A stretch of DNA of 64,000 nucleotides from Magnetospirillum sp. GTDB lineage: Bacteria; Pseudomonadota; Alphaproteobacteria; CACIAM-22H2. The notes beneath the pieces are model-generated. The model was not told the DNA's origin. It worked only from the letters and a program-made list of their open reading frames with translations, and ran no database searches. The position numbers were made by a program, and so were the translations under genes. The first letter of the stretch is position 1. Each line of letters begins with the position of its first letter. The stretch is taken from NCBI GenBank assembly GCA_027532905.1, contig JAPZUA010000007.1:62001-126000 (forward strand), written 5' to 3'. Shown here in pieces: positions 1 through 64,000 of the stretch.

Positions 1-321
1 GCCCGCGTGTCCGACGGCAGCCTCGTCGTGCGCGTGACCGACACCGGCATCGGCATGCGCCCGCAAGACATCCCCACCGCCCTGCAGCCGTTCCGCCAGG
101 TCGAAAGCAGCTTGAGCCGCAAACATGAAGGAACCGGTCTTGGCCTGCCGCTGACCAAAGCCATCGTCGAGATGCATGGCGGCACGCTCGCGATCGCCTC
201 CATTCCGGGCAAGGGCACGACCGTGTCCTTCACGATCCCGACCGAGCGCGTGATCGATCCGCAGGGGCTCACGGATTCGATGCTGACCGAGGCCATCCAC
301 GCGGCGCGCGGCCCTTTGTAG
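1..321 (+). CDS. Sensor histidine kinase, C-terminal ATPase fragment (5' end outside window)
   Basis: The frame is open from the first base, so only the last 106 residues of a larger protein are present. Visible are the catalytic ATP-binding motifs of a HATPase_c domain: the G1 box VTDTGIGM near residue 14, an F-box-like FRQVESSLSR near residue 32, and the G2 box GTGLGL near residue 46. The fold closes with the usual KGTTVSFTIP strand, followed by a short tail. Such kinases autophosphorylate a histidine in the missing N-terminal part and pass the phosphate to a response regulator. The sensory input cannot be seen. The gene ends 74 nt before trpD on the same strand. Confidence 0.9.
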   Translation, partial: ARVSDGSLVVRVTDTGIGMRPQDIPTALQPFRQVESSLSRKHEGTGLGLPLTKAIVEMHGGTLAIASIPGKGTTVSFTIPTERVIDPQGLTDSMLTEAIHAARGPL

Positions 322-344
322 GGGCATGAAGTTGCTGCTATAAG
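316..344 (+). promoter_or_regulatory. Candidate sigma70-type promoter for the trpD operon
   Basis: TTGTAG at 316-321 and TATAAG at 339-344 are separated by 17 nt. The -10 matches the consensus at 5 of 6 positions and the -35 at 3 of 6. The -35 overlaps the stop codon of the kinase gene. A start near 351 would leave a leader of about 45 nt before trpD. This is a sequence match only. Confidence 0.45.
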
Positions 345-395
345 CGCCGGATCGATTTTCCAAGGGCGCACCAAGAACGGGCGGGAGACAGCCGA

Positions 396-1430
396 ATGCC
401 GGGCGACATGACGCAACTCAAAGCGCTGATCGCGCGTGTGGCCGACGGCCATGCGCTGACCGAAAGCGAAGCCGGCGACGCGTTCGAAATCGTCATGTCG
501 GGCAATGCGACACCCGCCCAGATGGGCGCTTTTCTGATGGCGCTGCGCTTGCGCGGCGAAACCGTCGACGAGATCGCGGCGGCCGCGCGCACGATGCGCG
601 CCAAAGCCCTCAAGGTCGTCGCCCCCGAAGGTGCGGTCGAAGCGGTGGGCACGGGCGGCGACGCCTCGGGCTCGTTCAACATTTCGACGGCCGCCTCGTT
701 CGTGCTCGCGGGCTGCGGCCAGAAGGTCGCCAAACACGGCAACCGCGCGTTCACGTCCAAATCGGGTGCGGCCGATGTGCTGACAGCCCTCGGCGTCAAT
801 ATCGAGTGCGATCTGAAGCTCGTCGAATACGCGATCTCGAAAGCGGGTGTGGGCTTCATGATGGCGCCGCGCCACCATTCGGCCACGCGCCACGTCGCGG
901 GCGTGCGCGTCGAAATGGGCACGCGCACGATCTTCAATCTGCTGGGGCCGTTGTCGAATCCGGCCGGGGTCAAGCGCCAGCTCGTCGGCGTGTTCGCGCG
1001 CAAATGGGTCGCCCCGCTTGCGCATACACTCGGCCGCCTCGGCTCGGAGCGCGCCTGGGTCGTGCACGGCTCGGACGGGCTCGATGAAATCACCACGACC
1101 GGCCCCACCCATGTGGCCGAATTCAAAGACGGTGCGGTGCGCGAATTCGAAGTTAGCCCCGAACAAGCGGGCCTGCCGCTTGCCAAGGCCGCCGACCTCA
1201 AAGGCGGCACGCCGGCCGAAAACGCCGCGACAATGCGCGCCCTTTTGGGCGGGGCCAAAGGCCCGATACGCGACGTCGTGCTGCTGAACGCGGCCGCCGT
1301 ACTCGTGATTGCCGATGCCGCCGCCGATCTGCGCGAAGGTGTGGCCCAAGCAGCCTCCGCGATCGACAGCGGCAAAGCGCTCGCCGCCCTCGACGCACTC
1401 GTCGACATCACCAATCGGTCCGGCGCATGA
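396..1430 (+). CDS. trpD: Anthranilate phosphoribosyltransferase
   Basis: Cytoplasmic enzyme of tryptophan synthesis that joins anthranilate and PRPP to give phosphoribosylanthranilate. At 344 residues it has the usual length. The PRPP-binding GTGGDA loop is at residues 85-90, followed by FNISTAA, and KHGNRA starts at about residue 113. The anthranilate-site motif PRHHSATRH is also present. The ATG at 396 is preceded by GGGAGA at 383-388, which favours it over the ATG at 408. The gene heads an operon with trpC, moaC and moeA and overlaps trpC by 4 nt (ATGA). No trpE or trpG lies directly upstream, where a kinase gene is found instead. Confidence 0.97.
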
Positions 1431-2250
1431 GCGACGTTCTTTCCCGCATCCTTGCCGACAAGCGCGTCGAAGTCGCAGCACGCCGGGCGGCCGTGCCCGA
1501 AGAAGCGCTTGCCGCAAAACTTCCGCACGCACCCAGAGTGCGCGGCTTTGCCAAGAGCTTGCGCAAGCGTGCACAAGCGGGCGACGTGGCGCTGATCGCC
1601 GAGATCAAAAAAGCCTCGCCCTCCAAGGGTCTCATCCGCGCCGATTTCGATCCGGCACGCTTGGCCGAGGCCTATCGCAATGGCGGGGCCACGTGCCTCT
1701 CCGTGCTGACCGACGAAGCCTATTTCCAGGGCAGAGATGCGTATCTCCAACAGGCACACGCGGCCGTCGCCTTGCCGACCTTACGCAAAGATTTTGTCGT
1801 CGATGGCTACCAGCTGCGCGAAACGCGTGCGCTCGGGGCCGATTGCGCGCTGCTGATTCTCGCTGCCCTCGACGATTGCCAGGCGCAGGATCTGTGCGAG
1901 ACGGCGCTCGATCTCGGGCTCGACGTGCTTGCCGAAGTGCACGATGCGGCCGAAATGGCGCGCGCCCTCACGTTGCCCAAGGGGGCGGCAAACGGGGCCG
2001 AGACGCTGATCGGCGTCAACAACCGCAATCTCAAGACGCTTGCCGTCGATCTTGCGACGTTCGAGGCCCTCGCCCCGCTCGTCCCGCGCGACCGGCTGCT
2101 CGTCGCCGAGAGCGGTATTCGCAATCCGGGCGATATCGCGCGGCTTGAAGCGGCAGGTGCTGCCGCCTTCCTCGTCGGCGAAAGCCTGATGCTGCAGACG
2201 GACGTGGAAGCCGCCACGCGCAGCCTGCTCGCCCGCGCCCAGGTCTCGGC

Positions 2251-2254
<4 letters not shown>
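1427..2254 (+). CDS. trpC: Indole-3-glycerol phosphate synthase
   Basis: Converts carboxyphenylamino-deoxyribulose phosphate to indole-3-glycerol phosphate in tryptophan synthesis. It is a 275-residue monofunctional TIM barrel. The substrate-binding motif [11 protein letters not shown] lies near residue 65, with GVNNRNLKT and VAESGI in the later strands, all typical of the family. TrpF is not fused. The start overlaps the trpD stop as ATGA and the stop overlaps the moaC start as ATGA, so translational coupling is likely. Confidence 0.97.
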
Positions 2255-2729
<475 letters not shown>

Positions 2730-2730
<1 letters not shown>

Positions 2731-3938
2731 TGCTGGCGGTCGCGGAAGCCCAAGCGCGCATTCTGGCGGCCCTCGGCCCCGTGGGTGCCGAGACCGTATC
2801 GCTGGCGCAAAGTGCGGGCCGCACATTGGCGGTCGATCTCGTCGCCAAACTCACGCAGCCGCCCGCCGCCGTTTCGGCCATGGACGGCTATGCCGTGCGC
2901 GCAGCCGACATCACGAATGCACCCGCAAGCTTGCGCCAGATCGGCACCGCACCGGCCGGGCATCCATTTCCAGGCCGCATTGGCCAAGGCGAATGCGTGC
3001 GCATCTTCACGGGTGCGATCGTGCCTGAGGGGGCGGATACGATCCTCATCCAGGAAAACGCCGAAGCCGACGGCGACCGGATCCGCGCCAAACAGAGCGA
3101 GCCCGTCGGGCGCTTCGTGCGGCCGGCCGGGCTCGATTTCAAGCGCGGCCAGAATCTGCTTCCCGCCGGCACCGTGTTGGGACCGCGCCAGATCGGCCTT
3201 GCGGCCGCCACGAACCATGCCTGGCTTGAAGTGCGGCGACGGCCGCGCGTTGCAATCCTCGCCACCGGCGACGAAATCGTGCTGCCCGGCACGGAGCCCC
3301 TGCCCGGCCAGATCGTCTCGTCGAACAGTGCGGCCCTTGCCGCCTTCGTCGAACAGGCGGGCGGGATTGCAAGCGTGCTGCCGATCGCACCCGACACAAC
3401 CGAAGCCTTGCAAGCGTTGGCCGCAGGTGCGCGCGGGGCCGATCTGTTGGTCACGACCGGCGGGGCTTCCGTCGGCGACCACGATCTCGTGCGTGCGGCC
3501 TTGGGCCAAAGCGGGCTTGCCCTCGATTTCTGGCAAATCGCGATGCGCCCCGGCAAACCGCTGATGTTCGGGCGCTATGGCGACGTGCCGATGCTGGGCT
3601 TGCCCGGCAATCCGGTGTCGTCGCTCGTGTGCGCCGTTTTGTTCCTGGGACCGATCCTCGCGACGATGCTGGGCCGGGCCAATCCGCTACCCAAACGGCG
3701 GCGCGCCATCCTCGGCTGCGATCTTGCGGCCAACGACATGCGCGAAGACTATCTGCGCGCCAAGATTGCCGCAGACGAAAACGGCAACCTCGTTGCAACC
3801 CCGTTCGCGCGCCAGGACAGTTCGATGCTGGCCCTGCTCGCGACCGCCGACGGGCTCGTTGTGCGGCCCCCTCATGCGCCTGCGGCCAAGCAAGGCGACA
3901 GCGTGCAATTCGTGGAACTCGCCCCCGTCTGTGGATAA
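2730..3938 (+). CDS. moeA: Molybdopterin molybdenumtransferase
   Basis: MoeA inserts molybdate into adenylylated molybdopterin. The frame stays open well upstream inside moaC, but the natural start is the ATG at 2730 in a TGATG overlap with the moaC stop, giving 402 residues, the usual size. An AMDGYAV-type segment lies near residue 50. The central MoCF-binding domain has TTGGASVGDHD, followed by GLPGNPVSS, both hallmarks of the family. It is the last gene of the trpDC-moaC-moeA operon. The lexA promoter begins 4 nt after its stop codon. Confidence 0.96.
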
Positions 3939-3941
3939 AGC

Positions 3942-3970
3942 TTGACGATAGGCTCGAACCAAACTAGAAC
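3942..3970 (+). promoter_or_regulatory. lexA promoter overlapping an SOS (LexA) box
   Basis: TTGACG at 3942-3947 and TAGAAC at 3965-3970 are separated by exactly 17 nt. Inside lies GAAC (3956-3959), seven bases, GAAC (3967-3970), the direct-repeat LexA operator known for alphaproteobacteria. The second half-site is the -10 element itself, so LexA bound there should exclude RNA polymerase. A further TTC after AG makes GAACAGTTC at 3967-3975. The leader to lexA would be about 140 nt. The promoter and box are direct sequence matches; the autoregulation is inferred from the family. Confidence 0.8.
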
Positions 3971-4117
3971 AGTTCGTGACTGTTGCGGCTTCGTTTACGG
4001 GATGTTGTGGATACCGCCCCTAAGAGCGCCTAGCGCTTGCGGTTCTGCCCAAAAACCAGCCGCAGCTGCAATCCGGTGCCGCACGCACGTGCGCGCCAAA
4101 AAAACAGGTGTTGCCCC

Positions 4118-4867
4118 ATGTTGACCCGCAAACAATACGAGCTGCTGCTGCTCATCAACCAGCGCTTGGCCGATGTCGGCGTGCCGCCGTCGTTCGACGA
4201 GATGAAAGACGCGCTCGGCCTCAAATCCAAATCAGGCATCCACCGCCTGATTACGGGCCTCGAGGAGCGCGGTTTCATCCGTCGCCTGCCGCATCGCGCG
4301 CGCGCGCTTGAAGTCGTACGTCTGCCGGACAATCTGCAAGCCCAGGGCCTAAAGCCCGCCTCGGGCCCGGCTTTGGTCGCCAATCCGGGCGGTCCGGGCG
4401 GCGAAACCGCGCGCGGCTTCCGCCCGCAAGTCGTCAAGAACGAGTTCCGCACGGCGCACACACTTGCTCCGGTCGGCGTCGAAGTCGTCAAGCTGCCGCT
4501 CTACGGCCGCATTGCCGCAGGTCTGCCGATCGAGGCGATGCGCGACAATTCCAACACGGTCGACGTGCCGCCGCAGATGCTGAGCCGCGGCGAGCATTTC
4601 GCCCTCGAAGTCGCCGGCGATTCGATGGTCGAGGCCGGCATTCTCGACGGCGACACGGTGCTGATCCAGAAGGTCGATACGGCCGACAACGGCCAGATCG
4701 TCGTGGCGCTGATCGACGAGCAGGAAGTCACGCTGAAGCGCTTCCGCCGCCGCGGCGCGTCCATCGCGCTCGAGCCCGCCAACAAAGCCTACGAGACGCG
4801 CATCTTTGGCCCCGACCGCGTGCGCGTGCAGGGCAAGCTCGTCGGCCTAATGCGCCGCTTCCACTGA
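4118..4867 (+). CDS. lexA: LexA repressor
   Basis: SOS-response repressor and self-cleaving serine protease. An N-terminal winged helix-turn-helix (residues 1-65, starting [10 protein letters not shown]) binds DNA. The C-terminal S24 domain has cleavage site Ala134-Gly135 (RIAAGLP), catalytic Ser169 (GDSMVEAG) and Lys207 (VTLKRF). A spacing of 34 residues from cleavage site to serine matches E. coli LexA. The linker (residues 70-125) is long and Gly/Pro-rich, so the protein has 249 residues against 202 in E. coli. The ATG at 4118 follows AGGTG at 4106-4110; the frame opens further upstream but without conserved sequence. The gene is convergent with comEC, 7 nt apart. Confidence 0.97.
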
Positions 4868-4874
4868 CCTCGAA

Positions 4875-7055
4875 CTAGAATCCCGCCGCGTCCGGGCTTG
4901 CACCAGGCACGGCGGGAACGAGCCTCGGCTGCGTGGTGTCTCGGGCGGGCGGGACCCACGGCCGATCGCCGCGTGCGGCCCGCACGGTTTCAATGCGGAT
5001 TCCGTTCGCCTCGATCCAAATCGCGTGGGCCCCGTCGCGCAGCAGATCGGCCCGGTCGATCGTCTGCCCCGCCGCCGCCCGACACACCGCAAACAGATTG
5101 ACGGTCGCGATCACCAAATCGCGATCCCGGCACGCCACCGGCAGCACCCGCGCCTGGCGCACGATCGCCACACTCGTCCCATTGACGCGATAGACGCAGT
5201 CGCTGGGCCGGCATTCGAGCCGGCCGTCGGCGTTGGTGCCGTTGCGCGGCCAGCTTTCGGCTTCTTCGAGCCCGTCGCGCCGCAGCCAGGTGTCGCGCGC
5301 AAAACGGTCGCCGCGCGGCACCGAAAGCGTGAGCCGCCCGTCGGCGTCGCGCACGGCCATCAACCGCCCGTCGCCCGACACGAGAATGTCGGGCGGCACC
5401 ATCGTCGCGAGCCCAGCCAAACCGACCGCGATCGGTACCGCACCGCCAAGGCGCCACACACTGCGCCACAGGCACAACCACACGAGCCCCACCGACACGG
5501 CAACAAGACCCCAAACCGGCATGGCCGGAAGCAAGGCGACCGCCCCATCGAGCCCCGCGACCCATTTGGCGATAGCGAGCAACCCGTCCACCCCCCGACC
5601 GAGCGGCACCAGCGCCAACGCCTCGAGGCCGAACGGCAGCAAGAGGCCGGCCGCCAGCGCCCACGGCATTACCCAAAGGCCGGTGAGCGGCACCGCCAGC
5701 AAATTGGCGAGCAGCCCGAACACGGTGAAGCGATTGAAATGGTAGAGTGCGAACGGGGCACTCGCCATGCCTGCCACCAGCGACGTCATCACGGTGCCCG
5801 CGAGCCATACCAGCGCTTTCGCACCCCAGCCCCCATTGGCACGTGCGCGCGCAAAAGGCGCGCGCGCTGCCTCCCATGCCGCGACCAACGCCGTCACGGC
5901 CGCAAACGACATCTGGAAACTCGCCGAGACGAGCGCTTCGGGCATGACCAGCAGAATGAGCCCGGCCGCCCACGCGACGAGCCGCAGCGTGATCGCCTGG
6001 CGGTCGATCAAAATCGCCGCCAACACCACGCTCGTCATCAGCCACGAGCGCTGCGTAGGTACGCTCTGCACGGCAAACGCCGCGTAGAAGCTGATCGCGA
6101 GGAAGGCCGCAACGGCGGCGATCTTTTTAGTGTTCCAATAGAGGGCGGCGCGCGGCACCAGTGCCAACCCAAGCCGCACGGCAAAGAAAACAATGCCCGC
6201 GACCATGCCGATATGCAGCCCCGAGATCGACAGAATGTGCTGGAGCCCTGAATCGCGGAACGCCGCGAGCGCATCGGCCGACACGGCCCCCTGCTCGCCC
6301 GCGATCAGGGCGATCGCGATCGCCCCCGCTGGATCGGGCAGCACCGCGCGGATGCGCGCGACGACATTTGCGCGCAGCGCATTCATCGCCAAGCGCCAGT
6401 CGGAGATCTCGCCGCGCGCGATGAGCTCGGCCGCCCCTCGCGCACTGCCCACACCGCCAAGCTGGTCGAACCAAGCTTGGCGTGCGAAATCAAAAGCGCC
6501 CGGTGCACTCGGGCCCGGCGGGGGCAGCAACGACACGCGCGCGAGGCGGATTTCGTCGCCCGGCCGCAGGTCGCCGACATTGTCGAGGCGCACGCGGATG
6601 CGTTCGGGCGTTTGCGACGGCGGGAGCCCCGCGATCGCAAGCCGGTCGAGCAGGATGCGCTCGCCCTCGGCACGCGCTTCGATCGCCACGATGCGGCCCG
6701 TAACCGATACGGAAGCCAACCGTCGCTCGAGCACTGGGGCTGCCACATCGTGGCTGCGCCAATGCGCGACAGTAAAGCCAAGCGAAATCGCCGCCAACGC
6801 AACCGCTGCCACAAACACGCTGCCGATACTGCGGCCCAGGGCGGCAAACACGATCGCCACCGCCAGGAAAGTCGGCGCGATCCAAGCCTCGGGCTCGCGA
6901 TCAAGTGCGAAATAAAGGGCAATGCCGGTGCCCAGCAGCACCGGCAGCCACAAAGCCAACTGCGGCCGCTCGCTCTCGAGCGTACGAAGCCAGAACTCTT
7001 GCCCGGTCGGCCATCGGCGTACGTCATCTGCCGATGCTGCCTGCGGCCTGTGCAT
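4875..7055 (-). CDS. comEC: ComEC/Rec2 family competence protein
   Basis: Predicted inner-membrane channel for single-stranded DNA uptake during transformation. The protein has 726 residues. It has an N-terminal membrane pair with an OB-like soluble part (DUF4131, about residues 35-210). A competence domain with many membrane helices follows, including HILSISGLHIGMVAG, the family signature. The C-terminal 150 residues are soluble and show no HxHxDH metal motif, so the metallo-beta-lactamase domain appears absent or degenerate. The frame extends to 7157, but that would overlap gltX, so the ATG at 7055 is preferred. No other competence genes are nearby. The lexA-comEC-gltX neighbourhood is known from related genomes. 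Confidence 0.9.
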   Translation of the reverse strand: MHRPQAASADDVRRWPTGQEFWLRTLESERPQLALWLPVLLGTGIALYFALDREPEAWIAPTFLAVAIVFAALGRSIGSVFVAAVALAAISLGFTVAHWRSHDVAAPVLERRLASVSVTGRIVAIEARAEGERILLDRLAIAGLPPSQTPERIRVRLDNVGDLRPGDEIRLARVSLLPPPGPSAPGAFDFARQAWFDQLGGVGSARGAAELIARGEISDWRLAMNALRANVVARIRAVLPDPAGAIAIALIAGEQGAVSADALAAFRDSGLQHILSISGLHIGMVAGIVFFAVRLGLALVPRAALYWNTKKIAAVAAFLAISFYAAFAVQSVPTQRSWLMTSVVLAAILIDRQAITLRLVAWAAGLILLVMPEALVSASFQMSFAAVTALVAAWEAARAPFARARANGGWGAKALVWLAGTVMTSLVAGMASAPFALYHFNRFTVFGLLANLLAVPLTGLWVMPWALAAGLLLPFGLEALALVPLGRGVDGLLAIAKWVAGLDGAVALLPAMPVWGLVAVSVGLVWLCLWRSVWRLGGAVPIAVGLAGLATMVPPDILVSGDGRLMAVRDADGRLTLSVPRGDRFARDTWLRRDGLEEAESWPRNGTNADGRLECRPSDCVYRVNGTSVAIVRQARVLPVACRDRDLVIATVNLFAVCRAAAGQTIDRADLLRDGAHAIWIEANGIRIETVRAARGDRPWVPPARDTTQPRLVPAVPGASPDAAGF

Positions 7056-7087
7056 CCTGGCGGCCCCATGATAGGAGAAGCACGCGG

Positions 7088-7115
7088 TTGAGCCGCAGCA
7101 CCTCTCACCTATAGA
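7088..7115 (+). promoter_or_regulatory. Candidate gltX promoter
   Basis: TTGAGC at 7088-7093 and TATAGA at 7110-7115, with a 16-nt spacer, lie in the 77-nt gap between the divergent comEC and gltX. Each hexamer matches the consensus at 4 of 6 positions. A start near 7122 would give a very short gltX leader. Confidence 0.4.
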
Positions 7116-7132
7116 TGTAGCCTGATTTTGCC

Positions 7133-8566
7133 ATGACAAACAACGCCGCCGCGCCAATCGTCTGCCGCTTCGCCCCCTCGCCGACCGGCTATCTGCATAT
7201 CGGCGGGGCCCGCACGGCCCTGTTCAACTGGCTCTACGCCAAACATGTCGGCGGCAAATTCCTGCTGCGCATCGAGGACACCGACCGCGCGCGCTCCACG
7301 CCCGAGGCGACCGAAGCGATTCTGAACGGCCTCAAATGGCTCGGCCTCGACTGGGACGGAGACGTTGTGTTCCAGTTCGCGCGCATGGACCGGCACGCGG
7401 CCGTGGCGCACGAGCTGATGGCCAAAGGCGGGGCCTATTTCTGCTATGCGAGCCCGCAAGAGCTCGACGAGATGCGCAGTGCCCAGAAAGCAGCCGGCAA
7501 GCCGATCCGCTACGACGGGCGCTGGCGCGACCGCGATCCCAAAGACGCCCCCGCCGGCGTGAAGCCGGTTGTGCGCCTCAAAGCACGCCAGGACGGCGAA
7601 TCCGTGATCCGCGACCGCGTGCAAGGCGACGTCGTGGTGCGCAACGAACAGCTCGACGACATGATCCTGCTGCGCGCCGACGGCACGCCCACCTACATGC
7701 TGTCGGTCGTCGTCGACGATTACGACATGGGGGTCACGCACATCGTGCGCGGCGACGACCATCTCAACAATGCGGCGCGCCAGATGCAACTCATCGAGCG
7801 GCTCGGGTGGCCGACGCCGGTCTACGCGCATATCCCCCTGATCCACGGCCCCGACGGCGCCAAGCTCTCCAAGCGCCATGGCGCCTTGGCGGTCGAAGCC
7901 TATCGCGACATGGGCTATCTGCCCGAGGCAATGCGCAACTATCTGCTGCGCCTCGGCTGGGGCCATGGCGATGCCGAGATCGTCGATACCGCCCAGGCGA
8001 TCGAATGGTTCGATCTCGACGGCATTGGCCGCAGCCCCGCGCGTTTCGATTTCAAGAAGCTCGACAGCGTGAACGGCCATTACATGCGCGAGGCGAGCGA
8101 CGCGCATTTGCTGGCGTCCGCAACGCTGCTCATCGAAGCGGCGGCGGCAACCAAGATCGACGAACTGGCGCAAACGCGTCTGCTCGCCGGCATGGCCGGA
8201 CTCAAGGCACGCGCCAAGACCCTGCTCGAACTTGCCAAGGCTGCGACCTTCTATGTCCAGGCCCGGCCATTGGCGCTCGATACGGCTGCGCAGAAACTGT
8301 TGGCGGGCGAAGGCCTCGCGCATCTGCGCGCAGGCCGCGCGGTGCTCGCGGCAGCCGAAGACTGGACCGCCACCGCCCTCGAAGCGGCCTTCCGGACGGC
8401 AAGCGAAACCAGCGGCGTCAAACTCGGCACGCTGGCCCAGCCCTTGCGCGCGGCCCTGTCGGGCCAGGGTACATCGCCACCGATTTTCGAGGTTATGACG
8501 ATTTTGGGTCGGGCGGAGACGCTTGGCCGCATCGACGATGCGCTCCAGGCCGCACCGCCCGCCTGA
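7133..8566 (+). CDS. gltX: Glutamate--tRNA ligase
   Basis: Class I aminoacyl-tRNA synthetase that charges tRNA-Glu, and possibly tRNA-Gln in bacteria that use the amidotransferase route. It has 477 residues. The HIGH motif appears as LHIG at residues 21-24 after APSPTGY. The KMSKS loop appears as KLSKR at residues 244-248. The C-terminal helical anticodon-binding part is complete. The gene is divergent from comEC and lies 82 nt before gltA on the same strand. Confidence 0.98.
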
Positions 8567-8582
8567 ATTCACCAGTCACGAC

Positions 8583-8611
8583 TTGCCAAAAGCCGAGCAC
8601 TAGGCTCCAAT
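8583..8611 (+). promoter_or_regulatory. Weak candidate gltA promoter
   Basis: TTGCCA at 8583-8588 and TCCAAT at 8606-8611 have a 17-nt spacer, and each matches the consensus at 4 of 6 positions. They lie in the 82-nt gap between gltX and gltA. This is suggestive only; read-through from gltX is also possible. Confidence 0.3.
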
Positions 8612-8648
8612 ACTGCACCTGCGAACAAATCAAAAAGAGAGCCGCCGC

Positions 8649-9947
<1,299 letters not shown>

Positions 9948-9980
9948 CGGCGGCCGAAGAAGCGGGCGAGGAAGCGGGTC

Positions 9981-10181
9981 ATGGCCAAACGCGGCACGGG
10001 GCAGATGCGCACGACGACGCAATATCCAAGCGTTGCGCGTGCCGTCCCGCCTGCCCTGCTCGGCCGCCGCCGCCTGCCGCCCGCCGTCAACGACAACCGC
10101 CCGTCTTTCTGGCGCTTGATGCGCTTAGCCGTCGGCCCCGTCGCGATCGTCGCCCTTATCGCCGCGATCTGGTGGGGTTGA
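9981..10181 (+). CDS. Small single-span membrane protein, unknown function
   Basis: A 66-residue protein with a basic N-terminal half rich in Arg and Pro and one hydrophobic segment at about residues 47-64 (VGPVAIVALIAAIWW). The ATG at 9981 is preceded by GAGGAAG at 9968-9974, a reasonable ribosome-binding site. It lies 33 nt after gltA on the same strand, so it may share the gltA transcript. The basic-then-hydrophobic pattern suggests a C-terminal anchor with the basic end in the cytoplasm. I do not recognise a family. It is convergent with the next gene, 4 nt away. Confidence 0.6.
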   Translation: MAKRGTGQMRTTTQYPSVARAVPPALLGRRRLPPAVNDNRPSFWRLMRLAVGPVAIVALIAAIWWG

Positions 10182-10185
10182 AGCG

Positions 10186-11139
10186 CTAGCCGCCTGCCGC
10201 ATCAAGCGTGCGTGCGGCGGCGACGGCGAGGCGGTATTTGGTCGCGGTTGCGGTGAGTTCGCGATACCAGTCGACCAAATCGCCCCACGGGTCGTTGACC
10301 TTCGCAAGGCCGGAGATGAAGGCCACGACCGTGCCGATCTGCGCCTCGCCTGCAACGACGAACCAGCCGCCGACCGCAAGCACGCAAGCCGTGCCGGCAT
10401 GGTGCAAAAGGTTCATCAGGAAGTTCATCGAGAATTTAAGCTGGTAGATGCCCATGTTCAGCGCAAAGGCGTGTGCTATGCGCGCATCCTGCGCGGCCGT
10501 GGCGGCGTCGGCATCCGTCGGCCCGTCGGCGATGGTGCTGCCGACCGCGCGCAGCGTTTCGATGCGCGCCGCGATGCGCGCATTGATGGCACGCTGCAGC
10601 ATCGGCACGAACACCACCTGCGGCGACAGGGCCGCAAACGCGACCAGCGCCATGGACGGCTGCAGATACAGCATGTAGCCGAACACGCTGGCAAGCAAGC
10701 CGCCTTGCAGCACGGGCTCCGAGACCGCACCGCCGACAAAACCGCCGATGGGTTCGGCCTCCATGAGGATCGCCGAAGCACCAACCCCGCGCGAGGCAGC
10801 GCCGGTGGCACCCGCCGGCAATTGATCGATCAGTCGGCGGAACCGCACGCGCAGGTCGCGCACGGCCGTCTCGCTGATCCAGGCGCGGTAGACGTTGAGC
10901 CCGAGCTTCAGCAAACCCTCGGCAAGCGCCAGCCCGGCATAGGCAACAGCAAGCCACACGATCGCCGCAACCGGACTGCCGGCCACCGCATCGTCGATCA
11001 GGCGCCGCTGGATTTCGAGCGGTGCCGTCGAGGCCGCAAACACCGCGACCGACAGCAGCGACAGCGCCGTCTGGTGCCAAACCCCAGTCGACCGCACGAA
11101 ACCCAGCAGCGTCTCGGGCAGTCGATCCGGATCGCGCAC
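10186..11139 (-). CDS. ABC exporter-type membrane domain without ATPase domain
   Basis: A 317-residue integral membrane protein with about six hydrophobic segments (near residues 20-38, 58-78, 135-160, 163-181, 245-262 and 264-280). It has the organisation of a type-1 ABC exporter membrane domain, including an RDLRVRFRRLIDQLP coupling-helix-like stretch near residue 94. It ends at RTLDAAGG, where a fused exporter would enter its nucleotide-binding domain. No Walker A or signature motif follows in any frame, since gltA and the small membrane gene occupy the downstream DNA. The GTG start overlaps the upstream stop as TAGTG, so the two genes are probably co-translated. The partner ATPase, if any, must be elsewhere. 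Confidence 0.7.
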   Translation of the reverse strand: MRDPDRLPETLLGFVRSTGVWHQTALSLLSVAVFAASTAPLEIQRRLIDDAVAGSPVAAIVWLAVAYAGLALAEGLLKLGLNVYRAWISETAVRDLRVRFRRLIDQLPAGATGAASRGVGASAILMEAEPIGGFVGGAVSEPVLQGGLLASVFGYMLYLQPSMALVAFAALSPQVVFVPMLQRAINARIAARIETLRAVGSTIADGPTDADAATAAQDARIAHAFALNMGIYQLKFSMNFLMNLLHHAGTACVLAVGGWFVVAGEAQIGTVVAFISGLAKVNDPWGDLVDWYRELTATATKYRLAVAAARTLDAAGG

Positions 11140-11699
11140 TAAAGGGCGGGGGCTAGCCCCTGCGTCGATCCAGCAGCAGCGTCCGCGACGCGATGTTCGT
11201 CGAGATTGAGCGGATGCTTGAATGCCAGCACAGCCTTCGCGCGCGTCATCTCGGCCGCCGTACCGTGCGCCATAACCAGAAACTTGTCGGCCTTGATCGA
11301 CATTTCATACTGCACGATCGTGTCTTTCGGCACGCCGAGACCGTAGAGGGCTGCACCGACGGCACTCAAGCCGCCGACCAGCACGGCGTTTTCGATCGCG
11401 GCCAACGCAAGCGCGCCGAGATAGCCGAGGGCAACCACCGGGCCTGCGATCGGCGTCACCACGAAGAGTCCGCCGAAAAACACGCCCCACAACGCGCCCC
11501 AGAAGGCACCGCGCGGACCCCAGAAGCGCACGCGCTCGCCGGTATTGTAGAAACCGACGACTTTTTCTTCCGTATGGTAGCCGCGACCGAGCACGCTCAG
11601 CTGCTTCATCGCAAAGCCGCTCTCGGCAAGCGCCTTGACGGCCCCTTCGGCGGCAAGATGGTCCGGGAATTCGGCGACGACGGAATTTTCGAGATGCAT
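11139..11699 (-). CDS. YflT-like/DUF1269-like stress protein with hydrophobic core
   Basis: A 186-residue protein that begins with a small alpha/beta unit (VVAEFPDHLAAEGAVKAL) like the YflT/general-stress domain. A Gly/Phe-rich hydrophobic region (about residues 64-122) follows, then a second alpha/beta unit with KADKFLVMAHG. Proteins of this build are often induced by stress in other bacteria, but the function is not defined. The frame opens further upstream; the ATG at 11699 begins the conserved sequence. It overlaps the ABC-type membrane gene by 1 nt. The assignment to DUF1269/YflT rests on pattern memory and is moderate. Confidence 0.65.
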   Translation of the reverse strand: MHLENSVVAEFPDHLAAEGAVKALAESGFAMKQLSVLGRGYHTEEKVVGFYNTGERVRFWGPRGAFWGALWGVFFGGLFVVTPIAGPVVALGYLGALALAAIENAVLVGGLSAVGAALYGLGVPKDTIVQYEMSIKADKFLVMAHGTAAEMTRAKAVLAFKHPLNLDEHRVADAAAGSTQGLAPAL

Positions 11700-11819
11700 G
11701 GCAAAGCCTTCCGGCGGCCCAGCGGCGCGCCAACGGCAAATCGCCGGACAAAGCGCCCGACGGCCCTGCAACGCTGACGCGCCAAGGCGCTATCGACTAG
11801 CAGCGGAAACTACCCAGGC

Positions 11820-12488
11820 TCAGCGCCAATCCATGATCTGCGCCAGCGGTTTTTTCGCGATATCCGGCACTTTGACGCCGTCGGCTGGATAGCCAACGAC
11901 CAGCAGAACAAACGGCTTTTCGTTGGGCGGGCGGCCGAAGATTTCGTTCAAGAAACCCATCGGCGACGGCGTGTGCGTGAGCGTGGCAAGCCCCGCATGG
12001 TGCAAGGCCGCGATCAGAAATCCGGTCGCAATGCCCACGGAGTCCGGCGCGTAGTAGTGTTTGATCTTCTCGCCGTTGGGGCCGATCCCCCAGCTTTGCT
12101 GGAAGATCGCAATCAGCACCGGGGCTGTTTCAAGAAACGGCTTGCGGTCGTCGGTCCCCAGCGGGGCCAACGCCTCGAGCCATTCTTCGCTGGCACGGCG
12201 CGCATAGAATTCGCGCTCTTCCTCTTCGGCAAGCGCACGGATGCGCGCTTTGACCGCCGGGTCGGTCGCAACCGCGAAGAACCAGGGCTGCTGATTGGCG
12301 CCCGAAGGTGAGGTACCGGCCGCCCGGATCGCGTCTTCGATCACAGCACGCGGGACAGGCTCGGGCGAGAACTCGCGCACCGTGCGCCGCCGTTTGATGT
12401 CGGCGTAGAACTCGGCCGCACGCGCCGCCATCTCGGATGCGGGATAGCGGCGATAGCTTGCAAGCGGCACATGCGCAAACGCCGACAT
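11820..12488 (-). CDS. Iodotyrosine-deiodinase-like nitroreductase-fold flavoprotein
   Basis: FMN enzyme of the nitroreductase fold, 222 residues. The FMN phosphate site RRRTVREF is at residues 33-40 and the SGANQQPW motif at 62-69. Unlike ordinary nitroreductases it carries an insertion (residues 86-120) with Glu91, Tyr95 and Lys116. The spacings (4 and 21) equal those of the substrate-binding Glu-Tyr-Lys triad of animal iodotyrosine deiodinase (mouse E153, Y157, K178). The C-terminal [13 protein letters not shown] also resembles the deiodinase end. It probably dehalogenates halotyrosines reductively, or acts on a related aromatic amino acid. A ribosome-binding site CGGAGG lies between the gloA stop and this ATG, 11 nt apart, so the two form an operon. 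Confidence 0.8.
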
Positions 12489-12499
12489 CGCCGCCTCCG

Positions 12500-12895
<396 letters not shown>

Positions 12896-12980
12896 GGCAG
12901 GTCCCTCCCCGTTCTTTCGGGATCCAGCATGGCAAGCTTGGGGGCTTTGCGCCAGCCCGCAAAACGCGCTACCAAACGGC

Positions 12981-13973
12981 ATGAAAACGCTTCGCACCGC
13001 CGTCGTCGGCGCCGGCCATTTCGGCCGCTTCCATGCCGACAAATACGCGAACCTGCCGGGCTCGCAATTCGTGGGCATCGTCGATCCCAATCCGGCCGCG
13101 CGCAACGCCGCCGCTGCCAAACACGGCGTCGCCGCCTTTGCCGACGCAGGCGAACTCGTCGGCAAGGTCGATGCCGTGTCGGTCGTGGTTCCCACGTCGC
13201 TGCATTACGACGTGGCCCTGGCGCTGATCGAAGCTGGTATCCATGTGCTGATCGAAAAGCCGATCGCCGACACGCGCGACCAGGCCGACAAGCTGATCGC
13301 TGCAGCCGCCAAGCGCGGCACCGTGCTGCAGGTCGGCCATCTGCAGCGCTTCCTGCTCGAACGGCTGGGGGCCCGCGACTATGTCGGCACGCCGCTCTAC
13401 ATCGAATGCGATCGCATCCACCCGTTCAACCCGCGTGCGACCGACGTTTCGGTCGTTCTCGATCTGATGATCCACGACATTGATCTGATCTTGGCTCTCG
13501 TGGGCGCTCCCGTCGAAAGCGTGATGGCGGTGGGAGCCCCCGTCGTGACCAAGGGCGAAGACATCGCCAATGTGCGGCTTGGCTTCGCCAACGGGTGTGT
13601 CGCCAACATCACCACGAGCCGCATAAGCCTCAAGACCGAGCGCAAGATGCGCATCTTCGGCCACGAGAGCTACGTGTCGCTCGATCTTGCCAAGCGCAAG
13701 CTCGTGGCCATGCGGCGCGGCAAAGGCGGGCTGCTGCTCGGCACGCTGCTGCCCGCGATGATGCCGGGCATGCCGCCCATCGAGCGCATCGAGCGCGACT
13801 ATCCGGACGGCGACGATCTGAAGACCGAGATCGAAAGCTTCCTGGGTGCCTGCCGCGGCGACCACAAGCCGCACGTGACTGGCGAAGACGGCCGTGCCGC
13901 CCTCGACGTCGCCTTGCAGATCGAGGACGCGATCCGCGCCCACCGCAAGCGCTTTTCTAACCTCGGCTTCTGA
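12981..13973 (+). CDS. Gfo/Idh/MocA family NAD(P)-dependent oxidoreductase
   Basis: A 330-residue sugar-type dehydrogenase. The N-terminal Rossmann fold begins TAVVGAGHFGRFHADKY, and the family EKPIADT motif (with the conserved lysine) lies near residue 94. The C-terminal alpha/beta domain includes a DLMIHDIDL segment with the usual catalytic-type His/Asp. The substrate cannot be read from sequence. Its 3' end overlaps the 3' end of lpxB by 17 nt on the opposite strand. Gfo/Idh genes next to lpxA/lpxB are known in some bacteria where they act on UDP-GlcNAc (GnnA), but the companion transaminase GnnB is not in the window. Confidence 0.85.
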   Translation: MKTLRTAVVGAGHFGRFHADKYANLPGSQFVGIVDPNPAARNAAAAKHGVAAFADAGELVGKVDAVSVVVPTSLHYDVALALIEAGIHVLIEKPIADTRDQADKLIAAAAKRGTVLQVGHLQRFLLERLGARDYVGTPLYIECDRIHPFNPRATDVSVVLDLMIHDIDLILALVGAPVESVMAVGAPVVTKGEDIANVRLGFANGCVANITTSRISLKTERKMRIFGHESYVSLDLAKRKLVAMRRGKGGLLLGTLLPAMMPGMPPIERIERDYPDGDDLKTEIESFLGACRGDHKPHVTGEDGRAALDVALQIEDAIRAHRKRFSNLGF

Positions 13974-15126
13974 GCAGTTCCAGAATCGCCGTCGCCGCGC
14001 GGTCGGAGGGCAATCGTCCGCGCGCGATTTCGCCTTGGCCAAGTGCTTCGCACACGGAAGCGAGATCGGCGCGCATTTTTGACGCCGCCGCCGGATCGTC
14101 GAGCAGATGCGCAAGTGCGGCAGCAAGGGCTGCGGGTGTGCAATCGGCCTGGAGCAATTCGGGGATCACCACGCGGCCCGCGATCACGTTCGGCATCGCG
14201 ACGTACGGCACCTGGATGAGCTTGCGCGCAAGCCAACCCGACAGCGCGTTGACGCGATGCCCGACGACGGTCGGCAAACCGGCGACGGCCAATTCGAGAG
14301 TCGAGGTGCCCGATACGCTAAGGGCTGCGTCTGCCGCACGAAAGGCCGCGCGCTTTTCCGCCGGGTCGGCCACGCGCACGACCTTGCCCGGCAACGTCGC
14401 TGCAAATGCGGCCGAAGCCACCTCCGTGTTCGCGACATAAGGAACCACGAACGCGGTTTGCGGATGCGTCGCGGCAAGCGCGTTTGCCGCGGCCGCGAAG
14501 GTCGGCGCCATGCGGCCAAACAGGCCCGCACGGCTGCCGGGTAGCAGGGCGACAAGCGGCGCTTCTGCCGCAATCTCGTGGCGTGTTCGAAAGCCCGCCG
14601 CATCGGCCGGTGCCAGCGCATCTTCGAGCACGGGATGGCCGACATGCGTGCACGCAAGCCCGAGTTTGGCGAAAAAGTCCGGCTCGAACGGCAGCAAGGC
14701 AAGCATCGCATCGATGCGGCCTTTGAGTTTTTTGGCGCGGCCCGGCCGCCACGCCCACAATTGCGGGGCGACATACTGCACGACCGGAATGCCGCTCCCA
14801 CGAATGCGGTCGGCCACGCGCAAGCCGAAGCTGGGTGCATCGATCAGCACGACGATGTCGGGCCGCGTTGTCTTGATTGCTTCGGCCGTCTGGCGTAGGC
14901 GCGCGAAGATCGTCGGCAGGCGCGGGACGACTTCGGCCAAGCCCATCACCGACAGGTCGGACAAGGGGAAGAGGCTCTTGAGCCCCTCGCCCGCCATGCG
15001 CTCGCCGCCGACGCCGGAGAATTCCACGGCGCCGCCGGTGGCGCGCTTCAAGGCAAGCATCAGCTTGGCGCCGAGATTGTCGCCCGACGGTTCGCCTGCC
15101 ACGAGAAAGATGCGCGTTGCCGTCAT
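13957..15126 (-). CDS. lpxB: Lipid-A-disaccharide synthase
   Basis: Glycosyltransferase of family GT19 that condenses UDP-diacylglucosamine with lipid X to form the lipid A disaccharide, at the inner face of the cytoplasmic membrane. It has 389 residues. The N-terminal VAGEPSGDNLGA loop, the PQLWAWRPGR segment and LPGSRAGLFGR are typical. The ATG at 15126 overlaps the lpxI stop as ATGA; the open frame continues upstream but is out of register with lpxI. It is the last gene of the lpx run, and its 3' end overlaps the convergent Gfo/Idh gene. Confidence 0.97.
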   Translation of the reverse strand: MTATRIFLVAGEPSGDNLGAKLMLALKRATGGAVEFSGVGGERMAGEGLKSLFPLSDLSVMGLAEVVPRLPTIFARLRQTAEAIKTTRPDIVVLIDAPSFGLRVADRIRGSGIPVVQYVAPQLWAWRPGRAKKLKGRIDAMLALLPFEPDFFAKLGLACTHVGHPVLEDALAPADAAGFRTRHEIAAEAPLVALLPGSRAGLFGRMAPTFAAAANALAATHPQTAFVVPYVANTEVASAAFAATLPGKVVRVADPAEKRAAFRAADAALSVSGTSTLELAVAGLPTVVGHRVNALSGWLARKLIQVPYVAMPNVIAGRVVIPELLQADCTPAALAAALAHLLDDPAAASKMRADLASVCEALGQGEIARGRLPSDRAATAILELLRSRG

Positions 15127-15929
15127 GCGCCCACCATGAAAAGCCCGTGGTGGTCGGCAGCCGCCACGGCCGCGTCGCGGTCGAGCAGCAAGGCGTTGCA
15201 GGCCTCGAGTGCAATGCCGACGAGGCCTGCCGCGGCGGCGGCCTCGACCGTCGCAATGCCCGCCGTCGGCAGATCGACGCGACGATCCTGGCCCGGCATG
15301 GCGGCTTTGACCAGCACGGCACCTGCGATGCCTTGCTGCCGCAGCAAGGCCGACGTGCCGCCGCGCGTCTCTTCGCCGATCACGGTGCCTCTGCGCACCA
15401 ATACCGCTTGGCCGCGCTGGCGCTGGCCCAGGGTACGCGCGGCTGCAAGGCCCGCCTCGATATCGGCGCGTGCGGCCGCGTCGGGGCTGTGCCTGCCGTA
15501 GGTTCTGGCGGCTACGAGCAGATCGGGTAGAATTTCGTGGGCCCCCACGGCGCGAAAACCCTGTGCTTCGAGCAAAGCCAGCACACGCGACAGCAGCGAC
15601 GCATCCCCACCCCAAACGCTCAGCAAACGCAGCAGCGTCGAAACACCGGTCCAGTCGGGGCGTATCTGGGCAAGGCCTGGGCGCCGCACGGGGCCCGCGA
15701 GCACGATCTCGACGCACGCGGCCGCGCGCAACGCGGCAAACAGACGACCCACCTTGGCCAGGCCGATCCAATCGTGCGCATAGCCTGCGACCGTGGCGGG
15801 TTCGCAGAAACCTTCGAAGGCGAGGATATGGACTTTCCGGCCGGACGCGGCGGCGGCATCGGCGACGGCGCGCGGCAAAGTTCCGCCGCCCGCCAGGATG
15901 CCGAGCTTGCCGCTCGCCCTGCCTGTCAC
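15123..15929 (-). CDS. lpxI: UDP-2,3-diacylglucosamine pyrophosphatase, LpxI type
   Basis: Hydrolyses UDP-2,3-diacylglucosamine to lipid X and UMP, the step done by LpxH in gammaproteobacteria. LpxI (formerly DUF1009) is the alphaproteobacterial form. The sequence begins GKLGILAGGGTLPR, the usual N-terminal signature, and the C-terminal half has LVGIALEACNALLLDRD. A GTG at 15929 overlaps the lpxA stop as GTGA, which gives 268 residues, a normal family length. The frame is open further upstream only because of the high GC content. It is coupled to lpxB by an ATGA overlap. Confidence 0.95.
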   Translation of the reverse strand: MTGRASGKLGILAGGGTLPRAVADAAAASGRKVHILAFEGFCEPATVAGYAHDWIGLAKVGRLFAALRAAACVEIVLAGPVRRPGLAQIRPDWTGVSTLLRLLSVWGGDASLLSRVLALLEAQGFRAVGAHEILPDLLVAARTYGRHSPDAAARADIEAGLAAARTLGQRQRGQAVLVRRGTVIGEETRGGTSALLRQQGIAGAVLVKAAMPGQDRRVDLPTAGIATVEAAAAAGLVGIALEACNALLLDRDAAVAAADHHGLFMVGA

Positions 15930-16750
15930 AGGGTTGCGTCGGCCTTGGGCAGGCAGATCTGGCGGTTGTTGGCGCCGCGGATGAATTCGAGAATATCCAT
16001 GACCGCACCGACCTTGCCGTAGAGTTCGGCCACGTCGTCGAGCCGCTCGGCCATGGTGCCTTCCTGCGCGAACAGCAGCCGATAGGCCGTGCGCAGATCG
16101 TGGATCTCCTCGCGGCTGAAGCCGCGCCGCTTGAGGCCGACGATGTTGAGCCCTTGCAGCCGCGCGCGGTCGCCCATCACGATGCCGTAGGGGATCACGT
16201 CGCCCTCCACGCCCGTCATGCCGCCGATCATGGCGTGCTTGCCGATGCGCACGAACTGGTGCACGGCCGAAATGCCGCCCAGGATCGCATAGTCGCCGAC
16301 CTGCACATGTCCGCCCAAGGTCGCCTGGTTCACCATCACCACATGGTCGCCCACACGGCAATCGTGCGCCACATGCGCACCCGCCATCATCAGGCAGCGC
16401 GACCCGACCTTGGTGAGGCCGCCGCCGCCCGAAGTGCCCGGGTTCATCGTCACATGCTCGCGGATGATCGTGTCGTCGCCCACGACGAGGCGCGTGCGCT
16501 CGCCCTTGAATTTGAGGTCCTGCGGCGGGTGGCCGAGCGACGCGAACGGAAACACGCGCACGCGCGCGCCCAGTTCGGTGTCGCCCGCGATCACCACGTG
16601 GCTCACGAGTTCCACACCGTCGTTTAGCGTTGCGTCCTTGCCGACCGTGCAGAACGGCCCGATGCGCACGCCCAGCCCGAGCTTCGCGCCCGCCTCGACG
16701 ATCGCGGTCGGATGGATCTGCGTTTCGGGTTTGGCGGCGCCGGTATCCAT
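15926..16750 (-). CDS. lpxA: UDP-N-acetylglucosamine O-acyltransferase
   Basis: First enzyme of lipid A synthesis: transfers a hydroxyacyl chain from ACP to UDP-GlcNAc. The 274-residue protein has an N-terminal left-handed beta helix of hexapeptide repeats, starting IHPTAIVEAGAKLG, and a C-terminal helical domain. The catalytic His of E. coli LpxA (His125) corresponds to His129 in AHVAHDC. The start at 16750 overlaps the fabZ stop by 1 nt (TGATG). It lies in the conserved order lpxD-fabZ-lpxA-lpxI-lpxB. Confidence 0.97.
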   Translation of the reverse strand: MDTGAAKPETQIHPTAIVEAGAKLGLGVRIGPFCTVGKDATLNDGVELVSHVVIAGDTELGARVRVFPFASLGHPPQDLKFKGERTRLVVGDDTIIREHVTMNPGTSGGGGLTKVGSRCLMMAGAHVAHDCRVGDHVVMVNQATLGGHVQVGDYAILGGISAVHQFVRIGKHAMIGGMTGVEGDVIPYGIVMGDRARLQGLNIVGLKRRGFSREEIHDLRTAYRLLFAQEGTMAERLDDVAELYGKVGAVMDILEFIRGANNRQICLPKADATL

Positions 16751-17226
16751 CAGTTGTCCACGATCATGGCGGAGAAGGTGGCTTCCGCGACGAGAGCACC
16801 CTCGACGCGCGCCTCGCCCTTGAACTTCCACACATTGCCGCGCGAGCGCTGCTTCACCACATGGATGTGCAGCGTGTCGCCGGGCGTTACAGGCTTGCGG
16901 AAGCGCGCATCGTCGATGGTCATGAAATAGACGAGCTTGCCCTCGGACTCAGGTCCCAGCGTGTGCACCACGAGCACGCCCGCAGTCTGCGCCATCGCCT
17001 CGACGATCAGCACGCCCGGCATGATCGGGCGGCTCGGGAAGTGGCCTTGGAAATGCGGCTCGTTGACCGTGACGTTTTTGATGCCGACGGCGGACGCGTC
17101 GCGCACGACGTCGATCACGCGGTCGATCATCAAAAACGGATAGCGATGCGGGATCATTTCCATGATCCGCAGCAGATCGATGGTCGAAACGGAAGGGGGG
17201 GTCGATGCGGAAACGTCGTCCATCAT
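16750..17226 (-). CDS. fabZ: 3-hydroxyacyl-ACP dehydratase
   Basis: Hot-dog-fold dehydratase of fatty acid elongation, 158 residues. The active-site His62 (FQGHFPSRP) and Glu76 ([10 protein letters not shown]) are in place. It competes with LpxA and LpxD for hydroxyacyl-ACP, which is thought to be why the gene sits between them. The first ATG at 17226 overlaps the lpxD stop as ATGA; a second ATG follows at once at 17223. Confidence 0.97.
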
Positions 17227-18275
17227 GCGCTCTCGTTGGGTTCCTTGGTCGACTCAGAAGCGGTGCGGCGCACCAAGCGGCGCAGGGCCGCAGATTGGCG
17301 GCGCCATTCCTCGGCCGGTACGGCAGGCGTGCCGCCGACGGTTTGGCCCGCCGGAATATCGCGATGCACGCCAGATTGTGCGATGATTTTCGCCCCCGCC
17401 GCCACCTTCAAATGGCCCGCAAGCCCGGCTTGGCCGCCCGCCATCACGCCGTCGCCGAGTTCGGTCGAGCCCGAAATGCCGACTTGGGCGACGATTATGC
17501 AGCTGCGCCCGGTTTTCACGTTGTGGCCGATCTGCACGAGATTGTCGATCCAGGTGCCGTCGCCGATAATCGTGTCGCCGGCACTGCCGCGATCGATGCA
17601 GCTGTTGGCGCCAACCTCGCAATCGGCGCCGATGCGCACGAGGCCAAGCTGTGGCACCTTGACGAAACCGGTGGGGCTCAGCGCAAAACCAAAACCGTCC
17701 TGGCCGATGCGCACACCCGGATAGAGCCGCGTGCGCGGCCCCACCAGCGCATGGCTGACGCTCGCATTCGCGCCGACGACCACAAAATCGCCGAGCTCGA
17801 CATTGGCGCCGATCGTGGCCCCCGGCCCGATTTCTACACCGGCGCCGAGCTTGGCGCCGGCCATTACGACCGCATAGGGGCCGATCGACACGCCCTCGCC
17901 CAAGCGCGCCGAGACGTCCACGACGGCCGTCGGATGCACGCCGGCCGGCGTGCGTTGCGGCGGATGGAAGGCGGCGGCAAGGCTTGCATAGGCAAGATAG
18001 GGATTGGCAACGGCGAGCGGATGGCAGCCTGCCGGTACCCGTGCCGCAAGGCTCGGATGCACGAGGCAAGCCCCCGCCTTCGTGTTCGCGAGTGCGCCCA
18101 GATATTTGCGGTTTTCGAGGAAAGAGACTTGGGCCGGTCCGGCGGCCGCGAGCGACGCCACGTCGTCGAAGAGCAGGTTGCCGTCGGCGCCCGCAGGCAA
18201 AGCAGCGCCGACGAGTTCGGCTATGCGCGTGAGCGCGAGGGCGCCGGCGTAAGCATGGAATCGCCGGTCGGCCAT
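17223..18275 (-). CDS. lpxD: UDP-3-O-acylglucosamine N-acyltransferase
   Basis: Third enzyme of lipid A synthesis, adding the N-linked hydroxyacyl chain. It has 350 residues: an N-terminal uridine-binding domain with [11 protein letters not shown] near residue 53, a long left-handed beta helix of hexapeptide repeats, and a C-terminal helix. The motif [10 protein letters not shown] carries the catalytic-type histidine (His239 in E. coli). It lies 13 nt after skp and is coupled to fabZ by a 4-nt overlap. Confidence 0.97.
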
Positions 18276-18288
18276 CGCGCGCGGCAGC

Positions 18289-18942
18289 TCAGTTCGCCAT
18301 TGCCGCAGTCGGCAACTTGCGGTTCAGCCGGCGAGCGACTTCGCCCGAAATGTCGAGAGCCGAGCGCGCCACGAAGATGAACGAGTTGGGCAGCACGATC
18401 TGGTATTCCTGCTCGTTCATGACCTCGATCACGGACTCGGTCAGAGACTGCTGGATCTTCTGGGCGGCGTCGCCGTAGTTCTGCTCGAGATTGCGCCGGC
18501 GCGTCTGCAGCTGCACCTGCACGGTCTGGACGCGATTTTCGAAATCGCGGCGGCGCTGGTTGAACGCGTCCTGCGACAAGGTGGCGCGCTGGTTGGCGAG
18601 TTCTTCCTCCTGGCGGCGCAGTTCGGTCTCCTGGCGCGTCGCATCGGCCTGGAGCGAATTGCGCGCGCGCTCGGCCTGCGAATTCACGTTCTGCATCGCA
18701 GTCGAAACGCGCATGACCGCTTCGACATCGAAGAACACGACCGCCGTGCCCTTGGCTGGCAATTCAGTCGACAGGGCCGGTGCGGGCGCTGCCGGGGTGG
18801 TCGCGCGCGGTTGGGCAGGCGCTTGGCGCGGCTGGGCGGGCGCCGGCTGCTGGGCTTGGACCGGCCAAGCGGCGGCCAGCAGGCCGACGAACGCGGCACC
18901 AACGGCCGCAACACGCAGGGCGGAAAGATTCGGCTTTTTCAT
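18289..18942 (-). CDS. skp: OmpH/Skp-family periplasmic chaperone
   Basis: Periplasmic holdase for unfolded outer-membrane proteins. The 217-residue protein has a signal peptide (about residues 1-32, ending VQAQQP), then a Pro/Ala/Gln-rich linker of about 30 residues. The OmpH domain starts at [12 protein letters not shown] long charged coiled-coil region (about residues 90-165) forms the tentacles and closes with [12 protein letters not shown]. The Pro/Ala-rich insert after the signal is longer than in E. coli Skp. The start at 18942 is chosen because it opens the signal peptide. It lies directly after bamA, its functional partner. Confidence 0.92.
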
Positions 18943-18965
18943 CGCAACTTGTCCTGTCGGAAAAA

Positions 18966-21317
18966 TCAAAAACGCGTGCCGACGCCGAACCGGAAGGCTT
19001 CCGTTCGGTCGTATTCTTCCTTCACGACGGCTTTTGCGTAAGATACGCGCACGGGGCCGAACGGCGAGCGCCAGAGGGCGCCAATGCCGACCGACGCGCG
19101 GATGGACCCGGAATCGTCGACCGCAGCCGTGTTGCCAGGGCGGCCCGGCGGCGGACGATCGAAGCTTGTGAGCGTGCCCACGTCGGAGAAGAGCAACCCG
19201 CGCAGGCCGAATTCCTTGGGCAGCCCCGTGGGGAAACTCAATTCGGCTGCACCGGTATAGAAGAGGTTGCCGCCCAGTGCGCCGCCCGAGGCCTGGTCGC
19301 GCGGACCCAAGCCTTGCGCGCGGAAGCCGCGGAAATTGTCGCCGCCGAGCGAGAAACGATTCTGCAGGCGCACGCGGTCGCCCGACAGGGCGGTGATGTG
19401 CCCGCCTTCGAGCACCAGCGAGGCGACATATTCGGTCGCGATCGGATAGAAGAAGCCGGTCGTGGCGGTCGAGCGCAGGAACTTCGCGTCGCCACCCAGG
19501 CCCGCGACATCGTTGCCGATCCGCAGGAAATAGCCGTCGGTCGGATCGACGCGGTCGTCGCGCCAGTCGAACAGGGTCGTGTGGCCGACGGAGCTCTGGA
19601 TGACCGAGCCCGCCGCATCCTGCACGAGCGTCGAAACGCCCGAGGCGAGCCGCGTAATGTCGTCGTTGCGCAGCGTGTAGCGCAGCGACTGATCCACATA
19701 TTCGCCGAGCCGGTAGCCGTTGCGCAGCACAAAACCCGTCGAGATGAAGTCGTACCCCGCCTCGGCCTGCAGATCGCGCTTCTGGCGGAAGATGTCGAAA
19801 CCGGCCGCCATGTCCATGTCGAGGAAATAGGGATCGGTGAAGGACAGGTCGATCTGGTTGCGACGGCGCGAAACCGTGCCGCCGAGCTTCAGATCCTTGC
19901 CTTGCCCCAGCAGATTGCGCTCGCGGATCGAGGCGTCGAGCAGGACGTTGTCGGCCGTCGAAAACCCGATGCCGAAGCTGAGATCGCCCGTCGATTTTTC
20001 CTGCACTTCGACGTTCAGCACCGTGCGGTCGGGCGCTTCGCCCGGCACGTTCGTGACCTCGACGCGCTCGAAAAACTGCAGGCCGCGGATGCGGTCGCGC
20101 GAACGGCGCAGTTTGGCGGTGCTGAACGCGTCGCCTTCGCTGAGCTGCATCTCGCGCCGGATGACCTTGTCGGTCGTGCGCGAATTGCCGACGATGTTGA
20201 TGCGCTCGACGAACACACGCGGCCCGTCCTGCACTTCGTAGACGATCGAGACCGTGCGCGCGTCGCGGTCGCGCGTCACGCGCGGGCGCACTTCGGCAAA
20301 CGCGTAGCCGGCCGTGCCGGCGAAATCGCTGAGAGCGGAGACCGAAGCTTCGACGCGGTTGGCGTCGTACCAGCTGCCTTCTTTGGTCGTCACGAGATCG
20401 ACCATCTGCTCTTTCTTGAGATCGCGCAGCTGCGAGACAACGTCGATCTTGCCGAAGCGGTAGCGCTCGCCCTCTTCGATCGTGAAGGTCACGTAGAAGC
20501 CTTGGCGGTCGGGGCTCAATTCGGCGATTGCCGAAACAATGCGGAAATCCGCGTAGCCGGCCGAGAGGTAGTATTTGCGCAGCAATTCGCGGTCGAACGA
20601 GAGCCGGTCGGGATCGTACACGTCGTCGTTCGACAGGAAGCGGAACCAACGCGATTCGCGCGTCTGGATCTGCTCGCGCAGCGTGCCGTCGGCGAAGCTG
20701 CGGTTGCCCACGAAATTGATGCGCTGCACGCCGGTGACCTGGCCCTCGTCGATCTCGAACACGACGTCGACGCGGTTCTGCGGCAGCTGGATGATCTTGG
20801 GTTCGATCGTGGCGGCAAAGCGGCCCGAGGCGCGGTAAATGTCCTGCAGGCGCTTGACGTCGGCTTGCACGCGCGCGCGCGTGAACACGGTGCGCGGCTT
20901 GATCGTGAGCTCGTTGATGAGGCTCTCGTCCTTGAGGCGGCGATTGCCCTCGAACGCGATGCGGTTAACGATCGGGCTTTCGACGACCCGCACGATCAGC
21001 GCCCCGCCCTCTTGGCGGATCAGCACGTCGGCGAACAGGCCGGTGCCGAACAGGGCCTTGAGCGAGCGGTCGATCTCCTCGGCATCAACTTGGGAGCCGG
21101 GTTGGACGGTCACGTAGGCGCGCACGGTCTCAGGCGCGATGCGCTGCGTGCCCTCGACGCGAATTTCGGAAACGGGCCCGGCAACCACGCCTGTGCGCGT
21201 CGCGAACTGGGCTGCGGCCGGGCCGGCTAAGAACAGGCCAACCGCCATGGCAAGCGCCATCACGCATGTCGCTATTGCCACTCGGCCTGTCGCAAAAAAC
21301 ATCGCAAGTCGTTCCAT
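18966..21317 (-). CDS. bamA: Outer membrane protein assembly factor BamA
   Basis: Central Omp85 protein of the BAM complex, which inserts beta-barrel proteins into the outer membrane. It has 783 residues: a signal peptide ending near PAAAQF, five POTRA domains (about residues 47-425, starting SEIRVEGTQRI) and a 16-stranded barrel. The conserved barrel lid motif appears as FRGFRAQGLG where many homologues have VRGF. The protein ends in Phe (GVGTRF), the usual outer-membrane signal. It sits between rseP and skp, as in many proteobacteria. Confidence 0.97.
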   Translation of the reverse strand: MERLAMFFATGRVAIATCVMALAMAVGLFLAGPAAAQFATRTGVVAGPVSEIRVEGTQRIAPETVRAYVTVQPGSQVDAEEIDRSLKALFGTGLFADVLIRQEGGALIVRVVESPIVNRIAFEGNRRLKDESLINELTIKPRTVFTRARVQADVKRLQDIYRASGRFAATIEPKIIQLPQNRVDVVFEIDEGQVTGVQRINFVGNRSFADGTLREQIQTRESRWFRFLSNDDVYDPDRLSFDRELLRKYYLSAGYADFRIVSAIAELSPDRQGFYVTFTIEEGERYRFGKIDVVSQLRDLKKEQMVDLVTTKEGSWYDANRVEASVSALSDFAGTAGYAFAEVRPRVTRDRDARTVSIVYEVQDGPRVFVERINIVGNSRTTDKVIRREMQLSEGDAFSTAKLRRSRDRIRGLQFFERVEVTNVPGEAPDRTVLNVEVQEKSTGDLSFGIGFSTADNVLLDASIRERNLLGQGKDLKLGGTVSRRRNQIDLSFTDPYFLDMDMAAGFDIFRQKRDLQAEAGYDFISTGFVLRNGYRLGEYVDQSLRYTLRNDDITRLASGVSTLVQDAAGSVIQSSVGHTTLFDWRDDRVDPTDGYFLRIGNDVAGLGGDAKFLRSTATTGFFYPIATEYVASLVLEGGHITALSGDRVRLQNRFSLGGDNFRGFRAQGLGPRDQASGGALGGNLFYTGAAELSFPTGLPKEFGLRGLLFSDVGTLTSFDRPPPGRPGNTAAVDDSGSIRASVGIGALWRSPFGPVRVSYAKAVVKEEYDRTEAFRFGVGTRF

Positions 21318-21384
21318 ATTCGCCGGTTATCCGCTCTCGAGTCGCACCGCAGTCCAGCACATTACCCCAAAACCCCGGCGATAA

Positions 21385-22506
21385 TCACGAGACGAGTCCC
21401 ACCAGGAACCGCACCACGCCCGTATGGACGAGGTCGTTCCAGGTCGCAAAGACCATAAGACTTATAACCAAGCCAAAGCCAATCCGGAAACCGTATTCGA
21501 CAGCCCGCGGCGGCAAAGGTCGCCCGCGCACGGCTTCAAGCGCGTAAAGCACCAAATGTCCGCCATCGAGCATCGGAACTGGGAAAAGATTGATCAAGCC
21601 TAGGTTAATAGACAAGATCGCCATGAAAACGATCAGGTTTGCGATTCCCCCTTGCGCCACCTCGCCCGACATTTGGGCAATGCGGATGGGGCCGCCGAGA
21701 TCCTCGGTGCCGCGCGTGCCGACAACCATCTGGCCGAGCGCTTTGAGGGTGCCGGCGGCTTGCGTCCAGGTTTCGCCCGCTGCCCGCCAAACGGCACTCA
21801 AAGGATCGTGGGTTTTGAACGACATGCCCTGGCCTCGAATGCCGAGCCGCGCCACACGCGTGACCTGGCCCAAGCGGTTGGTTTCCTCGATCACGGCAGG
21901 TGTGATCGGCAGATCGAGCGAGCGCCCGTCGCGGTCGATCGTCAATACCGTCGGCCGCTCGAGATTGAGCTGCACAAAGCGCTGGATTTCCTCGAAGCGC
22001 TCGATGCGCTTGCCGTCAATCGCCGTCACGCGGTCGCCGGCCTGGATGCCGGCGCGCTCGGCAGCCGAGCCCGGCAACACGCCGCCCACCAGAGCGGGCG
22101 TGAAAGGCTGGCCCACGGTCGCAAAAGCGCCCGCCAGCAGCACGATCGCGAGCAGGAAATTCGCGACAGGGCCCGCAGCCACGATCGCCGAGCGCTGAAG
22201 GAGGGTTTTGTGGTGGAACGAAACCGAGCGTTCGGCCGCATCCATATGCGAAATCTCGGCCCCCGGTGTCGAGGCCGGATCGGCATCGCCATACATTTTC
22301 ACGTAGCCGCCGAGCGGCAGCCACGAGATCTTCCAGCGCGTGCCGTGGCGGTCGTTCCAGCCCACAATCTCGCGCCCGAAGCCGATCGAAAACACCTCGA
22401 CCTTCACCCCGCAGCGCCGTGCGACCCAGAAATGCCCGAGCTCGTGGAAAAAGATCAGCACGCTCAAAACGAGCAAGAACGGCAGCAAATACTCGAAGAT
22501 ATTCAT
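21385..22506 (-). CDS. rseP: Site-2 intramembrane zinc protease RseP
   Basis: Inner-membrane metalloprotease that releases anti-sigma factors in the envelope stress response and clears remnant signal peptides. It has 373 residues. The zinc motif HELGH is at residues 21-25 in the first membrane segment. A PDZ domain lies in the middle (VLPGSAAERAGIQAGDRV), and the second catalytic motif NLFPVPMLDGGH is near the C-terminus. Only one clear PDZ domain is seen. The start at 22506 is chosen because MNIFEYLL opens the first membrane helix. It lies 1 nt after dxr. Confidence 0.95.
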   Translation of the reverse strand: MNIFEYLLPFLLVLSVLIFFHELGHFWVARRCGVKVEVFSIGFGREIVGWNDRHGTRWKISWLPLGGYVKMYGDADPASTPGAEISHMDAAERSVSFHHKTLLQRSAIVAAGPVANFLLAIVLLAGAFATVGQPFTPALVGGVLPGSAAERAGIQAGDRVTAIDGKRIERFEEIQRFVQLNLERPTVLTIDRDGRSLDLPITPAVIEETNRLGQVTRVARLGIRGQGMSFKTHDPLSAVWRAAGETWTQAAGTLKALGQMVVGTRGTEDLGGPIRIAQMSGEVAQGGIANLIVFMAILSINLGLINLFPVPMLDGGHLVLYALEAVRGRPLPPRAVEYGFRIGFGLVISLMVFATWNDLVHTGVVRFLVGLVS

Positions 22507-22507
22507 G

Positions 22508-23698
22508 TCAGCCCCGACTTTCCGCAGCCGCAAACACCGCACGCGGGTGCTTTGCATCGATCCATTCGCGCGCACGCACGCGGGCTAAAGCGTCGATCGC
22601 AACCACATCCGCGATCGAAGCCGGGGCCGGCGGCGCATAGCCGTCCAACACGCCGGACACGCAGTCTGCGATGCCCAAAAACCCGAGCCCGCCGCCCAAG
22701 AACGCCGCCACAGCCACTTCGTTGGCCGCGTTCAGGATAGTTGGTGCAGCGCCGCCCGCTTGCAAGGCCAGCCGCGCCAATTTGAACGCCGGGAAGCGCG
22801 CGTAATCCAAAGTTTCGAACGTGAGATCTGCCATTTTGGCAAGATCGAGGCGCGGGGCGGTCGTTGCCATGCGGCCGGGCCAAGCGAGGGCCACGGCAAT
22901 GGGCGTGCGCATGTCGGGCGTGCCGAGCTGCGCCAGCACCGAGCCATCGGCATAAGCGACCATCGAATGCACGACCGATTGCGGATGCACGATCGCCTCG
23001 ATGCGCGCCTCGCCGACCGGGAACAGATGGAACGCCTCGATCACTTCGAGGCCCTTGTTCATCATCGTCGCGGAATCGACGGAGATCTTGGCCCCCATCG
23101 ACCAGTTGGGATGGGCAACGGCTTGCGACGGCGTCACGCTTGCCATGCGCTCGAGCGGCCAGGTGCGGAACGGCCCGCCCGAGGCGGTCAGCACGATCTT
23201 CTCGACGCGGTCCAACGCGTCGAGATCGAGCACCTGGAAAATGGCACTGTGCTCGCTGTCGACGGGCACGAGCGTCGCACCATGCTCGCGCACTTCGGCC
23301 ATCGCAAGGGCACCGGCGCAGACAAGCGTTTCCTTGTTGGCAAGGCCGATCGTTGCCCCACGCCTTATCGCGGCAAGCGTGGCGGGCAGGCCTGCCGCAC
23401 CCACAATGGCCGAACACACGAACTCGGCCGGCATCATGGCGGCTTCAACGACGGCTTCGGAACCGGCGGCGGCATCGATGCCGCTGCCCGCAAGGGCGTC
23501 GCGCAGTTCGCCGTAGCAGCTTTCGTCGGCCACGACCGCGCGCTTGGCGCCAAGTGCGCGCGCCTGCTGGGCGAGCTTGGCGACATTGCGGTTGGCGACC
23601 AGCGCTTCGACCGCAAAACTTTGCGGATCGGCGGCGAGCAATTCGACCGTGTTGCAGCCGACCGAACCGGTCGAGCCCAAAATCGTCACGCGTTTCAT
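22508..23698 (-). CDS. dxr: 1-deoxy-D-xylulose 5-phosphate reductoisomerase
   Basis: Second step of the non-mevalonate isoprenoid pathway: converts DXP to MEP using NADPH. It has 396 residues. The NADPH-binding GSTGSVGCNTVEL lies at the N-terminus, the metal/substrate segment VDSEHSAIFQ near residue 145 and SASGGPF near residue 175. The ATG at 23698 overlaps the cdsA stop as ATGA; a second ATG two codons upstream is possible. Its product feeds UppS, encoded two genes upstream. Confidence 0.97.
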   Translation of the reverse strand: MKRVTILGSTGSVGCNTVELLAADPQSFAVEALVANRNVAKLAQQARALGAKRAVVADESCYGELRDALAGSGIDAAAGSEAVVEAAMMPAEFVCSAIVGAAGLPATLAAIRRGATIGLANKETLVCAGALAMAEVREHGATLVPVDSEHSAIFQVLDLDALDRVEKIVLTASGGPFRTWPLERMASVTPSQAVAHPNWSMGAKISVDSATMMNKGLEVIEAFHLFPVGEARIEAIVHPQSVVHSMVAYADGSVLAQLGTPDMRTPIAVALAWPGRMATTAPRLDLAKMADLTFETLDYARFPAFKLARLALQAGGAAPTILNAANEVAVAAFLGGGLGFLGIADCVSGVLDGYAPPAPASIADVVAIDALARVRAREWIDAKHPRAVFAAAESRG

Positions 23699-24543
23699 GG
23701 CCATGCCAGCATAAGCCCGCTCGTGGACCATTGGAACGCCGCAAGTGCGCAGGCGGCCGTCAACAGCCCGTCCACGCGGTCGAACAGGCCGCCATGCCCG
23801 GGGATGAGTCCGCTCGAATCCTTGGCCCCGAAATGGCGTTTGATCCAGGATTCGAGAAGGTCGCCTGCTTGCGCCACGACGGCCAAACCGGCCCCCGCCC
23901 CCGCCAGCACCGTCGCGGATGGCCCCTGCGGCACCATCAGCGCCGCCGCCCAGCCGACGCAGGCCGCCGCAACCATGGCGCCGACCAGACCGGCCCAGGT
24001 TTTGTTGGGCGACAGGCGCGGTGCGAGCTTTGCACCGCCGATCAGCCGGCCCGCGAAGTAAGCGCCCGTATCAGTCGCCCACACGCTCGCCATCAGCCAC
24101 AAAATCGCGACCAAGCCGCCTTGCGCATCGCCGCGCAGCCAGATCAACGCGACGACCGGAATGCCGATGTAAAGCGGCCCCACCGCCAGCCAGCGGCAAT
24201 GGTCGCGCCCGCTCACGCGAGCAAAGGCCAGCACCAGCAACGCCGCAACGAGGGCAAGGCCAAGCCCAATATCGGCGCGCGTGAGGGCGGCAGCTGCCCC
24301 GCTCGCCAGCACGCCCGCCGCCACAAGCAGGCCCGTGGCACCGAAACGCCCGTCGCCGACCAGCCGCGTCCATTCCCAGGCAAGTACGGCACCGCACACG
24401 GCAACCATCAACTCGAACGCTTCGCGGCCCGAGAACAGCCCGGCGACGGCAAGGGCCAGAAGCACGGCTGCCGACAGCGCGCGCTGGCGCAGATCGCGCA
24501 TGCGCAGGCCCGCAGCTGGGGTCGGCGGTGGTGCGAGGCTCAA
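23695..24543 (-). CDS. cdsA: Phosphatidate cytidylyltransferase
   Basis: Integral membrane enzyme making CDP-diacylglycerol, the precursor of all phospholipids. It has about 282 residues with many hydrophobic segments. The C-terminal family signature runs through ESWIKRHFGAKDSSG and PGHGGLFDRVDG. A TTG at 24543 overlaps the uppS stop as TTGA and is the most natural start by position. An ATG at 24501 is the alternative and would remove 14 residues of Pro-rich leader. It is coupled to dxr by an ATGA overlap. Confidence 0.93.
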   Translation of the reverse strand: MSLAPPPTPAAGLRMRDLRQRALSAAVLLALAVAGLFSGREAFELMVAVCGAVLAWEWTRLVGDGRFGATGLLVAAGVLASGAAAALTRADIGLGLALVAALLVLAFARVSGRDHCRWLAVGPLYIGIPVVALIWLRGDAQGGLVAILWLMASVWATDTGAYFAGRLIGGAKLAPRLSPNKTWAGLVGAMVAAACVGWAAALMVPQGPSATVLAGAGAGLAVVAQAGDLLESWIKRHFGAKDSSGLIPGHGGLFDRVDGLLTAACALAAFQWSTSGLMLAWP

Positions 24544-25256
24544 CCCACGACGGCGCCGTAGCGCCGCTCCCGCCGTCCGAATTCGGCGATCGCCGCCTCG
24601 AATGCTTCGCGCCCGAAATCGGGCCACAGCACGTCGAGAAACACGAACTCGGTATAGGCGCACTGCCACAGCAGGAAATTCGAAACGCGCTTTTCCCCGC
24701 TCGTGCGCACCAAAAGATCGGGGTCGGGAATGTCGGCCGTCGCAAGGTGTTGCGCGAACAGCGTCTCGTCGATCGCCGAAGGGTCGAGCGTGCCGGCCTT
24801 GACGGCCTCTGCCAACTGGCGCGCGGCCGAAACGATCTCGGCGCGTGCACCGTACGAAAGCGCCACGACGAGATCGAGGAACGTATTGTCGCGCGTCGTC
24901 GTCTCGGCCTGTTCGACCAGCGAGCATACGTCGGGAGGCAGGCGCTTGCGCTCGCCGATGATGCGGATGCGCACCCCCTGGCGATGCAGCTCAGCGAGTT
25001 CAGCCCGCAGAAAATGGCGCAAGAGCCCCATGAGGTCGGCGACCTCGTCGCTGGGCCGGCGCCAATTTTCCGACGAGAAGCCGAACAATGTGAGGTAGCG
25101 CACGCCGAGTTCGCCCGCCGCGCGCACTGCGTTGCGCACCGCATCCGCCCCGCGCCGATGGCCCGCGATGCGCGGCAGGCCGCGCGCTTTGGCCCAGCGA
25201 CCATTGCCGTCCATGATGATGGCGACATGACGGGGAATTTGGCGATCGTGCGACAT
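24540..25256 (-). CDS. uppS: Isoprenyl transferase (undecaprenyl diphosphate synthase)
   Basis: cis-Prenyltransferase that makes the C55 lipid carrier for peptidoglycan and polysaccharides. The 238-residue protein has the FPP-binding MDGNGRWAK motif near residue 17 with its catalytic Asp, and LTLFGFSSENWRRP further on. The ATG at 25256 leaves the usual short N-terminus before HVAIIMDGNG. A TTG at 25289 would add 11 residues. Neither has a clear ribosome-binding site. It is coupled to cdsA. Confidence 0.95.
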   Translation of the reverse strand: MSHDRQIPRHVAIIMDGNGRWAKARGLPRIAGHRRGADAVRNAVRAAGELGVRYLTLFGFSSENWRRPSDEVADLMGLLRHFLRAELAELHRQGVRIRIIGERKRLPPDVCSLVEQAETTTRDNTFLDLVVALSYGARAEIVSAARQLAEAVKAGTLDPSAIDETLFAQHLATADIPDPDLLVRTSGEKRVSNFLLWQCAYTEFVFLDVLWPDFGREAFEAAIAEFGRRERRYGAVVG

Positions 25257-25322
25257 TTGGATGGACGGGGCGAGCTCGCTTGGTTCCAAGGACCGGCGGA
25301 GAAGGAAACGACGGTACGGCCG

Positions 25323-25883
25323 CTAGACGGCCATGATGTCTTTTTCTTTGACCGCCATCGCCTCGTCGACCTTCTTGATGAAATCGTCGGTTAGCGTCTG
25401 GATGTCGGTCTGGCGCTTGCGGTTTTCGTCTTCCGTGACCTTGCCGTTCTTGAGCAGCGCCTTGAGCGCGTCCATGCCTTCGCGGCGCACGTTGCGCACC
25501 GACACGCGTGCGGCCTCGGCGTAGTTCTTGGCGATCTTCAGCAGTTCCTTGCGCCGTTCTTCGGTCATCGGCGGCATCGGGATGCGCACGAGTTGGCCGT
25601 CGGCCATCGGGTTGAGACCGAGGCCCGCATCGCGGATGGCTTTTTCGACCGCTTTCACGAGGCCCTTGTCCCACACCTGCACTGTCAGCATGCGCGGCTC
25701 GGGCGTGCCCACCGTGCCGCATTGGGCGAGCGGCATCTGGCTGCCGTAGGCGTCAACCGTCACCGGATCGAGCAGACTTGCCGAAGCGCGGCCCGTACGC
25801 AGACCCGAAAACTCTTTCTTGAGCACGTCGAGCGAACCCGTCATGCGGCGGCGCAGATCGTCGATTTCGGCGGTGGCGGACAT
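25323..25883 (-). CDS. frr: Ribosome recycling factor
   Basis: Releases ribosomes from mRNA after termination together with EF-G. It has 186 residues, the standard length, with the two-domain pattern: a long helical bundle ([19 protein letters not shown] at the start, [11 protein letters not shown] at the end) and a central beta domain ([14 protein letters not shown]). The start at 25883 begins the conserved sequence. It follows pyrH by 59 nt in the classical rpsB-tsf-pyrH-frr order. Confidence 0.98.
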
Positions 25884-25942
25884 TGGCGTGTTCCCTTGGA
25901 AACAGTTTGGCGAACGGACGGCAGGCGTAGGCTTCACCCCAC

Positions 25943-26668
25943 TCAGTCGCACACGGTCGTGTAGCGGCCGGTCCCCTTCATCACTTCGGCGAATCCGCCG
26001 GGCTTCTGTATCGAGAAGACTAGAATAGGAATGTGGTTTTCCCGTGCAAGCGCGATCGCAGCGGCGTCCATCACGCCGAGATCGCGCTCCATCACGTCGC
26101 GATAGGTCAGCGTTTCGAAGCGCGACGCGGTCGCGTCCTTCTTGGGATCGGCCGAATAAACGCCATCGACTTTGGTGCCCTTGAGCAGCGCGTCGCAGCC
26201 CATTTCCGATGCGCGCAACGCAGCCGCCGTATCGGTCGTGAAAAACGGATTGCCGGTCCCTGCCCCGAAAATCACGACGCGACCCTTTTCCATGTGCCGC
26301 ATCGCGCGGCGCCGGATATAGGGCTCGCAAATGCTCGCCATCGGAATGGCCGACTGCACGCGCGTGGGCACGCCCACGCCTTCGAGCGCGTTCTGCAACG
26401 CAAGCGCGTTGATGACGGTGGCGAGCATGCCCATATAATCGCCGTTGGCGCGCTCGATGCCGCGCTTGGCGCCCGAAAGGCCGCGGAAGATGTTGCCGCC
26501 GCCGATCACGAGGCACACTTGCACGCCGAGATCGACGACCTCTTTGACGTCGGCGGCGATGCGGTCGATCGTGGCGGGATCGAGGCCGCGCTCGTCGCTG
26601 CCGGCCATCACCTCGCCGGACACTTTGAGCAGAACGCGGCGGTATTTGGTTTGAGGCGCCTGCGGCAT
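25943..26668 (-). CDS. pyrH: Uridylate kinase
   Basis: Hexameric bacterial UMP kinase, allosterically regulated by GTP and UTP, unrelated to eukaryotic UMP kinases. It has 241 residues. The N-terminal [10 protein letters not shown], the GGGNIFRG phosphate loop, and [17 protein letters not shown] near residue 160 are typical of the amino-acid-kinase fold. The open frame extends far upstream into tsf without homology; the ATG at 26668 is chosen. A hairpin terminator lies between tsf and this gene, so expression may come partly from read-through. Confidence 0.97.
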
Positions 26669-26696
26669 CGCGGGGTCAACCCTCGCCAGAAAATTC

Positions 26697-26724
26697 GGCC
26701 GGTCTTTCGGGAGAAAGACCGGCC
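26697..26724 (-). terminator. Rho-independent terminator or attenuator between tsf and pyrH
   Basis: A perfect inverted repeat with 12-bp arms, GGCCGGTCTTTC and GAAAGACCGGCC, and a 4-nt loop lies 10 nt after the tsf stop. On the minus strand it is followed by GAATTTTC. It sits between rpsB-tsf and pyrH-frr, so it probably lowers expression of the downstream genes relative to the translation factors. Confidence 0.75.
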
Positions 26725-26733
26725 ATCGTCGGA

Positions 26734-27657
26734 TCAGGCTTTCAACTGTGCGGCGACTTCGGCCGCAAAGTCGGACTCTTTTTTCTCGATGCCCTCGCCC
26801 AAGCCAAAGCGGCGGAAGGCGACGAGCTTGACCGGCGCGCCCACATCGGCGGCGGCCTTGGCCACCACGTCCTTGATGCGGGTTTCGCCGTCCACGACAT
26901 AGACCTGCTCGAGCAGCACGGACTCTTCGTAGAATTTGCGAATGCGCCCTTCGACCATCTTCTCGACGACGGCGGCGGGTTTGCCCGAGGCTGCCGCCTG
27001 TTCGCTCAAGATCGCCTTCTCGCGTGCCAACGCCGCCGGATCGACCGACGCGATGTCGAGCGAGATCGGGTTCGTGGCGGCGATGTGCATGGCGATCTGG
27101 CGGCCGAGCGCGTTGAGCTTCTCGACGTCGCCCGTGCTCTCGAGCGCCACGAGCACGCCGATCTTGCCGAGGCCCGGTGCAACCGAGCTGTGCACGTAGG
27201 TTGCAACCGCACCTGCCGATACTTTCAGCACGACCGCACGACGCAGCGTCATGTTCTCGCCGATCTTGGCGACCAGGGCGGTCAGCGCTTCGGTCGCCGT
27301 GCCGCCCGTCGGATACGCGGCAGCGCCGAGCGCTGCCACATCGTCGCCTGTCGCGATTGCCGACTTGGTCACGTTGCGCACGAAATCCTGGAACGCGTCG
27401 TTGCGCGCCACGAAGTCGGTTTCCGAATTGACCTCGACCATGGCGCCGACGGCACCGCCGGCGGCAACGCCGATCAGGCCTTCGGCGGCCACGCGGCCCG
27501 CCTTCTTGGCGGCGGCCGCGAGGCCCTTCTTGCGCAGCCAATCGACCGCCGCTTCGACATCGCCGCCGTTTTCGGTCAAAGCGCGCTTGCAATCCATCAT
27601 GCCAGCACCGCTTTTTTCGCGCAGGTCCTTGACCAGGGCTGCCGTAATTTCGGCCAT
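26734..27657 (-). CDS. tsf: Translation elongation factor Ts
   Basis: Nucleotide exchange factor for EF-Tu. It has 307 residues. The N-terminal UBA-like domain contains [19 protein letters not shown], the family signature. The core domains follow, with [14 protein letters not shown] near residue 73, the standard EF-Ts motif. It lies 59 nt after rpsB and is followed by a strong terminator hairpin. Confidence 0.98.
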
Positions 27658-27716
27658 ATCTATTCCATCCGTGTTGGAGTTCGTCGCAGTGACAAGGCGA
27701 TCGCCCGCATAGCCGA

Positions 27717-28625
27717 TCAGGCTGCGGGCGAAGCCGCCTTTTCCTTCTTCTTGCGGGCTGCCGGCTTCTTCGGCGCGGCTGCGTCCTTGTCGGCTTCCGG
27801 TGCCGCTTCGGCGGCGGCCGGGGCCGCTTCACCTTCAGCCGCAACCGCAGCCGCAGCCGCCGGGATCTCGAGTGCGGGCGGTGCCACGGCCGCACCCACA
27901 TCGACGCCGGCGGCCTTCATTTCGGCCTGCAGACCGTCGAGCACTGCGTTCGCCATCAGCTCGCAATAGGTCGAGATCGCGCGCAGCGCATCGTCGTTGC
28001 CCGGGATCGGGTACGTGACACCCTTGGGGTCGCTGTTCGAGTCGAGCACGGCGATGACCGGAATGTTGAGGCGACGCGCTTCTTCGACCGCGATCGCTTC
28101 CTTGTTCGTGTCGATCACGAACAGCATGTCCGGCAGGCCGCCCATTTCCTTGATGCCCCCAAGCGAACGCTCGAGCTTGTCGCGCTCGCGCGTCATGAAC
28201 AGCAGTTCCTTCTTGGTGAGGCCGCCCGAGGCCGAGCCGCCGGGCAGATCGCCCGACAGGCGCTCGTCGATTTCCTTGAGGCGCTTGATCGAATTCGAGA
28301 TCGTCTTCCAGTTGGTCAGCATGCCGCCGAGCCAGCGATGGTTGACGAAATACTGGCCGCAGCGCTTGGCGGCTTCGGCGATCGGCTCCTGCGCCTGGCG
28401 CTTGGTGCCCACGAACAGCACGCGCCCGCCGCCTGCGCACACGTCGCGCGCGGCCTGGAGGGCGCGGTCGAGCAGCGGCACGGTCTGCTGCAGATCGATG
28501 ATGTGCACGCCGTTGCGCACGCCGAACAGGAACGGCGCCATTTTGGGGTTCCAACGGCGCGTCTGGTGGCCGAAGTGAATGCCGGCTTCGAGAAGCTGGC
28601 GCATCGAATAGACGGGCATCGCCAT
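27717..28625 (-). CDS. rpsB: Small ribosomal subunit protein uS2
   Basis: Ribosomal protein S2, which binds the 30S head-body junction. It has 302 residues. The conserved part spans [22 protein letters not shown] to [17 protein letters not shown] (to about residue 235). It is followed by a 65-residue tail rich in Ala, Pro and Glu that ends in a Lys-rich stretch, an extension seen in other alphaproteobacteria. The ATG at 28625 follows AAAAAGGAAAAA. It is the first gene of the rpsB-tsf run; a promoter-like pair and structured leader lie upstream. Confidence 0.97.
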
Positions 28626-28785
28626 GAGCGATTTTTCCTTTTTCCGGTTGATCCGCCGCGGGACGAGCACCTGCCCCCAAGAAGGGAGACCGGCACCGGA
28701 ACGAGCCTTGGCCTATGGCGCCAAGGACCGCATATGCCCCGCGTGAGGGTTTGTCGTCAGGACACAATGTCCGAACGCGGCGCGG
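28626..28785 (-). promoter_or_regulatory. Structured 5' leader of rpsB
   Basis: About 160 nt between the candidate promoter and the rpsB start form clear hairpins: CCTTGGC/GCCAAGG with a 7-nt loop at 28706-28726, and GGACA/TGTCC at 28760-28772. Ribosomal protein S2 controls its own operon through an mRNA leader in E. coli. A similar role here is inference from position and structure. Confidence 0.4.
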
Positions 28786-28814
28786 GAGATACCCCAACTG
28801 GCTGGGTTTTGCAA
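28786..28814 (-). promoter_or_regulatory. Candidate rpsB promoter
   Basis: On the minus strand TTGCAA (28809-28814) and TATCTC (28786-28791) are separated by 17 nt. The -35 matches at 4 of 6 positions and the -10 at 3 of 6. The site lies 30 nt beyond the stop of the preceding cNMP-binding gene. It is a weak sequence match supported by position. Confidence 0.35.
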
Positions 28815-28843
28815 GCCCGCCCGGCCTGCGGGACCCTATTCCG

Positions 28844-29344
28844 TCAATGCGGAACCCGCCGCCCGGCGTAATAAAGCACCAAATCCGTGATCGTGCGGGT
28901 AAACGGGCTTTTGACGGCGTCGAGGCTGCGGCCGAAGGCAACGCCGCGCAAAAACGCCGCCATTTCGTCGCGTGACGCGTCGCCCGGCGCACCGGGCGCG
29001 AGCGGCTCTGCCGTGCGCACGAAGCCGATCAGCTCGACCAGTGCGGTGTGGATGGCGGGATCGAGTGCCAGGAGTTCGTTCAAAAAAGACGCACGCGGAA
29101 TCATCTCGATTTCGGCGTTTGTGGCCGCACGGGCACTGGCCATTCGCGCGGCCCCGTCGACGAGTTCGAGCTCGCCGAACATCTGCCCTGCCTTGGTGCG
29201 CGCAATCTCGACTTTTTCGTCGCCGCGCGTCTGGAAGATCTCGATCTCGCCCGAACGCACGAGGCACGCAAAATCGCCGCGCGCGCCCTCTTCGTAGACG
29301 AGCGTGCCGGCCGCATAGCGGACCACGGTGGGGATCAGCGCCAT
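28844..29344 (-). CDS. Cyclic nucleotide-binding domain protein
   Basis: A 166-residue protein consisting mainly of one cNMP-binding beta roll. It starts RYAAGTLVYEEGARGD, with a phosphate-binding cassette FGELELVDGAARMASA near residue 55 that keeps an Arg in the usual position. No helix-turn-helix follows; the C-terminal 60 residues are helical and unassigned. It may therefore sense a nucleotide or act as a structural domain rather than a Crp-type regulator. It begins 3 nt after the DUF2336 gene, so the two probably work together. Confidence 0.8.
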   Translation of the reverse strand: MALIPTVVRYAAGTLVYEEGARGDFACLVRSGEIEIFQTRGDEKVEIARTKAGQMFGELELVDGAARMASARAATNAEIEMIPRASFLNELLALDPAIHTALVELIGFVRTAEPLAPGAPGDASRDEMAAFLRGVAFGRSLDAVKSPFTRTITDLVLYYAGRRVPH

Positions 29345-29347
29345 CGC

Positions 29348-30493
29348 CTAGTACCCCGGCACGATGGCGCGGGCGCCGCGCGCCTGGGCAAGGGTCAGCG
29401 AGTCGAAGGCGCGCAGCGCCTCGGTCACGGGGCGGCCCACGTTGCCGTGCAGGCGCGCCAAGGTCACCACGATCGTCTCGAAATTCAACTGGTTCATGCC
29501 GCTCGCCCGGCACATCGTGGCAAGGTCGCCGAAATCGGCGGTGCGGCACGCCCGGCGCACGAGCCGCAACGGCTCGGCGAGATGCTCGGCCAAGGCCACT
29601 TCGAAGAGATCGAGCCTGCCGGACTCGGCCAGCCGCACGAAGCCGCCGACTTGGTCTTCGCCCCACTGGCCCCATTGGCCCAGCATGGCGCCGAGCACGC
29701 CCGTGACAACGCCGTCTTTGGTGCCGATGTCGCGCGCCACCTGGTCGGCGGCGTTGGCCACGATGTCGCGCAACGCGTCCGGCGCCATGGCGATGCGCTT
29801 GTAGAGATAGCCGTGCAGCGCGTCGGTGATCCAGCTCAGCATTTCGTAGGCGAAGGCGGCGGGCAGATCGGCGCGCTGGGAAAGCGGATCTTCAAGCTCG
29901 GGCCATTGGCGCGCAAGCTCGCACACCACGCCGAATGTGGCGTTCGATATCTGCGCGCGCTCGTTGGCAAGCAGCGTGCCGACGACGTCTTTCTCGCGGA
30001 ACGCGACCAGCGCCTCGCTGAGTGCGGAGCCCACATCCGTGCGTCCGGCGATCGCCACGCGATGCTGGATCGTGGCTTGGTTCGCGACCTCGATGAGGTC
30101 GCCTTCCTGCAGCACGGGCGAACCTGCGAGTACGGGCCACGACACTTCGATCTCGTCGGCCGCCAGCAGCTTCACGATCGAGGGGGCGATGTTGGGCTCT
30201 TGGCTCAAGCGCTCGGCCACAAGGCGGCGCAACGGCGCTTCGATCTCGCGGATGATCGCGCGCACAAGCTCGACCGCCATCGCGCGAATGCGCTGGTTGC
30301 CGGCATCCATGCCGATCGCGGCGACGAATTCTGACAGATGTTCGACCGCCACGCGCCGATCGTCCGGATGGTCGGCAGCCAGACGGTCGGCGATCGACTG
30401 CAAACGCTGGATCAGCGTATTGGGGTCAGCGGGATTCAACGTGGCTCGCGCGTTCGAGTCAGGAACCGCCGAGGATAAGCGTTTTTTCCGCAT
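29348..30493 (-). CDS. DUF2336 family protein
   Basis: A 381-residue, largely helical protein without signal peptide or membrane segment. HEAT-like or bundle character is suggested by repeated patterns such as RLVAERLSQEPNIAPSIVK and LLANERAQISNATFGVV. This fits the DUF2336 family, known mainly from alphaproteobacteria and of undefined function. The gene follows dnaE by 33 nt and is followed 3 nt later by the cNMP-binding gene. I read these two as a functional pair, possibly signalling, but the sequence shows no catalytic motif. Confidence 0.7.
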   Translation of the reverse strand: MRKKRLSSAVPDSNARATLNPADPNTLIQRLQSIADRLAADHPDDRRVAVEHLSEFVAAIGMDAGNQRIRAMAVELVRAIIREIEAPLRRLVAERLSQEPNIAPSIVKLLAADEIEVSWPVLAGSPVLQEGDLIEVANQATIQHRVAIAGRTDVGSALSEALVAFREKDVVGTLLANERAQISNATFGVVCELARQWPELEDPLSQRADLPAAFAYEMLSWITDALHGYLYKRIAMAPDALRDIVANAADQVARDIGTKDGVVTGVLGAMLGQWGQWGEDQVGGFVRLAESGRLDLFEVALAEHLAEPLRLVRRACRTADFGDLATMCRASGMNQLNFETIVVTLARLHGNVGRPVTEALRAFDSLTLAQARGARAIVPGY

Positions 30494-30526
30494 GCGGCAA
30501 ATACAAGTGGCGCTGCCGCGCTGGCG

Positions 30527-33500
30527 TCAAATCTCCGCCACTTCCAGAATACCGGGGATGTCCCCCAGCGCGCGACGCAGATCGGGCGTGATGGCGCGCC
30601 CGTCTTTCAAGCGGATATCGACTTCTTCGTCCGAGCCTGTGCGGATCTGGATGCGGATCGCCCCCTTGCCCTTCGGCGCCTTGCCGAGTGCGGCTTTGAG
30701 GCCGGCGATCGCCCCCATATCGGCCAAGGCCACGCGCAAGCCCGCCGAGGTGCTAGCGACCGCGTCGTCGAGGGCGCGCACTTCGCTCGCCAGGAGCTTG
30801 ATCGTTTCGCCCTCCACGCGCGCATCGGCCGTCACAAGCAGCGGCTTGTTCGACGCGAAAAGTTCGCGCGATTTGGCGAGGAGTTCGGAGAACACCATGA
30901 CCTCGAACGTGCCGCCCGCGTCCGACAATTGCACGAATGCGAATTTGTTGCCCTTGGCGGAAGTGCGCTCCTTCGAGCTCAGCACCGTGCCCGCAAGCTT
31001 GACGCGGCTCGACGCCCCGCCCGACAAGCTGCGCGCCAGATCGGCCGAGCGCACCGCCCCCAGGCGCTTCAAGCCGACCGCGTAGGAATCGAGCGGATGG
31101 GCCGTCAGATAGAAGCCCACGCTTTCGAACTCGGCCTGCAGGCGTTCGTGCAGTTTGAGATCGGCCACTTGCGGCAATGGCGGGTCGGCGGTTTTGCCGC
31201 CGGCCGGGCCGCCGAAAATGCTCATCTGGTTCGAGGTCTTCTCTTCGGCCGCCGATTGCGACAAGCGCAGCATGGTTTCGATCGCGGCCAGCACGCGGGC
31301 ACGGTTGGGCTCGAGCGTGTCAAACGCCCCCGCCTTGGCGAGATTTTCGAGCTGGCGCTTGTTGATCTGGCGATGGTCAAGCCGCCGCGCCAAATCATAG
31401 AGCGACGCGAACGGCCCGTTGGCAGTGCGCTCGGCCACCAACGCTTCCATTGCGGCGAGGCCGACATTGCGCACGGCGGCGAGCGCATAGCGCACGCAGC
31501 CTTTGGCGTCCGTGCCGTCGGGATATTCGACCGAGAATACGGCCTCCGACTTGTTGATGTCGGGCGGCAAGGTACGATAGCCGAGACGTGCGACTTCCTG
31601 GCGGAACAGGTTGAGCTTGTCCGTGTTCGACATGTCGAGCGTCATCGACGCTGCGAAAAACTCGACCGGATGGTTGGCTTTGAGCCACGCGGTTTGGTAG
31701 GCGACGATAGCGTAGGCGGCGGCGTGGCTCTTGTTGAAGCCGTAGCCTGCGAATTTGTCGACGAGATCGAAAATCTGCGAGGCCTTGGCTTCGTCCACGC
31801 CGTTGGCGACCGCCCCGTCGACGAAGACTTTGCGCTGCGCGTCCATCTCGGCCTGGACCTTCTTGCCCATCGCGCGGCGCAGGAGGTCGGCACCGCCCAG
31901 CGAATAGCCGGAAAGCACCTGGGCGATCTGCATCACCTGTTCCTGGTAGATGATGACGCCGTAGGTTTCCTTGAGGGTCGCTTCGAGCTTCGGGTGCAGA
32001 TAGTCGGGCTTTTCGGCCCCCTGCTTGACCGCGATGTATTTCGGGATGTTGTCCATCGGGCCCGGCCGATAGAGGGCCACAAGCGCGATGATGTCTTCGA
32101 TGCGATCCGGGCGCAGGCGGCGCACGGCATCGCGCATGCCCGTACTTTCAAGCTGGAACACCCCGCCGGTGTCGCCGCGCGAAAGCATGTCGTAGGTGCG
32201 CTTGTCGTCGAGCGCCAAACGGTCGATATCGACGACGACGTTCTTGCGCTTGAGCAGGGCCGCCGCCCGGCTCAGCACGGTCAGCGTCTTAAGCCCCAGA
32301 AAGTCGAATTTGACGAGGCCCGCCTTCTCGACGTCCTTCATGTTGAACTGCGTGACCGGTGTGGCCGAGCGCGGATCGCGATAGAGCGGCACCAGATCTT
32401 CGAGCGGCCGGTCGCCGATGACCACACCCGCCGCGTGCGTCGAGGCATGGCGATAGAGGCCTTCGAGATGCAAGGCGATTTCTGCGAGCTTGGCGACGGC
32501 CGGATCGGCGTCGATCATCAAGCGCAGTTGGTCTTCGCCGTCGATCGCTTCTTTGAGCGTGACAGGTTTGGCCGGATTGTTGGGTACCAGTTTGCAGATA
32601 CGGTCCACCTGGCCGTAGGGCATGCCGAGCACGCGGCCGACGTCGCGCAAGACCGCGCGTGCCTGCAATTTTCCGAAGGTGATGATCTGCGCCACGCGGT
32701 CTTCGCCGTAGGTGCGCTGCACGTAGCGAATCACCTCGTCGCGCCGGTCCTGGCAGAAATCGATGTCGAAGTCCGGCATCGATACGCGCTCGGGATTGAG
32801 GAAACGCTCGAACAGCAGGCCGAAGCGCAAGGGGTCGAGATCGGTAATCGTCAACGCCCACGCCACGACCGAGCCTGCGCCCGAACCGCGCCCCGGACCC
32901 ACCGGGATGCCGTGGTCTTTTGCCCATTGGATGAAGTCGGCGACGATCAGGAAATAGCCGGGGAAACCCATCTTCACGATCACGTCGGCTTCGTACTCGA
33001 GCCGTGCACGATAGGGGGTTGCCGCCGCTTCGCGCGCCGCCTCGTCCATGCCTTCGGTATAGACGTGGGCTGCCAAACGCTTTTCGAGGCCCGCTTTGGC
33101 AAGCACACGCAAAGCATCGGCCTCGGAACTGTCTTTGGCGCGCGTCGAGGCCGGCAGAATCGGTTTGCGCCCGCCGACCCAATGGGAACAACGCTTGGCG
33201 ATCGCAAGCGTGTTGGCGATCGCCTCGGGCAGATCGGCGAACAGCGCTTGCATCTCGTCGGCCGATTTGAAACGCCATTCGGCCGTGGAATGGCGGCGCT
33301 CCTGGTCCGCCAAAAAGCGGCCCTCGGCGATGCACAGCAGCGCATCGTGCGCCGCCGACATCGTCGCGTCGGCGAAATAGACGTCGTTGGTCGCAACGAG
33401 CGGCAGATCGCGCGCGTAGGCGAGATCGAGCAAAGCGCCCTCGATACGTTTTTCGGCGCCAAGCCCATGGCGCATGATCTCGATATAGAGACGGCCCGTG

Positions 33501-34009
33501 AATGCGGCCTGGAGCCGGTCGAGCATGGCGGCCGCCGCATCGGCCTGCCCGTCCGCCAGCAAACGACCCACCGGCCCGTTCGGCCCGCCGGTCAGGCACA
33601 GCAAGCCGTCCGAAAGCCCCGTGAGCTGGTCCATCGTGACCTGCGGCGTTTCCCCGCCCGGCGTTTCGAGAAACGCGCGGCTCGAAAGTTTGGCGAGATT
33701 GGCCCAGCCGGTTTCGTTCTGCACAAGCAGCAGCAGCCGGTCGGGCTCCGGCGCTTTGCCCTGGCGCCCCATACCGCCATCGTCCTCGCGCCTGATGCCG
33801 AGATTGCAGCCAATGATCGGCTGCACGCCCGCATCGGCGGCGGCGGCCGAAAACTCGAGTGCGCCAAATAGATTGCCCGTATCCGCGATCGCGACCGCCG
33901 GCATTTTGTTTTTGGCCGCAAGCTCGACGAGCTTTTTGACCTTGATCGCCCCTTCGGACAGCGAATAGGCGGAATGGACGCGCAGATGGACGAAAGGGGC
34001 ATGCGACAT
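30527..34009 (-). CDS. dnaE: DNA polymerase III alpha subunit
   Basis: Replicative polymerase catalytic subunit, 1160 residues, the normal DnaE1 length. An N-terminal PHP domain begins VHLRVHSAYSLSEGA. The polymerase core includes MPDFDIDFCQDRRDEV with catalytic aspartates and GRGSGAGS near residue 370. An HhH region and a C-terminal OB fold (KLAGTVLSSKERTSAKG) follow. The PHP metal motif shows HSAYSL, with Ala where proofreading-type PHP domains often have Asp or Glu, so the PHP is probably inactive as a nuclease. The ATG at 34009 is chosen; longer open frame upstream belongs to the next gene's region. Confidence 0.98.
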   Translation of the reverse strand: MSHAPFVHLRVHSAYSLSEGAIKVKKLVELAAKNKMPAVAIADTGNLFGALEFSAAAADAGVQPIIGCNLGIRREDDGGMGRQGKAPEPDRLLLLVQNETGWANLAKLSSRAFLETPGGETPQVTMDQLTGLSDGLLCLTGGPNGPVGRLLADGQADAAAAMLDRLQAAFTGRLYIEIMRHGLGAEKRIEGALLDLAYARDLPLVATNDVYFADATMSAAHDALLCIAEGRFLADQERRHSTAEWRFKSADEMQALFADLPEAIANTLAIAKRCSHWVGGRKPILPASTRAKDSSEADALRVLAKAGLEKRLAAHVYTEGMDEAAREAAATPYRARLEYEADVIVKMGFPGYFLIVADFIQWAKDHGIPVGPGRGSGAGSVVAWALTITDLDPLRFGLLFERFLNPERVSMPDFDIDFCQDRRDEVIRYVQRTYGEDRVAQIITFGKLQARAVLRDVGRVLGMPYGQVDRICKLVPNNPAKPVTLKEAIDGEDQLRLMIDADPAVAKLAEIALHLEGLYRHASTHAAGVVIGDRPLEDLVPLYRDPRSATPVTQFNMKDVEKAGLVKFDFLGLKTLTVLSRAAALLKRKNVVVDIDRLALDDKRTYDMLSRGDTGGVFQLESTGMRDAVRRLRPDRIEDIIALVALYRPGPMDNIPKYIAVKQGAEKPDYLHPKLEATLKETYGVIIYQEQVMQIAQVLSGYSLGGADLLRRAMGKKVQAEMDAQRKVFVDGAVANGVDEAKASQIFDLVDKFAGYGFNKSHAAAYAIVAYQTAWLKANHPVEFFAASMTLDMSNTDKLNLFRQEVARLGYRTLPPDINKSEAVFSVEYPDGTDAKGCVRYALAAVRNVGLAAMEALVAERTANGPFASLYDLARRLDHRQINKRQLENLAKAGAFDTLEPNRARVLAAIETMLRLSQSAAEEKTSNQMSIFGGPAGGKTADPPLPQVADLKLHERLQAEFESVGFYLTAHPLDSYAVGLKRLGAVRSADLARSLSGGASSRVKLAGTVLSSKERTSAKGNKFAFVQLSDAGGTFEVMVFSELLAKSRELFASNKPLLVTADARVEGETIKLLASEVRALDDAVASTSAGLRVALADMGAIAGLKAALGKAPKGKGAIRIQIRTGSDEEVDIRLKDGRAITPDLRRALGDIPGILEVAEI

Positions 34010-34019
34010 GGGAGCAAGA

Positions 34020-34784
34020 CTACGCCGCTGAGGACGAGTCGAGCCAGCGCCATTCGGGGCTGTGGATAGCAAGGTCGTCGGTCGTGCGCAGCATGGCCAA
34101 GCGCGCTTGCGGCAGAACGGCGATCTCGGCCGTCCAGTGACGATCGAGCCAGGCGCCAAGTTCGGCCGCCGCCGGCGGATCGAGGTCGCGCTCGAGGTGC
34201 CAGAGTCCGACAGCGTAGAAACCTGAGACGCGCGCACCGACCGCGCGCTGCAGATCGGCATAGGCGTCCGTGCCGTTGCGGAACTCGGGATAGACGCGCA
34301 GATAGATGCGGCCGTGGTTGCGGTCGCCGACGAACGGACCGCCCAAACGGACTGAAGGTATGCCGTCGCCAAGCCAAGCTTGTGCCGCATGCGCGCACGC
34401 ATCCCCGGCAGCCGGATCGAACGGCCCTGCGATGGTTGCGTGCAGCACGCCGCGGCGGCGGCGGCCGATGTCCCACGCAATCGCCTCCCTCAAGGCACTG
34501 GCCTTAAGCTCGGCTTCGATCGTCTGGAAGACCGGGCTTTCGTCGAGCGTTGCGGCTGGCACATGGACGACAAGCGCATCGCGCGCGTTCGCATAGCGGC
34601 CGTTGCGATAATCCTTGCCCGGCACCGAGGCGATCGCCTGCGGATGGTCCGGTGCGATCAGCGGCAGATGGGCGAGCCGATAGTCGGGCCCGAGTTCGAA
34701 GGATGCTAGGGGCTCGAAAACATGACGCGTTGCGGCAAAGCGCAGCTGCGCGTCCGGCGTGAATTGCGGCGCGCGGATACTCAG
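34020..34784 (-). CDS. Unrecognised soluble protein, possible 2H-phosphoesterase-like motif
   Basis: About 254 residues without signal peptide or membrane segment. I do not recognise a family with confidence. A single HATI (VLHATIAGPF near residue 120) resembles the HxTx motif of 2H phosphoesterases, but the required second motif is not clear. The frame has no ATG, GTG or TTG near its 5' end. A CTG at 34784 overlaps the lipoprotein stop as CTGA, the same geometry as the ATGA couplings elsewhere. The first in-frame GTG (34625) would remove 53 residues that look protein-like. It lies between the lipoprotein gene and dnaE, 10 nt before dnaE. Real coding is likely; the start is uncertain. Confidence 0.6.
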   Translation of the reverse strand: MSIRAPQFTPDAQLRFAATRHVFEPLASFELGPDYRLAHLPLIAPDHPQAIASVPGKDYRNGRYANARDALVVHVPAATLDESPVFQTIEAELKASALREAIAWDIGRRRRGVLHATIAGPFDPAAGDACAHAAQAWLGDGIPSVRLGGPFVGDRNHGRIYLRVYPEFRNGTDAYADLQRAVGARVSGFYAVGLWHLERDLDPPAAAELGAWLDRHWTAEIAVLPQARLAMLRTTDDLAIHSPEWRWLDSSSAA

Positions 34785-35338
34785 CGCAGCGGCGCAGAAT
34801 CGACCGTTGCGCGCGGGGCGGCGACGCCGCGCGCCGGTGCCGGCGGCGGTTCGACGACCTGGCTCGTGCGCGGCGGAGTAATGTTGCCGCCCGTACCGCC
34901 GCGCGGCGCCATCGTGAGATCGACGGTCGATCCGCCCGTGATGCCGCGCGAGGGCGTGATCTGGATCGTGATCACACGCTGATTCTGCTGGAACACGAGC
35001 ACGCTGTTGGCCGCGCGCACAGTCGTCACCTCGCTCCAGCCGAAATTCGGCATCTCGCGCCGGTAGAACTCGTACATGTCGGCGACGTTGCTGCCCGAAT
35101 TGATCACGAGCCGGCCGGTCCATTGCTGATCGGTCCCCAGGATCAGCGAACGCTCGAGATCGATCGAATTGTTGGCCGGCATCGGAATATCGGTGAAGCG
35201 CGTGAAGCCTGGCCCCGGTGTGGCGTTGCCGCTGCCGTTCGAGCTTTGCGAACCCGTCGAGGCGGTCTGCCCGGTAAGGCCGCAGGCCGCCAGCGTGACA
35301 GCGGCGACGGCAGCGAAAAGGACATTGCGAAATTTCAT
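34781..35338 (-). CDS. Putative lipoprotein of unknown function
   Basis: A 185-residue protein with a lipoprotein signal: hydrophobic VLFAAVAAVTLAAC with the lipobox cysteine at Cys19. A Ser/Gly/Asn-rich linker is followed by a compact domain (about residues 40-135) starting FTDIPMPANNSIDL. It contains MYEFYRREMPNFGWSE and a VFQQNQRVITIQI strand. The last 50 residues are Pro/Gly/Thr-rich. It is probably anchored to the outer or inner membrane facing the periplasm. The ATG at 35338 is chosen because it opens the signal peptide. It lies downstream of lolD, whose transporter moves lipoproteins, and upstream of the unrecognised gene. Confidence 0.8.
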   Translation of the reverse strand: MKFRNVLFAAVAAVTLAACGLTGQTASTGSQSSNGSGNATPGPGFTRFTDIPMPANNSIDLERSLILGTDQQWTGRLVINSGSNVADMYEFYRREMPNFGWSEVTTVRAANSVLVFQQNQRVITIQITPSRGITGGSTVDLTMAPRGGTGGNITPPRTSQVVEPPPAPARGVAAPRATVDSAPLR

Positions 35339-35400
35339 GGCGGGTTCCGACCTTCGAGTCGCAGGATTGTCGCCAAGTGTTTCGCCGCAACGCCACCGCG

Positions 35401-36096
35401 TCAAGTCCTGCCCGGAATTTCCTCGCTTAAAACGCCGTCGGCCATTCGCAAAATGCGATCCATTCTGCCTGCAAGTTCCGGATTGTGCGTGGCGATGAGA
35501 GCCGCCAAACCGCTGTTGCGCACGAGGCCCAACAGCGTTTCGAACACGTCGGCGGCGATGCGCGGATCGAGATTGCCGGTGGGCTCGTCGGCCAAAAGCA
35601 CGCGTGGATTGTTGGCAACCGCACGCGCGATCGCCACGCGCTGCTGCTCGCCGCCCGACAGCCGCCCGGGCCGATGCGTGGCGCGCGCACCCAGCCCCAT
35701 CTGGGCCAGCAGCGCATCGGCGCGCGCACCGGCCGTGGCCTTGTCTTGGCCTGCGATCAACAACGGCATCATCGCGTTTTCGCGCGCCGAAAACTCGGGC
35801 AGCAGATGGTGGAATTGGTAGACGAAACCGAGCGTCTTGAGGCGCATGCGCGTGCGGCCCGCATCGTCGAGGGCGGCACAATCTTCGCCCGCAATGCGGA
35901 TCGTGCCCGCATCCGGCCGCTCGAGCAGGCCCGCACAATGCAGCAAGGTCGATTTGCCCGCACCCGACGGCCCCACCAGCGCCACGCATTCGCCCGCGCG
36001 CAAGGTGAGATCGAGGCCGCGCAGCACGTGCAATTCGCCGCCACCCTGGCGGAAGCGGCGATGCAGCCCCGAGATTTCGAGAACGGCCTCACTCAT
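35401..36096 (-). CDS. lolD: Lipoprotein-releasing system ATPase LolD
   Basis: ATPase of the LolCDE-type ABC machine that extracts lipoproteins from the inner membrane for delivery to LolA. It has 231 residues. Walker [10 protein letters not shown] is near residue 43, the signature LSGGEQQR near residue 147, and Walker [13 protein letters not shown] follows, typical of the MacB/LolD branch. The start overlaps the end of lolC by 8 nt. Confidence 0.95.
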
Positions 36097-37339
36097 AGCG
36101 AAGCGCTTCCACGGGATCGAGACGGGCGGCCCGCCACGCGGGATAGATCGTGGCGAGGAACGACAGGCCGAGCGCCATCGCCACGACCTCGACCACTTCG
36201 CGCGGATCGGATTTCGACGGCAATTGCGCGAGGAAATAGACTTCCGGCGAGAAGAGCTGCGTGCCCGTCATCGCCTGCAGCAATTGGCGGATCGATTCGA
36301 TGTTGGCGTTGAACAGCAGCCCCAAAACGAGCCCGCCTAGCGTGCCAAGCACGCCGATCGCGGTCCCCGCCATCAGGAAGATGCGCAACACCGATCCGCT
36401 CGAAGCCCCCATCGTGCGCAGGATCGCGATATCGCGCGTCTTGTCCTTCACGAGCATGATCAGCGACGAGACGATGTTGAACGCCGCCACGAGGATGATC
36501 AGCGTGAGGATCAGGAACATCACGTTGCGCTCGACCTGCACCGCGTTGAAGAAGCTCGAATTGGCCTGCTGCCAATCGTAGGCGCGCACGGGCTGGCCTG
36601 CGGCCTGCAGGATCGCACTGCGCGCCAGCCACACGCGCTGCGGATCCTTGACGAACACCTCGATGCCGGTCGCTTGGCCCTCCTGGCGGAAGAAAAGCTG
36701 GGCCGCTTCGAGCGGCAGGAACACGAAGGAATTGTCGTATTCGAACATACCGACTTCGAAGATCGCGGCCACGCGGAAGGCGCGCAAGCGCGGCATTGTG
36801 CCGAAGGCGGTCACGTTGCCCTGCGGCGAGATCAGCGTGATGCGGTCGCCCAGCGCCAAGCCCATGCGCTGGGCCATGCGGGCACCGATCATCGCCGCAT
36901 CGTCGCCCGCAAAATCGGCAAGGCTGCCGCTTTTGATGTTCGAGACGATCAGCGTGCGCCGCGCCATGTCGGCGGGGGCGATGCCGCGCACGAGGGCGCC
37001 ACTCGCCACATTGTTGGCCGTCGCCATGACCTGGCCTTCGACGAGGGCTGCCGCATCGACGATGTCCGGCAAGGCGCGGATGCGCGCGGCCGCCCCTTCC
37101 CAATCCGCGAGCGGCACGCCCTGGCCGTAGACCGTGAGATGGCCGTTGAGGCCCAAGATGCGGCCCAGCAATTCGGCGCGGAAACCGTTCATGACGGCCA
37201 TCACGATGATGAGCGTGGCCACGCCGAGCGCAATGCCGCCCAGCGAGAACCACGCGATCACCGAGATGAAGCCTTCCTGCCGGCGCGAACGCAGATAGCG
37301 CAGCGCCACGGTCCGCTCGAACGAGTCGAACCAGGCCAT
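36089..37339 (-). CDS. lolC: Lipoprotein-releasing system permease (LolC/LolE family)
   Basis: Inner-membrane permease partner of LolD, 416 residues. One N-terminal membrane helix (about residues 22-48) is followed by a large periplasmic MacB-like domain (about 50-265). Three C-terminal helices form an FtsX-type permease unit with [18 protein letters not shown] in the cytoplasmic loop. Only one permease gene is present, so a homodimer, as with the LolF form, is plausible. It abuts proS without a gap and overlaps lolD by 8 nt. Confidence 0.93.
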
Positions 37340-38656
37340 TCAGGACGCCGTCAAGCGATTGAGCGCTTCGTCGGCCGACATCTCGACGCGCTCGCCGGTT
37401 TTGCGGCGCTTGAGCTCGACCTTGCCCGCCGCAACGCCGCGCGGCCCCACGACGAGCTGCCACGGCAGCCCGATCAGATCCATCGTCGCGAATTTAGCGC
37501 CCGCACTTTCGGCCGTGTCGGCGTAGAGCACGTCCTTGCCGGCCGCTTGCAGGCGCGCATAAAGCGCTTCGCACGCTTCGTCGCACTTGGCGTCGCCGCT
37601 GCGCAGATTGACGAGGCCCACGTCGAACGGGGCCACCGCATCGGGCCACACGATGCCGGCATCGTCGTGGCTCGCCTCGATGATGGCGCCCAAGAGGCGC
37701 GACACGCCAATGCCGTAGGAGCCCATCTCGACCAGCACTTGCGCACCGTCGGGGCCGACGACGCTGGCACCCATCGGCTTCGAATATTTGGTGCCGAAAT
37801 AGAAGATGTGCCCGACCTCGATGCCGCGCGCCTTGTGGAGGCGCTCAGGGGGGACCGGGCACTTCGCGGCGTCGTGCATTTCGGACGTCGCGGCGTAGTT
37901 TGCGAGGATCGCCTCGACGGCGGGCTGCAGATCGGCCGAAAAATCGATGTCGGCTTTGAGCATGTCGGTCTCGAGCCACGCCGTGTCGCAATAGACTTCC
38001 GACTCGCCCGTCTCGGCGAGGATGATGAATTCGTGGCTTAAATCGCCGCCGATTGGGCCGGTGTCGGCGCGCATCGGAATGGCTTTGAGGCCCATGCGCG
38101 CGAAGGTGCGCAGATAGGCCATGAACATGCGGTTGTAGGCGGCGCGCGCGCCCTTGGCGTCGATGTCGAACGAATACGCGTCCTTCATCAGGAATTCGCG
38201 GCCGCGCATCACGCCGAAGCGCGGGCGCACCTCGTCGCGGAACTTCCACTGGATGTGGTAGAGATTGAGCGGCAGGTCCTTGTAGCTCTTGACCGCGTTG
38301 CGGAAAATCTCGGTCACGAGTTCTTCGTTGGTGGGGCCGTAGAGCATCTCGCGCTCGTGCCGGTCGACGATGCGCAGCATCTCCTTGCCGTAGTCTTCGT
38401 AGCGCCCGCTCGTGCGCCACAGATCGGCCGACTGGATCGTCGGCATCAGCATTTCGATCGCCCCTGCGCGGTCCTGCTCCTCGCGCACGATCTGCTCGAC
38501 CTTGCGCAGCACGCGGTGGCCGAGCGGCAGCCACGAATAGATCCCGGCCGAGGCTTGGCGGACCATGCCCGCGCGCAGCATCAGACGGTGCGAGACGATC
38601 TGCGCTTCGGACGGGTTTTCTTTGATCAACGGCAGGAAAAAGCGCGACAGGCGCAT
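37340..38656 (-). CDS. proS: Proline--tRNA ligase (short form without editing insert)
   Basis: Class II aminoacyl-tRNA synthetase for proline. At 438 residues it is much shorter than the 570-residue E. coli enzyme. Motif 2 ([21 protein letters not shown]) and motif 3 ([12 protein letters not shown]) are close together, so the INS editing domain is absent, as is usual in alphaproteobacteria. The catalytic N-terminus starts MRLSRFFLP. The stop codon directly abuts the lolC start. The order proS-lolC-lolD is familiar from related genomes. Confidence 0.96.
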
Positions 38657-38718
38657 GGGGCCACCAAACCTCGGAGCTGGAGAAAATCGACGATCGACCG
38701 CCGGACCCTAAGCGAAGC

Positions 38719-39180
38719 TCAAGGCTTTGCCAAACCCTGCGCGCGGCAGGCCTCGCGCAGCGCTTCGAGCTCGGGATTGCCGAGCGGTTGGCCGTTATAG
38801 AGCACGCGACCCGAGGCCACGTCCATGCGCACCTCGCCCAATTTGAAATTCGGCTGGAACAAGGGCGACGTCGCGGCAATGCCGTATTTCTTGAGATCGA
38901 CCGCAATGTCGAAGGCGACCGTATCGGGCACTTGGAATTGCGGCGCGGGATTGAGATCGGCCCCCACCACGGCCCGGCCGCGCACATCCACGCCGGGCTG
39001 GTAGGCGACGTCAGGGGCCGGGCGATGCTCGGTCAACACGCGCCGACAATCGGCCGGTGTGGCGCGAATCGGGGCCGGGGTCGGGGTCGGCGTCGGCGGC
39101 TGGGCCGGTGTCTGGGCGAGGGCAGCGACCGAAACGGCCAGCCCGAGTCCCAAGACCGAAATCGCGATCCGTTTGCACAT
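38719..39180 (-). CDS. Small secreted protein of unknown function
   Basis: A 153-residue protein with a signal peptide (about residues 1-22, ending AALAQT). A TPTPTPAP linker leads to a compact domain of about 110 residues with two cysteines (Cys45 and Cys145) that could form a disulfide. The domain includes FDIAVDLKKYGI and EVRMDVASGRVLYNGQPL, suggestive of a beta-rich periplasmic fold. The ATG at 39180 opens the signal peptide. It lies 62 nt before proS in the same direction. I do not recognise a family. Confidence 0.75.
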   Translation of the reverse strand: MCKRIAISVLGLGLAVSVAALAQTPAQPPTPTPTPAPIRATPADCRRVLTEHRPAPDVAYQPGVDVRGRAVVGADLNPAPQFQVPDTVAFDIAVDLKKYGIAATSPLFQPNFKLGEVRMDVASGRVLYNGQPLGNPELEALREACRAQGLAKP

Positions 39181-39320
39181 GAAAATATCACCCTCTACGA
39201 CTGTAAAAGAAAACCACCTCATTCTGGCTTTTTTAAGGGCAGTTGCGCAAAGATCGCGGCAAATGCTGCGGCGCACGCAAGAAGATTTCGTTCGTACACG
39301 GTCAAACGCTCAAAAATATC

Positions 39321-39348
39321 GTGACTCCCGAAAATCTCCCGATATACT
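39321..39348 (+). promoter_or_regulatory. Candidate promoter for a small RNA
   Basis: GTGACT at 39321-39326 and TATACT at 39343-39348 are separated by 16 nt; the -10 matches at 5 of 6 positions and the -35 at 4 of 6. It points into the structured intergenic sequence, and no protein gene follows on this strand. Confidence 0.45.
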
Positions 39349-39354
39349 CGCCGA

Positions 39355-39500
39355 ACTTAGATCCTCGGGTTAAGGGGACGAGGAGTTGTCCGGCGCGCCC
39401 AGCCCGTTTGTTGGGCAAGCGACACGGCCCAAGTTTGGGGAGCGAATTGCAGCCAAGCCCGGTCGCCCATTGAATGGGCACCGGGCTTCGGTGTTTCTAG
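39355..39500 (+). ncRNA. Candidate structured small RNA, unknown class
   Basis: About 145 nt downstream of the promoter-like pair can fold into successive hairpins: TCCTCG/CGAGGA with an 11-nt loop (39362-39384), GCCCA/TGGGC (39397-39416), and a final long stem at 39455-39488. The long stem has 15 base pairs and a single bulged C. Its arms are AAGCCCGGT and ACCGGGCTT with an inner GCCCAT/ATGGGC, and CGGTGTTT follows. The ending looks like an intrinsic terminator with a short T-run. The protein genes on both sides lie on the opposite strand. Direction and transcription are inferred; the hairpin alone could instead be the terminator of the DUF1467 gene. Confidence 0.4.
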
Positions 39501-39529
39501 GGCCTGCGACGGTTACGAACGTGCGGGCT

Positions 39530-39796
39530 TTAGCGTGCAGGCGGGGGCGGCAGTACCAGCGCGTCGCGCACCGGCAGCAAGTCCGACTGAACAACCGCAA
39601 AAATCAGCCCCCAGACGATCGCCGCTGCGAGCGTCGTCCATAGGGCTTTCTTCAGCATCATCGGCTTTTCGGGCGCACCGGTCATTTGGCCGCGCCCGCC
39701 GGGTTCGGTCGTGGGGCGCACGCCGAAGGGCAGGATCGCAAACAGCACGATCCACCAGATCACGAGATACATGGCGATGCCGGTGACGGCGGTCAT
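39530..39796 (-). CDS. DUF1467 family membrane protein
   Basis: An 88-residue protein with two membrane helices (about residues 4-25 and 51-70) joined by a short polar loop with PTTEPGGRGQMTGAP. This fits DUF1467, a small family of alphaproteobacteria found next to methylmalonyl-CoA epimerase. The function is not known. The ATG at 39796 overlaps the mce stop as ATGA, so the two are coupled. Confidence 0.85.
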   Translation of the reverse strand: MTAVTGIAMYLVIWWIVLFAILPFGVRPTTEPGGRGQMTGAPEKPMMLKKALWTTLAAAIVWGLIFAVVQSDLLPVRDALVLPPPPAR

Positions 39797-40197
39797 GCCT
39801 GCTCGAGCTCGACCAGCGTGCCGCAAAAATCCTTGGGATGCAGGAACAGCACGGGCTTGTCGTGCGCACCGATCTTCGGATTGCCGTCGCCGAGCACGCG
39901 TGCACCCTCGGCCTTCAACCGGTCGCGTGCTGCGAAGATGTCATCGACTTCGTAGCACACATGGTGCATGCCGCCCGACGGATGGTCGGCCAGAAACTTC
40001 GCGATGGGCGAGCCCTCGCCCAGCGGATGCAAAAGCTCGATCTTGGTGTTGGCAAGCTCGACGAACACGGTGGTGACCCCATGTGCGGGCATGTCGACGG
40101 GCGCCGACACGCGGGCCCCCAGCGTGCCCGCATAGGTCTTGGTCGCGGCCGCAAGGTCCGGCACCACGATGGCGACATGGTTCAAACGTCCGATCAT
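39793..40197 (-). CDS. mce: Methylmalonyl-CoA epimerase
   Basis: Interconverts (S)- and (R)-methylmalonyl-CoA in propionate and branched-chain catabolism. The 134-residue protein has the VOC fold. Metal ligands are visible: His in LNHVAIVVPD (near residue 6), the histidine pair in MHHVCYEVDD, and Glu in GTLVELEQA at the C-terminus. The ATG at 40197 starts the conserved sequence. It is followed by the coupled DUF1467 gene; the chemoreceptor gene upstream is unrelated. Confidence 0.95.
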   Translation of the reverse strand: MIGRLNHVAIVVPDLAAATKTYAGTLGARVSAPVDMPAHGVTTVFVELANTKIELLHPLGEGSPIAKFLADHPSGGMHHVCYEVDDIFAARDRLKAEGARVLGDGNPKIGAHDKPVLFLHPKDFCGTLVELEQA

Positions 40198-40257
40198 GTC
40201 GCAACAGATAGCACCGGCCCGGCCCCCGATCAATTCCAGGCGATCAAACCCCCGGCC

Positions 40258-42333
40258 TTACGCGGCCTTGATCTTGTCGAGGAAGCCTTCGACCACGCCG
40301 CGCAGCTTGCCCGAATCCGCCGTGAGGCCCGACACAGCATCGATCACCTCGTCGGCCGCCGTTTCGGTCTGCTGGCTCGATTTGGCGACCTCCCCGACAT
40401 TGTCGGTGACTTGCTGCGTGCCGATGGCCGCGTGCTGGACGCTGCGTGCGATTTCCTGCGTGGCCCCGCCCTGCTCTTCGATGGCGGCCGCGATCGCGGT
40501 CGAACTGCCGTCGATGTTGCGGATCGCGGCCGTGATCTCGGCGATCGCGTCGACCGTCTTGCGTGTCGATGCCTGGATGTCGGCCACTTTGCGCGTGATC
40601 TCTTCGGTCGCACGCCCGGTCTGCGAGGCGAGGTTTTTGACCTCGGAGGCCACCACGGCAAAACCCTTGCCCGCATCGCCCGCACGGGCCGCCTCGATCG
40701 TGGCATTGAGAGCCAGGAGATTGGTCTGGCCTGCAATGTCGGAGATCAGCTTCACGACGTCGCCGATCTGCTGGGCCCCCGTCGAAAGATCGTCGACAAT
40801 GCGCGCGGTTTCCTGCGCCTGATCGACGGCCGAGCGCGCGTCTTTCGCACTCGACTGCACGCGCGCGGAAATTTCGCGGATCGACGCGGTCAGCTGCTCG
40901 GTCGCGGCCGCAACCGACTGCACGTTGTTGGTGGCGTCGGAGGCTGCGGCGGCAACCACGCCGGCGTTTTTGCTCGATGCCGCTGCGATCATGCGCATCG
41001 TGTCGGCGGTGTCTTTGAGGCCGTCGGCCGAGCCGCCGAGCTTCTTTAGGATTTCGGCCGCTTCGGCGCTGAGGCCGGCGCACAGCGCATCGAGCGCTTG
41101 CGCGCGCGCAAGCTGCGATTGGCGCGCGGCTTCCTGCGCGTCGGCAAGCTCTTCGGCCTTTGCCGCACTTTGGCGCAGCGTTTCGAGTGCCGCCGTCATG
41201 CGTCCGAATTCGTCGGCATGGCGCCAGGCTGGAACGGCCGTGCGATAGTCGCGCTCCGACAGGCGTCCGATTGCGGGCATCAGCATGGCGATGGGCCGCA
41301 CGAGGCGGCTGCGGATCGTCCAGAACGCGATGCCCGCTAGCGCGAGGGCTGCCAGCAACACGCCCGACTGCGCGATGAGATCGTTGCGCGCCGCCGTCTC
41401 GGCGTCCTGCGCGCGCAAGGTGGCAAGTTCGAGCGCTTTGAAACCGATCGCGACGATCTCTTCGAACGGGTCGTTGCACATCGCCGTCCAATCCTGCGCC
41501 GGCACCACCGCCTGCCCGCCGCCGGTGAGCTTGGCCACCACGGGGTCCATCAGCGAAAAGGCGCGCGCAACTTCGTCCTTGGCGATTTTGGTGAGTGCGA
41601 CGACCGCCTGCGGAATGTCCTTGCGCGCGTAGATTTCGTCGAGCATTTCGAAACCGTTGTTCGAAATGCCGCGCAATTCGCCCAGGCGCTGCTTCTGCGC
41701 GTCGTTCAAAGCCCCGCCCGCCGCCACGATCGGGCGCAGGAACGAGCATTGCAGGCCGAAATTGGAGCGGATGTTCCAGGCGACCTTGCGAATCTGGACG
41801 GCCTCGGCAAAGAACCCGTCGGTGAGCCGCACATCGACCGAAACCGCGTTCGACGCAGCGTCGATCGCCTCGGTCAGTTTCAGCACCTCGTCGTCCCATA
41901 CCTTGAGATTGGCGAGCACGCGCTGATTGCGCGGCTTGGCCATTTCGCGGTCGAGGGCGCCCACTTCGCGCGCGGCAGCGGCCGAAGCGGCGGCCAGCGC
42001 ATCGCTATGGCGCTTTTGGTCTTGGACGTTCAGGGCGGAAAACAGCGCCAGCGAATTGGCGATCAGCCTGTCGTTCTGCGCGCGGATATCGGCGATCGCG
42101 GTTTGCGGCTGATCTTGCGTCTGCAGCAGAGTCTGGATGCGCCCGCGGCTGTTGCGCACAAAGGTCAAGGTCTCGAACAGCGCCTGGTCGGTCTGCGTCA
42201 GCTGCTGGGCGGCGACGCTCGCCTTGTAGCGCGCGGCGGCCCCCCAGATCTGCACGACGCTGAACGCGACGATACCGCAAGCAGCAGCTGCAAAGAGCAA
42301 CATGATGCGACTGGCGACGGACTTGGCACCCAT
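40258..42333 (-). CDS. Methyl-accepting chemotaxis protein
   Basis: Transmembrane chemoreceptor of 691 residues. TM1 is at about residues 8-30, a large periplasmic domain spans about 31-320 and TM2 about 321-341. A HAMP domain (341-395) follows, then a cytoplasmic coiled coil whose hairpin tip reads [20 protein letters not shown] near residues 533-552. The all-helical periplasmic domain is not a recognised Cache or PAS fold. It has two cysteines (Cys196, Cys286) that could form a disulfide. The signalling tip is the standard che-interacting type. A strong ribosome-binding site AAGGAGGG precedes the ATG. It lies beside the binding-protein and amidohydrolase genes and may sense their substrate. 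Confidence 0.93.
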
Positions 42334-42383
42334 TTTTCAACCCTCCTTGAAGGCCCAAAAATAAGCCCATTGCCGGTTAATAA

Positions 42384-42399
42384 TTCGTGTACAAACGAA
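42384..42399. promoter_or_regulatory. Inverted repeat upstream of the chemoreceptor gene
   Basis: TTCGT-N6-ACGAA lies in the AT-rich 112-nt gap between the CodA-like gene and the chemoreceptor gene, about 50 nt upstream of the chemoreceptor start. The symmetry and position suggest an operator. No regulator gene is present nearby, so the binding protein is unknown. Confidence 0.3.
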
Positions 42400-42445
42400 A
42401 AAATTCGATGGCGTTTGCGTTACATTTTTTACGGCACCGCCACCC

Positions 42446-43783
42446 TCACATGATCGCGTCGAGCTCCGAATACTCGGGTACCCCGTCGGTCACGCGGCGA
42501 CCGTTGTTCAGCACGATGCGGTCGGCTTGCGCACGGCACATAAGCTCGTTGAGCGTGCGCGCCTTGAACAGGATCAGACGCGCGGCGGCCCCCACCTCGA
42601 TCCAGCCGACACGCGGCTCGTCCACGATCGCCGACGGGATGGGCCCCGCCATCGCCACGGCCTGGGCCACGGGCGCGTCGAGCTGGAACACGCGCACCGA
42701 CTGCTGGACCGTGTCGACCATATCGTGGTCGCCGAACGGGAACCATGCATCGCGGCAATTGTCGCCGCCGATTGCAACCGGAATTCCGGCCGCCAGCAGC
42801 TCTTGCGCTGCCGTAACGCCGCGCCAGCGCGGCGTACGGCCGGGTTTGCGGTCCTGCAGATACATCATCGGCGTGGGCAACGTGACGAACATAATCTTGG
42901 CCTTGGCGCACAGTTCGATCGTGCGCGCGATCACGTCGTCGGGCTGGAGTGCGAGATTGACGCAGTGGCTTGCCACCACGCGGCCCTTGTAGCCGGTGCG
43001 CAATACCGATTCCGCGATCAGCGGCAGCGAATAGGCGGCCGGATTGTCCGACTGGTCGGCATGCAGATCGACGTCGAGATTGCGCGTGCCCGCGATCTCG
43101 AAAAACAGATCGAGCAGATCGGCGAGCTCGTGGTTGGCAGCACCGTCGAAATGGCCGATCGCGTCGGTGGTGCCGCCGAGTATGCCTTTGAGGGAAGCAA
43201 CGCGGTCGGCCTGTTCGCGGCCCCAGTCTTTGCGGAAAAACGTCAGCGGCGACAAGCCGACGGCCTGCAATTCGACGCGCCCCGCCCACGCCGCACGAAG
43301 TTCGGAAAACACTTCGTAGCTAAGGCCGACTTTGTCGTCGACCGAATCGAGATGCGTGCGAATCGCCGACACGCCGTGCGCGTAAGCGCACCGCAGGCCG
43401 AATTCCATGCGCGTGCGCATGTCGGCATGCGTCCAGCGCTTGCGGTCTTCGAAGGTGCCGGTCATGCCGCCGTCGAGCGTGCCGTCAGGCATCGCACGCG
43501 GAATGACCTGGCCCTTGTCGAGATGCGTGTGCATGTCGATGAGGGTCGCCCACACTTGGCGCCCCTCGACATCGACCGACGCCACCCCCCCGAAATCGAC
43601 TGTGCCCGTCGGGACGATCGCCGCAAACTTTCCGCCCGCGATTTTGAGATCGACCATAAAGCTGCCCTCGCCGTCGGCAACCAGCCCCGGTACGGGCTCG
43701 CGGAAAAAACAGCTCGGCACGCGCGCACGGCGCAAAACATAGTCGCCGCTGGTCGGAATCGCGATATCGCCGTGTTTTGCCAT
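42446..43783 (-). CDS. CodA-like amidohydrolase with altered active-site residues
   Basis: TIM-barrel amidohydrolase of the cytosine-deaminase family, 445 residues. Metal ligands are His85 and His87 (MHTHLDKG), His241, and Asp341 (GGDNCRDAWFPFG); His273 (ASHCVNLA) is also present, and the spacings match E. coli CodA. Two catalytic positions differ: CodA Glu217 (HCDE) corresponds to Gln244 (HADQ), and Asp314 to Asn342 (GDN). Glu217 relays protons in CodA, so plain cytosine deamination is doubtful; a related heterocycle or an amide may be the substrate. It is divergent from the binding-protein gene, 136 nt away. Confidence 0.85.
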   Translation of the reverse strand: MAKHGDIAIPTSGDYVLRRARVPSCFFREPVPGLVADGEGSFMVDLKIAGGKFAAIVPTGTVDFGGVASVDVEGRQVWATLIDMHTHLDKGQVIPRAMPDGTLDGGMTGTFEDRKRWTHADMRTRMEFGLRCAYAHGVSAIRTHLDSVDDKVGLSYEVFSELRAAWAGRVELQAVGLSPLTFFRKDWGREQADRVASLKGILGGTTDAIGHFDGAANHELADLLDLFFEIAGTRNLDVDLHADQSDNPAAYSLPLIAESVLRTGYKGRVVASHCVNLALQPDDVIARTIELCAKAKIMFVTLPTPMMYLQDRKPGRTPRWRGVTAAQELLAAGIPVAIGGDNCRDAWFPFGDHDMVDTVQQSVRVFQLDAPVAQAVAMAGPIPSAIVDEPRVGWIEVGAAARLILFKARTLNELMCRAQADRIVLNNGRRVTDGVPEYSELDAIM

Positions 43784-43863
43784 GGTTCTCTCCCTGTCGA
43801 ACGCCGCAATCGGCAGGCAATGCGCGTGCCAGAAGCGCCGACCTTCCGAGGAGTGCGTGGCAC

Positions 43864-43877
43864 ATTAAATGCTTAAT
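43864..43877. promoter_or_regulatory. Inverted repeat in the divergent amidohydrolase/binding-protein intergenic region
   Basis: ATTAA-ATGC-TTAAT lies between the two divergent genes, in an otherwise GC-rich 136-nt gap. Such a site could bind a regulator controlling both directions. The arms are only 5 bp, so chance is possible. Confidence 0.25.
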
Positions 43878-43919
43878 TCGGCGGGCCAAGTTCCGAACAA
43901 ACCATCCCCTGGAGGAACC

Positions 43920-44960
43920 ATGCCGACCGCAGCACCCAACCGCCGCTTTTTCGCCGCAGCCTTGATGGGCCTTGCCGTCGGGCTTGGGCTTGCGACTGCC
44001 GCAAGCGCGCAAGCGCCGACCAATATCCGCCTCACGCTCGATTGGGCGCCGCAGCCGCACCAAACGCCGTGGTTCATCGCGGCCGACAAGGGCTATTTCC
44101 AGCGCGAGGGCCTCAACGTCACGATCGACCGCGGCTTCGGCTCGGGCGACGCGATGAGCAAAGTCGCGGCCGGTGCCTACGACATGGGCCTCGGCGACCC
44201 CAACCTGCTCGCCCAATGGAACACGGCCAATCCGAACCTCAAACTCACGACCGTGTTCCTCTACATGGATCGCGGCATGCACGCGATGGTCACGCTGCGC
44301 AGCACCGGCATCAAGTCGCTTTCGGATCTCTCCGGCAGGAAGATCGCAACCCTGAACGGCGACATCATCCGACCGATGTGGAACGTGCTCGCGCGCGTCA
44401 ACAACATCGACAGCAGCAAGATCGAGTGGCTGACCGTGCAGCCGGCCTTGCGCGATGCGCTGCTTGCACGCGGCGGCGCGGAAGCCGTGACGGCGTTTGC
44501 CTCCACGACCTATTTCAATCTGCTGGCGCTGGGTCAGAAACCCGAAGACATCGTGCTGTTCCCAATTAGCGAGCACGGGTTCGAACTGCTCGGCAACGGC
44601 ATCATCGTCACGGCCGACTACGCCCAGCGCAATCCCGACACGATCCGCCGCTTCCTGCGCGCGACGATGGCGGGCATGCGCGACGCGCTCGCCGACGTGC
44701 CGGCGGCCGTCCAAGCCGTCGCCCGCCGCGATCCCACGATCAATCCGCAGGTCGAGGCCGACCGCTTCCGCTTCATGATCGAGCGCGCGATCGTGACCCC
44801 GCATGTGAAGGCCGAAGGGGTCAGCGTCGTCAATGCAGATCGCCTTGCCAAGCTCAACGCGTTGCTGACCGAAGCGTTCGAACTGCCCGCACCGCGGCCC
44901 GCGTCGGAACTCTACACCGACGCGTTCCTGCCGCCGTTGGCCGAGCGCAAACTGCCGTGA
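43920..44960 (+). CDS. THI5/NMT1-like periplasmic substrate-binding protein
   Basis: Solute-binding protein of an ABC importer, 346 residues. A Tat-like or Sec signal peptide (PNRRFFAAALMGLAVG, cleaved near residue 32 after ASAQA) leads to the mature domain TNIRLTLDWAPQPHQTPWF. The LDW-P...H pattern and AADKGYFQREGLNV are marks of the NMT1/THI5/ThiY group, which binds pyrimidines, thiamine precursors, sulfonates or similar compounds. GGAGGAACC precedes the ATG at 43920. No permease or ATPase gene is in the window. The next gene, a hydrolase, overlaps by 4 nt (GTGA), so they are co-expressed. Confidence 0.88.
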   Translation: MPTAAPNRRFFAAALMGLAVGLGLATAASAQAPTNIRLTLDWAPQPHQTPWFIAADKGYFQREGLNVTIDRGFGSGDAMSKVAAGAYDMGLGDPNLLAQWNTANPNLKLTTVFLYMDRGMHAMVTLRSTGIKSLSDLSGRKIATLNGDIIRPMWNVLARVNNIDSSKIEWLTVQPALRDALLARGGAEAVTAFASTTYFNLLALGQKPEDIVLFPISEHGFELLGNGIIVTADYAQRNPDTIRRFLRATMAGMRDALADVPAAVQAVARRDPTINPQVEADRFRFMIERAIVTPHVKAEGVSVVNADRLAKLNALLTEAFELPAPRPASELYTDAFLPPLAERKLP

Positions 44961-45838
44961 CCGACATCGACGCCGCACGGCCCATGCCTGTCGATCGTGG
45001 CGCCCTCTATCGCGACATGGACCGTGCGACGCTCGACCGCGCCTACCAGAACGGAGCGGCCGTGCCCGACACGGCCGCCATTCTCGAAAGCTGGCGCGTG
45101 CGCAGTGCAGCCTATCGCCGCCTGCACCCGGCCCTCATCGACCAGGCGTGGGGTGCCCATCCGCGCCAAGCGACCGACTTTTTCGATTGCGGCGTTGCGG
45201 GTGCGCCGACCTTGCTGTTCGTGCATGGCGGCTATTGGCACTATCCGCAGCATTCCCGCGAAGCTTTTTCGGCACTTGCGCTCGGCCTCGTCGAATGCGG
45301 CGTGCACGTGGCGTTCACGGGCTATCGCCTTGCCCCCGAAGCCAAGCTTGCCGAAATTGTCGGCGACGTCGCGACCGCGATTGCCCACCTCACCGGCTTG
45401 CGCCGCACTGTCGGTGCGGATCCGCTGCGCCTCTGCGTTGCAGGCTGGTCGGCGGGCGGGCAACTGGCAGCCCTTGCCCAGCACCTGCCCGGCGTATCGG
45501 CTTGCCTTGCAATCAGCGGCATTTTCGATCTCGAGCCGATGCGGCTTTGCTTCGTAAACGACAAGCTCGGCCTCACGCCCGACGACGTTTCCGCGCTTGG
45601 CCCGATCCATCGCCTGCCGCCGCCGCACGCACGGCTTGCCGTGAGCGTGGGCGCCAACGAATTGCCCGAACTGCGCCGCCAATCGGCGGACTACGCCGCC
45701 GCGTGCCGTGCCTCGGGCATCGATTGCCGCTTGCGGGAACTGCCAGGCCACAACCATTTTACGATCCTCGACGAACTCGGATCGGCCGACGGCGTCTTGG
45801 CGGTGGAAGTGCGCCGCCTGCTCGGCTTCGATTTGTAG
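44957..45838 (+). CDS. Alpha/beta hydrolase, kynurenine-formamidase-like
   Basis: A 293-residue serine hydrolase of the alpha/beta fold. The oxyanion motif HGGYWH is at residues 90-95, the nucleophile elbow GWSAGG has Ser165, a likely acidic residue is near Glu235, and the catalytic His is at 265 or 267 (PGHNHF). HGGYW with GHNHF is characteristic of arylformamidases of the BNA7 type, which release formate from N-formylkynurenine. Here the natural substrate is unknown and may be the compound bound by the upstream binding protein. The GTG start overlaps the upstream stop as GTGA. No other kynurenine-pathway gene is present. Confidence 0.82.
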   Translation: MTDIDAARPMPVDRGALYRDMDRATLDRAYQNGAAVPDTAAILESWRVRSAAYRRLHPALIDQAWGAHPRQATDFFDCGVAGAPTLLFVHGGYWHYPQHSREAFSALALGLVECGVHVAFTGYRLAPEAKLAEIVGDVATAIAHLTGLRRTVGADPLRLCVAGWSAGGQLAALAQHLPGVSACLAISGIFDLEPMRLCFVNDKLGLTPDDVSALGPIHRLPPPHARLAVSVGANELPELRRQSADYAAACRASGIDCRLRELPGHNHFTILDELGSADGVLAVEVRRLLGFDL

Positions 45839-46029
45839 GCAGGCGCCGCCCCCATCGTCTCGCACCGCTCACGTCCGCGCGTGCGTCGCCGGTGCGGCTT
45901 CGAGACCCAGCTAGGCGATCAAGCTATGCTACGGCACCCGATCGCAAAATCGTGCCCTATCCGTCCCACACGCCGGTCGGGGTCACAGTGCTCTGCGACT
46001 AGAAACGCGCGGCGCCCGCAAACGCGGCG

Positions 46030-46575
46030 CTAGGCCAAAATCTCGCCGGTCGATCGTATCGTTGCGTATTCGCCCTGCAGGTTCGACAGCGCCATGAGGT
46101 GCCACTCGGCGGCCGGGCGAACTGCCCCTCGATAGTCCGTCTTGTCGTAGGTGTAGCAGGCGTCGTCAGGCAACGTCACGCCGAAGCCGAGGCAACTCGC
46201 GGCCCGCACAGTTGCCTCCACGGAATTGTTGGTGCTGACGCCGACGACGACCAGATCGCTTATGTCGCGCAGGCGCAGCCAGCGCTCCAGCCCACTATTG
46301 GCAAAGGCGTCGGCGACATTCTTCTCCATCCGGTGTTCGGACGCGAGGGGCGCAAAACGCGGCTGGAAATCGCAGTTCGGCGCACCAGGCCAAAAAGGAC
46401 TGCCGGACGTGCGCGACATATGCCGCACATGCACGACGGGCCGGTGCTGGCTGCGCCAATGCGCCAGCAGCCGTTCCATATTGTCTTCGGCCTGCGGGTT
46501 GTTTCGCGGCCCCGTGTTTTCGGGCAGCATGCCGCGCTGCATGTCGATCAGGATCAAAGCGGCGTTGCTATGCAT
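46030..46575 (-). CDS. Isochorismatase-like hydrolase with Ser at the nucleophile position
   Basis: A 181-residue member of the cysteine-hydrolase/isochorismatase fold. Asp11 (ILIDMQRG) and Lys85 (HRMEKNVADAF) of the usual triad are present. The nucleophile position reads GVSTNNSVEATVR, so Ser118 stands where nicotinamidases and ureidoacrylate hydrolases have Cys. Isochorismatases proper also lack Cys, so an active hydrolase is possible, but amidase chemistry by thiolate is excluded. The ATG at 46575 begins the conserved domain. A promoter-like pair lies upstream. The gene stands at the edge of the accessory block, on the strand opposite to the hydrolase gene. Confidence 0.83.
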   Translation of the reverse strand: MHSNAALILIDMQRGMLPENTGPRNNPQAEDNMERLLAHWRSQHRPVVHVRHMSRTSGSPFWPGAPNCDFQPRFAPLASEHRMEKNVADAFANSGLERWLRLRDISDLVVVGVSTNNSVEATVRAASCLGFGVTLPDDACYTYDKTDYRGAVRPAAEWHLMALSNLQGEYATIRSTGEILA

Positions 46576-46618
46576 TCGAATTCTCGCGGCACGCAAATTT
46601 CGAGGCCGATTCAAGCCT

Positions 46619-46646
46619 GCCATAAAGCGACTTTTGCGCAAGTCAA
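46619..46646 (-). promoter_or_regulatory. Candidate promoter of the isochorismatase-like gene
   Basis: On the minus strand TTGACT (46641-46646) and TATGGC (46619-46624) are 16 nt apart, with 5 of 6 and 3 of 6 matches. A start near 46612 would give a leader of about 37 nt. Confidence 0.4.
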
Positions 46647-46787
46647 AAATATGCCAATATAGGAACTAAGGCCGAATAATGCGGCTGCGCTGTTTGAAAT
46701 CGTGAAGAGGTTGTTCCTGGCGATTTCTTGGGCAACGCAACCCGAAAAACGCGCTTGAGGAGACAATTGCTTTGTTTCAATGGGATA

Positions 46788-46818
46788 AATAGGTTTCCGT
46801 CGCGCTTGGTAACCTATT
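46788..46818 (-). terminator. Candidate terminator after rnj
   Basis: Arms AATAGGTT and AACCTATT with a 15-nt loop begin 10 nt after the rnj stop, and TTTAT follows on the minus strand. It would end the long nuo-birA-coaX-rnj transcript. The stem is AT-rich and the loop large, so it is only a moderate candidate. Confidence 0.45.
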
Positions 46819-46827
46819 GTCGCGGGT

Positions 46828-48477
46828 TCAGAGCCGAACCACGTGAATCTCGGCAAGCGGCTTTTTGCCGCGGCGATTGTGGATCAATTTCCTGATCGCC
46901 CGCCGAGCGGCCTCGGCCAGCACGTCGTCGCCGGCTTTGTCGGGGCAGCGTGCCACGGCCCCGCGCACGGTCTCGATCAAATCGTCGGCGAGATCGTCGG
47001 GTTCGCTCGGGTCGATCAAGCCGGGGGCCGAAATGCGCGGCTCGGACATGAGGCGACCGCGGCGATCGACGACGACGGTCGCAACGACCGCACCGTTCCA
47101 CAGAAGCTTGGCGCGGCCGCGCACGATCGCCCCGTCCATCGGCAGCAGGCGGTCGCCGTCCACGCCCCAGCGCCCGGCCTGCACATGCTCGGCCACGACC
47201 GGGCCGCCGGGCGCGTCGAGCCTTATGATCTGGCCGTTCTCGGGCACCAGCGCATAAGGCACCTGGCAGTCCCGCGCCAAGGCCGCATGGGCGCGCATGT
47301 GCAGAGCCTCACCGTGCACGGGGATCGCGATGCGCGGACGAATCCACTGGTACATCGCGGCAAGCTCGTCGCGGCACGGATGGCCCGACACGTGGATCGG
47401 CGCATCCTGGTCGGTGATGACTTTGACGCCGAGGCGCATCAGTTGGTTCTGCAGATGGCCGATCGGCTTCTCGTTGCCCGGAATCGTACGCGAGGAAAAC
47501 AGCGCCCAGTCGCCGTCTTCGAGCACTACGTGCGGGTGCTGGTCTTCGGCGATACGCGAAAGTGCAGCGCGCGGTTCGCCCTGCGAGCCCGTGCACAGCA
47601 TCACAATGCGCTCGCGCGGCACGTAGCCTGCGTCGCTCTCGGTCAAGAACGGCGGCAGGTCGCGCATATAGCCGTTCTCGCGCGCAGCCTCGTAGATGCG
47701 CCACAGCGAGCGGCCCACGAGCGCGCATTCACGGCCCGCCTTTTTGGCTGCCCGCGCCACGCTTTCCACACGCGCGACGTTGGACGCAAAACACGCCACC
47801 GCCACACGGTTCGGCGCTTGGGCGATAAGCTTTTCGAGTTCGACGGCAACGCTGCCTTCTGAGCCGGACGTGCCGTCCTTGATCGCGTTGGTCGAATCGC
47901 CGACGAGAGCCAAAACGCCTTCGTTGCCCACGCGGCGGAAGGCGGCTTCGTCGGTCACGGGCCCGAGCATCGGCATGTCGTCGAGCTTCCAGTCGCCGGT
48001 ATGCAGAATGGTGCCGGCCGGCGTGCGGATCGCGAGCGCGTTGGGCTCCGGGATCGAGTGCGTGATGTGGATGTATTCGATTTCGAAATCGCCGAGGCGA
48101 AACTTGGCCCCCTGTTCGAGCACGTGGATCGGCACGTCGCGCGCGAAATCGGTTTCGAGCAGCTTGCGCTTGAGGAAAGAAGCCGTAAATCCCGTCGCGT
48201 AGATCGGGCAGCGCAGCAGCGGCCACAGATACTGCACGGCCCCCAAATGGTCCTCGTGCGCATGCGTGAGCACGAGGCCCAGCAGATCTTCGCGCCGTTC
48301 GGCGATGAAGCTCGGGTCCGGCATGATCACGTCGACGCCGCTGCCGCTGCCTTCGCCGAAGGTCACGCCGAGATCGACCATCAGCCACTTGCCGCGGTAG
48401 CGGTAGAGATTGAGATTCATCCCGATCTCGCCCGAACCGCCGAGCGGCAGAAAATAGAGGCCCGGATCGCCGCTCAT
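46828..48477 (-). CDS. rnj: Ribonuclease J
   Basis: Metallo-beta-lactamase/beta-CASP ribonuclease with 5' exonuclease activity in RNA maturation and decay. It has 549 residues. The zinc motif HAHEDH is near residue 77, with GDWKLDD and a beta-CASP region containing MLCTGSQGEP. HVSGHP is near residue 370, with a C-terminal dimerisation domain. The ATG at 48477 overlaps the coaX stop as ATGA. It is the last gene of the nuo-birA-coaX-rnj run. Confidence 0.95.
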   Translation of the reverse strand: MSGDPGLYFLPLGGSGEIGMNLNLYRYRGKWLMVDLGVTFGEGSGSGVDVIMPDPSFIAERREDLLGLVLTHAHEDHLGAVQYLWPLLRCPIYATGFTASFLKRKLLETDFARDVPIHVLEQGAKFRLGDFEIEYIHITHSIPEPNALAIRTPAGTILHTGDWKLDDMPMLGPVTDEAAFRRVGNEGVLALVGDSTNAIKDGTSGSEGSVAVELEKLIAQAPNRVAVACFASNVARVESVARAAKKAGRECALVGRSLWRIYEAARENGYMRDLPPFLTESDAGYVPRERIVMLCTGSQGEPRAALSRIAEDQHPHVVLEDGDWALFSSRTIPGNEKPIGHLQNQLMRLGVKVITDQDAPIHVSGHPCRDELAAMYQWIRPRIAIPVHGEALHMRAHAALARDCQVPYALVPENGQIIRLDAPGGPVVAEHVQAGRWGVDGDRLLPMDGAIVRGRAKLLWNGAVVATVVVDRRGRLMSEPRISAPGLIDPSEPDDLADDLIETVRGAVARCPDKAGDDVLAEAARRAIRKLIHNRRGKKPLAEIHVVRL

Positions 48478-49247
48478 TGATTGCGGTTCATGGCGTAGAT
48501 ATCGACGAGGCCTTTGAGCGTGAGGTCCGGATCGACATGCTGGATGAGATTGGTGTGTTCGGCCACGATCGAGATGAGGCCGCCGGTGCCGATGAAGGTC
48601 GGCTTCAAGCCGAGCTCGTCTTCGATGCGCCGCCCGAGCCCTTCGATGAGGCCGACATAGCCCCAGAAAATGCCGGACTGCATGGCGCCCACGGTCGAGG
48701 TGCCGATCGTCTTGGCGGGGCGGCGGATCTCGATGCGGGGCAGTTTGGCCGCCCCCATGTAAAGCGCTTCGAAGGCGAGATTGATGCCCGGACTGATTGT
48801 GCCGCCACAATAATTCCCGTCTTGGTCGAGCACGTCGAACGTGGTGGCCGTGCCGAGATCGATCACGACGCCCGGCATGCGGTAGCGGCCGCGGGCCCCC
48901 ACCGCATTGGCGATGCGGTCGGCCCCCGCTTCTTCCGGGCGGTCGATCTTGATCTCGATGCCGTAGCGGGTACCCGGCTCGCCGACCACGACCGGATCGG
49001 CCTTGGCGTAGCGGCGGCAGAAATCGCGCAGATTAAACATAGCCTGCGGCACGACGTTCGACACGACCACGCCCGCGATCTGCGAAAGCGCCATGCCCTC
49101 AAGCGCCATCAGATGGGTGAGCCACACCGCGTATTCGTCGGCCGTGCGTTTGGGGTCGGTCGAAATACGCCACGAGGCGCGCTTGGTCTGGCCCTCGAAA
49201 GCGCCGAACACGGTGTTGGTATTGTTGGAATTCACGACCAGCAGCAT
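48474..49247 (-). CDS. coaX: Type III pantothenate kinase
   Basis: First enzyme of coenzyme A synthesis. CoaX belongs to the ASKHA fold and is not inhibited by CoA. It has 257 residues. The phosphate-binding NSNNTNTVFG lies at the N-terminus, with GADRIANAVGA near residue 105 and VIDLGTATTFD near residue 127. It is coupled to rnj by a 4-nt overlap and lies 4 nt after birA. Confidence 0.96.
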   Translation of the reverse strand: MLLVVNSNNTNTVFGAFEGQTKRASWRISTDPKRTADEYAVWLTHLMALEGMALSQIAGVVVSNVVPQAMFNLRDFCRRYAKADPVVVGEPGTRYGIEIKIDRPEEAGADRIANAVGARGRYRMPGVVIDLGTATTFDVLDQDGNYCGGTISPGINLAFEALYMGAAKLPRIEIRRPAKTIGTSTVGAMQSGIFWGYVGLIEGLGRRIEDELGLKPTFIGTGGLISIVAEHTNLIQHVDPDLTLKGLVDIYAMNRNQ

Positions 49248-49251
49248 GACC

Positions 49252-50019
49252 CTACGCTCCCGCCATATGCACGTCGCCCGCCGTCACGCTGCGAATTCCT
49301 TGCGGCGTTTCGAGCAAGAGCACGCCGCTCGCGTCGAGATCGACAAAGCGGCCGGTCAAGGTTTCGTTCGGCAAGCGCACCTCGATCGTCTCGCCTTTGA
49401 AGGCGGCGCGCGCGAGCCACGCTTCGCGGATGGGCGCAAAGCCGTCTTCGAGCCAGCGATTGGTCCAGGTGAGGAAATGGCGCGAAAAACCGATGAGCGC
49501 TTCTTCGGCCGAGACCTTCGTATCGGTCTCGGCACGGATGTCAGTCGCCGGAAATCGCGTTTGGTCGGGGTGCGAAGCGAGATTCACGCCCACGCCAAGC
49601 ACCATCCAGTCGAGCCGGTCGCCCTGCCCTTCGGCTTCGATCAAGATGCCGCCGATCTTGCCCTTGCCGAGCAGCACGTCGTTCGGCCACTTGAAGCGCA
49701 AGGGTACCAGCGGGGGCACATGGCTGCCGACCATGCCAGCCACGCCCAAGGCCGCAACGAACGCAAGCTGGGCTGCTTCGCGCGTCGGGCAATCGGGGCG
49801 CAGCACGAGCGAGCAATAAAGATTGCCAGGGGGCGAGGTCCAGTCGCGGCCCTGGCGGCCACGGCCCGAGGTCTGTTCGCGCGCCCAGACGAGCGTGCCG
49901 TCCTCGGCACCTTCGGCCGCCAAAGCGCGCGCGGCATCGTTGGTCGAACCGACGCTTTCGAGCGCGATCAGGCGATAGGCCGGCGGCAGCAGCGGCAGGG
50001 CCGCTTGCACTACGCTCAT
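49252..50019 (-). CDS. birA: Biotin--protein ligase without DNA-binding domain
   Basis: Attaches biotin to carboxyl carrier proteins through biotinyl-AMP. The 255-residue protein begins directly with the catalytic domain: [10 protein letters not shown], then [11 protein letters not shown] near residue 49 (biotinyl-AMP loop), [15 protein letters not shown], and a C-terminal SH3-like cap. No N-terminal helix-turn-helix is present, so it is a group I ligase and not a repressor. The start overlaps the nuoN stop as ATGA. The longer open frame upstream is a shifted reading of nuoN. Confidence 0.95.
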
Positions 50020-51464
50020 CCGCCGAACAAGGCGGCGGCCGCAACCGACGCCGCCCCCACAAGCGGTGCAGGCCATGCGAAGAACAGCAGCGTGAAGGCC
50101 GCCCCCACGCCGAGCACGGCCGCCGGCCCTGCATCGAGGCCACGGTCGAAACCCACACCGACGGGCGCGTCGAAATACATAATCTTCACGATGCGCAAAT
50201 AATAGTAGGCGCTGACGACCGAGGCGAGCACGCCGATCACCGCCAACGCATAGAGCCCGGCCGAAACAGCGGCCAGGAAGACATAGAGCTTGCCGAAAAA
50301 CCCGGCCAGAGGCGGAATGCCGGCCATCGAGAACATGGCGATGGCAAGGGCAGCGGCGACCAAAGGCTGGGTGCGCGCAAGGCCCGCAAGGTTGGAAATG
50401 GTCTCGACCATCTTGCCCTCGCGCTTCATGCACAGGATGGCCGCAAACGCGGTGAGGTTCATGGCCAGATAAATCGCCATGTACACGAGCACGCCGCGCA
50501 CGCCCGTCTCGTCGCCCGCCGACAGGCCAACGAGCGCATAGCCAATATGGCCGATCGAGCTGTAGGCCATCAGGCGTTTGATGTTGGTCTGCGCGATCGC
50601 CGCAAAAGCACCGATCAACATCGAGGCGATTGCGATGAAAACGATGATTTGCTGCCAGTCTTTCGCAAGCGGGCCGAACGGCTCGACCAGCACGCGCGCG
50701 AACAAGGCGATCGCAGCGACCTTCGGGGCGGCCGCGAAAAACGCGGTAACGGGCGTGGGTGCGCCCTCGTACACGTCCGGCGTCCACATATGGAACGGGG
50801 CCGCCGAGATCTTGAAGGCCAAGGCGGCCGACACGAACACGATGCCGAACATCGCACCGAGCGGCACGGCGCCGGCCTGGTCGATCATGGAAGCTGCCAG
50901 CGTTTCGAAGTTCGTGGTGCCCGAGAAGCCGTAGATCAGCGATGCGCCGTAGAGATAGAGGCCCGACGACAAAGCGCCGAGCACAAAGTATTTGAGGCCC
51001 GCCTCGGTCGCCTTCACGCTGTCGCGCCGGAACGCGGCCAGCACGTAAAGCGAGAGGCTCTGCAGCTCGAGGCCCATATAGAGGGACATGAGGTCGTTGG
51101 CCGACACCATCATCGACATACCGAGGGCCGCGAAGATCATCAGCACCGGATATTCGAAACGGTCGAAACCCTCGCGGCGGTTGAACTCGAGGCCCATCAC
51201 GATCGTCGCGGCCGTCGCGAGGAAGGCGAGCACTTTGGCGAAGCTTGCAAACGGATCGGCCACGAAGAGGCCCGAGAAGGCCGTCGTGCGGCTCGCCTCG
51301 GGCGTGAGCGCCAAAACACTCGCCACGAGAAGAACGGCAACCGCGAGCCAGGATACGAGCCGTGTCGAATTCGGGCCCATAAACACGCCGAGCATCAGCA
51401 AGGCGAGGCCTGAGAAGGCCAGCAGCAATTCCGGCAGGGCGGCTGAGAAATAGAGATCGGTCAT
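50016..51464 (-). CDS. nuoN: NADH-quinone oxidoreductase subunit N
   Basis: Antiporter-like proton-pumping membrane subunit of complex I, 482 residues with about 14 membrane helices. The antiporter-type core includes [20 protein letters not shown] near residue 225 with key lysine and polar residues, and [16 protein letters not shown] near residue 300. It is the last nuo gene; the start overlaps nuoM and the stop overlaps birA, both as ATGA. Confidence 0.97.
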
Positions 51465-52987
51465 TGGCGCTGCTCCGCCGCTTGGGCGTGGCTGTTGAGG
51501 CGGTTCTGCTCGCGCGCCACGTCGTAGCGCTCAACGATGTTCTGCACCGAAGGCCCGAGCATGTTCAGCACCGGCTGCGGCTGGATGCCGAGCCACAGCG
51601 TGCCGACGATCAAGGGCGCGAAGATCAGTTTCTCGCGCAAAGAAAGATCGGGCATCGTCTGCAGATCGGCATGCACGAACTTGCCGAAGATCACGCGGCG
51701 ATAGAGATAGAGCATGTAGGCGGCACCCAAGATCACGCCTGTCGAGGCAAGGGCCGCGGCCCAGGTCGAAGCCTCGAACGTGCCGGTCAGCACCAGAAAC
51801 TCGCCCACAAACCCCGAAGTACCCGGCAGACCGACCGAAGCCATGGTGAACACCATGAACACGGTCGCATAGGCGGGCATGCGATGCACGAGCCCGCCAT
51901 AGCGTGCGATCTCGCGTGTATGCAGCCGGTCGTAGATCACGCCGACGCACAAGAACAAAGCGCCCGACACCACGCCGTGCGAGATCATCTGGAACATCGC
52001 ACCTTCCACACCCTGGCGCGTGCCAGCGAAGATGCCGAGCGTCACAAAGCCCATATGCGCCACCGACGAATAGGCGATGAGCTTTTTGATGTCTTCCTGC
52101 ACGAGCGCCACAAGCGAGGTGTAGATCACGGCCACGATCGAGAGCGTGAACACGAGCGGCGTGAAGAGCTCGCTCGCGGCCGGGAACATCGGCACCGAGA
52201 AGCGGATGAGGCCGTAGCCCCCCATCTTCAGCAGCACGCCCGCAAGGATCACGGAGCCGGCCGTGGGCGCTTCGACGTGCGCGTCGGGCAGCCACGTGTG
52301 CACCGGCCACATCGGCACTTTGACCGCAAAGGACGCGAAGAAGGCGAGCCACAGCCAGGTCTGCATCGGGGCCGGGAAATCATACTCGAGCAGATCGACG
52401 ATGTTGGTGGTCTCGGTCTGCCAGTAGATGGCCAGCATCGCGACCAGCATCAGCACCGAACCCGCGAGTGTGTAGAGGAAGAACTTGAACGCCGCGTAGA
52501 CGCGCCGCTTGCCGCCCCACACGCCGATGATGAGGAACATCGGGATCAGCACGGCTTCGAAGAACACGTAGAACAGCAAAAGATCGAGCGAAGCGAACGT
52601 GCCGACCATGAAGGTCTCGAGCACGAGGAACGCCACCATGTATTCGCGCACGCGCGTCTGCACATGCCAGCTCGCGAGAATGCAAAGCGGCGTGAGGAAG
52701 GTGGAGAGCAGAATGAAGGGGGCGGAAATGCCGTCTACGCCCATATGGTAGCCGATCCCGTAGCCTGGGATCCAAACGCTGCGTTCGACGAACTGGAAGC
52801 CCGCATTCGTGCGGTCGAACGCGAACCACAAAGGCAGCGAAACGACGAACACGACCAGCGAGGTCCACAAGGCGGCCCAGCGCGCATTGCGCGCCACGCT
52901 CGCTTCGTCGCCGTTCACGGCCAGAATGAAGACGGCACCCGCCAGCGGCAGGAACGTCACGAGGGAAAGGATCGGCCAGTCGGTCAT
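51461..52987 (-). CDS. nuoM: NADH-quinone oxidoreductase subunit M
   Basis: Second antiporter-like subunit of complex I, 508 residues. The transmembrane-helix signatures [17 protein letters not shown] (with the conserved Glu) and [20 protein letters not shown] (with the conserved Lys region) are clear. [15 protein letters not shown] follows. The ATG at 52987 begins the first helix; sequence further upstream has no homology. It lies 7 nt after nuoL. Confidence 0.97.
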
Positions 52988-52994
52988 GGGTCTC

Positions 52995-54953
52995 TCAGTG
53001 GCCCGCGCGCAGCACGTACCAGGTGGCAAGGAGCACGATGCCGATCAGCATCGCGAAGGCGTAGTGATAGAGATAGCCGGTCTGCAGCAGGCTCGCGCGC
53101 TGCGCCAGACGCAGCGTGCCGGCGGCCAGAGCATCCGGGCCGCCGCGGTCGATGACCTGCCCGTCGCCCTGCTTCCAGAAGAAACGGCCGATCAAGAAAG
53201 AGGGCCGCACGAAGATGCGGTTGTAGAGCTCGTCGAAATACCACTTGTTCAAAAGGAACAGGTAGAAACCCTGGAATTCCTTCGCCAGACGACGCGGAAG
53301 GTTCGGATCGCGGATATAGAAGCCGTAGGCAAGCCCGATCCCGCCCAAGCCGACCGCCACGAGCAGCGGTGGAATCCAATGCGGGGCGTGGTGCGCATGC
53401 TCAACCGTGTCGTGCAGCGAAAGAATGGCCGAGCCCCAGAAGGCATTGTGGCCGTCGCCCACAAACAAGGGGGCGAGTGCGACGCCCGAGAACAACGCGC
53501 CGAAAGCCAGCACATAGAGCGGGACCAGCATCACGGTCGGGCTTTCGTGCGCATGGTCGGTCGCGTGATGGTCGGTCGCGGGTGCGCGATGGAAAGTCAT
53601 GAAGATGAGGCGCCACGAATAGAACGCCGTCATCGTCGCGGCCGCAATGCCGAGCCAGAAAGCGTAGCGTCCCACACCGGTTTCGACGGCCCAAGCGCTC
53701 TCCATGATGATGTCTTTGGAGTAGAAGCCGGCAAAACCGCCAATGCCGGGAATGCCCATGCCTGCCAATGCAAGCGAGCCGATCCACATCAGAATGTAGG
53801 TCGTCTTGATCTTGGTGTGGACGTTGCCGCCCATCTTGCGCATGTCCTGCTCGTGGTGCAGCGCATGGATCACGGAGCCGGCACCCAAGAACAGCAGCGC
53901 TTTGAAGAAAGCGTGCGTGGTGAGATGGAACATCGCGGCCGGATAGGCCGAGACGCCGGCAGCGAAGAACATGTAGCCGAGCTGCGAGCAAGTGGAATAG
54001 GCGATCACGCGCTTGATGTCGTTCTGTACGAGGCCGACCGAGGCCGCGAACAGAGCCGTCGAAGCACCCACGACGGTCACGACCGCAAGGGCCGTGGGCG
54101 CATATTCGAACATCGGCGACAGGCGGCAGACCATGAACACGCCCGCCGTAACCATCGTGGCCGCATGGATGAGGGCCGACACCGGCGTGGGGCCTTCCAT
54201 CGCGTCGGGCAACCATGTGTGCAGGAAAAGCTGTGCGGACTTGCCGCAGGCGCCGACAAACAGCAGCAAGCACAAGGTCGTCAGAGCGTCGAACTCCCAG
54301 GACAGGAACTCGATCGTCTTGCCGACCATCTGCGGAGCGGCCGCGAACACGTCGGCGAACTGCACCGAGCCGAACATCAGGAACACGCCGAAGATGCCGA
54401 GGGCAAAACCGAAATCGCCGACACGGTTCACGAGGAACGCCTTGATCGAGGCTTCGTTGGCGCTGTCCTTGTCGTACCAGAAGCCGATCAGCAGATACGA
54501 GGCAAGGCCCACGCCTTCCCAGCCGAAGAACATCTGGATGAAATTGTCGGCTGTCACCAGCATCAGCATGAAGAAGGTGAACAGCGACAGATACGACATG
54601 AAGCGTGGGATCGACTTGTCTTCCGACATGTAGCCGATCGAATAGACATGCACCATCGACGAGACGATCGTGACGACGCACAGCATCGTCGCCGACAGCG
54701 CATCGAACTTGAGCGCCCAATTGGCGACGAAAGCGCCGGACTCGATCCAGGTGAACAGCTCAACCGTGCGCGTCTCGCCCTTGATGCCGACTTGATAGAA
54801 GATGACAAGCGAGAACAGGGCGGCCAAGCACACGCAGGCCGAGGTGGCGATCTGCGCCACGCGGTCGCGGGTTGCGGGCGGGAACGAAGACATGAGGGCA
54901 AGGCTGCCCAGCACGAACCCGATCAGCGGCAGGAAGATGGCGGCGGCGTACAT
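52995..54953 (-). CDS. nuoL: NADH-quinone oxidoreductase subunit L
   Basis: Largest antiporter-like subunit at the distal end of the complex I membrane arm, 652 residues. It includes [20 protein letters not shown] and [22 protein letters not shown], the conserved channel motifs, [16 protein letters not shown], and a long C-terminal amphipathic region (about 530-652) for the lateral helix. It follows nuoK by 15 nt. Confidence 0.97.
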
Positions 54954-54968
54954 GCGGGCTCTTCCCCC

Positions 54969-55277
54969 TCAACCCTTCATCATGTTGATGTCTTCGACCT
55001 CGATCGTGCCGCGATTGCGGAAATATACGACGAGGATCGCAAGACCGATGGCAGCTTCGGCGGCCGCAACCGTCAGCACAAACAGTGCGAAAACCTGGCC
55101 GACGAGATCGCCCAGATGCGTCGAAAACGCGACGAGATTGATGTTCACGGCGAGCAGCATCAGCTCGACCGACATCAGGATCACGATCACGTTCTTGCGA
55201 TTGAGGAAGATGCCGAAAATGCCGAGCGTGAACAGAATCGCCGCCACGGTCAGATAATGGCCCAGACCGATTTCCAT
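54969..55277 (-). CDS. nuoK: NADH-quinone oxidoreductase subunit K
   Basis: Small membrane subunit (ND4L) of complex I, 102 residues with three helices. Conserved glutamates are seen in [13 protein letters not shown] and in [12 protein letters not shown], the proton-path residues of this subunit. The ATG at 55277 overlaps the nuoJ stop by 1 nt (TGATG). Confidence 0.97.
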
Positions 55278-55894
55278 CAGACGTCGACCCCCTCGCGCGA
55301 TTTGACCGAAACGGTTTCAACGCCCTCGGCGCGTGTGCGCGCAACCTGGCGCGCGATCGACTGGCGCTTCACGCCTTCGCGGTCGCGCAAGGTCAGCACG
55401 ATCGCCCCCACCATCGCGACGAGCAGCACGAGCCCCGCGGCCTGGAAGAGATACGCATAGTCGGTATAGAGCACGAGGCCGATTGCCTTCGTGTTGTGGA
55501 TCTGGCCGGGATCCGGGATCGGCACCGAAATCGCCTCGGGCACCGAGGCCGAGAAGGCCCAGGGTGCGAGCACGAACACAAGCTCGGCCGCGAGCACGAG
55601 CCCGACGGCGGCCCCCACCGGCAGATAGCGCGCGAAGCCTTCGCGCAGCTTCACGAAATCAACGTCGAGCATCATCACGACGAACAGGAACAGCACGGCG
55701 ACCGCACCGACATAGACGACGACCAGGATCATCGCCAGGAACTCCGCACCCATCAGCACGAACAGACCCGCCGCGTTGAAGAAGCACAGGATCAAGAACA
55801 GCACCGAGTGCACGGGGTTGCGCGCCACGATGACCATCGCGGCGGACGCGACCAGGATCGCGGCGAAGACGTAGAAGACGATGGCGGCAAGCAT
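55277..55894 (-). CDS. nuoJ: NADH-quinone oxidoreductase subunit J
   Basis: Membrane subunit (ND6) of complex I, 205 residues with five predicted helices. The conserved stretch [20 protein letters not shown] contains the pi-bulge helix typical of this subunit. The C-terminal 40 residues are polar. It lies 21 nt after nuoI and overlaps nuoK by 1 nt. Confidence 0.96.
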
Positions 55895-55915
55895 GGGGCT
55901 TAAACGTCTCCGGGC

Positions 55916-56407
55916 TCAGCGATAGGGTGCGTCGGCAGCAAGGCTGTGCGCGATCTCTGTTTCCCAACGGTCGCCGTTGGAAAGCAGCTTGTCCTTGTTG
56001 TACATGAGCTCTTCGCGCGTCTCGGTCGAGAACTCGAAATTCGGGCCTTCGACGATCGCGTCGACCGGGCAGGCTTCCTGGCAGAAGCCGCAATAGATGC
56101 ACTTGGTCATGTCGATGTCGTAGCGCGTGGTGCGCCGGCTGCCGTCGGCGCGCGGTTCCGCTTCGATCGTGATCGCCTGGGCCGGGCACACGGCCTCGCA
56201 CAGCTTGCACGCGATGCAGCGTTCTTCGCCGCTCGCATAGCGGCGCAGCGCATGTTCGCCGCGGAAACGCGGGCTGATCGGCCCCTTTTCGTAGGGGTAG
56301 TTCAGCGTGACCTTCGGCTTGAAGAAATACTTCAAGGTGAGCGCCATGCCCGAGACCAGCTCGGACAGCAGCAGCGCTTTGGCCCCTTGGTTCAAATTGC
56401 CTGCCAT
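55916..56407 (-). CDS. nuoI: NADH-quinone oxidoreductase subunit I
   Basis: Peripheral-arm subunit carrying the two 4Fe-4S clusters N6a and N6b on the path to the quinone site. The 163-residue protein has two ferredoxin motifs, [12 protein letters not shown] and [12 protein letters not shown], about 40 residues apart. The ATG at 56407 gives the normal N-terminus; the frame runs far upstream inside nuoH without homology. It follows nuoH by 14 nt. Confidence 0.97.
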
Positions 56408-56421
56408 CGGTCCATTCCCTC

Positions 56422-57435
56422 TCAGCGCGGAATCCAGCCCGTCGCCATCAGCACCCCGGCTGTGGCCACGACCCAGAACAGCGAAAACGGCAGAAAGATT
56501 TTCCAGCCCAGACGCATGAGCTGGTCGTAGCGATAGCGCGGCATCGTCGCGCGCACCCACAGGAACACGAACAGGCACAAGGCGGTCTTGAGTGCGAACC
56601 ACACGATGCCCGGAATCCAGTTGAACGGGGCGATGTCGAACGGCGGCAGCCAGCCGCCCAGGAACAGGATCGCCGTCATCCCGCTCATCAGGATCATCGC
56701 AGCGTATTCGCCGAGGAAGAACATCGCGAAGCTCATCGACGAATATTCGACGAAATAGCCCGCGACGATTTCGGACTCGCCTTCCGGCAGGTCGAACGGC
56801 GACCGGTTGGTTTCGGCCAAGGCCGACACGAAGAAGATCACGAACATCGGGAAGAGCGGGATGAAGAACCACATGTTCTTCTGCGCGTTCACGATGTCCG
56901 ACAGGTTCAGCGAGCCCACGCACAAAAGCACGGTGATAATCACGAAGCCGATCGAGACTTCGTAGGACACCATCTGCGCTGCCGAGCGCATGGCGCCAAG
57001 GAATGCATATTTCGAGTTCGACGCCCAGCCCGCCATGATGATGCCGTAGACGCCGAGCGAGGAAATCGCAAACAGATAGAGGATGCCGACGTTGATGTCG
57101 GCGATGACCCAGCCCGCATCGAACGGGATGACGGCCCACGCGACGAGGCTCAGCAGCAGCGTGAGCATCGGCGCCATCATGAACACGATGCGGTTTGCAC
57201 CTGTGGGCACAATGGTTTCTTTGGTGAGAAGCTTCAGCGCGTCGGCGAAAGGCTGGAACAGGCCGAACGGCCCGACGACGTTGGGGCCTTTGCGCAGCTG
57301 GATCGCGCCGATCACCTTGCGCTCGGCATAGGTGAGCATCGCGACCGCAAGCAGCAGCGGCACGGTCACCAGCAGGATCTGGCCCAGTATCAAGGCGCCC
57401 GTCAGCGCCATGCTCAGAAAGGTGCCCTCAGCCAT
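56422..57435 (-). CDS. nuoH: NADH-quinone oxidoreductase subunit H
   Basis: Membrane subunit (ND1) forming the quinone chamber and E-channel, 337 residues with eight or nine helices. Seen are [20 protein letters not shown] near residue 36, [20 protein letters not shown] near residue 206, and [19 protein letters not shown] near the end, all family hallmarks. Its start overlaps the nuoG end by 8 nt. Confidence 0.98.
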
Positions 57436-59491
57436 GCGTACCGGTCCTGCCCGCGCGGGCTTCGAGATAGGTCTGCGTGCAGGCCGCCATCGTTTCCGAC
57501 ACGCGGCTGATCGGATCGGTCATGTAGTAGTTCGAAATCGGCGACACGAAGGCGGCGCTGTCGACCGGCCCTTCCTTGCCGAACGCACCCCAGATGCCCG
57601 GTTGCGGCACGTCGCGCGTCGCGAACACGGGCGAGATCGCCTCGAGGCGGGCGCGCACTTGCGCAAGCGTGTCATAGGGTAACTTCTTGCCGACATGCTC
57701 GGACAAAGCGCGCAAGATCTTCCAATCTTCCTTGGCCTCGCCCGGCGGGAACACGGCGAGGCGCGCATGTTGCAAGCGGCCCTCGGTGTTGACGTAGGTC
57801 GCGTTCTTTTCGGTGAAGGCCGAACCCGGCAGGATCACGTCGGCGCGCGCGGCCCCCGCATCGCCGTGATGGCCTTGATAGACGACAAAGGCCTTGCCGA
57901 GGCGGTTCGTGTCGAATTCGTCGGCCCCGAGCAGGTAAACAAATTCGATGTCGCCGTTCGCGGCCCCGTCGAGAATACCGGCGACGTCGCGCCCGAACGC
58001 CTGCGGCACGAAGCCGAGTTCGAGGCCGCCGACACGCGAAGCTGCCGTGTGCAGCACGTTGAAGCCGTTCCAGCCTTCGGCCACGAAGCCGAATTCGTCG
58101 GCAAGCTTGCGTGCGAGTGCGAGTACTGCCGCCCCGTCCGCGCGCGCAAGCGCGCCTTGCCCCAGGATCAGCATCGGCTTCTTGGCGGCCTTCAAGGTTT
58201 CGGCGAACGAAATCTTGCCTGCGAGAAGGTCGGAGAGGCTCGAAGGACCTGCGCCGAGATATTCGTATTTGTAGGTGAGATCGATCTGCGGCCCAATCGC
58301 CGCGATCTTGACTCCGCCAGCGCGGTAGCGCTTGCGGATGCGTGCATTGAGAACCGGGCTTTCCCAGCGCGGATTGGTGCCGATCAAAAGGATCGCGTCG
58401 GCCTCTTCGATGCCCGCGACCGTCGAGTTGAACAGCCAGCTTGCGCGCAGCAACGGATCGAGCTTCGCACCGTCCTGGCGGCAGTCGAGATTGGGGCTGC
58501 CGAGGCCGGCCATCAGATCCTTGAGAGCCGCCATCGCCTCGCAATCGGCCATGTCGCCCGCGATAGCGGCGATCTTGGCAGGCGCCGTCGCCTTGAGCTT
58601 GGCAGCAACAGCACCAAGCGCTTCGGCCCAGCTTGCCGGCTGCAGCTTGCCGTCTTTGCGCACATAGGGACGGTCGAGGCGCTGGCGACGCAGGCCGTCG
58701 ATCGCGTGGCGCGTCTTGTCGCCGATCCACTCTTCGTTCGTACCCTCGTTGAGGCGCGGCAAGACGCGCAGCACTTCGGGCCCGCGCGCATCCACACGGA
58801 TGCTCGCACCGAGCGCGTCGAACGCGTCGATCGTTTCGGTCTTGCGCAGCTCCCAAGGGCGCGCATTGAAGGCGTAGGGCTTCGACGTGAGCGCACCCAC
58901 CGGGCAAAGATCGACGATGTTGCCCGAGAGCTCGCTCGACAGCGCCTTCTCAATATAAGTGTCGATTTCCATATGCTCGCCGCGGAACACGGCACCGAGT
59001 TCCTCCGTACCCGCCACTTCGGTCGAGAAGCGTACGCAGCGCGTGCAGTGGATGCAGCGCGTCATGATGGTTTTGACGAGCGGGCCAATGTCCTTGTCGG
59101 GCACGGCGCGCTTGTTTTCGAGATAGCGGCCGCGGTCCATGCCGTAGGCCATGGCCTGGTCCTGCAAGTCGCACTCGCCGCCCTGGTCGCAGATCGGGCA
59201 ATCGAGCGGATGGTTGATGAGCAGGAACTCCATCACGCCGTTGCGCGCCTTCTTGACGAGCGGCGTGTCGGTCTTGATGACTTGGCCTTCGGCCACCGGC
59301 ATCGCGCACGACGCGACGGGCTTCGGGCTCTTCTCCATCTCGACCAGGCACATGCGGCAATTGCCCGCGACCGACAGGCGCTCGTGGTAGCAGAAGCGCG
59401 GCACTTCCTTGCCCGCGATCTCGCACGCCTGCAGGACCGTGATCCCGGCCGGAACTTCGATCGCTTCGCCGTCGATGGTAACTTTCGGCAT
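57428..59491 (-). CDS. nuoG: NADH-quinone oxidoreductase subunit G
   Basis: Large iron-sulfur subunit of complex I, 687 residues. The N-terminal 2Fe-2S ferredoxin has [33 protein letters not shown] cluster motif and [11 protein letters not shown] follow, then a molybdopterin-oxidoreductase-like domain without cofactor. The cysteine content in the N-terminal 220 residues matches the known cluster set. It lies 18 nt after nuoF and overlaps nuoH by 8 nt. Confidence 0.97.
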
Positions 59492-59509
59492 GCTCGGTCT
59501 CGTCCCTTT

Positions 59510-60811
59510 TTACTCGGCCGCCGCGCGCGGCTGTTGCCGCGAGGCTTTGTAGTTCTGAATGCGCATTTCCATCTCGGGCCGGAAATGGCGGATGAGGCCC
59601 TGCACGGGCCACGCCGCCGCATCGCCAAGCGCGCAGATCGTGTGGCCTTCGATCTGGCGCGTGACTTCCTCAAGCATGTCGATTTCCTTGAGCTCTGCCT
59701 CGCCCTTGACCATGCGCTGCATCACTCGGAACAGCCAGCCTGTACCCTCGCGGCACGGCGTGCACTGGCCGCAGCTTTCGTGCATGTAGAAACGCGAAAG
59801 GCGTGCGATCGCCTTCACGATGTCGGTCGACTTGTCCATGACGATGACAGCCGCCGTGCCGAGGCCCGAACGCACTTCGCGCAGCGCGTCGAAATCCATC
59901 AGCACCGTGTCGCAGATCGATTTCGGCAGCACCGGAACCGAAGCACCGCCCGGAATGATGCCAAGCAGATTGTCCCAACCGCCGCGCACGCCGCCGCAAT
60001 GCTTTTCGATGAGTTCCTTGAGCGGAATGCTCATCGCCTCTTCGACCGTGCAAGGCTTGTTGACGTGGCCCGAGATGCAGAACAACTTCGTGCCCGAATT
60101 CTTGGGCCGCCCGATCCCTGCGAACCACGCCGCCCCGCGCCGGATGATTGTCGGCGCAACCGCGATCGATTCGACGTTGTTGACCGTGGTGGGGCAGCCA
60201 TAAAGGCCCATGCCGGCCGGAAACGGCGGCTTCAGGCGCGGCTGGCCCTTTTTGCCTTCGAGCGATTCGATGAGGGCGGTTTCTTCGCCGCAGATATAGG
60301 CGCCTGCCCCGCGATGCACATACACGTCGAACGGCCAGCCCGAGCCGCACGCGTCGGGCCCGAGCAACCCTGCTGCATACGCCTGCTGCACAGCGCGTTC
60401 GAGGTTCGAGGATTCGTTGTAGAACTCGCCACGCACATAAATGTAGGCGGCGTTGGCCCCCATCGCGAAACCGGCGATCAGGCAGCCTTCGACAAGCTTG
60501 TGCGGATCGTGGCGCAGGATCTCGCGATCCTTGCACGTCCCCGGCTCGGACTCGTCGGCATTGACGACGAGATAATGGGGCCGCCCGTCGGACTTTTTGG
60601 GCATGAACGACCATTTCATGCCGGTCGGGAACCCTGCCCCGCCGCGCCCGCGCAATCCTGAATCCTGGATCTCCTTGATGATCCAGTCGCGGCCCTTGAG
60701 GAGAATCTCCTTGGTGCCGTCCCAATCGCCACGCTTGCGCGCGCCCTCAAGGCCCCAGTCACCGTCGGCATAAAGATTGGTGAAAATGCGGTCTTTGTCC
60801 TGAAGCATCAT
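59510..60811 (-). CDS. nuoF: NADH-quinone oxidoreductase subunit F
   Basis: NADH-binding flavoprotein subunit: FMN accepts electrons from NADH and passes them to cluster N3. It has 433 residues. The FMN/NADH-binding [13 protein letters not shown] is near residue 56 and [14 protein letters not shown] near residue 85. The 4Fe-4S motif [10 protein letters not shown] is near residue 345. The start overlaps the nuoE stop as ATGA; a second ATG follows at once. Confidence 0.98.
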
Positions 60812-61440
60812 TCGGCTCCGCTTGCAGGGACCGGGAACAGGCTCGTGCGCCCGCCCGCCGGCATCGAAACTTGGCGGCCGTTCATGGGGCCCTTGGGCGG
60901 CGGATTGCCCGCCGCCAAAGCATCGATCAGCTTTTCGGTCGAAGCGCCGTCGAGATCTTCGTAGAAATCGTCGTTGACCTGGATGACCGGTGCATTGACG
61001 CACGCCCCCAAGCATTCGACCTCGCGCACCGTGAATTTGCCGTCAGCCGAATGCAGGAAGCTCGCATCGCCCGTGGCTTTCACGCGCAGCTTGCGCTCGC
61101 ACGCTTTCATCACCTCGTCCGAGCCGCGCAGCCAGCACGGCGTGGTCGTGCAAACCTGCAGGAACCATTCGCCAACCGGGGCGAGATTGAACATCGAATA
61201 GAAGGTCGCGACCTCGTAGACGCGGATCGGCGCCATGTCGAGCAGGCCCGCCACATAGTCCATGGCCGCGCGCGGCAGCCAATTGCGATGCTGGCGCTGG
61301 GCGCGATCGAGAAGCGGCAGGACCGCACTTGCTTGGCGGCCCTGCGGATATTTGGCGATGACCTTCTGCGCCCAAGCGAAATTTTCGGGCGTGAAGGCGA
61401 AGGTCGCAGGCTGTTCGGCGTGGGCAGTGCCGCCACTCAT
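60808..61440 (-). CDS. nuoE: NADH-quinone oxidoreductase subunit E
   Basis: Carries the 2Fe-2S cluster N1a next to NuoF. It has 210 residues. The four ligands are in [10 protein letters not shown] (near residue 97) and CLGACVNAP (near residue 144). A C-terminal Pro/Gly-rich tail of about 30 residues extends beyond the cluster domain. It overlaps nuoD and nuoF as ATGA. Confidence 0.97.
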
Positions 61441-62657
61441 CGGTCGATCTCTCCGAAAACAATGTCGAGCGATCCGATAATCGCGACGACGTCGGCCAGC
61501 ATGTGGCCCTTGGCGAGAAAATCCATCGCCTGCAGAAACGCAAAACCCGGTGCGCGGATTTTGCAGCGGTAAGGCCGGTTCGTGCCGTCCGATACGAGAT
61601 ACACGCCGAACTCGCCCTTGGGCGCTTCGACGGCCGTGTAGGTCTCGCCCGCCGGCACGCGGTAGCCTTCGGTGTAGAGCTTGAAATGGTGGATGAGGGC
61701 TTCCATCGAGCGCTTCATGTCGGCGCGCGGCGGCGGCGCCACCTTGCGGTCGTCGGTCTTGACGGGCCCGCCCGGCATCTTCTCGATCGCCTGCCTCATG
61801 ATACGCAGCGACTGGCGCATCTCGTCCATGCGCACGAGATAGCGGTCGTAGCAGTCGCCGTTCTTGCCGATCGGCACGTCGAATTCCATCGCCTCATACG
61901 CGTCGTAGGGCTGCGCCTTGCGCAGATCCCACGGAATGCCCGAGCCGCGCACCATCGGCCCCGAAAAGCCCCAGGCCAATGCATCGGCCTTCGATACCAC
62001 ACCGATATCCACCGTGCGCTGCTTGAAGATGCGGTTTTCGGTGAGCAGGTTTTCGATGTCGTCGAGCACTTTGGGGAAGTGCGCGATGAATTTGAGCATA
62101 TCTTCCGCCAGGCCCGGCGGCAGATCCTGGCTCACCCCACCGGGTCGGAAATAGGCCGCATGCAGGCGCGCACCGCACACACGCTCGTAGAACTCCATCA
62201 GCGTTTCGCGCTCTTCGAAGCCCCACAGCAGCGGCGTCATGGCGCCGACATCGAGCGCAAACGTCGTGACGTTCAGAATATGGTTGAGGATGCGGCCGAT
62301 TTCGGCATAGAGCACGCGTATATACTGCGCGCGCGGGGGTGCCTCGATGCCGAGTAGTTTCTCGACCGCGAGCGCGTAGGCGTGCTCTTGGTTCATCGGC
62401 GACACGTAGTCGAGCCGATCGAAATAGGGCACGGCCTGCAGATACGTCTTGTATTCGATCAGCTTCTCGGTGCCGCGATGCAGAAGTCCGATATGCGGAT
62501 CGGCGCGCTCGATGACTTCGCCGTCGAGTTCGAGCACGAGGCGCAGCACGCCGTGCGCTGCCGGATGTTGCGGCCCGAAATTCAGCGAATAGTTCTTGAT
62601 GCGAACCTGGCCGGGGGTCTGTTCGCCAGAGGGTGCCGCGAGTGTGGGTTCAGCCAT
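61437..62657 (-). CDS. nuoD: NADH-quinone oxidoreductase subunit D
   Basis: 49-kDa subunit forming the quinone-binding pocket with NuoB, 406 residues. The N-terminal [22 protein letters not shown] carries the conserved His, and [12 protein letters not shown] follows. The C-terminus has [14 protein letters not shown]. NuoC is a separate gene. The ATG at 62657 starts the normal N-terminus. It lies 5 nt after nuoC. Confidence 0.98.
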
Positions 62658-62662
62658 GGCGT

Positions 62663-63343
62663 CTATGCCTTTGCCGGAGCTGCGGGGGCCGGTGCCGCGG
62701 GCGCAACCGGTGCTGCAGGGGCGGCCGCTTTTTCGTCGCCCGGCAACTTGCCGAGTTGTGCGAGACCAAGACCTTCCCACGGCGACAGGAAATCGAACGA
62801 GCGGAAATCCTGCGTGAGTTTCACTGGCTCGTAGACCACGCGCTGTTCGGCCGCGTCGTAGCGCACTTCGACATAGCCCGTGAGCGGGAAGTCTTTGCGC
62901 AGCGGATGGCCTTCGAAGCCGTAGTCGGTGAGCAGGCGGCGCAGATCGGGATGGTTGGCGAAATAGATGCCGTAAAGATCCCAGGCTTCGCGCTCGAACC
63001 AGCCAGCCGACGGGAACAACCCCACAGCCGATTCGACCGGCGTGTTTTCATCGGTGCTGAGCTTCACGCGGATGCGCCGATTGTGGCGCATCGACAGCAG
63101 ATTGTAGACCACGTCGAAACGCTCGACACGCTCGGGCCAATCGACACCGCACAGATCCATGAGAGCGGCGAACTTGCAGTCCGCATCGTCGCGCAGATGG
63201 CCAAGCACGCGCAGGATCGAAGCGCGCGCGACGGTCACGCACAATTCGCCCTTGTCGATTTCGACGGCCAAAATGTCGGCGCCGAGATCGGCTTTGATCT
63301 TGTCGCCGAGTGCGGCGAGCGATGGATCGAGATACGCAGCCAT
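62663..63343 (-). CDS. nuoC: NADH-quinone oxidoreductase subunit C
   Basis: 30-kDa peripheral-arm subunit of complex I, 226 residues. [12 protein letters not shown] and [21 protein letters not shown] are the family signature near residues 115-155. The C-terminus ends in an Ala/Pro repeat ([18 protein letters not shown]) that is not part of the fold. It lies 21 nt after nuoB. Confidence 0.97.
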
Positions 63344-63364
63344 GTTGCGAACCGTTTTGTCCCT

Positions 63365-63910
63365 TCAGCGCATGATCGTCGTGGTGCGCTTGATCTTCTT
63401 CTGGAGCTGGATGATGCCGTAGAGCAGCGCTTCTGCGGTCGGCGGGCAGCCCGGTACGTAGATATCGACCGGCACGATGCGGTCGCAGCCGCGCACCACC
63501 GCGTAGGAGTAATGGTAGTAGCCGCCGCCATTGGCGCAGCTGCCCATCGACAGCACCCAGCGCGGCTCGGCCATCTGGTCGTAGACCTTGCGCAGCGCCG
63601 GCGCCATTTTGTTGGTGAGCGTGCCGGCGACGATCATCACGTCCGACTGGCGCGGGCTCGGGCGGAAGACCATACCGAAACGGTCGAGATCGTAGCGGCT
63701 CGCGGCCGTGTGCATCATTTCGACGGCACAGCAGGCGAGCCCGAAAGTCATCGGCCACAGTGAACCCGTGCGCGCCCAACCGACGAGCTTGTCGAGCTGT
63801 GCCACGACGAAGCCTTTTTCCTGGATGTCGTCGACGGCAGCCTTCAACAGCGCGTCTTGCGCCGGGCCCGGCGGCAGAGGCCCGGTTCCGTGCGCTTCGA
63901 TCACTCCCAT
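63365..63910 (-). CDS. nuoB: NADH-quinone oxidoreductase subunit B
   Basis: Holds cluster N2, the final electron donor to quinone. It has 181 residues. The ligands are in [10 protein letters not shown] (tandem cysteines), [10 protein letters not shown] and [11 protein letters not shown]. The ATG at 63910 overlaps the nuoA end by 10 nt; seven further upstream codons are in frame but lie inside nuoA. Confidence 0.97.
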
Positions 63911-64000
63911 TCGAGAGCTCCCTTTTTCCACTCGTAGACAAAGCCGATCGTCAACACGCCCAAAAAGGCGACCATCGACCAGAATCCGAACATGCCGATC
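63901..64000 (-). CDS. nuoA: NADH-quinone oxidoreductase subunit A, C-terminal fragment
   Basis: The last 32 residues of NuoA are readable at the window edge: a hydrophobic segment [16 protein letters not shown] followed by KKGALEWE and a TGA that overlaps the nuoB start by 10 nt. [10 protein letters not shown] is the conserved end of NuoA. The N-terminal part, and with it the operon promoter, lies outside the window. Confidence 0.92.

Follow-up and report, generated by a model that had tools for sequence, protein, structure and literature searches.

The plus strand of the window (the whole 64,000-nt stretch of a Magnetospirillum sp. contig analysed here) carries at 39355–39496 what sequence comparison suggests is a genuine small RNA gene, conserved, some 142 nt long and outside any Rfam family. 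Its product is very probably a sponge (anti-sRNA) of the alphaR8/MmgR RNAs, transcribed on its own. The core of this RNA is complementary to alphaR8, and the complementarity is conserved. In the accessible part of the paper on CrfA (PMC12559287), alphaR8 RNAs are reported from all Alphaproteobacteria except Rickettsiales and affect carbon storage and transporters, and CrfA is a proven sponge of four of them, the Caulobacter RNAs SisA–D. According to the same part of that paper, CrfA binds their conserved anti-Shine-Dalgarno stretch with the aid of Hfq, lowers the level of SisA–D and frees their targets in carbon starvation. CrfA is the sole alphaR8 sponge in the literature searched, which covered few subscription journals and in which the window RNA is undescribed. 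If the sponge reading is true, a regulator-plus-sponge pair is used well beyond Caulobacter, and sponges can be sought by computation, from the trans co-variation of two separate RNA genes, with no need for interactome experiments.

The locus and its single-sequence signals

An earlier note on this DNA, made from its letters, had proposed a structured small RNA behind a promoter-like pair with a 5/6 match at −10, with both flanking genes on the opposite strand. The promoter is found on the plus strand at the expected place and both neighbours, P153 and DUF1467, lie on the minus strand, as listed below.

38719–39180 (−), P153, a gene without a Pfam family, divergent neighbour
39286–39299 (+), TTTCGTTCGTACAC, a conserved 14-nt box and putative activator site 21 nt before the −35
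39321–39348 (+), sigma70-like promoter GTGACT-16-TATACT, −10 matching at 5/6
39355–39496 (+), candidate sponge RNA, about 142 nt, ends inferred from promoter and terminator
39376–39391 (+), 5' hairpin 1, in the minimum-energy and centroid folds; 5' part species-variable in the alignment
39397–39416 (+), 5' hairpin 2, in the minimum-energy and centroid folds; 5' part species-variable in the alignment
39423–39442 (+), core CACGGCCCAAGTTTGGGGAG, complement of the alphaR8 core CTCCCTAAACTTGGGCCGTG over 20 nt, with one G:U
39455–39496 (+), terminator-like 15-bp stem with one bulge and a weak T-run, from the fold and two-sided pair changes
39530–39826 (−), DUF1467 gene (Pfam PF07330), convergent syntenic neighbour
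39793–40233 (−), glyoxalase-superfamily gene (Pfam Glyoxalase_4), next neighbour past DUF1467, which we take to be methylmalonyl-CoA epimerase-like

Between 38800 and 40000, both strands together hold one promoter-like site, where shuffles average 0.3. The hairpins described earlier, the last a 15-bp stem with one bulge and a short T-run, are seen again in the predicted fold: the 3' stem proper spans 39455–39488 with a single bulged C, and the T-run that follows, GGTGTTT, is weak. The window's terminator is called neither by a strict terminator rule nor by the rule used across loci (below). The 142-nt RNA folds with a z-score of −2.89 (2 of 200 shuffles as stable) and a 180-nt version with −2.37 (1 of 200), and the predicted fold leaves the core partly free, with a mean unpaired probability of 0.41. 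Taken alone, these single-sequence signals, promoter and fold, are unusual only to a modest degree; it is conservation across relatives that raises the locus above chance level.

The hairpin lies 41 nt past the end of the DUF1467 frame, as it would if the stretch were a mere DUF1467 terminator or a read-through product. We regard this as scarcely credible, given that the hairpin is followed by no T-run on the DUF1467 strand and that the upstream plus-strand promoter and the core are kept in the genus.

The earlier note had recognised no known small RNA class here, 6S included, and the Rfam search agrees. No Rfam family describes 39000–39800, where four sub-threshold matches at E ≤ 10 all belong to unrelated families of eukaryotes, archaea or viruses; the best of them, IRES_IGF2 (E 0.01, minus strand of the window stretch), was judged spurious. 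RF00013 is absent from the stretch, and the 6S gene of this genome lies elsewhere (G000:C1:477386-477542, 62.1 bits). The longest open reading frame from −75 to +85 around the core is 33 to 50 codons long across 11 loci. Elsewhere in the window, Rfam places an rpsB sRNA (RF01815) at 28630–28747 (−), scoring 42.1 bits where the cut-off is 40.

Conservation in the genus

DNA matches to the stretch were found in 13 of 61 genomes, its own included, at 14 places, and DUF1467 adjoins 11 of these loci. The 11 transcripts from loci beside DUF1467, with inferred starts, were used for alignment and covariation analysis. In this alignment CACGGCCCAAGTTTGGGGAG hardly varies and the 3' stem is preserved, while the length 5' of the core ranges from about 25 to 85 nt as measured from the inferred starts. 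Of 21 predicted pairs, 7 have two-sided changes, each in at least 1 of the 11 sequences, and all 7 belong to the 3' stem; the RNAalifold covariation term is small (−1.04). The search for compensatory changes in relatives, which the earlier note had suggested as a check, therefore finds 3' stem pairs that alter on both sides, together with a core that co-varies in trans. Of the structured small RNA claimed there, a conserved putative gene of about 142 nt is supported; the part that identifies it is the stretch between the hairpins, absent from the earlier note, and not the hairpins themselves.

Complementarity to alphaR8 in the same genome

The alphaR8 RNA of the same genome (L070; G000:C4:331395-331479, RF00519, 52.4 bits) carries the core CTCCCTAAACTTGGGCCGTG and can form 20 contiguous pairs with the sponge candidate, one of them G:U; in the remainder of the window, both strands considered, the maximum is 16 contiguous pairs. 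Co-folding of the two RNAs gains −28.5 kcal/mol, against a mean of −10.6 and a best of −21.6 for 150 random 108-mers; with shuffled cores the mean is −9.2 and the best −15.5. The full-length raw duplex energy is unremarkable (−105.6, while the best of 2,356 window segments reaches −115.0).

Two sub-threshold alphaR8-like RNAs in this genome resemble the same site. In the first, L292 (G000:C1:1272780-1273050, RF00519 33.3 bits), the core is altered to CTCCCCAACTTTGGGCCGG and a hairpin is followed by a T-run; by inspection, 17 of 18 positions pair with the window core. Where a G of the window RNA faces a U of the main alphaR8 as a wobble, L292 has a C, with which that G would pair fully. The second, L293 (31.1 bits), has the first 13 nt of the site in common.

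The window RNA has the core of RF00519 (alphaR8, MmgR, suhB) as its reverse complement, on the opposite strand, and in two relatives (L011 and L014) the strand facing this core is where Rfam puts RF00519. Within 39000–39800 there is no covariance-model match to RF00519 above the gathering score and none at E ≤ 10.

A class-wide survey beside DUF1467

Among 385 sampled alphaproteobacterial genomes, 268 have DUF1467, and 38 contain the pattern GGCCCAAGTTTRGGGAG, which fits both the sponge core and the alphaR8 complement. We collected 129 regions, each either on the downstream side of DUF1467 or surrounding a known core; the upper part of this list, 110 regions of which a few are shortened at contig ends, was selected by DUF1467 alone. 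A 15-nt core with at most 2 mismatches is present on the DUF1467-convergent strand of 30 of the 110 regions and on the other strand of none, and the reversed pattern is found in none. At up to 3 mismatches the counts are 40 on the convergent strand versus 4 on the other, with 5 and 8 for the control, and since the controls also score there, this level is noisy. The 30 core-bearing regions represent 20 of 63 families, or 18 after removal of the two families (f4 and f100) in which G025 and G121 have alphaR8 at the locus; among the 18, f16 and f52 are ambiguous. The core is not universal beside DUF1467, as 80 of the 110 regions are without it at 2 mismatches. An Rfam search of 20 DUF1467 loci at E ≤ 0.1 gave a single match, to RF00519, which lies on the other strand of L177 and scores 36.2 bits.

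Two genomes of family f19 (G040, locus L144; G269, locus L142) have a 3-mismatch core beside DUF1467 and no alphaR8 was found in them. In both, the one match to the predicted-partner pattern is the element itself, and in two more genomes of the family the pattern matches elsewhere; f19 was excluded from the pairing counts. Of 12 contigs from another search, the two of Phycisphaera type (L082 and L085) were judged unrelated on inspection, and three more (L077, L078 and L086) were set aside as alphaR8-like on the other strand. As a side observation, the best alphaR8 match of one genome (L074, G001:C423) adjoins a DUF1467 gene 45% identical to that of the window, compared with 73% for the DUF1467 at the sponge locus of G001; this contig may be foreign.

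Trans co-variation with alphaR8

Of 61 core-bearing genomes, 2 without alphaR8 were dropped, and 4 (G138, G025, G121 and G316) were kept out of the pairing counts because alphaR8 occupies the same locus. This left 55 genomes from 26 families: 35 from the DUF1467-only regions, 7 of them just at 3 mismatches, and 20 that had entered for carrying the core (17 regions and 3 loci away from DUF1467). The partner was the genome's own alphaR8, in its best-fitting copy where several were at hand. The 15-nt core forms all 15 pairs with it in 48 of the 55 genomes, 14 in 4, 13 in 2 and 12 in 1. The case with 12 pairs (G180) is possibly a chance match; one with 13 (G003) was scored against a paralogue, and its other alphaR8 has the full core; one with 14 (G373) contains an N. 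Real mismatches with alphaR8 occur in G226, G142, G145 and G115.

When each family is represented once, 382 of 390 positions are paired, compared with a mean of 371.4 and a maximum of 378 in permutations that assume independent families, and none of 20,000 reaches the observed value. With three ambiguous families removed, 337 of 345 positions are paired, again reached by none of 20,000 permutations. The per-family differences from exact complementarity comprise 36 transitions that keep a G:U pair, 5 transitions that break the pair and 5 transversions. Treating families as independent, which the binomial test also assumes, the 36 of 41 transitions that keep G:U give p = 4e-8, and without the position at which the search had allowed either base, 26 of 31 do so (p = 3e-6).

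Compensatory changes on both sides are found at core positions 7, 8, 12, 13 and 15. At position 8, A to G in alphaR8 is met by U to C in the sponge (G031, G164, G267 and G023); at position 12, U to C is met by A to G (G012, G037, G181, G088 and others); at position 13, G to A by C to U (G196); and at position 15, G to U by C to A (G400 and G234). Position 7 has one two-sided change (G142).

This tracking of alphaR8 across families, by G:U pairs and compensatory changes, and the 20-nt length of the pairing also bear on whether the RNA might act in trans mainly on mRNAs, with the alphaR8 complementarity secondary. CrfA was itself first described as an mRNA activator, according to the accessible text of PMC12559287. 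The window core resembles a ribosome-binding site and not the complement of one, and on this evidence, which covers alphaR8 as the target, we consider a mainly mRNA-directed role highly unlikely.

Promoters and terminators were sought at the same 55 loci. By a promoter rule that was written post hoc, after several loci had been viewed, 41 of 55 have a promoter on the sponge strand; its mirror on the opposite strand has 6, and shuffles average 5.55. Terminators by rule number 31 on the sponge strand, that of the window not among them, 13 on the other strand and 1.3 in shuffles. A GCAAG..CTTGC terminator hairpin, recognised by eye, is common to several families, which suggests common descent.

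Loci with alphaR8 on the other strand

In four genomes from four families, RF00519 matches downstream of DUF1467 on the other strand, with 45.5 (G138), 42.1 (G025), 36.2 (G121) and 49.7 bits (G316) against a cut-off of 41. In G138, G025 and G316 no better alphaR8 copy than this locus was found, and G121 is 84% complete. On visual inspection, the sponge strand of G138 and G121 also has a promoter-like pair, together with a GCAAG-type hairpin that a T-run follows. At 10 of the 55 loci a hairpin and T-run were called next to the core on the other strand, 6 of these loci being in f16, f52 and f135 and 4 in the genus of the window; in the three named families the other strand can be read as an alphaR8-like RNA, and both strands look usable.

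These loci are what one would expect if the minus strand encoded an alphaR8 paralogue, its core being simply the alphaR8 core, and the plus strand were no RNA gene. One locus (L036) scores exactly at the RF00519 cut-off (41.0 bits). At 39000–39800 of the window there is no RF00519 match at E ≤ 10, nor is there one at E ≤ 1 in L006, L010 and L012, three of the four genus loci just mentioned, and on the minus strand the window hairpin has no T-run after it. The minus strand there reads CTCCCC, whereas the core of the alphaR8 partner has CTCCCT in all 55 genomes; CTCCCC does occur in some alphaR8-like RNAs (L292 and, by inspection, L077, L078 and L086). A paralogue would further predict that about half of the transitions keep G:U, against the 36 of 41 observed in one strand sense, and the promoters by rule favour the plus strand (41 versus 6 of 55). 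We therefore judge a minus-strand paralogue very improbable at the window and retain the sponge reading, with the addition that the sponge may have begun as an antisense transcript of an alphaR8 copy at the DUF1467 locus.

Proposed mechanism and relation to known sponges

In the mechanism that we propose, alphaR8 would repress mRNAs through its CUCCCU anti-Shine-Dalgarno stretch, and the sponge core, mimicking a ribosome-binding site, would pair with CUCCCUAAACUUGGGCCGUG, which comprises this exposed stretch and the 5' arm of the alphaR8 terminator. Pairing would probably take place on Hfq, and the flanking hairpins would serve as scaffold and terminator. alphaR8 would be blocked or destabilised and its targets derepressed. 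By analogy with CrfA, the inducing signal could be carbon limitation.

The window RNA is likened to CrfA of Caulobacter crescentus by the described function and site, not by CrfA sequence or synteny. In both, a Shine-Dalgarno-like G/A-rich stretch is complementary to the conserved alphaR8 core, and a single sponge would face several alphaR8 siblings. The two differ in the site covered: the second stem-loop of CrfA binds the 10-mer UUUCCUCCCU (SisA G33–C45, in the part of PMC12559287 available), whereas the window RNA covers just the CUCCCU of UUUCCUCCCU plus 14 nt into the alphaR8 terminator arm. QrrX, SroC, 3'ETS-leuZ and AgvB/AsxR, as presented in the same portion of that paper, are likewise sponges that sequester regulatory small RNAs but have other targets and occur in other taxa; SroC and 3'ETS are described there as processed fragments (PMC12559287), whereas the window RNA appears to have its own promoter.

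A broader reading, which we put forward as a conjecture with the balance somewhat against it, is that the RNA belongs to an undescribed and ancient alphaproteobacterial sponge family, retained next to DUF1467 in many bacterial families and maybe antisense-born, with the Caulobacter CrfA circuit as a single instance of a two-RNA switch that spans the class.

A conserved box upstream of the promoter

The putative activator site at 39286–39299 recurs with the promoter. In 10 of the 11 genus-search loci beside DUF1467, the sequence that best fits the box stands at a distance of exactly 21 nt from the −35; 5 of the 10 are exact, 4 agree in 12 of 14 letters and 1 in 11 of 14. The −10 TATACT is common to 10 of the 11 aligned loci; the eleventh locus (G015), from another genus, has neither the box nor TATACT.

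In the 4.26-Mb genome of the window, TTTCGTTYGTACAC has 3 mismatch-free copies and the reversed pattern none. The copies lie at 39286–39299 (+) and 42387–42400 (−) of the window and at G000:C7:39571-39584, and the three sites possibly form a small regulon. The second precedes an MCP-domain receptor gene (40258–42333), 53 nt from its start, and another copy lies 54 nt before a frame that, judged by eye, resembles fumarylacetoacetate hydrolase.

Follow-up and report, generated by a model that had tools for sequence, protein, structure and literature searches.

A conserved amidohydrolase, binding protein and alpha/beta hydrolase trio in the indel-prone interval between rnj and mce

Do the five genes lying between mce and rnj in a 64,000-nucleotide stretch of a Magnetospirillum genome (hereafter the window) form one pathway, or did this interval simply collect unrelated genes? 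The original prediction was that a chemoreceptor, a CodA-like amidohydrolase, a THI5-type binding protein, a formamidase-like hydrolase and an isochorismatase-like protein, encoded together and partly divergently, sense, capture and open or deformylate a ring compound. The gene map of the window confirmed the five open reading frames in this position and arrangement, all inside the mce-rnj interval. The flanking genes encode methylmalonyl-CoA epimerase (mce, 39793..40197, minus strand; TIGR03081, 157.7 bits) and ribonuclease J (rnj, 46828..48477, minus strand; RNase J Pfam domains). As anticipated, mce and rnj are neighbours in the genus. The gap between them is just 33-211 bases in five sister species (G001, G005, G007, G008 and G009) and the block found between them here is consequently accessory. 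A relic of the amidohydrolase gene is present at the same site in G004.

Co-occurrence of the five families was the test named along with the prediction, and the full set was found in none of the 10 other genomes of the genus. At the rnj-mce site, the window's genome (G000), G002 and G003 are distinguished by clean single-gene differences involving the chemoreceptor, the isochorismatase-fold gene and a second binding protein: the chemoreceptor gene is present in G000 and G003 but absent from G002, while the isochorismatase-fold gene is present in G000 and G002 but absent from G003. The gene maps of G002 and G003 thus rule out co-occurrence of the five genes. Despite the adjacency of all five in the window's genome, a five-gene pathway sensing, binding and opening or deformylating a ring compound is largely refuted by the comparison of these two genomes, and we consider it very improbable.

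The two outer genes further weaken that proposal. The methyl-accepting chemotaxis protein (691 aa; 40258..42333, minus strand; MCPsignal, 4e-30) contains no named ligand-binding domain according to a Pfam search, and matches to it amount to 88 candidates in the window's genome. Its relatives in G005 and G009 (50-51% identity) are encoded elsewhere, next to a TRAP transporter; together with the missing gene at the G002 site, this location leaves the predicted sensing step unsupported. The isochorismatase-fold protein (46030..46575, minus strand; Pfam Isochorismatase, 7e-30) carries a serine, within the motif STNNSVEAT, at the catalytic cysteine position of the isochorismatase-fold cysteine hydrolases. 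The same serine is found in the G002 protein and in relatives sharing 40-49% identity, and the score of the window protein against RutB is 34 bits for a cut-off of 378. The neighbourhood resembles the Rut pathway (RutB, RutD) in that it pairs an isochorismatase-fold protein with an alpha/beta hydrolase, but it differs by this serine and because one sister species retains the amidohydrolase, binding-protein and alpha/beta hydrolase genes without this one. The comparison with Rut thus fails on the catalytic cysteine, and the missing gene at the G003 site leaves the isochorismatase step unsupported.

Conservation is restricted to the three central genes. A divergent trio coding for the amidohydrolase, the THI5-type binding protein and the alpha/beta hydrolase was found in 6 of the 11 genomes of the genus at two chromosomal sites, several of the compared relatives being fragmented metagenome-assembled genomes and genes outside the window being called by a simple codon-score caller trained on the window genes. 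In G001, G005 and G009, the trio occupies a second, unrelated site with the same order and orientation. These three genes are a small, repeatedly conserved unit, with the chemoreceptor and isochorismatase-fold genes as loose neighbours outside of it. The unit contains neither a permease nor an ATPase gene, and the analysis linked no importer to it. Searches of the open-licence literature for a described cluster of such make-up returned nothing useful. Insertion of unrelated single genes at an indel-prone spot, with no functional link between them, would account for the single-gene differences between G000, G002 and G003, all the more as chemoreceptors and NMT1 proteins (12 matches for the latter) are numerous. 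Such accretion fits the two outer genes, but for the trio the occurrence of the same arrangement at two sites refutes it; the pairing of the amidohydrolase with an NMT1 protein in 10 of 10 genomes also speaks against it, and as an account of the block we rate it as improbable. The rnj-mce interval is an indel-prone spot holding a conserved trio plus two variable neighbours.

What reaction could the trio carry out? The amidohydrolase (445 aa; 42446..43783, minus strand) scores 498.9 bits against NCBIfam PRK07583, above the curated cut-off of 403, "cytosine deaminase" being the name of this family and not a tested function. Its fold is close to those of E. coli cytosine deaminase (CodA, 1k6w; Z 41 at 23% identity) and AtzC (Z 38). 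In an alignment of 67 homologues, the position of CodA Glu217, codon 244 of the window gene (43052..43054, minus strand, as calculated from the gene start), is a Gln in 10 of 10 members of a group that we call Q-type, whereas all relatives that we call E-type have a Glu there. In the tree, the Q-type proteins are monophyletic (support 100/100) and branch from within the E-type PRK07583 proteins. All 10 members also exhibit a Met for Asn279 and a Trp at position 319 (E. coli CodA numbering), where E-type proteins have a Phe, and the position of CodA Gln156 is a Pro in the window protein and a Pro or a Ser across the clade. Metal ligands H61, H63, H214 and D313 and the shuttle His246 are nevertheless intact in every Q-type member, the metal ligands being the same in E-type proteins and all five residues the same in CodA. 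The window protein additionally differs from CodA by an Asn in place of Asp314. The designation "CodA-like" thus describes the fold correctly but does not extend to the active site, in which both E217 and Gln156 are replaced.

CodA Glu217 protonates ring N3, the Asp-His-Glu machinery is described as highly conserved among CodA-cluster enzymes, and replacing the Gln inactivates CodA (PMC12828455). As the residues defining the cytosine deaminase reaction are replaced in every Q-type member, the name "cytosine deaminase" is very likely wrong for these proteins. Our search of the open-licence literature for E217 variants of CodA returned nothing useful, and the Q-type clade provides a clean natural experiment on the loss of the catalytic Glu in the amidohydrolase superfamily.

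A closer precedent may be AtzC, the N-isopropylammelide isopropylaminohydrolase, which has a His at the E217 position; the drop in kcat of its His219Ala variant is only similar in size to that of Asp188Asn, whose kcat is nearly halved (PMC4577212). This modest effect indicates that amine removal can proceed without a Glu at the E217 position. AtzC and the window protein both lack this Glu, and Lys65, Asn304 and Trp309 of AtzC (PMC4577212) correspond to Lys, Asn and Trp at CodA positions 66, 314 and 319. However, the position of His219 is a Gln and that of Gln160 (CodA Gln156) a Pro in the window protein, and triazine pathway genes are absent near its gene. Since Gln160 is not kept, the analogy is partial.

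These substitutions could alternatively mark the Q-type amidohydrolase as a catalytically dead paralogue that binds a ligand, for instance acting as sensor or decoy alongside the binding-protein system. Replacement of the catalytic Glu in all 10 members, the loss of CodA Gln156, the high conservation and sensitivity of the CodA-cluster machinery noted above (PMC12828455) and the departure of the clade from E-type operons are what such a protein would be expected to show. Yet all metal ligands and the shuttle His246 are maintained in all 10 members, dN/dS values of 0.08-0.11 within a Q-type subclade reveal strong purifying selection on the amidohydrolase, and AtzC works with a His at the same position. 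We regard a dead paralogue as unlikely.

The Q-type and E-type genes also differ by the company they keep. An NMT1 gene lies directly beside the amidohydrolase gene in 10 of 10 Q-type loci versus 1 of 55 E-type loci. E-type relatives sit in larger clusters with a full ABC importer, a FAD oxidase and a creatininase, mostly not with thi genes; the 55 loci carry genes for NMT1 (48), ATPase (48), permease (47), FAD oxidase (42) and creatininase (35), all of these counts being lower bounds that lean towards Pseudomonadota, with few genes found by the caller in cyanobacterial loci. Unlike them, Q-type loci are devoid of nearby FAD oxidase, creatininase and permease genes. Each checkable Q-type genome (G000, G001, G002, G003, G005, G009, G012 and G266) also encodes an E-type protein. 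The parental E-type cluster occurs in tens of genomes, most of them alphaproteobacterial, and appears to encode an undescribed pathway for the catabolism of nitrogen compounds.

The constant binding-protein partner of the Q-type gene offers a direct handle for a substrate search. In the window, this THI5/NMT1-type periplasmic protein (346 aa; 43920..44960, plus strand, alternative start at 43869; Pfam NMT1, 8e-33) yielded an AlphaFold2 model with a pLDDT of 89.9. Its nearest folds are those of ThiY-type FAMP- and thiamin-binding proteins and of Thi5 (Z 28-31), with Z scores of 30.9 to FAMP-binding 3ix1 and 30.6 to thiamin-bound 4nmy, the next non-thiamine rows being at 23. It diverges from these proteins by an identity of 18-20% only and by the absence of an accompanying permease, ATPase and TPP riboswitch. 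Binding proteins adjoining Q-type genes fall into at least 2 distant subgroups that share about 20% identity, a division that makes a single fixed ligand less likely. The second binding protein of G002 is 66-69% identical to the binding proteins adjoining the Q-type gene in loci L071 and L072.

The fold raises the question of whether the trio could serve an auxiliary salvage of the thiamine pyrimidine, in which a breakdown pyrimidine is captured and then converted by the amidohydrolase and/or the hydrolase for TenA and ThiE. On this reading, the genus would depend on salvage because it cannot make HMP. ThiC is absent from 11 of 11 genomes (the control was positive in 13 of 14), while ThiE is found in 11 and TenA in 10 of the 11. 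Yet a separate, TPP-riboswitch-controlled set of ATPase, permease and binding protein is encoded elsewhere in the same genome and scores 114 bits to FAMP-binding 3ix1 versus 31 bits for the window protein; this locus rules out the latter as the main ThiY of the genome. Furthermore, neither a TPP riboswitch nor a permease lies within the window, the 5 of 11 genomes without the trio carry the same thiamine genes, and the E-type relatives of the amidohydrolase accompany creatininase and FAD oxidase and mostly not thi genes. Thiamine salvage thus seems a rather doubtful role for the trio.

The third member, an alpha/beta hydrolase (293 aa; 44957..45838, plus strand; Pfam Abhydrolase_3, 2e-16), starts within the binding-protein gene, overlapping its stop by 4 bases. 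It shares with kynurenine formamidase the motifs HGGxW (as HGGYW) and GxSxG (as GWSAG), but is closer to other hydrolases, its best solved relative being "Lipase 1" (9n8r, 7e-55, versus 1e-8 for kynurenine formamidase). "Formamidase-like" is therefore no more than loosely right, and the analysis gave no positive evidence for the formamide or deformylation idea. We found nothing useful on a link between HGGXW and formamidases in the open-licence literature. Its counterparts in the five further genomes with the trio are 48-82% identical, the G001 copy being cut by a contig end. In G003 the nucleophile is lost (GWSAG to GRTAG), and the hydrolase step consequently does not apply to every species. 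Beyond the genus, the pair of Q-type amidohydrolase and binding protein occurs without this hydrolase, and no member of the hydrolase family was found there beside a Q-type gene. Its members (40-48% identity) instead adjoin, for instance, a guanine deaminase in L190 and L192, ABC importers in L188, L189 and L194, and other amidohydrolases in L193 and L197. These neighbours are in keeping with the catabolism of nitrogen compounds but point to no particular substrate.

Considering these results, we give about an even chance to the trio being an auxiliary module for capture and hydrolysis of an N-heterocycle that extends the E-type pathway, with the two outer genes excluded. The idea of one pathway is thus retained for three genes in six genomes and at two sites, with capture and hydrolysis of an N-heterocycle as its best reading, and is abandoned for the set of five. 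The binding protein would pick up an N-heterocycle in the periplasm and pass it on to a permease whose gene lies elsewhere, possibly in the E-type cluster that this genome also carries (G000:C4). The amidohydrolase, presumably a mononuclear-metal enzyme, would act in the cytoplasm and cleave a C-N bond, either exocyclic or within the ring, in an AtzC-like rather than a cytosine-deaminase-like manner. In some species, the serine hydrolase may trim an ester or an amide. Such a module, probably descended from the E-type by duplication, could broaden the substrate range of the larger E-type catabolic pathway. More tentatively, and with somewhat greater doubt than confidence on our part, the Q-type proteins may represent a new class of CodA-cluster enzymes, which would perform metal-dependent hydrolysis without the proton-shuttling Glu, receive their substrate from an orphan THI5-type binding protein and originate from a single duplication within a widespread N-heterocycle pathway.

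An Rfam scan of the window matched only the rpsB sRNA and no TPP riboswitch, which rules out riboswitch control of the block. Both putative divergent promoters are expected in the intergenic region separating the amidohydrolase and binding-protein genes (43784..43919), where blocks such as CTCCCT, GCAA.GC and TGGCA are common to the six orthologous loci.

The five genes of the original prediction are real and lie where it had placed them, as gene map and family matches confirm, in the order mce, chemoreceptor, amidohydrolase (42446-43783, minus strand), divergent THI5/NMT1-type binding protein (43920-44960, plus strand), alpha/beta hydrolase (44957-45838, plus strand), isochorismatase and rnj. 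Their interpretation as one pathway that detects, binds and opens or deformylates a ring compound is only partly supported. The amidohydrolase, binding protein and alpha/beta hydrolase most likely form a three-gene N-heterocycle capture-and-hydrolysis module, auxiliary to a larger uncharacterised pathway, and for this module we infer binding, import and catalysis. The two divergent genes are separated by about 90-140 bases, depending on start-codon choice. The end of the binding-protein gene and the beginning of the hydrolase gene share 4 bases, an arrangement suggestive of co-translation.

The block between rnj and mce (40258-46575) is accessory. Its base composition is not distinct from its surroundings. 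As had been proposed, rnj and mce are direct neighbours elsewhere: in five further species of this genus, to which Tagaea sp. CACIAM 22H2 belongs, the gap between the two genes is 33-211 bases. G004, a compared genome whose RNase J is 90% identical, carries a truncated amidohydrolase relic (residues 274-445) between mce and rnj; the block was thus formerly present there and then decayed. A single five-gene set is unsupported: of the five genes, only the chemoreceptor is missing from this site in genome G002 and only the isochorismatase in genome G003, and DNA alignments of both with the window's own genome, G000, reveal clean single-gene differences. G002 bears an additional binding-protein gene of ~1.1 kb at the same spot. 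G005 and G009 encode relatives of the chemoreceptor (50-51% identity) at other sites, adjoining a TRAP transporter. The divergent trio recurs with identical order and orientation at a second, unrelated site in G001 (hydrolase copy cut by the contig end), G005 and G009. Every gene tested between G000, G002 and G003 is under purifying selection: the amidohydrolase has a dN/dS of 0.08-0.11, the binding protein one of 0.05-0.08 and the alpha/beta hydrolase one of about 0.2. The latter is the weakest trio member; in G003 (L050:11477-12343) GRTAG replaces its nucleophile motif GWSAG, and the enzyme is therefore probably inactive there.

The amidohydrolase passes the NCBIfam threshold of PRK07583 'cytosine deaminase', and structural comparison matches its predicted fold to E. 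coli cytosine deaminase (CodA; Z 41) and AtzC (Z 38). Judged by active-site residues, it is not a cytosine deaminase. When 67 homologues were aligned with CodA, catalytic Glu217 was found to be Gln in the window protein and nine relatives (60-95% identity) and was kept in all other PRK07583-like proteins of the alignment. These ten Gln-type proteins also have Met at CodA Asn279 and Trp at 319, and form a single clade (support 100/100) nested among the Glu-type proteins in a maximum-likelihood tree. They retain the metal ligands and His246 but not Gln156, which cytosine deamination requires (PMC12828455). Loss of the Glu alone does not imply lost activity, since His219 of AtzC occupies this position and its His219Ala mutant loses activity only in part (PMC4577212). 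Where CodA has residues 66, 314 and 319, the Gln-type protein carries Lys, Asn and Trp, the equivalents of AtzC Lys65, Asn304 and Trp309.

The component families are already known; what is new is a clade in which replacement of the Glu by Gln is conserved, together with its constant association with THI5-type proteins. An NMT1/THI5-type gene is the immediate neighbour at 10 of 10 Gln-type loci and at only 1 of 55 Glu-type loci, counts that are non-independent because the Gln-type clade is one lineage. Glu-type loci have an NMT1 gene nearby in 48 of 55 cases, an ABC ATPase in 48, a permease in 47, a GlcD-like FAD oxidase in 42 and a creatininase-family protein in 35; the FAD oxidase, creatininase, flavodoxin-like protein and permease are missing from the ten Gln-type loci. 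A Glu-type gene is also present in every checkable Gln-type genome (seven of the family and the further genome G266). The extra G002 binding protein, of a different subgroup from the window protein, is 66-69% identical to those adjoining the Gln-type gene at L071 and L072; its identity to the binding protein of the Glu-type cluster in G000 is about 45%. Elioraea (L111) encodes a 38-39% relative of the window binding protein with its own ATPase and permease, in a neighbourhood shared with a Glu-type cluster. We infer that the module derived by duplication from the Glu-type pathway, whose importer it may still use.

The recurrent Glu-type cluster (L054, G000:C4:451001-471000; also L057, L058, L060, L061, L079, L081, L084, L111 and L143) unites the PRK07583 amidohydrolase with an NMT1 binding protein, its ABC ATPase and permease partners, between one and three GlcD-like FAD oxidases, a creatininase-family protein and a flavodoxin-like protein; a Rieske oxygenase or LysR is frequently present as well. 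The cluster seems to encode an undescribed pathway for the catabolism of N-heterocycles, and it is a bigger lead than the window block.

The main rival explanation, salvage of the thiamine pyrimidine, arises from the binding protein, whose modelled structure (pLDDT 89.9) has its best matches in FAMP-binding 3ix1 (Z 30.9), thiamin-bound 4nmy (Z 30.6) and Thi5, with a gap before the next rows at Z 23. ThiC is absent from all 11 genus genomes, ThiE is kept and TenA occurs in 10, so the genus probably depends on outside pyrimidine. A TPP riboswitch adjoining an ATPase-permease-binding protein set (L154, G000:C2:1024001-1040000) also points to this dependence; that locus, however, has its own transport genes, and its binding protein matches 3ix1 with 114 bits against 31 for the window protein. 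The trio has no riboswitch and is missing from 5 of the 11 genomes, and we consider thiamine salvage an unlikely role for it. In two genus species TenA is the last gene of the isc/hsc iron-sulfur operon, and mnmA follows immediately downstream (L230:7687-8307 and L231:6845-7534). G000 itself encodes at least three orphan NMT1 binding proteins without permease or ATPase neighbours (36-42% to the window protein) and two more relatives (35% and 30%) adjoining 8-oxoguanine deaminase/chlorohydrolase-type amidohydrolases (L155, L162, L164, L161 and L158 together).

The comparison with the Rut pathway did not hold: the isochorismatase-fold protein has Ser at the family's Cys position, and hence is not RutB-like in mechanism. 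The same Ser is found in its 40-49% genus relatives and in the solved structure 3mcw. Outside the genus, members of the alpha/beta hydrolase family have guanine deaminase, different amidohydrolases or ABC importers as neighbours, settings that agree with catabolism of N-compounds but do not fix the substrate. Elsewhere in the window, positions 28630-28747 (minus strand) match the Rfam rpsB leader (RF01815) with 42.1 bits, barely over the gathering score.
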